A DNA stretch of 40,032 bases. Origin: Verrucomicrobiaceae bacterium (GTDB lineage Bacteria; Verrucomicrobiota; Verrucomicrobiia; Verrucomicrobiales; Verrucomicrobiaceae). The stretch is from the NCBI GenBank assembly GCA_027487315.1, contig JAIYDW010000075.1, positions 1-40,032 of the forward strand. Reading direction: 5' to 3'. The notes under the pieces are model-generated. The model had not been told where the DNA came from. It worked only from the letters and a program-made list of their open reading frames with translations, and searched no databases. The translations under genes and the position numbers were made by a program. This document shows, piece after piece, positions 1-40,032 of the stretch; position 1 is the stretch's first letter, and every line of letters starts with the position of its first letter.

Positions 1-197
1 CGGACGTGGAGGGTGGGGGTGCCACCGAGTTCGACGACGCGGCGGAAGACGTCCTGGGCGGTGAAGGTGCGGAAGTTGCCGATGTGGGCGGGGCCATAGA
101 CGGTGGGGCCGCAGCAGTAGAAGCGGAGGGTTTTGCCGTCGAGGGGGGTGAGGGGACGGGATTCGCGGGAGAGGGTGTCGAGGAGGCGGAGGGGCAT
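1..197 (-). CDS. cysS: Cysteinyl-tRNA synthetase, N-terminal fragment (cut by window edge)
   Basis: The reverse strand reads from an ATG at 197 with no stop to the window edge, giving 65 residues. It charges tRNA-Cys with cysteine in the cytoplasm. The class I 'HIGH' motif appears as HIGN at residues 38-41, inside the family context FYCCGPTVYGPAHIGNFRTF. C28/C29 include the expected zinc ligand just before GPTVY. The start is well supported because the family normally has about 20-25 residues before this motif. Codons end almost only in C, as in the other long-resident reverse-strand genes here. The rest of the gene lies left of the window. Confidence 0.93.
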   Translation of the reverse strand, partial: MPLRLLDTLSRESRPLTPLDGKTLRFYCCGPTVYGPAHIGNFRTFTAQDVFRRVVELGGTPTLHV

Positions 198-253
198 GCG
201 GGGAGGGGAGAGTGGCTGAGTGATCAGTGTGCAATAATCAGGGTCGTGAGAGA

Positions 254-532
254 TCAGGAAGGTTTGAATCTTTGGTAGATAATGGAGCGCCTCTCGGCGA
301 AGTCACAGCGAATCACGGGAGTGCCGTTCAAGAGGGTTTTTCGGAAAATCACGCGGTAGGCTCCTGATCGGAGGCGGTAGAAACCTTGAAGCTCACTGGT
401 TAGCGCTTTGATATCGCCCTTTTCCTTTTCGAGATCGTGCAGTGCGTCCCGCAAACGCTTTCTTGGCTCTGGTGCCAAAGAACGAACGAAGTCCACGACT
501 TGAGACGCGAGTTCAACCCTCATGGGAGTCAA
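254..532 (-). CDS. RelE/ParE-family toxin of a type II toxin-antitoxin pair
   Basis: A 92-residue basic protein, the usual size for RelE-like toxins, which cleave mRNA at the ribosome or (ParE branch) poison gyrase. The N-terminal helix region (VVDFVRSLAPEPRKRLRDAL) is followed by the family core YRLRSGAYRVIFR and a C-terminal strand ending ERRSIIYQRF. It lies directly after the antitoxin gene, with start and stop overlapping as ATGA (529-532), so translation is coupled. Codon use is balanced and lacks the G/C strand bias of neighbouring genes, which suggests acquisition. The RelE-versus-ParE assignment and the target cannot be decided by eye. Confidence 0.85.
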   Translation of the reverse strand: MTPMRVELASQVVDFVRSLAPEPRKRLRDALHDLEKEKGDIKALTSELQGFYRLRSGAYRVIFRKTLLNGTPVIRCDFAERRSIIYQRFKPS

Positions 533-783
533 TCATCCAAGGAGGTCAGAGGATGATACTCAGTGCCTGAATGGCGTGAGAGGTCGATGGCTTTAATTGC
601 CTCCGGATTTCCGAGGATCTCAGCGGTTTCGACCTGGATTTCCCAGTCTTCGGCCGACTGTGGTGCAACGAGATAACCGAGCACGCGGTCACCATCGCGA
701 ATGCACACGAGATGATCTGCAGCCTCAGCAAAGAGCGCTGGGAGTCGGACCTGAGCCTCGTCGATAGGGTAAACTGCTGTCAT
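529..783 (-). CDS. Phd/YefM-type antitoxin
   Basis: An 84-residue protein encoded just before the RelE-like toxin, in the usual antitoxin-first order with a 4-base overlap. The N-terminal half (TAVYPIDEAQVRLPALFAEA, then RDGDRVLGYLVAP) fits the Phd/YefM DNA-binding fold, which represses its own operon. The C-terminal part, with EDWE and ETAEILGNPEA, fits the flexible toxin-neutralising tail. The upstream bases on the reverse strand contain an AT-rich stretch with TATAAC, a possible -10 element, but I cannot define a full promoter. Family assignment rests on these short motifs and the gene order. Confidence 0.8.
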   Translation of the reverse strand: MTAVYPIDEAQVRLPALFAEAADHLVCIRDGDRVLGYLVAPQSAEDWEIQVETAEILGNPEAIKAIDLSRHSGTEYHPLTSLDD

Positions 784-869
784 AATGGTTATATGGTGAC
801 CGATTTTAAGAAGGTAGCAACTCTGTAAAAAGCTTGCGGCGAGGACTTGTGGAGCGGTATTTTTCAGAG

Positions 870-1796
870 ATGAAGCGCAGAGATTTTATTCGGACGTCGG
901 TGGCAATGAGTGTGGCAGGCGGGGTCGTGGGGGCTGAGGGGATGAAGCCGACGCGGGTGATTGACACGCACACGCATTTTTATGATCCGACACGGCCGGG
1001 TGGGGTGCCGTGGCCGCCGAAGGAGAATAAGCTGCTTTATCGGACGGTGTTGCCGGATGACTGGGCGGCGGTGGCGAAGCCGCAGGGGGTCAGAGAGACG
1101 GTGGTGGTGGAGGCGAGTCCTTTGGTGGAGGACAATCAGTGGGTATTGGACTTGGCGGCGAAGGATGCGCGCTTGATCGGGGTCGTGGGGAATTTGGATC
1201 CGAATGATGCGGCGTTCGAGAAGAACGTGAAGCGGTTTGCGGCGAATCCGAAGTTTCGGGGGGTCCGCTGGCGGGGTGGGTTGGTGGATATTGACAAGAA
1301 TCCGGAGAACGTGCTGAGAGGAGCCAAGGTGCTGGCGGAGCATGGGTTGGAGTTGGATTTGAACGGGTCCAATGCGATGCTGCCGCATGCATTGAAGTTG
1401 GCGGAGGCGGTGCCGGATTTGAGGATCGTGATCAATCACTTGGGTGGTTCGGGGGATCCGGCGGCTACGAAGCCGGGATGGGACAAGGGGGTGGCGATTT
1501 TGGCGAGGCAGTGTCCGAATGTGTTCATGAAGGTGTCGGCGCTGGTGGAGCAGGTGCTGGGAGCTGAAGGGGCGGCGCCGAGGGAGTTGGCGTATTACCT
1601 TCCGGTGTTGGAGCACCTGTGGAAGAAGTTTGGCGAGGACCGGCTGATTTATGGGAGCAACTGGCCGGTGAGTGACCGGGGGGCGCCGTATGAGGTGGTG
1701 TTTGGGCTGGTGCGGGAGTTCTTTGCGGGGAAGGGGGAGGGGGCGATGGAGAAGTATTTTTGGAAGAACGCGCGGGTGGCGTATGGGGTGAAGTGA
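870..1796 (+). CDS. Tat-exported amidohydrolase family 2 (TIM-barrel) hydrolase
   Basis: A 308-residue metal-dependent hydrolase of the amidohydrolase_2 (PF04909) type, a family that includes lactonases and decarboxylases. The ATG at 870 gives a twin-arginine signal (MKRRDFIRTS, then a hydrophobic stretch), so it is preferred over an upstream TTG at 834. The metal-binding D-T-H-T-H is at residues 32-36, NHLGG lies in the middle, and GSNWPVSD near the C-terminus supplies the expected late aspartate. The substrate is unknown; sugar lactones are plausible given the family and export. It stands alone between two toxin-antitoxin pairs and shows the strong G-ending codon use typical of + strand genes here. 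Confidence 0.85.
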   Translation: MKRRDFIRTSVAMSVAGGVVGAEGMKPTRVIDTHTHFYDPTRPGGVPWPPKENKLLYRTVLPDDWAAVAKPQGVRETVVVEASPLVEDNQWVLDLAAKDARLIGVVGNLDPNDAAFEKNVKRFAANPKFRGVRWRGGLVDIDKNPENVLRGAKVLAEHGLELDLNGSNAMLPHALKLAEAVPDLRIVINHLGGSGDPAATKPGWDKGVAILARQCPNVFMKVSALVEQVLGAEGAAPRELAYYLPVLEHLWKKFGEDRLIYGSNWPVSDRGAPYEVVFGLVREFFAGKGEGAMEKYFWKNARVAYGVK

Positions 1797-1873
1797 GTGG
1801 GAGGAAGGAGTTCGAATGGTTTGACGGATGTCCCTCTTCGTGCAACCGTGCTGCACGAGACCCCGAGCTTGCC

Positions 1874-2110
1874 ATGAATGTCACCATCAAACTGCCTGAT
1901 GAACTGGTCAACGAAGCGCGGCACAGGGCGGTCGCATGCTCTCAATCGCTTTCGCAATGGGTCGCCGAACTGATGCGCACAGAGATCGCACGGCGCCACC
2001 CTGACCGGAAAACGCTCTCAGATCGCCTCGGTGACCCTGCAACGGCCCATCGGGATTTCGCACTTCCCGACCGAAAAAGTGAAGTTGAGCGACCTGTTTC
2101 ATTTCCGTGA
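1874..2110 (+). CDS. VapB-like antitoxin (ribbon-helix-helix type)
   Basis: A 78-residue protein beginning MNVTIKLPDELVNEARHRAV, a ribbon-helix-helix-like N-terminus: a beta strand, then a helix, typical of antitoxins that bind their own operator. The ATG at 1874 is chosen because the motif begins there; an upstream GTG in frame would add an unrelated tail overlapping the amidohydrolase. The polar C-terminal half (residues 45-78) would wrap the toxin. Its stop overlaps the GTG start of the PIN-domain toxin (2107-2110), indicating coupled translation. G and C are balanced here, unlike in the flanking DNA. Confidence 0.8.
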   Translation: MNVTIKLPDELVNEARHRAVACSQSLSQWVAELMRTEIARRHPDRKTLSDRLGDPATAHRDFALPDRKSEVERPVSFP

Positions 2111-2532
2111 AGGCGTTTCTCCTTGATACCGTGACTGTTTCGGAATTTCGGAAGACGGGCCGAATTCATCCGGAGGTGGACCGGTGGCAAATGGACCATC
2201 TGGGCGATGAAATGTGGATCAGCGTCGTGACTCCGTTGGAAATCCGCAAGGGCGTCCATTTGGTGAGGGAGAAGGATCCGGCATTTGCCGAAGAGTTGGA
2301 TGCTTGGCTCATGAACACGGTTTTGCCCGGCTTTGAGCATCGCATGCTGGGAATTGAAATCTCGACGGCTCTGCAGGCGGCGGAGTATCGGGCGGTGCAC
2401 GGTCTGAGTCCGAATGACTCTCTGATCGCCGCTACTGCCAAGGTTCACGGACTGACTCTGGCAACCCGCAATACCTCCGACTTTCTGGTTACCGGCATCC
2501 CTCTGGTCAACCCTTGGGAGCGGGTTGGGTGA
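2107..2532 (+). CDS. vapC: VapC-family PIN-domain ribonuclease toxin
   Basis: A 141-residue PIN-domain protein, the normal length for VapC, a Mg-dependent endoribonuclease that usually cuts tRNA or rRNA. The acidic residues expected in the active site are present: D7 in FLLDT, E45 in PLEIRKG, D104 in SPNDSLIAATA and D125 in TRNTSDF. The GTG start lies inside the stop of the antitoxin gene (GTGA). Composition is balanced, as in its antitoxin, unlike the G-skewed neighbours, which suggests later acquisition. All key residues are intact, so it is probably functional. The RNA target is unknown. Confidence 0.9.
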   Translation: MKAFLLDTVTVSEFRKTGRIHPEVDRWQMDHLGDEMWISVVTPLEIRKGVHLVREKDPAFAEELDAWLMNTVLPGFEHRMLGIEISTALQAAEYRAVHGLSPNDSLIAATAKVHGLTLATRNTSDFLVTGIPLVNPWERVG

Positions 2533-2554
2533 TTTTTAGGTGTGATCGCTGAAA

Positions 2555-3982
2555 CTATAGAATGACGCCGGGTTGGTAGGCGGCGGCTTGGCGGTTTTGG
2601 GTGGCGAGGATGCTGACTCGGGCGACGAAGGTGTCGACTTGTTCGGGGGCGTCGCCGGTGTTGGCGCGGTGGGTGGCGAGGATTTCGGCGAGGTCGGTGG
2701 CGGTGAGGCCGAGGCGGGGGTCGGCGGCGAGGCGTGTGAAGAGGTCGTTTTGATTGATCTGGCCGGTGCGGAGGTCTTTGACGGTGGCGACGGCGTGTTC
2801 TTTGATGGCTTCGTGGGCGGTCTCGCGGCCGGCGCCTTTTTTGACGGCTTCCATCATGACGGTGGTAGTGAGTAGGAAGGGGAGGTAGCGGAGGAGTTCC
2901 TGTTCGATGACGGCTTCGAAGACTTCCATCTGATTGAGGATGGTGAGGAAGGTCTCAAACAAGCCGTCGGCGGCGAGGAAGGCGTCGGGCAGCATGACGC
3001 GGCGGACGACGGAGCAGGAGACGTCGCCTTCGTTCCATTGGTCGCCAGCCAGACCGGAGGCCATGGTGAGGTGGCCTTTGAGGATGAGGTGGAAGCCGTT
3101 GACGCGCTCGCAGGAGCGGGAGTTCATTTTGTGCGGCATGGCGGAGGAACCGACCTGGCCTTTGGCGAAGCCTTCGGAGGCGAGTTCGTGGCCGGCCATG
3201 AGGCGGAGGGTGCGGCAGAGGGACGAGGGGCCGGAGGTGACGTCGCAGAGGGCGGAGACGGTGCGGAGGTCGAGGGAGCGGGGATAGACTTGGCCGACGG
3301 CGTCGAAGGATTTGGGGATGCCGAGGTAACCGAGGATGCGCTGCTCGAGCTCGCGGGCTTTGGCGGAGTCGCCATCGAAGAGGCTGATCTGGTCCATGCG
3401 GGTGCCGACGGCGCCTTTGAGGCCACGGGCGGGGTAGGTGTCGATGAGGTTTTGGAGATCGCCGAGGCCGAGGAGGAGTTCCTCGCCGAACATGGCGAGG
3501 CGTTTGCCGAAGGTGGTGGGTTGGGCGGCGACGTTGTGAGTGCGGGCGGTGAGGGGGATGTCGCGGGTTTCGGCGGCGCGTTTGGCGAGGGTGGCGAGGG
3601 CGGCGATGGTTTTGTCCCGGATGACGTGGAGGGCACGGAAGACTTGCAGTTGCTCGACGTTCTCGGTGAGGTCGCGGCTGGTCATGCCTTTGTGGATGTG
3701 CTCATGGCCAGCGAGGTCGCAGAACTCTTCGATGCGGGCTTTGACGTCGTGGCGGGTGACGCGCTCGCGCTGCATGATGGAGGCGACGTTGATTTGTTCG
3801 AGGACGGATTCGTAGGCTTCGATGACGCCAGCGGGGACGGATTGGCCGAGGTCGCGCTGGGCTTTGAGGACGGCGACCCAGTATTGGCGTTCGAGGCGGA
3901 CTTTGCCTTCGGCGGACCAGATGGCGCGCATGGGGGCGGTGGCGTAGCGATCAGCGAGGACGTTGGGGATGGAGTCGGACAT
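2555..3982 (-). CDS. purB: Adenylosuccinate lyase
   Basis: A 475-residue cytoplasmic enzyme of the fumarase/aspartase superfamily. It catalyses two steps of purine synthesis: SAICAR to AICAR plus fumarate, and adenylosuccinate to AMP plus fumarate. Visible motifs are KGMTSRDLTEN (residues 98-108), the RTHN segment with the expected general-acid histidine H149, and the family signature GSSAMPHKMNSRSCER (278-293) on the flexible catalytic loop. Length matches the family. The stop is 22 bases from the end of vapC, with the two genes converging. Codons end mostly in C, as for other core reverse-strand genes. The opposite strand is open over a long range here, but only as a by-product of the base skew. 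Confidence 0.95.
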   Translation of the reverse strand: MSDSIPNVLADRYATAPMRAIWSAEGKVRLERQYWVAVLKAQRDLGQSVPAGVIEAYESVLEQINVASIMQRERVTRHDVKARIEEFCDLAGHEHIHKGMTSRDLTENVEQLQVFRALHVIRDKTIAALATLAKRAAETRDIPLTARTHNVAAQPTTFGKRLAMFGEELLLGLGDLQNLIDTYPARGLKGAVGTRMDQISLFDGDSAKARELEQRILGYLGIPKSFDAVGQVYPRSLDLRTVSALCDVTSGPSSLCRTLRLMAGHELASEGFAKGQVGSSAMPHKMNSRSCERVNGFHLILKGHLTMASGLAGDQWNEGDVSCSVVRRVMLPDAFLAADGLFETFLTILNQMEVFEAVIEQELLRYLPFLLTTTVMMEAVKKGAGRETAHEAIKEHAVATVKDLRTGQINQNDLFTRLAADPRLGLTATDLAEILATHRANTGDAPEQVDTFVARVSILATQNRQAAAYQPGVIL

Positions 3983-4112
3983 GGGGGGCGGGGGATCGGG
4001 ATTTTAGGAGGGTCAGCTTGCACGGGAAGGGGGAAGGGGCAAGGGCGGGGTGAGGAAGGAAAAGTGGGATTTGGGATTGCAAGGGGGGGAGGGATTGGGG
4101 TTGGATGGGGGG

Positions 4113-5453
4113 ATGGGGTCGATTTTATCTCGTGAGGCGACGGTAGCGGAGCCGGGTTTTTCCCGGTGGCTGGTGCCGCCGGCGGCGATTGCGGTGCACA
4201 TGTGCATTGGGCAGGTGTATGGGTTCAGTGTGTTCAAGAAGCCGCTGGCGAAGGTGCTGGGGGTGACAGGGCCGGTGGCGGGGGATTGGTCGGAGGCGGA
4301 TGTGGGGGTGGCGTATTCGATTGCGCTGGCGCTGCTGGGGCTGTCGGCGGCGGTATTTGGGAAGTGGGTGGAGCGGAGCGGGCCGAGGAAGACAATGGTG
4401 GCGAGCATGCTGTGCTTTTGCAGCGGGCTGGTGCTGACGGCGCTGGCGGTGAAGTGGCACCAGTTGTGGCTGCTTTATGCGGGTTATGGGCTAGTGGGCG
4501 GGGTGGGGCTGGGGTTGGGGTACATTGCGCCGGTTTCGACGCTGATGAAGTGGTTTCCGGATCGGCCGGGGATGGCGACGGGGATGGCGATCATGGGGTT
4601 TGGGGGTGGGGCGTTGATTGGGGGGCCGCTGGCGGAGGAGTTGATGAAGTTTTTTGGTTCGGAGACGTCGGTGGGGGCGAGTGAGGCGCTGCTGGTGATG
4701 GCAGGGCTTTATGCGGTGTCGATGCTGTTTGGAGCGGTGATTGTGCGGGTGCCTCCGGAGGGATGGAAGCCGGAGGGTTGGGTGCCGAAGGCGACGCAGG
4801 CGAAGCTGGTGACGACGGCGAGTGTGTCAGTGGATGTGGCATGGAAGACGCCGCAGTTTTGGCTGCTGTGGGTGGTGCTGTGCATGAATGTGAGCGCGGG
4901 GATTGGCATTCTGGGGCAGGCGTCGCCGATGATTCAGGACATGTTCAAGGTGACACCGGCGGCGGCGGCGGGGTATGTGGGGCTGCTGTCGTTGTGCAAC
5001 CTGGGAGGGCGGTTTTTTTGGTCTTCGATGTCGGATTTGACCGGGAGGAAGGGGATTTACTGCATTTACTTCATTCTGGGGGCGGCGTTGTATGCGAGTG
5101 TGCCGTGGACGCAGGGGCAGGGAAGTGTGACGCTATTCGTGGTGGCGACGGGGTTGATTTTGACGATGTATGGGGGCGGGTTTGCGACGATTCCGGCGTA
5201 TTTGCGGGATTTGTTTGGGAGTTATCAGGTGGGGGCGATCCACGGGCGGTTGATCACGGCGTGGTCGATGGCGGCGGTGATCGGGCCGCAGTTGATGGAT
5301 CGGCTGTCGGTGGCGAACAAGAAGTCGATGCCGCCTGAGCAGGCGTACAATTCGATTTTCCATCTGATGGTGGGATTGCTGATGGTGGGGCTGGTGGCGA
5401 ATTTGATGGTGCGGCCAGTGGCAGAGAAGCACCACGTCAAAAAAACATCATGA
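4113..5453 (+). CDS. OFA-family major facilitator transporter
   Basis: A 446-residue, 12-helix membrane protein of the oxalate/formate antiporter (OFA) branch of the MFS. Helix-rich segments begin at about residue 18 (PPAAIAVHMCIGQVYGFSVF). The central part has GYGLVGGVGLGLGYIAPVST followed by MKWFPDRPGMATG, the loop typical of OFA proteins; a second six-helix half follows a hydrophilic linker near residues 210-235. The ATG at 4113 is chosen because frame-open DNA upstream encodes a Gly-rich non-conserved tail. The substrate is not predictable; family members carry oxalate, formate or other small carboxylates. The stop overlaps the start of a tiny membrane-peptide gene. Confidence 0.85.
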   Translation: MGSILSREATVAEPGFSRWLVPPAAIAVHMCIGQVYGFSVFKKPLAKVLGVTGPVAGDWSEADVGVAYSIALALLGLSAAVFGKWVERSGPRKTMVASMLCFCSGLVLTALAVKWHQLWLLYAGYGLVGGVGLGLGYIAPVSTLMKWFPDRPGMATGMAIMGFGGGALIGGPLAEELMKFFGSETSVGASEALLVMAGLYAVSMLFGAVIVRVPPEGWKPEGWVPKATQAKLVTTASVSVDVAWKTPQFWLLWVVLCMNVSAGIGILGQASPMIQDMFKVTPAAAAGYVGLLSLCNLGGRFFWSSMSDLTGRKGIYCIYFILGAALYASVPWTQGQGSVTLFVVATGLILTMYGGGFATIPAYLRDLFGSYQVGAIHGRLITAWSMAAVIGPQLMDRLSVANKKSMPPEQAYNSIFHLMVGLLMVGLVANLMVRPVAEKHHVKKTS

Positions 5454-5581
5454 ACCCGACGAAGATGAAAGTGATTTTGATTTGGCTGATGGTGGTGGTG
5501 CCGCTGGGGTGGGGGGTGATGCAGTCGGTGAAGAAGGCCATGCCCTTGTTTCAGGGGTCGGCGGCAGCGGGAAAACCCTGA
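5450..5581 (+). CDS. 43-residue single-helix membrane peptide coupled to the MFS gene
   Basis: A short frame starting with an ATG that overlaps the transporter stop codon (ATGA, 5450-5453) and ending with TGA at 5579-5581. The product begins MNPTKMKVILIWLMVVVPLG and has one clear membrane helix (about residues 7-24) followed by a basic then small-residue tail (SVKKAMPLFQGSAAAGKP). The arrangement matches what databases call an MFS transporter small subunit next to OFA-type carriers; I recall this but cannot check it. The coupling implies roughly equal synthesis with the transporter and a possible physical complex. A hairpin overlaps its stop. Confidence 0.7.
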   Translation: MNPTKMKVILIWLMVVVPLGWGVMQSVKKAMPLFQGSAAAGKP

Positions 5582-5595
5582 TGGAATCAGGGTTT
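5573..5595 (+). terminator. Hairpin at the end of the MFS operon
   Basis: A perfect 10-bp inverted repeat, AAACCCTGAT and ATCAGGGTTT, with a 3-base loop, spans the stop codon of the small membrane peptide. It is followed by GCGAAAAAAG rather than a T-run, so it is not a textbook intrinsic terminator in the + direction. It could be an mRNA-stabilising 3' hairpin. The hairpin itself is directly visible; its function is inferred. Confidence 0.4.
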
Positions 5596-5689
5596 GCGAA
5601 AAAAGTGAAAAATTCTTCAAGTTTGGGTGTAACAAAATCCGAGAAAAATTGAATACACAGTAGGGGCTGAGCTTGCCCCGACTGTGACT

Positions 5690-5980
5690 ATGAAATTTTC
5701 ATCCCCCAATCGTGAGGAAACGGAAGGCGAAACGGCGGCTGCTGAGGAGCCTTTTTGGAAGCATCGGATAGCGATCAAGCACTACTTTTGCATGTCGACC
5801 GACTGGCAGAGTGTGATGAGGTCGATGAATCAGATTGCGACAGCGCTGGCGAATGATCCGATGTTTGATGATTTTGCCTCGCTGGAGGAGTTTTTTGCGG
5901 AGGGGAGTTTGGAGCGGTCGAGTGATTTGCTGGATCGGTTGTATGATTACTGCGATGAGCGGCGGATCTGGGTGGAATGA
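5690..5980 (+). CDS. Small protein of unknown function
   Basis: A 96-residue soluble, acidic protein with no signal peptide or membrane helix; I do not recognise a family. The first 25 residues are charged and low in complexity (PNREETEGETAAAEE). The rest is predicted helical, with clustered aromatics (FWKHRIAIKHYFCM) and an acidic end (LYDYCDERRIWVE). ATG at 5690 is preferred to a GTG two codons upstream. The region before it (5596-5689) is unusually AT-rich for this window (AAAAAAGTGAAAAATTC), as expected for a promoter of a separately transcribed gene. Confidence 0.65.
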   Translation: MKFSSPNREETEGETAAAEEPFWKHRIAIKHYFCMSTDWQSVMRSMNQIATALANDPMFDDFASLEEFFAEGSLERSSDLLDRLYDYCDERRIWVE

Positions 5981-6066
5981 TTTCCCCGCAATGGGCGACT
6001 CCTTGTGGAGTTGAGCGGGTTGAAATGGGATGGCTCGGGGTGGGAGACCCCGGGCCATTCGATTTT

Positions 6067-8757
6067 TTATTCTGAAGCGGAGCGCATGCGCTGGAAGGGG
6101 GCGCTTTCGGTGAGGGCGAGGATGAGGGTGCGGGTGCGCCAGGAGTCGGCTTCGGTGCGGCGGGTGATTTCGTCGAGGGCGGGGCGGTCGGAGTAGGTGG
6201 TGCCGCGGCCGAGGGCGTAGATGAGGAGGTTGTCGGCGAGATTGCGGACGAAGGGTTGGGCCATGTCACGGGTGAGGATGGCGCGGAGGTCGGTGAGGTT
6301 TTGAAAGGCTTGGCCGCGGACGAGGTGGCCGGAGGCGTCGATGGGTTTGCCGTTGTCTTCGGTGCGGAAGCGGCCGACGGGGTCGAAGTTTTCGAAGGCG
6401 AAGCCGACGGGATCGAGGAAGGCGTGGCAGCCGGCGCAGGAGGCTTTTTCGCGATGGGCGGCGAGTTGTTCACGGAGGGTGAGTTTTTGCTGGCGGCCTT
6501 TGCCTTCATCGATCGGGGGGACGCCCTCGGGTGCGGGTGGGGGTGGGGTGCCGAGGATGTTTTCGAGGAGGAATTTGCCGCGTTTGACGGGGGAAGTGCG
6601 GGTGGGGGTGGAGGTGATGGCGAGGACGCTGCCGTGGGTGAGGATGCCGCCGCGGGGAGTGCCTTGGAGCGCGACTTTTTGCAGTTTGTCGCCTTTGATG
6701 CCGGGGAGGTTGTAGTATTTGGCGAGGCGTTCGTTGGCGAAGGTGTAGTCGGCGTTGAGGAGGTCGAGGACGGGGAGGTTTTCTTTGATGAGGTTGGCGA
6801 AGAAGGTTTCGGTTTCGCGCCGGAGGTCAGACTGGACTTTGTAGAAGTCTTTGAAGCGGGAGTAGTCGGGGTTGAGGTTTTCGAGGTCGCGAAGTTGGAG
6901 CCACTGGCCGGTGAAGTTTTTGGTGAGGGCCTCGGCACGCCAGTCGGAGAGCATGCGGTCGATGGTGGCGGGGAGGTTGGAACGGAGTTCGGATTTGGCG
7001 GCGAGTTGGAGGAGTTTTTCGTCTGGAGGAGCGGACCAGAGGAAGTAGGATAGGCGGGAGGCGAGGGTGAATTCGTCGATGAGATGGGAGCCGTGGAGGT
7101 CGGGTCCAATGGGGTTGGGGGTGGGGTGGTAGAGGAAGCCTGGGGAGACGAGGAGGCCTTCGAGGAGGACCCGGAGAGTGCCGAGGGGGCTTTCACCGTT
7201 GGAGAGGGCGGCTGTGGCGAGTTGGGTCCAGCGTTGGGTTTCTTCTGGCGCGAGCGGGCGTCGGAAGAGGCGGGTGGCCATGCGGGTGGTGAGGGCGGGG
7301 ATGGAGGTGGGATCGAGAGAGGGATGGTCAAGGGGGCCTTCGATGCGGACTTGATGGAGCCAGAGGTTGCGGTCTTGCTTGGTGGCTTCGTCGTAGAAGT
7401 CGTTGAGGAACGAGAGTTCGAGGGGGGCGTCGGTGGACGTGGCGTCGAATTCGTGGTGGAACCACTGGGGTTGCTGGTTTTTGGCGGTGACATCGAAGGT
7501 GGCGAGGGTTTGGCCGTTCCACTTGGCGTCAAATTTGGCAGGATCGGTGCCGGCCTGCTGGGCGCCGGCTTTGATGCTGAGGCGGTAGCGGCCGGTGGTG
7601 GTGATTTTGAGGGGGTGGCGGGCGGTGCCTGATGAGGCGAGGAGGAGGGAGCCGGTGTCGGGGGCGCCGTCGCCGGAGATGAGGACGAGGTCTTCGCCGG
7701 TGAGCGACATGGAGGGCGTGCCGACGGGTTTGCCATCGAGGAGCCAGGCGAGGAAGCGGGTGGGTTTGGGGGATTGGAGCGAGGCGGGTTTGGTGAGGAC
7801 GGCGCGGCGCAGGGTGAGGTTTCGATCGGCTTGGGTGGCTTTGTCGTAGAAGTCGTTGGTGAAGGCGACAATGAGCTCGGTGTCGCCGGAAAGGGGCACT
7901 TCGAGGCGGATGATTTGCCATTGGGTGTCTTCGCCGCGATCTTCGGTTGTGATGTTGAAGGTGCCGAGGTCTTGTTTGCCAAGGCGGACATTCATTTTGG
8001 CGGGTTCGGGTCCGGCCTGACTGGCGGCGGCGTGGAGTTCCAGTTGATAGGTGCCTGGTGTGGTGGGTTTGAGATAAAAGGCGGCGCTGGATTCACTGGA
8101 GAAGTGGCGAGAGAAGCCTTCTTCGCCCGACTTCGATTGGTGATTGTAAAAGCGTTTGCCGTCGATTTTGAACTCGAGTGTTTCGGACTCTTGGAGGGTG
8201 GTGGCAGCTTCAGCCAGTTCGAACGCGGCACGGACGTACTTTTCCATGAGCATGGGCGAGATGGAAAGGACATCGCCGATGGTGTCGAAGCCGTAGCCGC
8301 TGTCGTCCGGGGGGAAGGCGTCGGCGGGGCGGGAGTCGAGGTGGAGGAGATCGCGGATGGTGTTGTTGTATTCGGCGCGGTTGAGGCGGCGGCGGGTGAC
8401 TTGGCCGGGGTCGGGTTTGGCGGGGTCCATCCAGAAGATGTTGTCGTCGATCCAGCGCACGATGTCGTCGCGCTGTTGGAGGGAGGGTTGGTCTTTGTTC
8501 TCCGGGGGCATCACATGGGTGGTGAGTTGCTGGCGGACGAGGTCCCAGAGGGGGAGGTCGGAGAGGAGGGCGTTGAGGTCTGTGGAGGCATCGAAGGCGA
8601 AGTCGCCTTTGTCGACGCCATCGGCGTGGCAGTCGAAACAGACCTGCTGGAGGATGGGGCGGATGCGCTGCTCGTAGTCGGCGGTTCCGCGGTGGGGTTC
8701 AGCGGCTAGGGCGGAGGCCAGGAGGAGAGGGATGACGATGAAGAGGGAGCGTGGCAT
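6067..8757 (-). CDS. DUF1592-type haem protein with duplicated carbohydrate-binding-like domains
   Basis: An 896-residue exported protein; the ATG at 8757 is chosen because it gives a clean signal peptide (residues 1-19, ending ALAA). An N-terminal cytochrome c motif CFDCH (40-44) is followed by DUF1587 (RRRLNRAEYNNTIRDLL, about 122-138). Two related modules follow at about 194-324 and 340-475. Each carries NDFYD (301-305; 452-456) and DRNL (311-314; 462-465) and resembles a Ca-dependent carbohydrate-binding fold. The DUF1595, DUF1592, DUF1588 (TSPVKRGKFLLENILG and a second haem-like CAGCHAFLDPVGFAFE) and DUF1585 parts complete the usual order. Planctomycetes and Verrucomicrobia carry many of these, often linked to polysaccharide use. 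Unlike most, it has no DUF1552 partner next to it. Confidence 0.88.
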   Translation of the reverse strand: MPRSLFIVIPLLLASALAAEPHRGTADYEQRIRPILQQVCFDCHADGVDKGDFAFDASTDLNALLSDLPLWDLVRQQLTTHVMPPENKDQPSLQQRDDIVRWIDDNIFWMDPAKPDPGQVTRRRLNRAEYNNTIRDLLHLDSRPADAFPPDDSGYGFDTIGDVLSISPMLMEKYVRAAFELAEAATTLQESETLEFKIDGKRFYNHQSKSGEEGFSRHFSSESSAAFYLKPTTPGTYQLELHAAASQAGPEPAKMNVRLGKQDLGTFNITTEDRGEDTQWQIIRLEVPLSGDTELIVAFTNDFYDKATQADRNLTLRRAVLTKPASLQSPKPTRFLAWLLDGKPVGTPSMSLTGEDLVLISGDGAPDTGSLLLASSGTARHPLKITTTGRYRLSIKAGAQQAGTDPAKFDAKWNGQTLATFDVTAKNQQPQWFHHEFDATSTDAPLELSFLNDFYDEATKQDRNLWLHQVRIEGPLDHPSLDPTSIPALTTRMATRLFRRPLAPEETQRWTQLATAALSNGESPLGTLRVLLEGLLVSPGFLYHPTPNPIGPDLHGSHLIDEFTLASRLSYFLWSAPPDEKLLQLAAKSELRSNLPATIDRMLSDWRAEALTKNFTGQWLQLRDLENLNPDYSRFKDFYKVQSDLRRETETFFANLIKENLPVLDLLNADYTFANERLAKYYNLPGIKGDKLQKVALQGTPRGGILTHGSVLAITSTPTRTSPVKRGKFLLENILGTPPPPAPEGVPPIDEGKGRQQKLTLREQLAAHREKASCAGCHAFLDPVGFAFENFDPVGRFRTEDNGKPIDASGHLVRGQAFQNLTDLRAILTRDMAQPFVRNLADNLLIYALGRGTTYSDRPALDEITRRTEADSWRTRTLILALTESAPFQRMRSASE

Positions 8758-8930
8758 TCGAGGGAAGTAAGGATACGTGAAGGTGCTGGATTTTTCGGTT
8801 TGGAATTCGGACTTTTTTGAAGGGAGACGGAAAGCAGATGGTGGAGGCGATGGATTTTTTTGACGGGCACCCCAAGAAGAAATGAATGGCAATCGTGGTG
8901 ATGTGGTCTGACAGTTGACTTCTTACTCCC

Positions 8931-10343
8931 ATGAAAACATTGCTTGTTGTGTCTTTGCTTAGTGCTGGTGTGGTATTGGCCCAGCCATCCTTGACGGTTT
9001 ATAATCAGGACTTCGCGGTGGTGCGGGACACGGTGGAGGTGACGTTGATTCCGGGAGTGAACGAGCTGAGGTATTCGGGGGCGACGGCGGCGGTGGAGCC
9101 GGAGTCGGTGATTTTGCGGGATCCGACGGGGAAGATTGGGTTTCAGATTTTGGAGCAGAGCTACCGGAATGATCCCGCGGATGAGGCGCTGCTGCTGAAA
9201 CTGTATGAGGGGAAGGAGATCGAGTTTGAGGTGGATGCGGGGGAGGGACGGAAGACTTTGGTGAAGGGCAAGGTGGTGCGGGCGGGGAATCCGTCGCCAA
9301 TCATCGAGTTGGACAAGCGGTTGCGGTTTGATTTGCCGGGGAGGCCGTGGTTTCCGGCGCTGGGGGACAATACGATTTTGCAGCCGACGCTGACTTGGCA
9401 GCTGAATGCGGCAGCGAATGCGCAGGGAGCGCTGGAACTGGCGTATGTGACGGGGGGACTGAGCTGGAATGCGGACTACAATTTGGTGCTGCCAGAGAAG
9501 GGGGATGTGTTCGACATGGTGGCTTGGGTATCGGTGCGGAATGGGAGTGGGAAGACTTTTGAGGAGGCGAATTTGAAGCTGATGGCGGGGGATGTGGCGA
9601 AGGTGGAGAGGGCTATGGGGGGGCGTCGGTTCAAGGGAGAGATGATGCCGATGGCAGCGATGGCCCCGATGGATGATCAGGTGACCGAGAAGACGTTCGA
9701 TGATTTTCACCTGTATTCGGTGGCGCGGCCGGTGACGCTTTTGGATAAGGAGACGAAGCAGGTGGAATTTGCGCGGGCGACGGGAGTCAAGTCGGAGCGG
9801 TTTTACGTTTATGACGGGTCGGGGTTGAGTCCGTTCGGGGGGAGTTTGCCGATGTATGGTGAGGGGGATTACGGTGGAGCAGAGGGGAACAAGAAGGTGG
9901 CGACGTTTGTGGAGTTTAAGAACAGCAAGGAGAACCAGCTGGGCATTGCGCTGCCGAAGGGACGGGTGCGGTTTTACCGGGCGGATGGGGAGCAGTTGCA
10001 GTTCACGGGGGAGGTCGAGATGGATCACACGGCGAAGGATGAGCTGCTGCGGTTCCAGACGGGGTATGCGTTTGATTTGGTGGGGGAACGGAAGCGGATG
10101 GCCTTCACTCGAAATGAGCGGAGGAACGAGGCGACAGAGAGTTTTGAGATCACGGTGCGGAACCGGAAGGAAGAGGCGACGGAGATCCGGGTGGTGGAGC
10201 ATTTGGCGCGTTGGGCCAACTGGGAGATGACGGAGAAGACGCAGGAGTTTACGAAGTTGAACGCGCAGACGGTGGAGTTTCGGGTGCTACTGGCGGCCGG
10301 GGAGGAGAAGGTGGTGGGGTATACGGTGAGGTATACTTGGTAG
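8931..10343 (+). CDS. Secreted DUF4139-like protein
   Basis: A 470-residue exported protein with a signal peptide (MKTLLVVSLLSAGVVLAQPS). The start SLTVYNQDFAVVRDTVEV matches the opening of DUF4139-type beta-rich proteins, where the N-terminal segment describes 'YN.DFAVVRD' strands. The middle has LTWQLNAAANAQGALELAYVTGGLSWNADYN, typical of DUF4139, and the C-terminal half ends in alternating strands (TVEFRVLLAAGEEKVVGYTVRY). No catalytic residues are known for the family. A Met/Ala/Pro-rich loop (about residues 236-246, MMPMAAMAPMDD) interrupts the middle. It is divergent from the DUF1592 gene across about 170 bases. A palindromic repeat begins 24 bases after its stop. Confidence 0.8.
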   Translation: MKTLLVVSLLSAGVVLAQPSLTVYNQDFAVVRDTVEVTLIPGVNELRYSGATAAVEPESVILRDPTGKIGFQILEQSYRNDPADEALLLKLYEGKEIEFEVDAGEGRKTLVKGKVVRAGNPSPIIELDKRLRFDLPGRPWFPALGDNTILQPTLTWQLNAAANAQGALELAYVTGGLSWNADYNLVLPEKGDVFDMVAWVSVRNGSGKTFEEANLKLMAGDVAKVERAMGGRRFKGEMMPMAAMAPMDDQVTEKTFDDFHLYSVARPVTLLDKETKQVEFARATGVKSERFYVYDGSGLSPFGGSLPMYGEGDYGGAEGNKKVATFVEFKNSKENQLGIALPKGRVRFYRADGEQLQFTGEVEMDHTAKDELLRFQTGYAFDLVGERKRMAFTRNERRNEATESFEITVRNRKEEATEIRVVEHLARWANWEMTEKTQEFTKLNAQTVEFRVLLAAGEEKVVGYTVRYTW

Positions 10344-10366
10344 GGCGTTGAAGAGAGGGGAGGGGA

Positions 10367-10451
10367 CACGCCTGGGACAGGCGTGGTACGTTTTCGGGGC
10401 GGAGCCGGCGGTTCGGCACACGGGGGAATTCGCCTGGGACGGGCGGGGTGC
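10367..10451. repeat. Composite palindromic intergenic repeat, copy 1
   Basis: It begins with CACGCCTGGGACAGGCGTG (an 8-bp inverted repeat with loop GGA), then GTAC and a G-rich spacer. Next comes an imperfect second palindrome (GGAGCCGGCGGTTCGG, 10401-10416) and a third element (10431-10449) that is a diverged version of the first (CGCCTGGGACGGGCG). The same order of elements is seen at copy 3. It sits between the DUF4139 gene and rplU, 24 bases after the former's stop, so it could fold in the mRNA 3' end. Confidence 0.7.
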
Positions 10452-10552
10452 CTTCGAGAGATTTCAAAAGGTCGAAATTTCCGCTTGCCGGACGGGTTTG
10501 ACTGTGGGAGTATCCCCACCCGTTTTCACGGTTTAACTTCATTTGTTTCGTT

Positions 10553-10867
10553 ATGTCTTACGCAATCATCAAAACCGGCGGCAAACAGTACAAGGTATCT
10601 GTTGGCACCAAACTCGACGTCGAGAAGCTCGAAGTCGCTGAGGGCGAAAACGCTGTTTTTGACCAGGTTTTGGCCTGTGGCGAGGGCAGCACGTTGCAAG
10701 TGGGTGCTCCGACCGTGAGTGGTGCGACTGTGGTGGCGAAGGTGGTGAAGCAGCATCGCGGCGACAAGGTCGTGGCGTTCAAATTTCGCAAGCGGAAGGG
10801 CTATCACCGCACGGTGGGGCATCGTCAGTCGTTGACCTTGGTGGAAGTGGTTTCCATCAACGCTTAA
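10553..10867 (+). CDS. rplU: 50S ribosomal protein L21
   Basis: A 104-residue protein of standard L21 length that binds 23S rRNA in the large subunit. It begins MSYAIIKTGGKQYKVSVGTKL and carries the C-terminal signature KFRKRKGYHRTVGHRQ. It starts a two-gene operon with rpmA, the usual arrangement. Its codons include many ending in C (ATC, GGC, GTC, CTC), in contrast to the G-ending style of most + strand neighbours; this is expected for highly expressed genes under translational selection. The leader before the ATG has a small GTGGG/CCCAC hairpin (about 10504-10519). Confidence 0.97.
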   Translation: MSYAIIKTGGKQYKVSVGTKLDVEKLEVAEGENAVFDQVLACGEGSTLQVGAPTVSGATVVAKVVKQHRGDKVVAFKFRKRKGYHRTVGHRQSLTLVEVVSINA

Positions 10868-10907
10868 TTTTTTCAGATTAAACCGATTTACCCAGAAGGA
10901 TTGATTT

Positions 10908-11165
10908 ATGGCTCATAAGAAAGGTCAAGGTAGCGTCAAGAACGGACGTGACAGTAACAGCAAGCGTCTCGGCGTGAAGAAGTACGGTGGTGAAGCTGTG
11001 ATTGCCGGCAACATTTTGATTCGTCAGCGCGGAACGCGTTGGGTGGCAGGTGCGAATGTCGGTATGGGCAAGGATCACACCTTGTTTGCATTGACCGAAG
11101 GAAAAGTGCGTTTTGACCGGGACGGCAAGCGCATCAATGTGGATCTGCTGGCGGTTCAGGCCTAA
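10908..11165 (+). CDS. rpmA: 50S ribosomal protein L27
   Basis: An 85-residue large-subunit protein whose N-terminus reaches the peptidyl-transferase centre. It begins [20 protein letters not shown] and continues with the L27 core [20 protein letters not shown]. There is no N-terminal extension of the kind removed by the Prp protease in Firmicutes. A good ribosome binding site, AGAAGGA (10894-10900), lies 7 bases before the ATG. The gap to rplU is 40 bases and the operon ends at a strong terminator. Confidence 0.98.
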
Positions 11166-11191
11166 GGGCTTGAGTTTGCATACGAATTTGG

Positions 11192-11220
11192 AAAGCGGGC
11201 TTCGGCCCGCTTTTTTGTTT
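11192..11220 (+). terminator. Intrinsic terminator of the rplU-rpmA operon
   Basis: A 9-bp stem (AAAGCGGGC / GCCCGCTTT) with a TTCG tetraloop runs into a T-tract. It lies 27 bases after the rpmA stop. This is the clearest factor-independent terminator in the window. Confidence 0.93.
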
Positions 11221-11338
11221 TGGTGGGTGAGGGTGCGAGGGGGGCAGAACACTGGGATTTTGTTGTTGGGATGCACTGCGAGAGGTTGGAAAGACGCGAG
11301 AGGGCTGAATTTGGGTTGATTCAATGCAGGGAATTGGA

Positions 11339-11366
11339 TTGAAATGGGGATTGGTCTGCGTAAATA
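11339..11366 (+). promoter_or_regulatory. Possible sigma-70 promoter before the CPLC-motif gene
   Basis: TTGAAA (11339-11344) and TAAATA (11361-11366) are separated by 16 bases and lie 20 bases before the GTG start of the next gene, downstream of the rpmA terminator. The -35 match is good and the -10 match is weak. This is inferred from sequence only. Confidence 0.3.
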
Positions 11367-11385
11367 GAGATTAGCGTTCTTTCCT

Positions 11386-11775
11386 GTGACTCGACTTGCC
11401 CGGTTTACGATTGTTGCATTGCTGATGGTTTCCATTGGTGGGCAATGGATGTTGTTGCAGGGGGTGGCGTGGATGGGGATGGCGGTGAGTTATTCGATTG
11501 AGGAGGGATCGGTGTCGAGCGGGTTGAGCAAGACGTTTGATGGAGAGCATCCGTGTCCGCTGTGCAAGGCGGTCAAAAAAGCGAGTGATGAAGAGGGGGA
11601 TTCTTCGGTTCCGGGGCAGGGCGGGATGGGGAAGAAGAAGGTGGAGTTGTTTTCAGAGGGGGCGCTGACTTTGTTTGCGCCTGAGCCAGCGAGACTGGCA
11701 GTGGAGACCGATGGTGAAGAGGTCGTGGCGCGCCTGATTGCGCCTGATGTGCCGCCTCCGAAGGGGTGGGCTTGA
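11386..11775 (+). CDS. Small exported protein with a CPLC motif
   Basis: A 129-residue protein from a GTG start. Residues 5-28 form a hydrophobic signal or anchor (ARFTIVALLMVSIGGQ), and the rest should lie outside the cytoplasm. The only recognisable motif is HPCPLCKAV at about residues 55-63, a C-x-x-C pair next to a histidine that could bind metal or haem or form a disulfide. It resembles small DUF2946-like proteins found beside metal uptake genes, but I am not sure of this. The tail is Pro-rich (DVPPPKGWA). It opens the run of exported-protein genes that extends to 21891. Confidence 0.6.
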   Translation: MTRLARFTIVALLMVSIGGQWMLLQGVAWMGMAVSYSIEEGSVSSGLSKTFDGEHPCPLCKAVKKASDEEGDSSVPGQGGMGKKKVELFSEGALTLFAPEPARLAVETDGEEVVARLIAPDVPPPKGWA

Positions 11776-12059
11776 TTTGAGCTTGGCGTGTGACTGCGCC
11801 TGAGCGATGCAGACGGCGATCCGACGGGTGGCTCTTGTTTCACGGTATTCTCGCGTGCAGCGATGATGGGGTGACAGGAGCGGAGCGGAAACGAGATCGA
11901 TGATCCCTGAGGGGGGTCTGCTGGGTTGTTCAGGCGGGTTTTCGGGCTGAGCTCCGAACCTTTCCGGTACCCGATTCCATTGGGTCAGCAAGCCGGAAGC
12001 CGCCTTGTGCGGCCACCCGTCAGTCACGGTCTGGCTGACGGGTGAATCGACCAGTTGAG
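11776..12059 (+). promoter_or_regulatory. Long structured leader before the propeller/di-haem gene
   Basis: This 284-base gap is less G-skewed than its surroundings and rich in inverted repeats. CACCCGTCAG / CTGACGGGTG forms a perfect 10-bp stem (12014-12023 with 12035-12044) ending 15 bases before the ATG. Just upstream, GCCGC...GCGGC and TTCCGG...CCGGAA (around 11967-12012) could form nested helices. The region could be a cis-acting RNA controlling the next gene. I compared it by eye with cobalamin, TPP, SAM and c-di-GMP riboswitch consensus patterns and found no convincing match. A promoter is probably included but not identifiable. Confidence 0.35.
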
Positions 12060-15000
12060 ATGATTTGTGATGATATGAGATTGTTTATCCAACGTGTTTT
12101 TAGACGGGTGCGCCTTTTTGGCGAGGTGGGGTTGTGGGCTATGATGGTGCTTGGGGGGGGAGCGGTGCTGGGGCAGTCGGTGTATGAGGGATTTGAGGCG
12201 CGATTGACGCATCCGCTGGAGTTGACGCCGGATGGGGCGCGGCTGGTGGCGGTGCATGGTGAGGCGGGGTCGCTGAGTGTTTTCGATGTGACGGGGGCGG
12301 GGATGATGCCGGTGAAGGTGAGGGAAGTGCCGGTGGGGCTGGAGCCGGTGACGGTGCGGGCGCGGACGAGTGATGAGGTGTGGGTGGTGAATGAGGTGTC
12401 TGACACGGTGAGTGTGGTGTCGTTGGGCGCGGGGGCGGTGGTGGGGGTGGTGTCGGTTGGGGATGAGCCGGCGGATGTGGTGTTCGCGGGAGGGAAGGCG
12501 TTTGTGAGTTGCGCGCGTGACAATGAGGTGTGGGTTTTTGACGCGACGACGCGGGTTTTGCTGTCGCAGGTGGCGGTGGAGGGGCTGTATCCGCAGTCGT
12601 TGGCGGTGAGTGGTGACGGGAGCCAGGTGTTTGCGGTGTGTTTGCATTCTGGGAATGGGACGACGGTGCTGAAGCGGCAGGTGGCACCGCCGCAGCCGGG
12701 GCCGACGAATGTGGCGTTGCCAGCGGCTCCAGACACGGCGTTGATCGTGCCGGCGAGTGATTCGCGGGTGCCTTACACGGTTTTGGATCACGATGTGGCG
12801 GTGATCGATGTGGTAACGCATGCGGTGACGGGTTACCGGGGCGGGGTAGGGACGAATTTGCTGGGGGCGGCGATGCGGCCGGGGGTGGACGAGTTGTGGG
12901 TGAGCAATACGGAGGCGATGAACACGGTGCGGTTTGAGCCGGAGTTGAAGGGGAACTTTGCGCGGAATCGGCTGAGCGTGGTGAATGGACTGACGGGCGG
13001 GGTGACGGTGCATGATTTGAATCCGGGGGTGGACTATGAGGTGCTGCCGAATGTTGCGGCGCAGGCGGTGGCGCTGGCGCAGCCAACGGCGATGGTGTTT
13101 GAGGGGGATGGGGCGGCGCTGTGGGTGGCGGCGTTTGCGAGTGATCGGGTGGCGAAGGTGAATGCGTTGACGGGAGCGGTGATGACGCGGGTGGATGTGA
13201 GGCCGGCGGGAGGTGACAGCGGGGTGATGCGGGGGCCGCGGGGGCTGGCGTTGGATGAGGGGCGGGGTCGTTTGTATGTGCTGCACAAGCTGGCGGAGAA
13301 GGTGGGGGTGATTGATGTGAGCGGGGGGGTGCCGGAGCAGGTGGCGGAGGTGGATTTGAGCGGGCATGAGCCGCTGTCAGCGCAGGTGAAACATGGGCGG
13401 GGTTATTTGTATGATGCGCGGCTGAGTGGCAATGGGACGGTGTCTTGCGGAATTTGCCATTTGGATGCGGATCGGGACGGGTTGGCGTGGGATTTGGGGG
13501 ATCCGGGTGGGCCCATGCAGACGGTGCTGGGGGCGAACCGGTCGGCGCATGATTTCACGCTGCGACCGAGGACGCTGCACCCGATGAAGGGGCCGATGAC
13601 GACGCAGACGCTGAGGGGGATGCAGGATGGGGCGCCGTTTCACTGGCGTGGGGACAAGCCGGGGATCGAGGATTTTAACAGTACGTTTCCGAATTTGATG
13701 GGTGGGGAGTTGATTGATGAGGAGGATATGGAGGCGATGATCGCGTATTTGATGACGCTGAGGCATCATCCGAATCCGAATCGGAATTTGGATCGGAGTT
13801 TGCCTTCGAGTTTGGGGGGGAGGAGTCCGGTGGAGGGGTTGGCGCTGTTTAAGAACCATGTGAAAGGGCATTGTTTGGACTGCCATGTGTTGCCGACGGG
13901 ATCGGATAACAATTTGGATTTGATGGCGGAGTCGGGTTTGGAGCAGCCGGTGAAGACGCCGCCGCTGAGAACGGTGTATCAGCGGCTGTTTTTGGATCCG
14001 AGGCCAGGGGCGGAGTCGCTGAGTGGGTATGGGTTGCTGCACGATGGGACGGGATTTGAGATGCCGATCGGGCATCCGTATCCGCTGGCGAATTTGGATT
14101 TGGAAGAGCTCTACGATGTGGCGGCGTTCATGATGTGTTTTGACACGGGAGTGGGATTGATGGTGGGGCACACGCAGTGGGTGGATGCGGGGAATCGGGG
14201 ACAGACGGGTGTGGCGTCGAAGTTGGCGCTGATGGAGGCGAGGACGAGGGCGGTGCCGCCGGATTGTGATTTGGTGGTGAGAGGGAAGTGGGGAGGCGAG
14301 GCGAGGCGGTGGCTGTTTGATGGGGCGACGCAGACGTATCGGAGCGATCGTGAGGCGGACGCGCCGCGGAGTCGTGCGGACTTGTTGGCGGGGCTGGGAG
14401 CGGGAGACGGAGTGAGTTTCATGGGGGTGCTGCCCGGGCAGGGGGCGAGACTGGGGGGGGATGAGGATGGGGATAGCGTGTTGGATGGGGACGATCCGGA
14501 TGGACGGGTTTACAATGGGGTGCCGAAGATTGTGAAGCAGCCAGTGGACCGGGCGGTGCCGCCGGGGGGCACGCTGGTGTTGAGTGTGGATGCGGCGGGA
14601 GTGGATTTGGATTATGAATGGCGGCACAACGATCAACCGGTGCAGGGAGGGGATGGCGCGGTCTTGACGCGGACGGGGATGAGTTTGGAGGAAGCGGGGA
14701 ATTATGTGGTGGTGGTGACGAGTCCGATGGGCGTGGCGACGAGTCGAACGGCGAAGGTGGAGGTCTATCCCGCGCCAGGGATCACGGTGCAGCCAGTGGC
14801 GAGGAGGATTGTGCGAGGGCAGACGACTTCGCTGACGGTGACGGCAACCGGAGAAGGATTGAGTTATCAGTGGCGGCGAGGGAATCTGGCGGTGCAGGGG
14901 GCGACGAGTCGGACGCTATCATTTCCGAATGCGCAGGGGACGGATTCGGGGGATTACTCGGTGGTGGTGTCAAATGGAGCGGGGAGTGTGACGAGCGAAG

Positions 15001-16448
15001 TGGCGAGGTTGACGGTGGTGGTGCCACCGACCATGACGATGACGAGTTTGCCGGCGGCGATCGTGGGACAGCTTTACAGTGTGCCATTGACGGGGGCGCA
15101 GGAGCCGACGCGGTTTGTGATATCCGGTTTGCCCAGAGGGTTGGCGGTGGCGAAGAGCGGGATGGAGTTGGCAGGACGGGCGCAGCAGGCGGGTATTTTT
15201 CCGTTGAGAGTGCAGGGAAGCAATGCGGCAGGGACGAGCACTGCGGTGACGATCTTTTTGGAGGTGAAGCGATTTCCTGAGGGAGCGGAGGGAGTGTATG
15301 AGGGTGTGCTGCCGAGGCATGAGTCGCTGAATGGGAACCTGGGGGGATTTGTGCAGGTGACGACGTCACGGCTGGCAAGCTTTAGCGGAACCTTGCAGTT
15401 GGGGACGGTGGCGTATCCGTTACGAGGGACCTGGACGGCGTCGGATACGGAAGATCCGAGGGTGACACTGACGGTGAATCGGCGGGGTTTGGCGCCGTTG
15501 GAGGTGGTGTTGGGGATAGATCCGGACACGAGGATGCTGAGTGGAAAGGTGTCTTCGGAGGGACAAGAGGCGCTGGTGACGGGAGGCGGGGCGATGGTGG
15601 TGCCGGGTGTTTTGGCGGGGAACTACACGATGGCGATGCTGGTGCCTGAGAGTGAGGAGGGGGAGTCCGGGGTGCCGCAAGGGGATGGCGTGGGAGGCTT
15701 CACGGTGAGTTCCAAGGGGCTGGCGAAAGGAGTGCTGGTGCTGGCGGACGGATTGAGTTTCAGCTTTTCGGCACCGATGACTGAGGGAGGTAGGATTAGG
15801 GTTTTGAGGCGGCTGTATGAGGGGACGAAGACGGGGTCACTGCACGGGAGGCTGAGGGTGACGGGGACGGGAGGGCATCGTATGGAGGGGAGTGAATTGA
15901 GCTGGTGGAAGGGACCGCAAGTGAAGCGGACGCGAAGTTATGCGGGAGGGTTTGGTCCGTTGGAGATGCGGGTGAGAGGAGGGGCTTACGTGATCCCACA
16001 GCGAGGGGCGACGCTGCCGGGACTGGGGAGTGTTGAGGTCAAGTTTAGTGAGGGGGGGGCTCCGTCGCCGGAGACGCGGTTGGATGTGGCTGCTGCTACC
16101 CTTCCGGGGGCGCATCCGGCGAGGGTGGTAGTGGTTGGAGCGAATCCGGGTTTGGTGTCGATGACGGTGCAGCCTGGGAGCGGGACACGGTTTACGGCGG
16201 GGACGACGGGGACGACGGGATCGTTCGCGGGGAGCTTTTTGTTGGAGGATGTCGATATGACGCAGGCGAAGGCGCCGGTCTTGAAGCGGAAGGCGACGTT
16301 CAAGGGGATGGTGGTGGACGATGGGACGGGGGCGCGAGGGTATGGAGCTTTTTTATTGCCTGAGATGCCGGCGCTGACGCCGGTGATAACGACGCTGACG
16401 AGTTCACCGATCCGGTCCGGTCGGGTGCGAGTGAATGGGCTGCCGTAG
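12060..16448 (+). CDS. Secreted beta-propeller / di-haem cytochrome / Ig-domain protein
   Basis: About 1462 residues. The ATG at 12060 is used; an ATG at 12075 is equally possible, and both give a hydrophobic signal near residues 20-45. Residues about 50-440 form YVTN-type propeller repeats (VSVGDEPADVVFAGGKAFVS; ALDEGRGRLYVLHKLAEKVG). Two haem-attachment sites follow, CGICH (463-467) and CLDCH (605-609), in a region like MauG or cytochrome c peroxidase relatives. Two Ig-like domains (about 822-990), a putative-Ig domain and a C-terminal module (about 1074-1462) complete it. That module is shared with the next gene. It is likely periplasmic or surface-bound with a redox role; the substrate is unknown. 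Confidence 0.82.
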   Translation: MICDDMRLFIQRVFRRVRLFGEVGLWAMMVLGGGAVLGQSVYEGFEARLTHPLELTPDGARLVAVHGEAGSLSVFDVTGAGMMPVKVREVPVGLEPVTVRARTSDEVWVVNEVSDTVSVVSLGAGAVVGVVSVGDEPADVVFAGGKAFVSCARDNEVWVFDATTRVLLSQVAVEGLYPQSLAVSGDGSQVFAVCLHSGNGTTVLKRQVAPPQPGPTNVALPAAPDTALIVPASDSRVPYTVLDHDVAVIDVVTHAVTGYRGGVGTNLLGAAMRPGVDELWVSNTEAMNTVRFEPELKGNFARNRLSVVNGLTGGVTVHDLNPGVDYEVLPNVAAQAVALAQPTAMVFEGDGAALWVAAFASDRVAKVNALTGAVMTRVDVRPAGGDSGVMRGPRGLALDEGRGRLYVLHKLAEKVGVIDVSGGVPEQVAEVDLSGHEPLSAQVKHGRGYLYDARLSGNGTVSCGICHLDADRDGLAWDLGDPGGPMQTVLGANRSAHDFTLRPRTLHPMKGPMTTQTLRGMQDGAPFHWRGDKPGIEDFNSTFPNLMGGELIDEEDMEAMIAYLMTLRHHPNPNRNLDRSLPSSLGGRSPVEGLALFKNHVKGHCLDCHVLPTGSDNNLDLMAESGLEQPVKTPPLRTVYQRLFLDPRPGAESLSGYGLLHDGTGFEMPIGHPYPLANLDLEELYDVAAFMMCFDTGVGLMVGHTQWVDAGNRGQTGVASKLALMEARTRAVPPDCDLVVRGKWGGEARRWLFDGATQTYRSDREADAPRSRADLLAGLGAGDGVSFMGVLPGQGARLGGDEDGDSVLDGDDPDGRVYNGVPKIVKQPVDRAVPPGGTLVLSVDAAGVDLDYEWRHNDQPVQGGDGAVLTRTGMSLEEAGNYVVVVTSPMGVATSRTAKVEVYPAPGITVQPVARRIVRGQTTSLTVTATGEGLSYQWRRGNLAVQGATSRTLSFPNAQGTDSGDYSVVVSNGAGSVTSEVARLTVVVPPTMTMTSLPAAIVGQLYSVPLTGAQEPTRFVISGLPRGLAVAKSGMELAGRAQQAGIFPLRVQGSNAAGTSTAVTIFLEVKRFPEGAEGVYEGVLPRHESLNGNLGGFVQVTTSRLASFSGTLQLGTVAYPLRGTWTASDTEDPRVTLTVNRRGLAPLEVVLGIDPDTRMLSGKVSSEGQEALVTGGGAMVVPGVLAGNYTMAMLVPESEEGESGVPQGDGVGGFTVSSKGLAKGVLVLADGLSFSFSAPMTEGGRIRVLRRLYEGTKTGSLHGRLRVTGTGGHRMEGSELSWWKGPQVKRTRSYAGGFGPLEMRVRGGAYVIPQRGATLPGLGSVEVKFSEGGAPSPETRLDVAAATLPGAHPARVVVVGANPGLVSMTVQPGSGTRFTAGTTGTTGSFAGSFLLEDVDMTQAKAPVLKRKATFKGMVVDDGTGARGYGAFLLPEMPALTPVITTLTSSPIRSGRVRVNGLP

Positions 16449-16553
16449 GGCGAGACTTTGCTGACCCGAAAACCACACAACATAACACAACGAACGAGAA
16501 GATCTAACTTAGAAGCGTGGACGCAAGAAAGCGCGGTCGAACCTACTAACATC

Positions 16554-19500
16554 ATGAAACGAAAACACACATTGAGCTGGCTTCTGGCTGGCGTCATCGG
16601 AGGCATGGGAGTGATGAGCGCCCAGGCCCATATTGGATACACGAACCGGAACTTTGGGACGCTGGTGCCCGACGCGCCGCCGGTGACGATCACGAATCAG
16701 ACGGTCACAGGAAACTTTGGCTGGGCGGACGGGACGGACGAGAATTTTGCGGACAGTCATAAGCTGAGGGCATACCGGTTCACACTGGCGAATCCAGCTT
16801 ATGTGACGCTGACGTTCACGGCCTCGACCAACGGAGGGACGCGCAGTGGGGCGTTGAACCCGGGATTTTCGGTGTTCAAGGGATTGGCGAGGCAGGCACC
16901 TTATGTGACTGGTGGGAGTGCGGACCATGATGATGCGTTGATCACGCAAGCGTATCTGGCATCGCTATCGGGTCCGGCGAAACGGGGTGCGTTCCGGTCG
17001 CTTGTGGACTGGCGGATTGGTGGTGATGGTCAAACCGGGCCTGTGTTTGATTTTGAAGATGCTGCGAGTGGGCTGACGACCTTTCTGTTTCGAGGCTATG
17101 CCGTGGATGGTGATTCGACGCTGTTTGGTTCGGTGCCGGGGATTGTGGGGGATAACCAGGCTGACGGTATGGTGACGAGGGGAATGTATCTGGAGGCGGG
17201 CGACTACACCGTCTTCGTTGGGGGGGCGAACTATGCAGGGCAAGATCCTGAAGATACGACGGTGTACGGGGTGACGGCAAGATTGTCGGCATCGACCTAC
17301 ACTTACGTTGCGGGGGATCCTGCGGCGGGTGGCATTGGCTATCAGCATCAGGTGACCCTGGGGCGTAACAGCTCGGGTTCAGTGAGTGGACATGTGGGTG
17401 CCTGGAGCTGGGAGGACAACAGTCTTTTTGGCGGTTCGGGGCAGGGGACCGAGCCGGTGGGATGGACTCATACGTCGCACTGGGTGGCGTTGAAGATGGA
17501 GCGTCCGGCGGTCCTGACAGTGACGATGGTTCGAGATGCGAATGTGCCGTGGCCAAGCGAAGCTGAGCCCGATCGAAAGGCGGACATCTCATCCATGTTT
17601 CCGAGCCTGACGATTTGGAGCGGGTGGGACAATGATGGGGATGATCTGCATGAGTACAACAATCGTGGGAATGTCGACTGGGCGGAAGACATCAAGTATG
17701 TCGATCATGTGGACAATTCGACGGCTGAGACGATCACTCGGACGTGGTATCTGCCTGCTGGAGACTATACGATGGCTTTAGGCAGCAATGCTCCGGCGAC
17801 GAATTCTGCGAGGCAGGGTTACCGGGTGACGTTTGCGACGCAGACGCAGGCAGCGATTGATCCGGTGCGTGTGGTGGGTGGTGTGGGTTACAAGAATACC
17901 GTGGCATTGGCGGCTGGAGACAGTGGATCGTTGTCGAACCATGTGGGATCGTGGAGCTGGGAGGACAATGCGTTGTTTGCACCTGGGCAGCCGCCGGTGG
18001 GTTGGACTCACACGTCCCATTGGGTGGCGATGAATGTGGATCAAGATGACGTGTTTGTGACGGTGACGATTGACCGGGATGCGAATGTGCCGTGGCCGAG
18101 CGGGACGGAGCCGAATCGGAAGGCGGACACGAGCTCGATGTTCCCTTCGATGACGCTCTACCGGAACTGGGACAATGATGACGGTGACAGCCACACGTAT
18201 AACAATCGCGGCAACGTGGCGTGGGCCGAGGATTTGCGGTACCTGGATCATGTGGACAATTCGACAGCGACGAGTGTGACGCGGACGTGGAGGCTGCCGC
18301 GGGGTCAGTATTCGCTGGTGGTGGGGAGCAATGCGGCGGCGACGAATCCGGCGCGGCAAGGCTTCAAACTGAGCTATGCAGCGGTGGCGGCGACGGGTGC
18401 GGTGATGACGGGTGATCCGGCGCCGGGTGGAGTGGGCTACACGTGGGTGGTGACGGCGGGAGCCGGGCAGAGCGGTAGTGTGGCGAACCATGTGGGGGCT
18501 TGGAGTTGGGAAGACAACAGTCTGTTTGGCAATTCGGGTCAGGGGACGGAACCGGTGGGCTGGACGCACACTTCGAACTGGCTGGGTTTGAATGTGACCG
18601 AGCCTTTGACGTTCACGGTGACGATGAGTCGCAATGCGGATGTGTCGTGGCCTGCGGCACCGGTGGAGTTGAACGGTAAGGCGGACACCGAGTCGATGTT
18701 CCCGAGTCTGACGCTTTGGCGCGGCTGGCACAACAATGGCGCGGACAGTCACACGTACAACAATCGCGGAGCGGTCTCGTGGGCACAGGGTTTGAGTTAT
18801 CTGGATCATTTGGATAATTCCACATCGCCGACGGTGACGCGTTCATGGACGTTGCAACCGGGGCAGTATACCTTTGCGTTGGGGAGCAATGCGGCGGCGA
18901 CGGATTCTGACCGGCAGGGTTACACGTTTGCTTGGACGACGTCCGCGCCGACGTGGGAGGCAGCGCCTGTGATCACGCAACATCCGAAGCCGGTGATGGT
19001 GGTGGCAGGGAGAAGGTTCACAGTGGCTGCGAAGTTCACGGGTCCGGCGGGTACGCAGGCGCAGTGGATGCGGAATGGGCGGCCTGTCCCTGGGGCAACA
19101 GGGACGACACTATCGGTGCCGGTTTCGGATTTGGAGGATGCGGGAGCGTATCAACTGGAGGTGAGGACAGCGTCTTCGTGGGTCACGAGTCAGGCAGCGC
19201 AGGTGACGGTGCTGGTGCCGCCGGTGCTGGTGGATCCGCTGATGTTTGCCGGTGGGAGAATCGGGCAGCCGTATCTGTTCCAACTGCCAGCGGTGGCGGG
19301 AACGACTTATGTGTTCCGGGGGTTGCCTGGAGGGTTGCGGTATGACAGCCGGCTGGGGGTGATCTCTGGTTTGCCGCTGGTGTCGGGAGTGTTTCCGGTG
19401 TCGGTGACGATGGTGAATGCGGCCGGTAGAAGTGTGAGTGTGTCGAGTGATCTGACGATTCTGGCGATGCCGCAGGGATCGGTCGCCTCATTCAACGGCG

Positions 19501-20684
19501 CGTTGGCGCGGGAGACTGGGATCAACGACATGCTGGGCGGCTGTGTGACGGTGACGACTTCCTCGGTGGGAGTGTTCTCACTTCAGGTCAAGCTGGGAAC
19601 GCAGACACTGCGCCAGTCCGGTCGATTGGCGGAAGTCGGCGGAGGTGCGTCCGTTCAGATGTCGGGATCGGCTGTGCTGACACGCAGGGGTCGGTCGAGC
19701 CTGAGTGTGAGCTTTTCCTACTGGGATCAGTCGAAGGCGGTTCAGGGGACGATCTCGGATGGGACGGTGACGCTGCCGTTTGTTGCGAGGGGTCCACAGG
19801 ATGTGGCAGGTGTGGCGGCGTTTGTGGGAGACTACACGTTCGCGGGAGATCCGGGAGCCAGCGCGCCGGTGAGTGTGCCACAGGGCTTCTCAATCGGAGC
19901 GATGAAGGTGGACAGCACCGGCAATCTGGTGGGCGCGATGCGTCTGGCGGATGACACTCCGGTGACGTTTGGGGGGAGGCTGGAAAGCGGCGGGTTGGTG
20001 ACGATTTACAGCCCTCTTTATGTTGGGACGGGATCGTTGCTGGGAGTGCTTTCCATCCAAAGCGCGGCCGAGGGCAACTTACGCCTATCGGAGGTGAGTT
20101 GGCTCAAGAAAGCGCAGTCGTCCAGGTCGAGGGACCGGGTTTACAGGAGTGGATTTGGTCCGCTGAATCTGGAAGTGTTTGGCCGGAAGGTGAACGCGAC
20201 GGAGGTGCCGCTGGAGATGCTGAATCTGACGGAGAATGCGGCGGGGAACACCTCGCTGACATTCGATGGAGGCGGGGCACCCGATCCGGCGACGCGGTTG
20301 AATGTGGCGGATGTGTCGATCCCTGCGGGGCCGGTGGCACCGGCGGTGATGGTTTCATCCAACCCTGCGACCGTGAGTCTGACCGTGCTGCGGCCGGTGA
20401 CTGGCGGAGGTTCGGCGGGGAAAGCGACGTTCAAGGAGTTCACGGTCACGAAGCGGTCGGTGCGGCAGACTCAGGGCGCGAGCTTTGGGGAGTTCTCGCT
20501 GGTGGATATGGACTCGGGAATGACGCGGCGGCGCAAGGCGGCGATGTATGGCACGATTGTGGATGACGGCACGGGTCCGCAATTGGTGGGGTATTTCCTG
20601 CTGCCGGAGTTACCGGCGGTGGGGGCGCCTGCGAGTGCGGAAGCTTTGACGCCGATCCGGTCGGGCCGGTGGATGAGCGAGTGA
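16554..20684 (+). CDS. Giant exported protein with three tandem repeats and Ig-like domains
   Basis: 1376 residues from the ATG at 16554, with a signal peptide (MKRKHTLSWLLAGVIGGMGV, cleaved after AQA, leaving HIGYTN). An N-terminal domain (about 25-250) is followed by three homologous repeats of about 180 residues (252-439, 440-617, 618-799). An Ig-like domain (about 805-890), a putative-Ig domain (GLPGGLRYDSRLGVISGLP) and a C-terminal module (about 971-1376) follow. The repeats share WSWEDN, PVGWTHTS, the ADxxSMFPS element, YNNRG and LDHxDNST; these look Asp/Asn-rich and possibly Ca-binding. I recognise no enzyme. The gene lies 105 bases after the propeller/di-haem gene and is probably co-transcribed. 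Confidence 0.8.
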   Translation: MKRKHTLSWLLAGVIGGMGVMSAQAHIGYTNRNFGTLVPDAPPVTITNQTVTGNFGWADGTDENFADSHKLRAYRFTLANPAYVTLTFTASTNGGTRSGALNPGFSVFKGLARQAPYVTGGSADHDDALITQAYLASLSGPAKRGAFRSLVDWRIGGDGQTGPVFDFEDAASGLTTFLFRGYAVDGDSTLFGSVPGIVGDNQADGMVTRGMYLEAGDYTVFVGGANYAGQDPEDTTVYGVTARLSASTYTYVAGDPAAGGIGYQHQVTLGRNSSGSVSGHVGAWSWEDNSLFGGSGQGTEPVGWTHTSHWVALKMERPAVLTVTMVRDANVPWPSEAEPDRKADISSMFPSLTIWSGWDNDGDDLHEYNNRGNVDWAEDIKYVDHVDNSTAETITRTWYLPAGDYTMALGSNAPATNSARQGYRVTFATQTQAAIDPVRVVGGVGYKNTVALAAGDSGSLSNHVGSWSWEDNALFAPGQPPVGWTHTSHWVAMNVDQDDVFVTVTIDRDANVPWPSGTEPNRKADTSSMFPSMTLYRNWDNDDGDSHTYNNRGNVAWAEDLRYLDHVDNSTATSVTRTWRLPRGQYSLVVGSNAAATNPARQGFKLSYAAVAATGAVMTGDPAPGGVGYTWVVTAGAGQSGSVANHVGAWSWEDNSLFGNSGQGTEPVGWTHTSNWLGLNVTEPLTFTVTMSRNADVSWPAAPVELNGKADTESMFPSLTLWRGWHNNGADSHTYNNRGAVSWAQGLSYLDHLDNSTSPTVTRSWTLQPGQYTFALGSNAAATDSDRQGYTFAWTTSAPTWEAAPVITQHPKPVMVVAGRRFTVAAKFTGPAGTQAQWMRNGRPVPGATGTTLSVPVSDLEDAGAYQLEVRTASSWVTSQAAQVTVLVPPVLVDPLMFAGGRIGQPYLFQLPAVAGTTYVFRGLPGGLRYDSRLGVISGLPLVSGVFPVSVTMVNAAGRSVSVSSDLTILAMPQGSVASFNGALARETGINDMLGGCVTVTTSSVGVFSLQVKLGTQTLRQSGRLAEVGGGASVQMSGSAVLTRRGRSSLSVSFSYWDQSKAVQGTISDGTVTLPFVARGPQDVAGVAAFVGDYTFAGDPGASAPVSVPQGFSIGAMKVDSTGNLVGAMRLADDTPVTFGGRLESGGLVTIYSPLYVGTGSLLGVLSIQSAAEGNLRLSEVSWLKKAQSSRSRDRVYRSGFGPLNLEVFGRKVNATEVPLEMLNLTENAAGNTSLTFDGGGAPDPATRLNVADVSIPAGPVAPAVMVSSNPATVSLTVLRPVTGGGSAGKATFKEFTVTKRSVRQTQGASFGEFSLVDMDSGMTRRRKAAMYGTIVDDGTGPQLVGYFLLPELPAVGAPASAEALTPIRSGRWMSE
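17307..18950 (+). repeat. Three tandem in-gene repeats of about 540-560 bases
   Basis: Units start at 17307, 17871 and 18405. Each encodes the same succession: GxGY, NHVGxWSWEDN, PVGWTHTSxW, a D/N-A-N/D-V-x-WP stretch, SMFPSxTxxxxW, a YNNRG segment, a D-H-x-DNST segment and a final PAGxYxxxLGSNAxAT. Unit 2 lacks the short GSGQGTE segment present in units 1 and 3. The DNA of units 1 and 3 is still visibly similar over long stretches, so the duplication is fairly recent or maintained by exchange. The protein's N-terminal domain ends in a related GDYTVFVGG segment and may be a diverged fourth copy. Confidence 0.85.
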
Positions 20685-20709
20685 GAGAAAAGGATGGTTG
20701 AGTAGCAAG

Positions 20710-20738
20710 GGCAGCGTCGGGAAGCTCCTGGCGCTGCC
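20710..20738 (+). terminator. Possible hairpin after the tandem-repeat gene
   Basis: GGCAGCG (20710-20716) and CGCTGCC (20732-20738) form a 7-bp stem with a 15-base loop, 26 bases after the stop, followed by ATTTTG. The T-run is short, so termination would be weak or partial. It might attenuate rather than separate the downstream beta-barrel gene. Confidence 0.35.
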
Positions 20739-20835
20739 ATTTTGCCCAGCCTTCCTCATGAAATTCTGAATTGAGCGAGAGCGATGATCGCGTTGCCAAA
20801 GTGGGTTTGGAGTTTCATGAAGGAGGCGAGGCAGT

Positions 20836-21891
20836 TTGCGAGCGAGCAATGAAATGAGACGAGTCACAAGAGTATTCCGAATGGGAAGGTTGGCGCTGGG
20901 GTGCCTGCTGGTGACGGGCATGGGTGAGATGGCGCAAGCGCATCACGGGCTGGATTTCTTGCTGGTGCAGGATGCGTTTGTGCCTGTTGCAGGGAAGGGG
21001 GTGGTCTATGGAGGGTTTGACTGGACGAGAGATGGAGGAGCGGAGGGCTACAAGAGCGAATCGGGGGTGATGCTGGGATTGCTGCCTGGACTGGCGTTTG
21101 GAGTGGGGATGGAGACGGCGGATGTGGGGGAAGGGTGGCAGGTGTATGGGATCGCGCCGTATTTGCAGGTGCAGTTGCTGCCGAAGGAATGGAGCAAGCG
21201 GGTGCGGCTGGCGTTGAGGGTGGGGTATGAAATCAGTGTGAATCCGTATGGGTACACGACCTTGGAGGCAGTGACGCGAACGGAGACGATTCAGCAGAAG
21301 GAGGTGGTGATGGTGGCGGCGCCGGTGGTGGCAGCGCCAGCCGCGGGGGGCGGGGGAACGGGGGGTGGAGGGGGGCCGGATGGCGGTGGCGGGCCAGATG
21401 GGGGGGGCGGGCCGGACGCGATGAGCCAGGCGCGGAGTGTGCGGCCGCGTCATGCAGGGCATGGGCATGGACTGAGCGGGGTGCAGGGGGGCGTGAGTCA
21501 GCGGGTTCGGACGACGAGCACGACGCGGGAGATCACGACGTATGAGGCGGTGCGGCGGGAGCAGCGGGTGGAGGGGTTGAGTGCCCGTTTGATGCTGGAG
21601 GCGGATTTGACGGGGGCGGACCGGGTGGTGCTGAACCTGGTGCATTTTAATGATCGGGCGCAGGGACCGGCCTGGGGGTATGCGGCGGGGTTACGGCATG
21701 CGTTTCATCACGACGTGGCGATGAGTGTGGAGGCGTTGGGGAATTTCAATCAGGAGAATTGGCATCAGGCGGTGGTCGCTGCGCATTATGCGCCGGTGCA
21801 TTGGGGATTGATCAAGTTGGGCGCGGCGTTTGGGTTGACGAGTGAGACACCGGATTTTTCGCTGATTGCTGGGTTTGTGGTGCGTTTTTGA
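20836..21891 (+). CDS. Outer-membrane beta-barrel-like protein with a Gly/His-rich insert
   Basis: 351 residues from a TTG at 20836, chosen because AGGAGG (20821-20826) lies 9 bases before it; an in-frame ATG at 20854 is the alternative. The signal peptide ends AQA (about residue 35), leaving HHGLDFLLVQD. Alternating strands (VYGGFDWTRDGG; APYLQVQLLP; VRLALRVGYEISV) and a C-terminal phenylalanine (FSLIAGFVVRF) fit an outer-membrane barrel recognised by the BAM machinery. Residues 171-194 are Gly/Pro/Asp repeats and 205-212 read RHAGHGHG, probably a surface loop able to bind metal. It is the last of the 11386-21891 exported set; its cargo or partner is unknown. Confidence 0.7.
   Translation: MRASNEMRRVTRVFRMGRLALGCLLVTGMGEMAQAHHGLDFLLVQDAFVPVAGKGVVYGGFDWTRDGGAEGYKSESGVMLGLLPGLAFGVGMETADVGEGWQVYGIAPYLQVQLLPKEWSKRVRLALRVGYEISVNPYGYTTLEAVTRTETIQQKEVVMVAAPVVAAPAAGGGGTGGGGGPDGGGGPDGGGGPDAMSQARSVRPRHAGHGHGLSGVQGGVSQRVRTTSTTREITTYEAVRREQRVEGLSARLMLEADLTGADRVVLNLVHFNDRAQGPAWGYAAGLRHAFHHDVAMSVEALGNFNQENWHQAVVAAHYAPVHWGLIKLGAAFGLTSETPDFSLIAGFVVRF
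21361..21418 (+). repeat. 18-base coding microrepeat (Gly-Gly-Gly-Gly-Pro-Asp)
   Basis: Three consecutive units of about 18 bases encode GGGGPD, preceded by a looser GGGGTGG stretch, inside the beta-barrel gene. The third-base pattern varies between units (GGC, GGT, GGG), so they are not perfect DNA copies. Such tracts can expand or contract, changing loop length. Confidence 0.75.
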
Positions 21892-22005
21892 GCTTTGGGG
21901 AAGTTCTAGAAATTCATTTTTGGGTGTCGAAACTGGAAAAGGGGGTTATCTTCAGGCTCTTGGTTGCCCGCTGGGCGGCTGATTTCCCAATTCTATCTTT
22001 TTCTT

Positions 22006-23859
22006 ATGTGCGGCATCATCGGTTACATCGGCAAACGGCAAGCGAGTCCCATTCTTTTGGACGGGTTGAGGCGGCTTGAGTATCGTGGATATGATTCCGC
22101 GGGCATGGCGCTCTTTGGGGCAGGGCATCAGTTGGAGTTGGTGAAGCGGGCGGGGCGGATTGAGACGTTGCGGAAGGCGGTGAGTGACTTGAATCCGCAG
22201 GGGACTTCGGGGATCAGTCATACGCGGTGGGCGACGCACGGGGCGCCGACGGATGAGAACGCGCACCCGCACCAGGATTCGAGTGGCAAACTGGTGCTGG
22301 TTCACAATGGCGTGATTGAGAATTACCAGCCGCTGAGGGATCACTTGATCGAAGAGGGGCATGTTTTTGAAAGTCAGACGGACACGGAAGTTCTGGCGCA
22401 TTTGATTGGACGTTTTTTTGATGCGTCAGACGAAGCGGACGGGGAAAAGCGATTGATTGCGGCTGTGCAAGCGGGTTTGGCGAAGGTGAAGGGGACCTAT
22501 GGCATTGCGGCCATGCATGTGGATGTGCCTGATGTGATTGTGGGGGCGCGGTTGGGGAGTCCGTTGGTGGTTGGCTTGGGTAAAGGTGAGCATTTCCTAG
22601 CGAGTGACGTGTCGGCGCTGGTGGCGCATACGCGGGACGTGGTTTATCTGAATGACTATGACATCGTCACACTAAGTGATGGCGGGTACACGGTGACATC
22701 GCATGAAGGGCGGCCGGCTTCGGTGACGATCAGTCGAGTGGATTTCACGGAGGACGATGCGGACATTGGAGAGTTTCCGCATTACATGTTGAAGGAGATT
22801 TACGAGCAACCGGCGTCGTTGCAAAATGCGCTAAGAGGGCGTTTGTCGAGGGATGAGGCGACTGCGGTGCTGGGTGGGTTGAACATGACGCCTCAGGAGT
22901 TGCGGAATGTGGATCGGATCATTCTGAGCGGGTGCGGGACGGCGTTTCATGCGGCGATGGTGGGAGAGTATCTGATGGAGAGCATGGCGCGGATTCCGAC
23001 CGAGGTGGAGATTGCGAGCGAGTTCCGATATCGGAACGTTCCGACGGACAAGGGGACCTTGCAGTTTGTGATCAGCCAGAGTGGGGAGACGATTGACACG
23101 CTGGCGGCCTTGCGTGAGGCGAAGCGCAAGGGGATGCGGTGCCTGGGGGTGGTGAATAATGTGGCGAGCACGATTGCTCGGGAGAGCGATGGCGGGGTTT
23201 ACATCCATGCGGGTCCTGAGGTTGGGGTGGCTGCGACGAAGACGTTCACGTCTCAGGTGGCGGTGCTGACGTTGTTGGGGCTGCTGTTTGGGCGGATTCA
23301 CCATCTTTCGAGTGTGGATGGGTTGGAGATGATTGATGCCTTGGAGGCCATTCCCGATCAGATCCGTGAAATTTTGAAGCAAGCGGACAAGATCAAGGCG
23401 ATTGCGGAGAAGCACGCCAATGCCGAGGGGATGCTGTTCATGGGGCGGCAGTTGAACTATCCTGTGGCGCTGGAGGGAGCGCTCAAGATGAAGGAGATCA
23501 GCTACATTTATGCGAGTGGACATCCGAGTGCTGAATTGAAGCATGGGGTGATTGCGCTGGTGAAGCCGGACATGCCTTCGGTGTTCATTGCACCAGATGA
23601 CGCGGTGTTTGATAAGAATGTGAGTAACATCGAGGAGGTGAGAGCGAGGAAGGGGCCCGTCATTGCGGTGACGACCGTCGGGCGAACCGAACTGGAGCGC
23701 ATTACTGATGATGTGATTTATGTGCCGGAGTGCCCAACGTTTCTTGCACCCTTGTTGACGGTGATTCCTCTGCAATTGCTGTCTTACTACACGGCGGTGG
23801 CGCGAGGGTGTGATGTTGATAAACCGAGAAATCTCGCCAAGAGCGTCACGGTCGAGTAA
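22006..23859 (+). CDS. glmS: Glutamine-fructose-6-phosphate aminotransferase (isomerizing)
   Basis: A 617-residue cytoplasmic enzyme that makes glucosamine-6-phosphate from fructose-6-phosphate and glutamine, the first step to UDP-GlcNAc for peptidoglycan. The start at 22006 is fixed by MCGIIGY: after Met removal, Cys becomes the N-terminal nucleophile of the glutaminase domain (about 1-230). Two SIS sugar-isomerase domains follow, with SGCGTAFHA and SQSGETIDT in the first, and the enzyme ends in the conserved DKPRNLAKSVTVE. Length is normal. The upstream 114 bases show no glmS-ribozyme-like sequence. An unknown secreted-protein gene starts 11 bases after the stop. Confidence 0.97.
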   Translation: MCGIIGYIGKRQASPILLDGLRRLEYRGYDSAGMALFGAGHQLELVKRAGRIETLRKAVSDLNPQGTSGISHTRWATHGAPTDENAHPHQDSSGKLVLVHNGVIENYQPLRDHLIEEGHVFESQTDTEVLAHLIGRFFDASDEADGEKRLIAAVQAGLAKVKGTYGIAAMHVDVPDVIVGARLGSPLVVGLGKGEHFLASDVSALVAHTRDVVYLNDYDIVTLSDGGYTVTSHEGRPASVTISRVDFTEDDADIGEFPHYMLKEIYEQPASLQNALRGRLSRDEATAVLGGLNMTPQELRNVDRIILSGCGTAFHAAMVGEYLMESMARIPTEVEIASEFRYRNVPTDKGTLQFVISQSGETIDTLAALREAKRKGMRCLGVVNNVASTIARESDGGVYIHAGPEVGVAATKTFTSQVAVLTLLGLLFGRIHHLSSVDGLEMIDALEAIPDQIREILKQADKIKAIAEKHANAEGMLFMGRQLNYPVALEGALKMKEISYIYASGHPSAELKHGVIALVKPDMPSVFIAPDDAVFDKNVSNIEEVRARKGPVIAVTTVGRTELERITDDVIYVPECPTFLAPLLTVIPLQLLSYYTAVARGCDVDKPRNLAKSVTVE

Positions 23860-23870
23860 AATACGCATTA

Positions 23871-24752
23871 ATGACGCGTGTCCCTCCAACCCAATGGGAC
23901 CGTTCAGTGACGCGAAAGTGTTTGCTGGCGGTGATGCTGGGTTGTTTTTTGATGGGGTCGGGCAATTGGGGGCAGGAGGTGCTTGGGCAGGTAGAAGCTG
24001 GCAAAGTGCAAACGGTGGCGCAGGCGGATGAAGGGGGTGAGACTGTGCCCGGCTCGGTGCCATTTTGGACAGAAGAGCAAACGCCAGTGGATTTTTTGGA
24101 AGCGGTGGGATTGGTGGCTAAGGCGCGGTGGAGGCAGCTTTATCGACCGCCGCCCACAACGCCCTCTCCTGATCGGATCCGGACGGCGGTGACCCTGGGT
24201 TATTTGGTGGGGGAGAGTTATCTTTGCGTGCAGGCGGCAGATGCGCAGCAATTTCGGAACAATAACCAGGAAGTGATGACCTACTGCAGGACACTTGGAT
24301 TTGGGGAAAAGGTTTCTCCGATGCTTTTGGGGCAGGCCAAACTTGCGGAGATGGAGCAGTGGACGGAATTGAAGGTGAGTGTGATTGAGGGGTATCAGGC
24401 GTTGGAGCAATCGCTGATGGATCAGCGGGATGAAGACTTGGCGGTGCTGCTCAAGTTGGGGGTTTGGCTGCGAACTTTGGAGATCGTTTCGTCCGTGGTT
24501 TTGGATTCGCCCGAGGCAGATTTCAAGAAGCTGTGTGTGGGTTCTCCTGCACTGATTGAGGAGTTGCGCGGCGCTTATGTGCAAATGCCCGAGAGTGTTC
24601 GAGAAGGTGATGTGGGCAAAGAGGTGGGGCATTTGTTGGATTTTCTTTGGCGCAACTGGGGTCGGCCGGACTTGGTCGAGCCCAATGCTGAGGTGGTGCA
24701 GAAGACGCATGAGAGGTTGGCTCAGTCGGCAAGGAAGCTGAGCTTGAAGTGA
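23871..24752 (+). CDS. Exported protein of unknown function
   Basis: A 293-residue protein with a hydrophobic signal-like segment at about residues 17-33 (CLLAVMLGCFLMGSG), preceded by basic residues; a lipoprotein cleavage site is conceivable but not clear. The mature part is mostly helical and contains no motif I recognise. It carries a Pro-rich start to the folded part (YRPPPTTPSPDR) and several leucine-rich helices (DLAVLLKLGVWLRTLEIV). The gene begins 11 bases after glmS and may be read through from it. The ATG has no obvious Shine-Dalgarno sequence. Similar glmS-linked genes of this kind are not known to me. Confidence 0.65.
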   Translation: MTRVPPTQWDRSVTRKCLLAVMLGCFLMGSGNWGQEVLGQVEAGKVQTVAQADEGGETVPGSVPFWTEEQTPVDFLEAVGLVAKARWRQLYRPPPTTPSPDRIRTAVTLGYLVGESYLCVQAADAQQFRNNNQEVMTYCRTLGFGEKVSPMLLGQAKLAEMEQWTELKVSVIEGYQALEQSLMDQRDEDLAVLLKLGVWLRTLEIVSSVVLDSPEADFKKLCVGSPALIEELRGAYVQMPESVREGDVGKEVGHLLDFLWRNWGRPDLVEPNAEVVQKTHERLAQSARKLSLK

Positions 24753-24785
24753 GGCTGGGAGTAAACTTCAAAGGCTAGCGGGAGA

Positions 24786-26189
24786 TCAGCCGGTGCAGCC
24801 GAAGAAGCGTCGTTTTATGATGAGATCGGCGACACCGGCGGGAACCATGCTTTTCCAAGAGTCATCGCCGGAGGAGATTTTTTTCAGGGCGTCACGCGAG
24901 AAGATACTCAGGTATTCCGGAGTGTAGTTGTCCAACGGGACAAAACTGCCGCGATCCTCGAGGTAACCATAAAGTTTTTTGAGTTCCGGTGCGACATTGA
25001 GATTGTGAACGGTCGTCATCTCCCCTGTCGAAGCTTGAAGAAGAGGATAGACGTACAATTTGAGTTCATTTTTGAAGAGCCGCCCGAATGACTCCAAGAT
25101 GCCACCGGGGAGTTGGGTGTAGTACTTCTCTTCGAAGAGTTCAATGAGGCTGGGCGCGCCCATGACGATGCCGATTCGTTCTTTGGTGCGCCAGGAAAGG
25201 TAGGCGGCCAAGCGATAGTATTCGAAGTAGTCTGAGATGAGAACCGTCATGCCGCAGGCAGCCAGGAGATCGGCCCTGGCAAGGAAATCTCGGCGGTCCA
25301 CTTCATTGCCGCCGGCGAGTAGATTGCGCATGGTGAGTTCGAAGAGAGGCAGCACTTCCTTGCCTTGAACGGCAGGGTCTTGACGGAACTTTTCGAGGGC
25401 GCATTGCAGCATGTCCAGATTCACGTGGGTGGGTGGGCGGAAGCTTCCGCGTTCTACGAGGACGGCTTTTTTGTAGAGGACTTCGGATGGTTGAAGGACC
25501 TCGCCTTGGGGGCCAAACATGGCGGCACCGCTGAGTCCGAGTTGGACCAGTTTCAGGCTGATGAGGCGATTGTCGACGGCACGGAACTCGATGCCTTTGA
25601 ATTCAATGACATCGATCTCGATTCGACCCACTGTGAGTTTGTCGAGGAGGCTTTCAACGAGTTGCTCAGGCTCGTGATGAAGGAAGAAGGCGCCGTAGAG
25701 GAGATTGACGCCAACGACTCCAAGAGCCTCTTGCTGGAGGGCGGCTTCGGCATCCAGCATGCGAACGTGGATAAGGATCTGGCTTGGTTCGTCGCGAGGG
25801 CGGGATTGAAATTTCACGCCCATCCATCCATGGCATTCGTTGCCGCCTTTGAAACTGCGAGCGACGACGGTATCGGCGAAGGCGAAGAAGGCGGTGTTAT
25901 CACCTCTTTTGTCACTCAGTCGTTCGACGTTGAGTTGCAATTCGCGGTCGAGCATGGCTTGAAGGCGTGAACGCGAAACGTAGCGATCGCCGCTGCCGTA
26001 GATGGCGTCGCTGACGGTCATGTCATAGGCGGAGATGCTTTTTGCAACGGTGCCTGCCGCGCCACCAACGCGAAAGAACCAGCGAACAACTTCCTGGCCG
26101 GCTCCGATTTCGGCAAGGGTGCCATACCAGCGAGGGTCCAGGTTGATCTTGAGAGCCTTGTGGTGTGTGTCGAGTTCCTCGTCGTTCAT
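24786..26189 (-). CDS. Conserved cytoplasmic protein of unknown function
   Basis: 467 residues from the ATG at 26189; a GTG one codon earlier is also in frame. There is no signal peptide or membrane segment. The N-terminus is strikingly conserved in style: LKINLDPRWYGTLAEIGAGQ, EVVRWFFRVGGAAGTVAKS, SAYDMTVSDAIYG. I recall near-identical proteins across several phyla carrying inherited labels such as 'TonB-dependent receptor' or 'NMN adenylyltransferase', neither of which fits what is seen. The middle includes NECHGWMGVKFQ and RMLDAEAALQQEALGVVGVN. The high conservation suggests an enzyme, but no known active-site motif is apparent. It is followed upstream on the same strand by a small haem protein gene. 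Confidence 0.72.
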   Translation of the reverse strand: MNDEELDTHHKALKINLDPRWYGTLAEIGAGQEVVRWFFRVGGAAGTVAKSISAYDMTVSDAIYGSGDRYVSRSRLQAMLDRELQLNVERLSDKRGDNTAFFAFADTVVARSFKGGNECHGWMGVKFQSRPRDEPSQILIHVRMLDAEAALQQEALGVVGVNLLYGAFFLHHEPEQLVESLLDKLTVGRIEIDVIEFKGIEFRAVDNRLISLKLVQLGLSGAAMFGPQGEVLQPSEVLYKKAVLVERGSFRPPTHVNLDMLQCALEKFRQDPAVQGKEVLPLFELTMRNLLAGGNEVDRRDFLARADLLAACGMTVLISDYFEYYRLAAYLSWRTKERIGIVMGAPSLIELFEEKYYTQLPGGILESFGRLFKNELKLYVYPLLQASTGEMTTVHNLNVAPELKKLYGYLEDRGSFVPLDNYTPEYLSIFSRDALKKISSGDDSWKSMVPAGVADLIIKRRFFGCTG

Positions 26190-26254
26190 CACGCGTGGCT
26201 AAGCAGGAATTGGGCCATGCCTGATGTGGGAGGCGAGAACGATGGGGTTTCCGT

Positions 26255-26638
26255 TTATCTTGGATCTGGAGCTCCGAGAAGGACCCAGGTTTCTAAAAGG
26301 GCGATTTCGATGGGTTGGAGTTTCTTTTTTGGGGGCATTGCAGTGTCGGAATCGAGGTATCGAACGGCTTGAATGAGCGGGCTGTTTTTGAGGTCGCTGG
26401 GAGAGACTGCTGGGCCTAGTTCGCCTCCGGTTTGCCAACCTTTGCGAGAGTCGAGGGTGAGTCCGCCTTCCGCGCCATGCTCTTCAGAGTGACATTTGTA
26501 GCATCGCGTTTCGAGGATGGGCTGGATTTGAGTGCGGAAGAATCGATCTGGGTCGTAGGCTGTGCCTTGGTCGTCTGCGTGGGCGCACGCCAGTTGCAAC
26601 CCAATGGTCAGAACGGTAAGGAGGACTCGCACACTCAT
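26255..26638 (-). CDS. Stand-alone planctomycete-type cytochrome c domain (PSCyt1)
   Basis: 127 residues from the ATG at 26638, which starts a signal peptide (MSVRVLLTVLTIGLQLACA). It contains a single covalent-haem site CYKCH (46-50), followed by the PSCyt1 pattern GGLTLDSRKGWQTGGELGPA, then DSDTAMPPKKKLQPIEIA and an end WVLLGAPDPR. In most relatives this domain is the N-terminal part of a long DUF1549/DUF1553 protein, and here the gene stops just where that would continue. It may be a genuine small haem protein or a truncated remnant. It precedes the conserved unknown gene by 66 bases and could be co-transcribed. Confidence 0.8.
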   Translation of the reverse strand: MSVRVLLTVLTIGLQLACAHADDQGTAYDPDRFFRTQIQPILETRCYKCHSEEHGAEGGLTLDSRKGWQTGGELGPAVSPSDLKNSPLIQAVRYLDSDTAMPPKKKLQPIEIALLETWVLLGAPDPR

Positions 26639-26718
26639 GAAGAGAAGACGGAATTTTTGGGCCAAAACCCTCACCCAATCTTGTGCGATTTAGTGCGCGA
26701 ATTAGCGCATCGTTAAGG

Positions 26719-27072
26719 CTAGGAATTGTCTGCTGCGCGAAGGCGTCGGCTGAGGCCCTGCATCACTGAGATGGCAAATAAGGGTACTTCGTGAGTCATG
26801 AACTCAAAGCGCCTTTGGTTGATCGGTACCAGGATGCAATCGGAAAGTGCAACGGCGGTTGCGGTTCGAGGGTCCTTTTCAATGAGGGCCATTTCGCCAA
26901 AGAAGCCATTAGGGCCCACCGTCTCGACCACACGATCTCCAACCTTCAATTCGACTTCTCCACTTTTGACGACGTACATGGAGTCTCCAGATTCTCCGGC
27001 AGAAAAAATGACCGTTCCTGCTAGGAAAGATAAGGGTTCGGTCGAGTCTTCAAAGATGTTGGGCAACTTCAT
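26719..27072 (-). CDS. Cyclic-nucleotide-binding domain protein without an output domain
   Basis: 117 residues from the ATG at 27072 (MKLPNIFEDSTEP). It is a single Crp-like double-psi/jelly-roll domain: AGTVIFSAGESGDSMYVVKS, then GEVELKVGDRVVETVGP, then the phosphate-binding cassette GPNGFFGEMALIEKDPRTAT. The FGEMAL followed by P-R-T-A-T fits a nucleotide-binding loop. No DNA-binding helix-turn-helix follows, so it is not a Crp regulator on its own. It might act through a partner. Upstream in-frame codons exist, but they encode a poorly conserved tail, so the internal start is used. Confidence 0.82.
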   Translation of the reverse strand: MKLPNIFEDSTEPLSFLAGTVIFSAGESGDSMYVVKSGEVELKVGDRVVETVGPNGFFGEMALIEKDPRTATAVALSDCILVPINQRRFEFMTHEVPLFAISVMQGLSRRLRAADNS

Positions 27073-27249
27073 GGATGAGGATGTCGTGTTGGAGGTTGGC
27101 CTGACAAGTGACGTTTTTGTTACTAAACCAAGATCTGGATCGGAGGAAAGGCAAAAGTGGGTGTTGAACCGGACTGACGACGCCCGATCTAAGCGTGAAC
27201 GCACCTTTTCGCAAGAGCCAGCCAGGAATTTCGTTCCAAAGTCTGGACT

Positions 27250-27921
27250 ATGAATTTCTCATCTCGATTCTTGGGTCGGTCGTTACTCTTTTTGTTGCTG
27301 TCCTGGCATTGGTCGGACTCGGTGGAAGCTGCAGATTATCAGTCTGAGTTGTATCAGAGTACGAAGCTCGTTTATGAGGACCACTTTGATGGCGCGCTCA
27401 ACACGGAGTATTGGGAGGTTCGCCAGAGCAGCACGTGGGCGATCCAAGACGGAGTGCTCACGGGTAGCCAATCATCCAAGGAGTTTCAAGAGAAGATGGT
27501 GGCGAAAGGGGACAAGGCCCATGCTGGATTCAAGCCGGTGATTTGGCTGCACAAGGTGCCAGAGAACTTTGTTTGTACGATGCGTGTCCGTTATGATGGC
27601 AAGGCCTATACCAAGGGTTTTCCATTGCTGGACATCGGTCATCACATTCATACGATCACGTTCAGTGAAAAAGAGACGACGCTGACGATTAAAAAGGATG
27701 TCGAAAAGAAGTCGATTGAGTCGCCGCTGTTTTCATTAAACGAATGGCACGATGTGGCGATTGAGCTCAAGAAGGGGACTTTGCTACTGAGTATTGACGG
27801 GAAGAAACATCGCTTTGAAAGTGCGAACATCGACATGACGGGACATGCTCAAATTGATTTCAAGGCGATCGATTTTGGGACTTGTCAGATTGACGATGTG
27901 AAGCTGTGGGAGGGCCTGTGA
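27250..27921 (+). CDS. Secreted jelly-roll (LamG/DUF1080-like) protein
   Basis: A 223-residue exported protein with a signal peptide (about 1-28, ending VEAADYQ). The mature part is all-beta and begins LVYEDHFDGALNTEYWEVRQ, like concanavalin-type folds, then W-A-I-Q-D-G-V-L-T-G, and ends IDFGTCQIDDVKLWEGL. This is the pattern of LamG-like or 3-keto-disaccharide hydrolase (DUF1080) domains common in Planctomycetes and Verrucomicrobia. A catalytic role cannot be assigned. It converges with the DUF1552 gene (18-base gap) and is divergent from the cNMP-domain gene. Its base composition is more balanced than most + strand genes. Confidence 0.75.
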   Translation: MNFSSRFLGRSLLFLLLSWHWSDSVEAADYQSELYQSTKLVYEDHFDGALNTEYWEVRQSSTWAIQDGVLTGSQSSKEFQEKMVAKGDKAHAGFKPVIWLHKVPENFVCTMRVRYDGKAYTKGFPLLDIGHHIHTITFSEKETTLTIKKDVEKKSIESPLFSLNEWHDVAIELKKGTLLLSIDGKKHRFESANIDMTGHAQIDFKAIDFGTCQIDDVKLWEGL

Positions 27922-27939
27922 TAGGGAGGTCTTTCGCCG

Positions 27940-29322
27940 TTAGAGTTTGGCGATCATTTCGGTGATTTGTTTGGTAGCAATGCCGAGGGGGCGGTCGACT
28001 GGAACACCCGCACAGGCGAGCAAAGTGGTGAGCAAGTCGCCTTGATTGCCGCTTGTATTTGGCAGGAAGCGTCCGGTGTTGATGGAGCCGCCGCCTTTAC
28101 CGGCTATGATGAAGGGGAGATTTGACCGGGTGTGTTTGTTGCCGTCTTCGAGGCCTGAACCCCACATCATGATGCAGTTGTCTAGCAAGGTGCCGTCGCC
28201 TTCACGGAGGCTGTGCATTTTTTTCACCATGTAGGCGAACTGAGAGATATTGAAGGCGGTGATGGCAGCGACTTTCTGAACTTTCTCCGACTGGTTGTTG
28301 TGATGGGTTTGCGAATGATGCTCGTCTTTGAATCCGAGTTCCGGATACGACACGCCATTGGGAGTGGAGCCAATGTAGGTGCTGACACGGGTTGTGTCGG
28401 TTTGAAATGCCAGGACGTTGAGATCGCACATGATCTGCATGTATTCGCTGCGTTTGTCACCCTCGGGGATCTTGATCTCAATCGGAGGCGAATCTGAGGC
28501 ATTGCGTTTGCTTGGAGCGAGGCCCGCCTTCTCTAGAGCAGCTTCTTTTTGCCGATACTCGATGGCGGCGATCCGGCGCTCGACGGCGCGGACACTGTCG
28601 AGATATTCGTCGAGTTTGTGTTGATCATTTTGAGGGAGTCTTCGACGAAGGTCTTTCGCTCCGCCGATGACCAGATCGAGCATTTGGCGATCTAGCGGAT
28701 CGGTTTGGGAGGTGGATCCGGTTTGGCCGGACTTGCCGAAGAGACGATTGAGCACACTGCGGGGGTTGGTTTCTGCAGGGAGGGCTTGGGTGGGCGAGCG
28801 GAAACTGCAGTGCGAGTAGTAGCCTTCATTGAGGCCCTCCTGATTCTCTTTGTGCGTCTGTGGCATGGTGGCCAGTTCGAGCGACGGCAAGGAGGTGAGG
28901 GCGCCAATGTAGTTGGCGGCGATTTGATCCGCTGAGATGGAAATGTTGATTCGGTTGCGTGAATCCGCGTCCGGTAGCTGAGCGGTGAGCCAGGTGGAGA
29001 GTTCGAGCGCGTGGGGGGCACCGTTGAAGGGAGCGATTGGCACACCGGAGATGCCTTTCATGAGGAGGCACTGGTTGAGGACGGGGCGCAGGGATTCGAG
29101 GGCTGGCGGTGGGGACGACAGGAAGGTCTCCGGGCTGGCAGGCCAGAACTGATCCATGATGACCCCATGAGGCATGTACATGAATCCGAGGCGAACGGGA
29201 GCTTTGAATGGCTTGCCCTTCACGACTTCTGACCAACCCATGGTTTCCAGCAGGGGCAGGGCGAGGGAGGCACCGATGCCTTTGAGGCAGGTGCGGCGAT
29301 CGATGAGGTGGTTGCTTCTCAT
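27940..29322 (-). CDS. DUF1552 protein, Tat-exported partner of the DUF1592 cytochrome
   Basis: A 460-residue protein with a twin-arginine-type signal ([20 protein letters not shown]). DUF1552 features follow: [18 protein letters not shown] near the start, [11 protein letters not shown], and near the end [20 protein letters not shown], then [19 protein letters not shown]. The fold is related to alkaline-phosphatase/sulfatase-like DUF1501 proteins, but no activity is established. Its ATG overlaps the stop of the preceding DUF1592 gene (29319-29322), so the two are made together, as is usual for this pair. The haem protein probably supplies electrons, or the pair acts on a polymer; this is inference. 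Confidence 0.9.
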
Positions 29323-31256
29323 GGGCTTGTCTCTTGAGTGCGGTGATTGAGGAAGGGATAGCTGGTGATCACTTCGGTGATCAGGGTCTGAATGCGGTAG
29401 TCTTCTTTGGCTATGGTTTCCATGAGGCGATCGACCACGATTTCATCATAGCCTTCGAGTTGGCGGCAGAGGGCGTAGGCCATTAGTTTCTCGGTGAGAT
29501 TGCGTGCCAGCTCGTCTTTGCGGGCGGCAATGATGACTTTCAACTCCTTTGGAGTGGAGAAGTGCTTGTTCCCTGGGAGTTCACCCGCGGCGTCGATGGC
29601 GCCACCGGATTCGTCTTGATCGCGCCAGCGACCGATGGCGTCGAAGTTTTCCAGGCCGAAGCCGATGGGGTCGAGGATTTTATGGCAGTTGGCGCAGACG
29701 GCATCTGTGCGGTGAAGTTCGGTGCGTTGACGGAGGGTGAGATTGGCGACGGATTTTTGGTTCTGTTTTTCGAGGGTGGGGACGTTGGGCGGGGCGGGAG
29801 GGACGTGGTCGCCGAGGACTTGTTCGAGGACCCAGACGCCGCGTTTGACGGGGCTGGTTCGGTTAGGGAAGGAGGTGGTAGCGAGGATGCCGGGCATGGT
29901 CAAGATGCCACCGCGATTGGTGTTCTGGAGTTTCACCTTGCGCATCTCCGGGCCGGTGATGGTTTGTTCCACATCATAAAGGGCTGCTAGGGTTTCGTTG
30001 AGAAAGGTGTAGTCACTTTCGACGAAACTGACAACGCTGCGATTCTCCCTTACCAGGCTGTCAAAGAACAGTCTGGCTTCGTCATACATGGATGTGCGCA
30101 TGTCGTTGGTCATCAGGGGGAACTTGGCTGTGTCGAAGGTTTTGGAGCTGAGGGTGTCCAAGCCGAGCCACTGGGCCCCGAAGCCATCGAATAGAGCGCG
30201 AGATTTGGCATCTTGGAGGAGGCGCTTGACTTGTGATTTGAGGATGGCGGGTTCATGGAGTTTGCCGTTGTCAGCGAGAGCTGTGAGTTCGGCATCAGGC
30301 ATGGTTGCCCAGAGGAGATAGGACAAGCGCGAGGCGAGTTGGTAGTCATCGAGCGGGACAATCGATTGACCTTCAGTGGCTTGTTTGGCGGGGGTGATGA
30401 AGAGAAATTGGGGGGAGACTAGGATGGCCTTGAGTACTAAGAAGAGAGAGTCTGTGTATGAGAGTTTGTTGGTTTGCGCGAGAGCGAAGACGTCCATGAG
30501 GACGTTCAGTTCGGTGTCTGATGGCGGTCGACGGTAGGCGTTCCGTGCGAGGTTATGGGCGACTTTTTTGGCGGCGGCATGGAGGTCAGTTCCGGGTGCC
30601 GGGGCTTCGCCCAAAAGGCGTTTTTGGGTTGAGGTGGACGATGGGTTTTTGGCAGATCGAATCTGATCGATGACTTCGTTGGCGATGCTGAGATACTGTT
30701 CTGATTGGAGAGGTGAGAGGGTGTTCAAGTAGCCCTCGCCGAAGACTTCATCGGGCAATTCGGCGGCTATGGCGGGATCGACGCCGAAGAGATCGCGCAG
30801 GGTATTGCCGTATTCGGTCTTGGTCAGGCGACGGATGACAAACGGACCTGGGTCTTTGGGGCTGAGAAATTTGAGGGTTCCGATCAGGTCGAGGAATTTT
30901 TGCCGCTCTTCCTCTGAAGGTTGATTGTCCGCGTCTTCGGGCGGCATGTCGTGGGCCTTCACATTGGCCAGAGCTTGCTTCCAGTGCCTGCGGGAGGTGG
31001 AATCGCCGGGGTTTTTGAGGGCGCCGAGGTAGTTGAGGCCGGCCTTTCTTCGTTTGTCGTTGTGACACTCCGCGCAGTAGGTTTTGACGAAGGGGGTCAC
31101 GCCCTCAATGAAGGCTTTTTTGGGGTCTGCGATTTTTGAGTTGGAACTGTTTGGGGTTGGGGTCTGGGAGTGGGCAAATGGGATCTGTGAAAGCAGGGCC
31201 ATCCAGAAGATCAGGAGGGTTGAGCTGAGAGGAGTGGTGGATGAGGTTCGACGCAT
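29319..31256 (-). CDS. DUF1592-type haem protein of the DUF1592-DUF1552 operon
   Basis: 645 residues from the ATG at 31256, giving a signal peptide ([20 protein letters not shown], ending AHSQ). An N-terminal CAECH haem site (61-65) is followed by DUF1587 ([18 protein letters not shown]), DUF1595, DUF1592, DUF1588 ([18 protein letters not shown], then [18 protein letters not shown]) and DUF1585 ([15 protein letters not shown]). It lacks the carbohydrate-binding-like insert seen in the homologue at 6067-8757, so it represents the basic architecture. An upstream TTG at 31289 is possible but gives a less regular signal. It overlaps the DUF1552 start by four bases. Confidence 0.92.
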
Positions 31257-31349
31257 CTGCAAAGGGGCCAATAGGCTACGATGGATCAACCTGGTCTCTA
31301 TCCGAATAGAGCCCTGTTTGGCGTAAAAGGGATGCGTTGAATTTATGCC

Positions 31350-31877
31350 TTAGCTGCCCACGATTTGGAGCAAGGCGACCTTGAAGATGAGGTCGCTATT
31401 GGGTGGGATTTTGTCACCGACGGCGCGGTTGCCGTAGGCGAGGCGAGCGGGGATGAAGAGTTCCCACTGGTCGCCGGGTTTCATCAGCCTGAGGGCCTCT
31501 GACCATCCTGCGATGACTTGGCCGACGCCGAAGGTGGCGGGTACGCCGCGTTCGATGGAGCTGTCGAAGACGGTGCCATCGGTGAGGGTGCCGCGATAGT
31601 GAACCATGACGGAGTCGAAGAAGGAGGGGGAGCGTCCGTCGGCGGGACCGGAGGCGAGCACGCGGTATTGCAGGCCGCTGGAGGTGGTGATTTTGCCGGA
31701 GCTGTCCGGGGCTGGGGATGGAGCTGGAGTGGCGGCGCTGACGGTGGGGGCGGGGGACGCGGCGGGTTGTGGGGGCTGGTCTTTGGGGAGGGGGACGGCT
31801 TCTTTGAGGGGGGCGGTTTGGCAGCTTGCGGCGAAGAGGAGAACAGCGGGTGAGAGGCGTCGTGCGATCGAGGTCAT
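31350..31877 (-). CDS. FKBP-type peptidyl-prolyl isomerase lipoprotein
   Basis: A 175-residue protein with a lipobox LFAASC (Cys19), so it is probably anchored in a membrane facing the periplasm. A Pro/Ala-rich linker (about 20-60, PAPTVSAATPAPSPAP) leads to one FKBP domain: VMVHYRGTLTDGTVFDSSIE, then GVGQVIAGWSEALRLMKPGD, then RLAYGNRAVGDKIPPNSDLIF. These include the aromatic and acidic residues lining the FKBP pocket (Y, F-D, I-x-G-W, Y-G, F). It speeds folding of prolyl-containing proteins in the envelope. It stands alone between the DUF1592 operon and an unknown gene. Confidence 0.93.
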   Translation of the reverse strand: MTSIARRLSPAVLLFAASCQTAPLKEAVPLPKDQPPQPAASPAPTVSAATPAPSPAPDSSGKITTSSGLQYRVLASGPADGRSPSFFDSVMVHYRGTLTDGTVFDSSIERGVPATFGVGQVIAGWSEALRLMKPGDQWELFIPARLAYGNRAVGDKIPPNSDLIFKVALLQIVGS

Positions 31878-32092
31878 GATGGAAGGAGGCGTGGGGTGAG
31901 AACGTGCTGAAGGGGGTGAATGAATGGAGTTGGGCTAGGTTGTCCTCAAGCTTAATATCGAGGGTTTCGATGACTTATGGTTGATGGCGATTGGGCTTGG
32001 CTTGTTTGGATGCTTGATGTTTGATCGGAGTCGTTGTCGACAAAGCAGGTGCAAATGAATACTTGTGGAGGAGAATTCGTCTTTAATTGCCT

Positions 32093-32629
32093 ATGAAAAA
32101 TCTCATCCCAACTTTGGCGCTTGTCGTTGGCTATTTGAATGCGGCGGGGCTTTCCTGTCTGGCTCAAGTCCCGGGCGTTCCGCGACCCAATCTTCCCGGT
32201 AGACCTGGGTTGAATAGTCCATCTGCGCCTGACTCGCCCGAGACGTTGAGTGCCAATTATCAGGTCACCTTTTCCGCGACTGCTGAAGGGAAGGCGCTTG
32301 GGGAGCTGAGCATGTTGACTTGCTCTCCCCAGGTTTCGGTCAGTGGTCCGCTCAATTCGGGGATGACTCCCACTACCTTTACCGTCAACGGAACTTTGGG
32401 CGAGAAGGATGGCGAGCTGCTTTTCAGTTATGGGATTGGCTTTAGTTTGCCTGTGACTTCGACAACGATCAGCCCGAAGACGGAAGGGCAGCAAGTGGTC
32501 TCGAACATTCAGTATCAGCAACACAGCTCACAGGGAATGCTTCGCATGAAACCCGGCACTGCCTATGAAGTGTTGAAGGCGGCGGGTGCTGTTTACACGA
32601 TCACGATTAGTCCGGTGCCGTCGAAGTGA
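32093..32629 (+). CDS. Exported protein of unknown function
   Basis: 178 residues from the ATG at 32093; a TTG at 32087 would add two. A signal peptide (MKNLIPTLALVVGYLNAAGL, cleaved about CLAQ) is followed by a Pro-rich segment (VPGVPRPNLPGRPGLNSPSA) and then a beta-rich domain of about 120 residues (LSANYQVTFSATAEGKALGE to YTITISPVPSK). I recognise no family. Base composition is balanced, unlike most + strand genes here. It has its own upstream region of about 215 bases, including GGAGGAG at about 32067. Confidence 0.65.
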   Translation: MKNLIPTLALVVGYLNAAGLSCLAQVPGVPRPNLPGRPGLNSPSAPDSPETLSANYQVTFSATAEGKALGELSMLTCSPQVSVSGPLNSGMTPTTFTVNGTLGEKDGELLFSYGIGFSLPVTSTTISPKTEGQQVVSNIQYQQHSSQGMLRMKPGTAYEVLKAAGAVYTITISPVPSK

Positions 32630-32725
32630 GTCGTGAAAACTTTGAGGTACGAGCAGAACGGATGCGGGCACTTACTCGTTTGATGGCTGTCGTGTTATCG
32701 CCGGATCTGAAACGTTGACTGAAGA

Positions 32726-33223
32726 ATGAGAGTCATCCGCCGCCTCAATTTCGGTGAAGGGCCGCTTTATCGAGCTGTGCGACTTGAGGCACTGCGGGAA
32801 TCTCCGGAGGCGTTTTCTTCGGGGTATGAAGAGGCAGTTGCTCGAAGTGAGCAAAGCTGGGCAGATCAAGCTGATTCAAGTGCCGCGGGCTTGAATCGAG
32901 TGACATTCGTCGTGATTGGAGATCGACCGGTAGGTTTGGCAGCCCTTTACCGCGATGAGGAGGACCCTAACCTCGGTGAGCTGGTTCAGATGTGGGTTGC
33001 GCCTGAGGTGCGTGGTGGATCGGTGGCGGCTGACTTGCTTTTTGAAGTGTTTCGCTGGGCTGGCTTCAATGGTATTTCGCACGTGAAGGCGGAGGTGGTG
33101 AAGAGCAATACCAGAGCTCTCAGATTTTATGAGAAGTTCGGTTTTGTGGCTTCTGATGTGGGGGCATTTGAATCCGCGTCCAGTTGGTTACTCATCAAAA
33201 GGGTTGACCTTGAAAATCTGTAA
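32726..33223 (+). CDS. GNAT-family N-acetyltransferase
   Basis: A 165-residue protein of normal GNAT length that would transfer an acetyl group from acetyl-CoA to an amine. The acetyl-CoA-binding motif A is VAPEVRGGSVAADLL (R-G-G-S-V-A), preceded by the beta-4 strand GELVQMWV. The end has the usual N-T-R-A-L-R-F-Y-E-K-F-G-F motif. The N-terminus (RVIRRLNFGEGPLYRAVRLE, then ESPEAFSSGYEEA) matches acetyltransferases of small molecules or protein termini. The substrate is unknown. It sits alone on the + strand and converges with the peptide-binding lipoprotein gene. Confidence 0.88.
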   Translation: MRVIRRLNFGEGPLYRAVRLEALRESPEAFSSGYEEAVARSEQSWADQADSSAAGLNRVTFVVIGDRPVGLAALYRDEEDPNLGELVQMWVAPEVRGGSVAADLLFEVFRWAGFNGISHVKAEVVKSNTRALRFYEKFGFVASDVGAFESASSWLLIKRVDLENL

Positions 33224-33249
33224 GGGGATTGGTTGATTGTATATCGAAG

Positions 33250-34833
33250 CTACGGGGTGGGGTTCCACTTCATGCAGCGGAAGGGGTGGTCGTCGATGAG
33301 GTTGGGGCGGAGGCCGGTGAGGCGGTCGGGGTGGTAGAACTGGACGCCGACGTAGTAGTAGATGGGGAGGATGACGGTGTCGGTGGAGATGAGGAGTTGT
33401 TCGGCCTGGGCGAGGGTGGCGTTGCGTTGAATGGGGTCGGCGAGGGTGGCGGCGTGATTGAGGAGGCGGTCGTATTCGGGGTTTTTCCAGCCGGTGCGGT
33501 TGTTGCCGGAGGCGCTGAGGAACATTTCGAGGAAGGTGTTGGGGTCGTTGTAGTCACCGACCCAGCTTGAGCGGCACATTTGGTATTGGAGGCCTTTCAT
33601 GGAGGCGAGGTAGATTTTCCATTCTTGTTTGACGATTTGGACGGGGACGCCGAGGTGCTCTTTCCACATGGATTGGAGTTCGACGGCGATGTTGGTTTCG
33701 ACGGTTTTGGGGAAGTAGAGGTATTCGATGCGGGGGAGGCCTTTGCCGTTGGGGTAACCGGCTTCGGCAAGGAGGGCGCGGGCTTTGACGGGGTCGAAGG
33801 TGAGGCCTGGGGGCGGGAGGTAGTGCTGGGTGCCGGCGCCTGGGGGAGTGAGGGACCAGGCGGGGATCTCGCCGAGTTGGGTGATTTTTTCGGTGATGCG
33901 TTTGCGGTCGATGGCGAGGGTGAAGGCCTGGCGGACTTTTGGGTTGTCGAATGGGGCGGCGTTGACGTTGAAGCGGGTGAAGTAGGAGCCGAGGAAGGGG
34001 CCGGTGTGGAACCAGGGTTTGGATTTGAGGGTGGCGGTGAGGGATGTGGGGACCATGCCTTTGTCCATGATGAGGTCGGCCTCGCCTGTGAGGAAGTAGT
34101 TGATGGCGGTGTTGGGCTCGGAGATGGGGAGGACTTCGATGGTTTTCATGGCGACGTTGGCGGCGTCCCAGTAGCGCGGGTTTTTGCGGAGGCGGAGGTG
34201 GTCGTCGAGTTTCCAGGAGTCGAGGAGGTAGGAGCCGTTGCAGACGATGTTGTGAGGTTTGAGCCAGGCGCCGCCGTGTTTTTCGATGGAGGGGAGGTGG
34301 ACGGGGGCGAGGGTGGCGAAGGCGCAGAGGTCTATGAAATAGGGGGTGGGGTTTTCGAGGGTGACGGAGAGGGTGAGGGCGTCGGGGGCGGAGACGCCGA
34401 CCTGGGTGAAGTCGGTGAGTTGGCCGGTGTGATAGGCGGCGGCGTTGGTGATGACGTAGAGTTGAGAGGCGTAGTCGGCGCCGAAGGAGGGGTCGAGGAC
34501 GCGCTGCCAGGAGCGGACGAAGTCGTGGGCGGTGACGGGGTCGCCATTGCTCCAGAGGGCGTTGGGGCGGAGGTGGAAGATGTAGTGTTTTTTGTCGGGC
34601 GAGACTTCCCATTTTTCGGCGATGCCGGGGCCGGGGGTGCCGGATTCGTCGATGCGGCAGAGGCCTTCGAAGAGGGCGGTGGAGATGCGCATGCCGACTT
34701 GGTCGGTGACGACGGCGGGGTCGAAGGATTCGGGTTCGGCGCCGTTGATGAAGACGAGGTCGGCACGGTCGCGGACGCGGCCGCAGGCGGCGAGGGCGAG
34801 GCAGAGGAGGGTGAGGACGGCGAGGCGGGGCAC
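33250..34833 (-). CDS. Oligopeptide-binding lipoprotein (ABC transporter, SBP family 5)
   Basis: 527 residues from a GTG at 34833 (PRLAVLTLLCLALAAC); Cys17 closes a lipobox, so the protein is lipid-anchored. The family 5 fold is clear: NGAEPESFDPAVVTDQVGMR, then FEGLCRIDESGTPGPGIAEK, then WEVSPDKKHYIFHLRP, then DFVRSWQRVLDPSFGADYAS. This is the OppA-like pattern that delivers peptides to an ABC importer. A longer frame upstream to 34938 would translate through a palindromic intergenic repeat and is rejected as start. No permease or ATPase genes lie nearby, so the partner transporter is elsewhere. Codons end mainly in C. Confidence 0.9.
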   Translation of the reverse strand: MPRLAVLTLLCLALAACGRVRDRADLVFINGAEPESFDPAVVTDQVGMRISTALFEGLCRIDESGTPGPGIAEKWEVSPDKKHYIFHLRPNALWSNGDPVTAHDFVRSWQRVLDPSFGADYASQLYVITNAAAYHTGQLTDFTQVGVSAPDALTLSVTLENPTPYFIDLCAFATLAPVHLPSIEKHGGAWLKPHNIVCNGSYLLDSWKLDDHLRLRKNPRYWDAANVAMKTIEVLPISEPNTAINYFLTGEADLIMDKGMVPTSLTATLKSKPWFHTGPFLGSYFTRFNVNAAPFDNPKVRQAFTLAIDRKRITEKITQLGEIPAWSLTPPGAGTQHYLPPPGLTFDPVKARALLAEAGYPNGKGLPRIEYLYFPKTVETNIAVELQSMWKEHLGVPVQIVKQEWKIYLASMKGLQYQMCRSSWVGDYNDPNTFLEMFLSASGNNRTGWKNPEYDRLLNHAATLADPIQRNATLAQAEQLLISTDTVILPIYYYVGVQFYHPDRLTGLRPNLIDDHPFRCMKWNPTP

Positions 34834-34880
34834 GCTGGAGATTAACCGGGGATGGGGGCTCGTAAACTGTGGGGTGGGGA

Positions 34881-34916
34881 ATTCACACGCCTGGGACAGG
34901 CGTGGTACTTTGGGGG
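34881..34916. repeat. Palindromic intergenic repeat, copy 2
   Basis: Contains the core CACGCCTGGGACAGGCGTG (34886-34904) with the same flanks as copy 3: ATTCA before it and GTACTTTGGGGG after it, 36 identical bases in all. It lacks the second palindrome. It lies between the DUF3592 gene and the peptide-binding lipoprotein gene, both on the reverse strand. Confidence 0.85.
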
Positions 34917-35044
34917 TGCAGGGGCCACCGATTGACATCGGCGGCTACGGGAATTGGAGTTGGATTGTGGGGCGACAAGTGTGTTTTTGATGGTTAATCT
35001 GGATGCCGTGAGAGACGTTCTTTGGTGGACAGAATGATGTCAGG

Positions 35045-35464
35045 CTAATTGATGAAGTGCTTGGCAATGAAGATTGAACCCAGGATAAAAAAGGGCACTC
35101 CGATGCAGATGAACGCTACCGGCCAAAAGCCGAGGTTCTTGTCCAAGACGGAGCGGGCAGGGTTTTTCGGGTTGAAGTGCAAGGTGACTTTTTCGCCTGT
35201 ATAGAATCCCTGAACAATGCGCGGACCGAATGCGACACGAGAGGAGTGGTAGGTGACACCATTGACGATGTATTCGTAAACGAGGTCTTGTGTTTCGACT
35301 CGACGTTTGTCGGATTGGATTTCGACCCGCTCTTTCACGGAAACAAGATGCCCGGTGGTTTCTATCCAGTTCCGGCTGCCTCTCCATTCGAGGGTTGCTT
35401 TGGCCCCTACGACTGTGCCCAAGAAACCGAGGGCAGAAAACACGATGCCAAGATCAAGACTCAT
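35045..35464 (-). CDS. DUF3592 membrane protein
   Basis: A 139-residue protein with two membrane helices (about 5-24, DLGIVFSALGFLGTVVGA; about 112-134, FWPVAFICIGVPFFILGSIF) around a beta-rich extracytoplasmic or cytoplasmic domain. The domain has the DUF3592 pattern: W-I-E-T-T-G-H-L-V-S-V, then YEYIVNGVTYHSSRVAFGP, then GEKVTLHFNPKNPARSVL. The function is unknown across the family. It is a single gene; its composition is less G/C-skewed than nearby genes. Confidence 0.85.
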   Translation of the reverse strand: MSLDLGIVFSALGFLGTVVGAKATLEWRGSRNWIETTGHLVSVKERVEIQSDKRRVETQDLVYEYIVNGVTYHSSRVAFGPRIVQGFYTGEKVTLHFNPKNPARSVLDKNLGFWPVAFICIGVPFFILGSIFIAKHFIN

Positions 35465-35561
35465 TTGATGAGGATGTGCTGAAGCAGGTTGGTTGGCAGG
35501 ACGTCAAGATGGGTATGCTAGAGTCTGCTTGGGGGGCTAGGTGAGGTGGGAGTGGTTGATG

Positions 35562-36113
35562 TTAGTCGGTTTTTGATTCAATGAATCCATTGGGATTTTG
35601 TTTCAGAAACTGGCCGACTGCTCCGACGAAGTCGCCTAAGTCAGTGGCGTCTGTGATGAATACGGGTGGGTCTGAGAGGGAGATGAACATTGGGATGAGG
35701 GATTGATCTCGCTGATCACTGAAGGAGAAAAGAATTGCCCAGGCTTTGGGGGTTTTCCAATAGGCGACGAGGTGCATTTCAGGCACTTTGCGGAAGGCGT
35801 TGACGCCTCTTTCGGTGTTGCTATTCCACACGTCGAACAAGGGTTTGATCGTGCTAATGTCTGTTGAGGTGTGCAGGGTCTTGTGGAAACGGGTGAAGGT
35901 TAGAAAGGGTTCGTGATTGGGGAGGGTTGATTTGTCTTTTGAGAGGAGGTGTTCGCCTTGTTTGTAGAAGCGGAATTCTTCGAATTCGTAGGTTTTTGAG
36001 GGGGTGGGGCTTTGGTAGTTGTCAGGGAATTTGGCCTTGGTGAGTGCTTGAGAGGTGAGGGGGGCGAGGGTGATGAGGAGGGTCCATGCAGAACTTCGAA
36101 GCAGGTGTGTCAT
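35562..36113 (-). CDS. Exported protein of unknown function
   Basis: A 183-residue protein with a signal peptide (about 1-23, SSAWTLLITLAPLTSQAL). The mature part is mixed alpha/beta, with KTYEFEEFRFYKQGEHLL and, later, HLVAYWKTPKAWAILFSFSD. No family is recognised and no catalytic motif is visible. It lies 98 bases upstream of the DUF3592 gene on the same strand; co-transcription is possible but unsupported. The 277 bases between this gene's start and fmt hold the third palindromic repeat and nothing else I can name. Confidence 0.65.
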   Translation of the reverse strand: MTHLLRSSAWTLLITLAPLTSQALTKAKFPDNYQSPTPSKTYEFEEFRFYKQGEHLLSKDKSTLPNHEPFLTFTRFHKTLHTSTDISTIKPLFDVWNSNTERGVNAFRKVPEMHLVAYWKTPKAWAILFSFSDQRDQSLIPMFISLSDPPVFITDATDLGDFVGAVGQFLKQNPNGFIESKTD

Positions 36114-36327
36114 GGGTATCGCGGGGGTTGAGTTGGGGGGATGGGATTGGGTTGGGGAGAGGAGGTTTTGGTCTGGAGTTTGCGAAGCCGAAGGTATGCC
36201 AAGGAGGCTATTATTTTGATGCGTTTTCGGTCCCGGGTGTTTGGTTTGTTTTTGCCTGTGGTGATGGTGAGGTGGGAGCGAAGAATTAGGGGTGGGTGGA
36301 TGGGGGTTTTGGGTTTATGAGCGGGAG

Positions 36328-36382
36328 ATTCACACGCCTGGGACAGGCGTGGTACTTTGGGGGAGGCAAGCCAGCGGCTTGC
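36328..36382. repeat. Composite palindromic intergenic repeat, copy 3
   Basis: The core CACGCCTGGGACAGGCGTG (36333-36351), flanked as in copy 2, is followed by a second perfect palindrome, GCAAGCC-AGC-GGCTTGC (36366-36382), 14 bases on. The right end is 8 bases from the fmt stop codon, so in fmt mRNA the two hairpins would follow the stop directly and may terminate or stabilise the transcript. Confidence 0.85.
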
Positions 36383-36390
36383 TCCACGGG

Positions 36391-37317
36391 CTAGGTGAGG
36401 AGGGTGCCGGGGGGGAGGGGGTGGCCGTGGAGGAAGGTGGGGGTGGGGAGGCGTTTGCTGCCTTCGAGTTGAACTTCGGTGAGTTCGAGGGCGCCGATGC
36501 CACAGGCGATGAGGAGTTTTTCGTGGCTGTCGAGGACGGTGCCGGGGAGGGGGCAGCTGGTGATTTCGGGATGGGGGATGGCGCTGAAGATTTTGAGTTG
36601 AGTGCCGGCGAGGTGGGTGTGGGTGCCGGGCCAGGGGTTGTAGGCTCGGATGGTGCGGGAGATGTGGGTGGCGGGTTGGGTCCAGTCGATGCGGCCGTGG
36701 GTGCGGGTGAGTTTGCCGATGTGAGTGGCGTGGGTGTTGTCCTGCGGGGTGCGGGGGGCGGTGCCGGCGGCGAGGAGGTCGAGGGCGTGTTCGAGCGCGG
36801 CGGGGGCGAGGTCGGCGAGGCGGTCGTGGAGGGATGCGCCGGTGTCGGATTCGGTGAGGGGGGTGCGAGTGATGTGGAGGATGTCGCCGGTGTCGAGGCC
36901 TTCATCCATGTACATGATGGTGACGCCGGATTCGGGATCGCCCTCGCGGATGGCGGCCTGGATGGGGGCGGCGCCGCGATGGCGGGGGAGAATGGAGGCG
37001 TGGATATTGAGGCAGCCGAGGCGGAGGATGTCGAGAACAGCGCGGGAGAGGATTTGGCCGTAGGCGACGACGATGGCGATGTCGGCCTGGAGGGGGCGGA
37101 GTTCGTCAAGGGCGTTGCGGATTTTGAGGGGTTGGAGGACGGGGATGCTGTGTTCGAGGGCGAGGGTTTTGGTGGCGGGCGGGGTGAGGATGAGTTTGCG
37201 GCCGACGGGTTTGTCGGGTTGGGTGACGACGGCGACGACTTGGTGTTTGGGAGTGTTGATGAGCCAGCGGAGGGAGGGGAGGCCGATGTCGCCGGTGCCG
37301 ATGAAGAGGACGCGCAT
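36391..37317 (-). CDS. fmt: Methionyl-tRNA formyltransferase
   Basis: A 308-residue cytoplasmic enzyme that formylates initiator Met-tRNA using 10-formyl-tetrahydrofolate. The ATG at 37317 gives the classic start MRVLFIGTGDIGLPSLRWLI. The catalytic core includes the N-x-H-x-S motif in LNIHASILPRHRGAAPIQAA (Asn, His) and the Asp in TIMYMDEGLDTGDIL. The C-terminal OB-fold (about 205-308) starts after the linker with THIGKLTRTHGRIDW. Length is normal. No def (deformylase) gene is adjacent in the window. It is divergent from the subtilisin-like gene across 118 bases. Confidence 0.96.
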   Translation of the reverse strand: MRVLFIGTGDIGLPSLRWLINTPKHQVVAVVTQPDKPVGRKLILTPPATKTLALEHSIPVLQPLKIRNALDELRPLQADIAIVVAYGQILSRAVLDILRLGCLNIHASILPRHRGAAPIQAAIREGDPESGVTIMYMDEGLDTGDILHITRTPLTESDTGASLHDRLADLAPAALEHALDLLAAGTAPRTPQDNTHATHIGKLTRTHGRIDWTQPATHISRTIRAYNPWPGTHTHLAGTQLKIFSAIPHPEITSCPLPGTVLDSHEKLLIACGIGALELTEVQLEGSKRLPTPTFLHGHPLPPGTLLT

Positions 37318-37435
37318 AAGATTTGGAAGGGAGCGGGAGGGTAACATGGGCGAGTGGGGTCACAACTGCGGGATGGAGGCAAAATGACGGGAATCCGTTT
37401 GTGAATCGGGAATTGAGGCTTAAGATCGTTCCCCT

Positions 37436-40032
37436 ATGAGACAATGCGTTGTTTTGGGAATCTGTGTGCTGGCAGCTGTTGTCGGTGGGTGGTTGTTTTT
37501 GGGGATGCAGGATGGGGAGGTTCGAGTGGGTCTGGGAAGTGATTCGAGTTCGAAGGGTGCGGGGCTGATCGAGAAGGATGTGGATGCTGTTGAGGCGAGT
37601 GAGGTGGCTGAGGAGAAGGGGGTTGGGGCATCGGAGTCTTTGCTGACGCGATTGGCGGCGGACAAGGCGGCGACGAAGGCGAAGCGGGTGGGTGCCGGAG
37701 TGGCGTTGGATGCGCCTTTGATTCCGGGGCGGCAATGGCGGATGAGTGTGGGTGGGAAGACGGTGGTGATGGAGGTGGCGATGGATGAGATTTGGCTATC
37801 GGGAGGGAAGGAGGGGAGCGGGCTGCGGTCGATCCCGGCGCAACCGGATTTGGAATTGCTGCTGGCGGAGGCGGAGGCGTTGGCTGCGAGTCTGAGTGGG
37901 AGGGCGCAGTTGGTGTTGTATCCGAGGGGGACGGTGGTGCGGACGGAGGTGAATCGGCGATTGCTGACGGAGTCGTTTTTGGTGGAGTGGGATGGGCGGG
38001 CGGAGACGCGGCGGAAGCTGGAGGCGGCGGGGGTGCGGGATTTGAAGCAGCCGGAGTATGCGCCGGAGTTGTGGGTGGCGCGGGTGGAGGGGGATCCGGC
38101 GGCGGCTTTGAGGGCGATGGAGGCTTTGGAGGGTGCGCCGGGGTTGCGGAAGTTTGAGCCGCAGTTGGCGCGGCAGCAGCAGAAGAAGGCGGTGCCGAAT
38201 GACACGCTGTTCACGACGCAGTGGCATTTGAGAAACACGGGGCAGGGGTCTGGCCGGGTGGGGGTGGATGCGAATGTGGTGGATGTGTGGGATACTAGGA
38301 AGGGGTCTGGGATTCAGATCGCGGTGGTGGATGACGGGGTGGATTTTGCGCATCCTGATCTTTTGCCGAACCGTGCGGCGACGGGGCATTACAATTGGAA
38401 TGATGGTGATCCGAATGAGCCGTCACCGGGGACTGCGGCAGGCTTGGAGGATTTTCATGGGACGGCGGTGGCTGGAGTAGCGGCGGCGCGAGGGGACAAT
38501 GGGATTGGGGTATCTGGAGTGGCGCCTGTGGCGACTTTGGTGGGGTTTCGATTGATTTCCGAGCCGTCGACGGATGTGGAAGAGGCGGAGGCGATGGGGA
38601 GGTTGAATGCGGACATTGCGATCAAGAACAACAGTTGGGGGCCATCGGATGATCCGACGACTTTGGGGACGATTGGGACGTTGATGCAAGCCTCGTTGGG
38701 GACGGCGGCGACGACGGGGCGCGAGGGCAAGGGGGTGATTTTGACGTGGGCGGCTGGGAATGGGCGGGAGGATCAAGATCAGTCGAACAAGGATGCGTAT
38801 GCGAATAATCGGCATGTGCTGGCGGTGGCGGCGATGACGAACACCGGATTGCAGTCGAGCTACAGTGAGAGCGGGGCGAATGTGGTGGTGGCGGCGCCGT
38901 CGAGCGGGGGGACGCGGGGGATTGTGACCACGGATGTCAGTGGAACCCGGGGTTACAACAATGGGGCGAGGTCGGGGGAGCCGAAGGACAACAATTACAC
39001 CAACACGTTTGGTGGGACGTCATCGGCGACGCCTTTGGTATCGGGAGTGGTGGCGTTGATGCTGGAGGCGAATCCGGCTTTGAGTTATCGGGATGTGAAG
39101 GAGATTTTGTTGCGGACGTCGGCTAAGGAAGCGCCGACATCGACGGATTGGATTCGGCAGACGGGCGGGCGGCCGGATTTGGCGCCGATTGAGCATCATC
39201 ACGGGTTTGGTGGAGGACGAGTGGATGCGGAAGCGGCGGTGGCGATGGCGGAGGGGTGGACGAGTTTGCCGGCGCTGGCGGCGGTGCAGTCGGTGTCGAG
39301 CACTGTCAATACAACAGTGCCGGATGGAACGGGAGAGGTGTCGAGGGATTTTGTGTTTGGGAGCAGTCCGAGGCTGCGGGTGGAGACGGTGGAGGTGACG
39401 GTGAACATTGAGCACGCCTTCCGTGGGGATTTGGAGATTGAATTGGTCTCGCCGAAAGGGGTGCGGAGTCGGTTGGTGTCGGCTTCGGGATTTGATGATG
39501 GGTATGACCCTGATACGGAAACGGTGGGGCTGGGGTTTGAGCCGTGGACGTTTTCGAGTGTGCGGCACTGGGGGGAGGGGTCGGCGGGGACGTGGAAGGT
39601 AGTGGTAAAGGACAAGGCGACGCAGGACTCGGGAACGTGGAGAACGGCGACGGTGCGGATTTATGGGACGGCAGAGACGGTGCCGGATTTGACGAGTTTT
39701 GGGGCGGCGCAGATGTTGACGGAGGGTGATGATGCGAGTTTTACGGCGACAGCGACGGGGAGCGGTTTGGCGTATGAGTGGAGGCGCGAGGGGACAGCGG
39801 TGGGTGGGACGTTGACGGGGGCGTTTACGGTGCCGGGGATTTTGGTGAGTCAGGCGGGGAGCTACTCGGTGGCGGCGATGACATCGGTGGGTGAGGCGGC
39901 GAGTTCGACGGTTCCGGTGTCGGTGGTGCGTGAGGAAAATCAGAGTGTGACGGTGGTGCAAGGGAATCCGCTGACGCTGACGGCGACGGCGGCGGGGCCG
40001 GGGGTTTTGACGTATCAGTGGAAGCGCAACAA
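37436..40032 (+). CDS. Subtilisin/kexin-like protease with P-domain and Ig domains (cut by window edge)
   Basis: Open from the ATG at 37436 to the window end (865 residues seen). A signal anchor (about 4-24, CVVLGICVLAAVVGGWLFLG) and a propeptide-like region (to about 260) precede the S8 domain: Asp299 in VVDDGVDFAHPDL, His341 in DFHGTAVAGVAA, oxyanion Asn442 in WAAGNG and Ser529 in GGTSSATPLVSG. A proprotein convertase P-domain follows (about 650-750, NIEHAFRGDLEIELVSPKG), then Ig-like repeats (about 760 on, YEWRREG, then LTYQWKRN at the edge). It probably matures or degrades secreted proteins. Catalytic residues are complete. Confidence 0.92.
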   Translation, partial: MRQCVVLGICVLAAVVGGWLFLGMQDGEVRVGLGSDSSSKGAGLIEKDVDAVEASEVAEEKGVGASESLLTRLAADKAATKAKRVGAGVALDAPLIPGRQWRMSVGGKTVVMEVAMDEIWLSGGKEGSGLRSIPAQPDLELLLAEAEALAASLSGRAQLVLYPRGTVVRTEVNRRLLTESFLVEWDGRAETRRKLEAAGVRDLKQPEYAPELWVARVEGDPAAALRAMEALEGAPGLRKFEPQLARQQQKKAVPNDTLFTTQWHLRNTGQGSGRVGVDANVVDVWDTRKGSGIQIAVVDDGVDFAHPDLLPNRAATGHYNWNDGDPNEPSPGTAAGLEDFHGTAVAGVAAARGDNGIGVSGVAPVATLVGFRLISEPSTDVEEAEAMGRLNADIAIKNNSWGPSDDPTTLGTIGTLMQASLGTAATTGREGKGVILTWAAGNGREDQDQSNKDAYANNRHVLAVAAMTNTGLQSSYSESGANVVVAAPSSGGTRGIVTTDVSGTRGYNNGARSGEPKDNNYTNTFGGTSSATPLVSGVVALMLEANPALSYRDVKEILLRTSAKEAPTSTDWIRQTGGRPDLAPIEHHHGFGGGRVDAEAAVAMAEGWTSLPALAAVQSVSSTVNTTVPDGTGEVSRDFVFGSSPRLRVETVEVTVNIEHAFRGDLEIELVSPKGVRSRLVSASGFDDGYDPDTETVGLGFEPWTFSSVRHWGEGSAGTWKVVVKDKATQDSGTWRTATVRIYGTAETVPDLTSFGAAQMLTEGDDASFTATATGSGLAYEWRREGTAVGGTLTGAFTVPGILVSQAGSYSVAAMTSVGEAASSTVPVSVVREENQSVTVVQGNPLTLTATAAGPGVLTYQWKRN

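Follow-up and report, generated by a model that had tools for sequence, protein, structure and literature searches.

A four-gene cassette of Verrucomicrobia with CorA/MopE-type copper(I) domains, proposed to serve copper acquisition

Organization of the locus

The window considered here is the whole 40,032-nucleotide stretch of contig JAIYDW010000075.1 from a Verrucomicrobiaceae bacterium (assembly GCA_027487315.1, completeness 98.7%). Between rplU-rpmA and glmS, it harbors on the + strand a run of four genes (11386-21891), all encoding exported products (Table 1), and separated by gaps of 284, 105 and 151 bases when starts are placed at 12060, 16554 and 20836. Ahead of the cluster, the ribosomal genes end in an intrinsic terminator, which sets them apart from it; no strong terminator was found between genes 1 and 4, and sigma-70-like promoter matches around the cluster occur at chance level only. 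Planctomycete-type PSCyt/PSD cytochrome gene sets are present on both sides on the - strand (6067-8892 and 27940-31289), the second one also with a DUF1552 HXXSHH gene.

The first-pass annotation had described four + strand genes with these same gaps, as a small CPLC protein, a propeller/di-haem/Ig protein, a tandem-repeat/Ig protein and a barrel-like protein. The coordinates of the open reading frames (ORFs) confirm this arrangement, as well as the first product, a 129-residue ORF with HPCPLC; family scans agree for gene 2 (propeller, CCP_MauG-like and Ig domains) and for gene 3, and the AlphaFold2 model of gene 4 shows 14 long strands, with outer-membrane barrels as its best PDB matches. The tandem repeats of gene 3 are thus present as described, but their identity as CorA/MopE copper(I)-type domains had been missed.

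Table 1. Coordinates of the genes, domains and RNA features of the four-gene run
Feature	Position	Strand	Remarks
Intrinsic terminator	11190..11215	+	11-pair stem plus T run, 3' of rplU-rpmA
Gene 1	11386..11775	+	exported, 129 aa, HPCPLC, C-terminal PPPK
CPLC codons, gene 1 residues 57-60	11554..11565	+	C57 and C60 invariant (alignment A7)
PPP codons, gene 1 residues 123-125	11752..11760	+	four residues ahead of stop; P124 and P125 invariant, P123 nearly so (A7)
Structured leader, three hairpins	11957..12044	+	last hairpin 12014-12044, 13 pairs, 15 nt 5' of gene 2 ATG
Gene 2	12060..16448 (alternative start 12042)	+	exported; beta-propeller, di-haem domain of MauG/peroxidase type, two Ig domains, C-terminal module
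Di-haem domain, gene 2	13329..14321	+	CGICH 13446-13460, CLDCH 13872-13886
Gene 3	16554..20684 (alternative start 16458)	+	exported; N-terminal related domain, three CorA/MopE domains, Ig/He_PIG, C-terminal module
CorA domain 1	17301..17855	+	W 17463, H 17469, H 17649, plus H 17706
CorA domain 2	17844..18398	+	W 18003, H 18009, H 18192, plus H 18249
CorA domain 3	18399..18959	+	W 18561, H 18567, H 18750, plus H 18807
Gene 4	20850..21891 (alternative start 20836)	+	predicted outer-membrane beta-barrel; mature N-terminus HHGLDF; unstructured Gly/His loop

CorA/MopE-type domains in gene 3

Gene 3 belongs to the CorA/MopE family by profile, fold and ligand triad. Scanned as a whole protein with hmmscan, it matches Pfam PF18252 (copper(I)-binding protein CorA-like) over three stretches at 35.8 bits (cut-off 27, E 8e-9), each single domain staying under this cut-off when scanned one by one. 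The profile of an alignment of 32 domains, taken from the window and 11 relatives (A3), retrieves among all PDB sequences MopE (2vov, E 9e-4) and CorA (4bz4, E 0.011) as its top and sole credible relatives. In this comparison, the GWTH motif of gene 3 is aligned with W130-T-H132 of MopE and W62-T-H64 of CorA, and DSHTY falls on the CorA stretch containing H114, which corresponds to H117 of A3. The published copper ligands of CorA and MopE lie at these positions, the Trp being oxidized to kynurenine (PMC3912023, PMC3423442), so that the alignment equates the ligand positions of gene 3 with known copper ligands and designates W336, W516 and W702 (numbered on the ORF starting at 16458) as candidate kynurenine residues.

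Structure prediction leads to the same family: the AlphaFold2 model built on A3 (pLDDT 85) matches CorA at rank 1 (Z 12.2, rmsd 2.7, 140 aligned residues) and MopE at rank 2 (Z 11.4, rmsd 5.4, 151 aligned residues). Unrelated beta sandwiches also match at Z about 10, and the model is least certain at residues 45-57, the loop bearing W55 and H57. The Trp, the His two residues further on and the distal His are kept in 32/32 domains of A3. In a wider set of 117 domains from several phyla, they are found respectively in 81/85, 81/85 and 79/85 of the verrucomicrobial domains, and in 32/32, 32/32 and 28/32 of those from other phyla, with a third His (H136) nearly fixed in Verrucomicrobia only. Judging from this conservation, gene 3 would bind copper and form kynurenine. 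The gene 3 repeats cluster largely by position across genera, which suggests that the three-domain array is probably older than those genera.

The remainder of the protein is composite. Its N-terminal domain (16629-17290) has a CorA-like outline with an Asp (DSH) in place of the kynurenine Trp, and the mature protein would begin with a His (HIGYTN). An Ig and C-terminal module is common to genes 2 (14523-16445) and 3 (18963-20681), is also found in tens of other long open frames, both in this genome and in related ones, and is possibly a sorting or attachment module. A second unit occurs at locus L024 (3418-6738, - strand), where a CPLC gene of its own is followed by a 900 aa protein that has in common with gene 3 only the N-terminal domain, together with Calx-beta and Ig domains.

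A predicted outer-membrane barrel

No usable sequence family was found for gene 4 in Pfam or NCBIfam. Its AlphaFold2 model (pLDDT 77) is a 14-strand barrel closest in the PDB to FapF (Z 22.1) and a COG4313 channel (Z 21.5), with KdgM also among the matches and the copper transporter PcoB lower in the list (Z 13.8). Across 24 homologues (alignment A4), an HHGxDF motif immediately follows the apparent signal peptide and is nearly invariant, two members having DHG instead, most members carry a variable His-rich loop, and the proteins end in RF or KF. As a prediction, the assignment to outer-membrane barrels is solid. Many different cargoes pass through barrels of this size; copper as the cargo of gene 4 is inferred, as is the direction of its transport.

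Synteny and distribution of the cassette

Across Verrucomicrobiales, homologues of the four genes are almost always found together rather than mostly apart. On the named genome contigs, gene 1 lies upstream of gene 2 in 28/28 cases, gene 2 upstream of the CorA gene in 32/32 and gene 4 downstream of it in 26/29, and the grouping therefore exceeds chance; the order of genes 1, 2 and 3 is the same in 13/13 relatives with a CorA protein. Among 57 related genomes, CorA and a strong gene 2 orthologue occur together in 14, CorA never alone, and gene 2 alone once, as a fragment at a contig end (p 2e-12 for co-occurrence, kinship ignored); one further genome yields a 216-residue fragment match. In a sample of the phylum, the cassette was detected in 5/387 genomes, always in the same order.

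Cassettes vary in their content. Insertions between genes 1 and 2 encode SCO1/SenC (8/28), an HMA/CopZ-like protein (9/28) or cytochrome c (8/28), and the window genome has two SCO1 genes outside the cluster. In their simplest form, the cassettes encode only one CorA domain, which bears a PEP-CTERM-like tail, and their gene 2 is devoid of Ig domains. At L064, L067 and L085, two separate CorA genes stand in a row and gene 4 was not detected; at least one of the second copies, that of L064, has no W-x-H motif. CorA genes of this cassette type are also present in L049, L051, L058, L063 and L065, records titled Akkermansia muciniphila MAG, and these titles may be automatic assignments. The cassette is carried as well by Haloferula sp. 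BvORR071 (L066), probably an isolate since its genome record is not marked as a MAG.

The CorA scan also gave matches in Nitrosomonas, Nitrospira, Methylococcales and a single deltaproteobacterial MAG. Most of these non-verrucomicrobial contigs encode a CxxCH di-haem protein of about 480-700 aa, often directly downstream of CorA, and the partners scanned are of the CCP_MauG kind; none of genes 1, 2 and 4 was found at the CorA loci of other phyla. Several Nitrospira contigs (L070, L078, L081, L086, L089, L090) contain two or more CorA genes per locus, some of these loci also having one or two di-haem genes. CorA and MopE have been named in work on methane and ammonia oxidizers (PMC3912023, PMC3621798, PMC6189053), and within an open-access literature library, no version that is verrucomicrobial, multi-domain or linked to a barrel was found to have been reported.

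A probable copper-sensing leader

Gene 1 retrieved nothing usable from Pfam or NCBIfam, including no match to PF11162 (DUF2946) at E 1. Its homologues share two features at a distance from each other: a CxxC of the (FDGEH)PCPLC type and a Pro-Pro at most 18 residues from the C-terminus are both present in 34/34, with PPP in 31, and the last Pro-Pro lies within nine residues of the end in 33 of 34. The linker between them is variable in sequence with a length of 59-69 residues, and the C-terminal PxxPPP, which sits a few residues ahead of the stop, hardly varies. A Pro-Pro near the C-terminus was found in only 21/194 ORFs of the same loci, some of which are gene 1 itself.

Such an anatomy recalls two leader proteins of copper operons: CruR, in which a CxxC and a C-terminal RAPP control a copper operon via translation arrest and Rho (PMC9426467), the arrest having later been shown in vitro (PMC12992588), and CutF, a copper leader protein of similar anatomy (PMC9973294). 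By this analogy, gene 1 is probably a copper-sensing leader. As a DUF2946 protein it was rejected, a search of its own genome matching only another place (E 0.35); the same search in genomes with CorA in other phyla gave one weak match, and no convincing CruR-like ORF was found at their CorA loci. A C>G bubble, indicative of a Rho site, ranked at a median of 36% of background over 31 loci, and none stands out.

The intergenic leader RNA ahead of gene 2 shows an unusual degree of structure (z -3.4). Its three-hairpin form occurs in four loci, which belong to the genus of the window and to two further lineages (L044, L046). A terminal hairpin, 11-13 pairs long, recurs in 12 loci, with arms that differ yet stay complementary. 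Since z for the recurring hairpins amounts to just about -1 to -4 against best-of-window controls, this recurrence is considered supportive, not proof. No Rfam match was obtained in the leader; it contains the sequence word TGGGTCAGCAA, which was rejected as a repeated genome element (6 matches, and 3 in a reversed control).

Alternatively, gene 1 could be a working periplasmic copper chaperone or a small anchor protein. CxxC is a common copper ligand, and both the unmatched DUF2946 and a CxxC-Pro-Pro spacing unlike that of CruR would suit such a protein. A variable linker followed by a nearly invariant extreme C-terminus is, however, not what this explanation would favor, nor is a gene always placed ahead of gene 2, with a structured leader behind it in many loci, and we regard it as somewhat unlikely.

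The di-haem partner and a proposed origin of kynurenine

The profile of the di-haem domain of gene 2 (alignment A5) finds its nearest solved relatives in the gamma subunit of hydrazine synthase (HZS; 5e-10) and in the di-heme enzyme 6e1c, known as MbnH (1e-6), followed by bacterial cytochrome c peroxidases. In profile scans, gene 2 fits none of the named equivalogs: it was rejected as MbnH (TIGR04039, 18.4 bits for a cut-off of 362.85), as hydrazine synthase beta-gamma (NF052342, 60.2 bits for a cut-off of 1250) and, on profile scores, as MauG. Membership of the CorB/SACCP subfamily was also rejected, as A5 compared with the di-haem proteins adjoining CorA in other phyla (alignment A6) gives a probability of 47.6 over 34 columns around the first CxxCH only, and the proteins differ in length and haem spacing. 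Because the two di-haem families align only round this first motif, the copper domain is common to the lineages while the proposed maturase differs from one to the other.

CorB and SACCP were earlier proposed as kynurenine makers (PMC3912023), and gene 2 is probably the enzyme that converts Trp to kynurenine in gene 3. Since CorB and gene 2 are not orthologous, this role is argued from linkage and superfamily chemistry, and the linkage to CorA holds for the orthologous group only, since distant gene 2 relatives (L101-L104; propeller and two CxxCH, 1061-2450 aa) have no CorA beside them. These distant relatives could have other targets.

It could instead be that gene 2 is a respiratory or peroxidase enzyme that travels with gene 3, whose Trp would be oxidized spontaneously or left unchanged. 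A di-haem knock-out of Methylomicrobium alcaliphilum still grew, and its authors considered a possible non-enzymatic oxidation (PMC3912023); that gene 2 is no CorB orthologue points the same way. Against this stand the strict pairing of gene 2 with CorA (32/32) and the presence, in other phyla, of a different di-haem protein as the partner of CorA, which make a non-maturase gene 2 unlikely in our judgment.

Proposed function

Taken together, the four genes are best read, with reasonable confidence, as a copper-acquisition operon, a variant of the CorA-CorB/MopE-SACCP systems in a genome where no AMO or pMMO match was found. The first-pass annotation had suggested a cell-surface redox or metal-handling system, a view that gains support from the CorA/MopE domains of gene 3, the SCO1/SenC and HMA/CopZ-like insertions in relatives and the predicted gene 4 barrel, and that is here narrowed to copper.

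In the proposed mechanism, gene 1 would be translated first, as an exported leader in which the CxxC detects copper; the expression of genes 2-4 would be set jointly by the hairpin leader and by a stall at the Pro-Pro near the C-terminus, these genes being made when copper is scarce. Gene 2 would then oxidize three Trp of gene 3 (in GWTH) to kynurenine, thereby maturing it, and at each site the kynurenine, the His two residues on and the distal His would hold Cu(I). The resulting collector, lying either outside the cell or in the periplasm, could hold as many as three Cu(I), and gene 4 would pass copper, or the cargo of gene 3, across the outer membrane, helped by its His-His N-terminus and His-rich loop.

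The same parts could also serve copper protection, with gene 3 scavenging toxic surface Cu(I), gene 2 acting as a peroxidase against peroxide and gene 4 as an efflux-side barrel. PcoB, which the gene 4 model also resembles, is a copper-resistance protein, and SCO1 and HMA genes are found in uptake and resistance sets alike. CorA and MopE are, however, copper-repressed (PMC3912023), which fits acquisition, and no copper efflux pump was matched among the neighbor genes scanned, a subset of all those at the loci; protection is judged quite unlikely. Ordinary adhesion or biofilm surface proteins with a CorA-like fold and other ligands are very improbable, for while tens of other exported proteins encoded by the genome also have the Ig and C-terminal modules and the CorA-like model resembles other beta sandwiches, the copper ligand positions are kept across phyla and copper chaperone genes occur in the cassette.

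A wider reading may be advanced tentatively, as one that has somewhat less going for it than against it: a complete copper-uptake module outside methane and ammonia oxidizers, comprising a copper collector with several kynurenine sites, a propeller-di-haem enzyme of a new subfamily dedicated to its maturation from Trp to Kyn, a barrel class of its own with the His-His motif, and a new arrest-leader family (CxxC...PPPR) with a conserved hairpin RNA. The cassette represents a separate lineage, whose linkage to another kind of di-haem partner is fixed, and bears on which enzyme makes the kynurenine of CorA/MopE; it suggests that the kynurenine copper site can occur apart from pMMO/AMO, and brings two further components into CorA-type systems, an outer-membrane partner and a leader likely to sense copper. 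The single-domain forms of gene 3, such as those from L059 and L066, suit biochemistry, and the maturase question is directly testable by co-expression.

Comparison with known systems

The closest systems are CorA-CorB of Methylomicrobium album BG8 and MopE-SACCP of Methylococcus capsulatus, which share with the cassette the copper(I) domain family, its fold and the W-x-H plus distal His, as well as the pairing of a surface or exported protein with a di-haem gene of the CCP/MauG superfamily. The cassette differs from them by three tandem domains in gene 3, with Ig and C-terminal modules, by a di-haem partner that is a propeller fusion of another subfamily, and by the addition of an outer-membrane barrel and a CxxC leader in a genome without detectable pMMO/AMO. 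MbnP-MbnH (TIGR04052/TIGR04039) likewise pairs a copper-related exported protein with a di-haem enzyme, for which Trp-to-Kyn chemistry has been proposed, whereas gene 3 does not match the MbnP model and gene 2 is far under the MbnH cut-off. Hydrazine synthase beta-gamma has the same succession of propeller and di-haem domain, and its gamma subunit is the nearest solved structure by sequence, but gene 2 scores far below the family cut-off (60 vs 1250 bits).

As for regulation, gene 1 resembles CruR (Bordetella pertussis) and CutF (Rhodobacter capsulatus) in being a small exported first gene with a CxxC/CxxxC and a C-terminal proline motif, followed by an intergenic leader and a copper operon downstream. 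Its family differs from them in the CxxC-to-PP spacing (59-69, not 45), in having mostly PPP followed by R/K/Q/E rather than RAPP, and in its lack of a DUF2946 match and of a detected C>G bubble. Given the unmatched DUF2946, the different spacing and the unsupported bubble, we propose by analogy that gene 1 works like CruR and CutF, not that it is one of them, and membership of DUF2946 is not claimed. Lastly, the modeled gene 4 is of the same fold class as FapF, the COG4313 channel and PcoB, all outer-membrane barrels; it differs from them by the absence of a sequence family match, and by a conserved HHGxDF N-terminus and a GPDA/His-rich loop that are peculiar to it.
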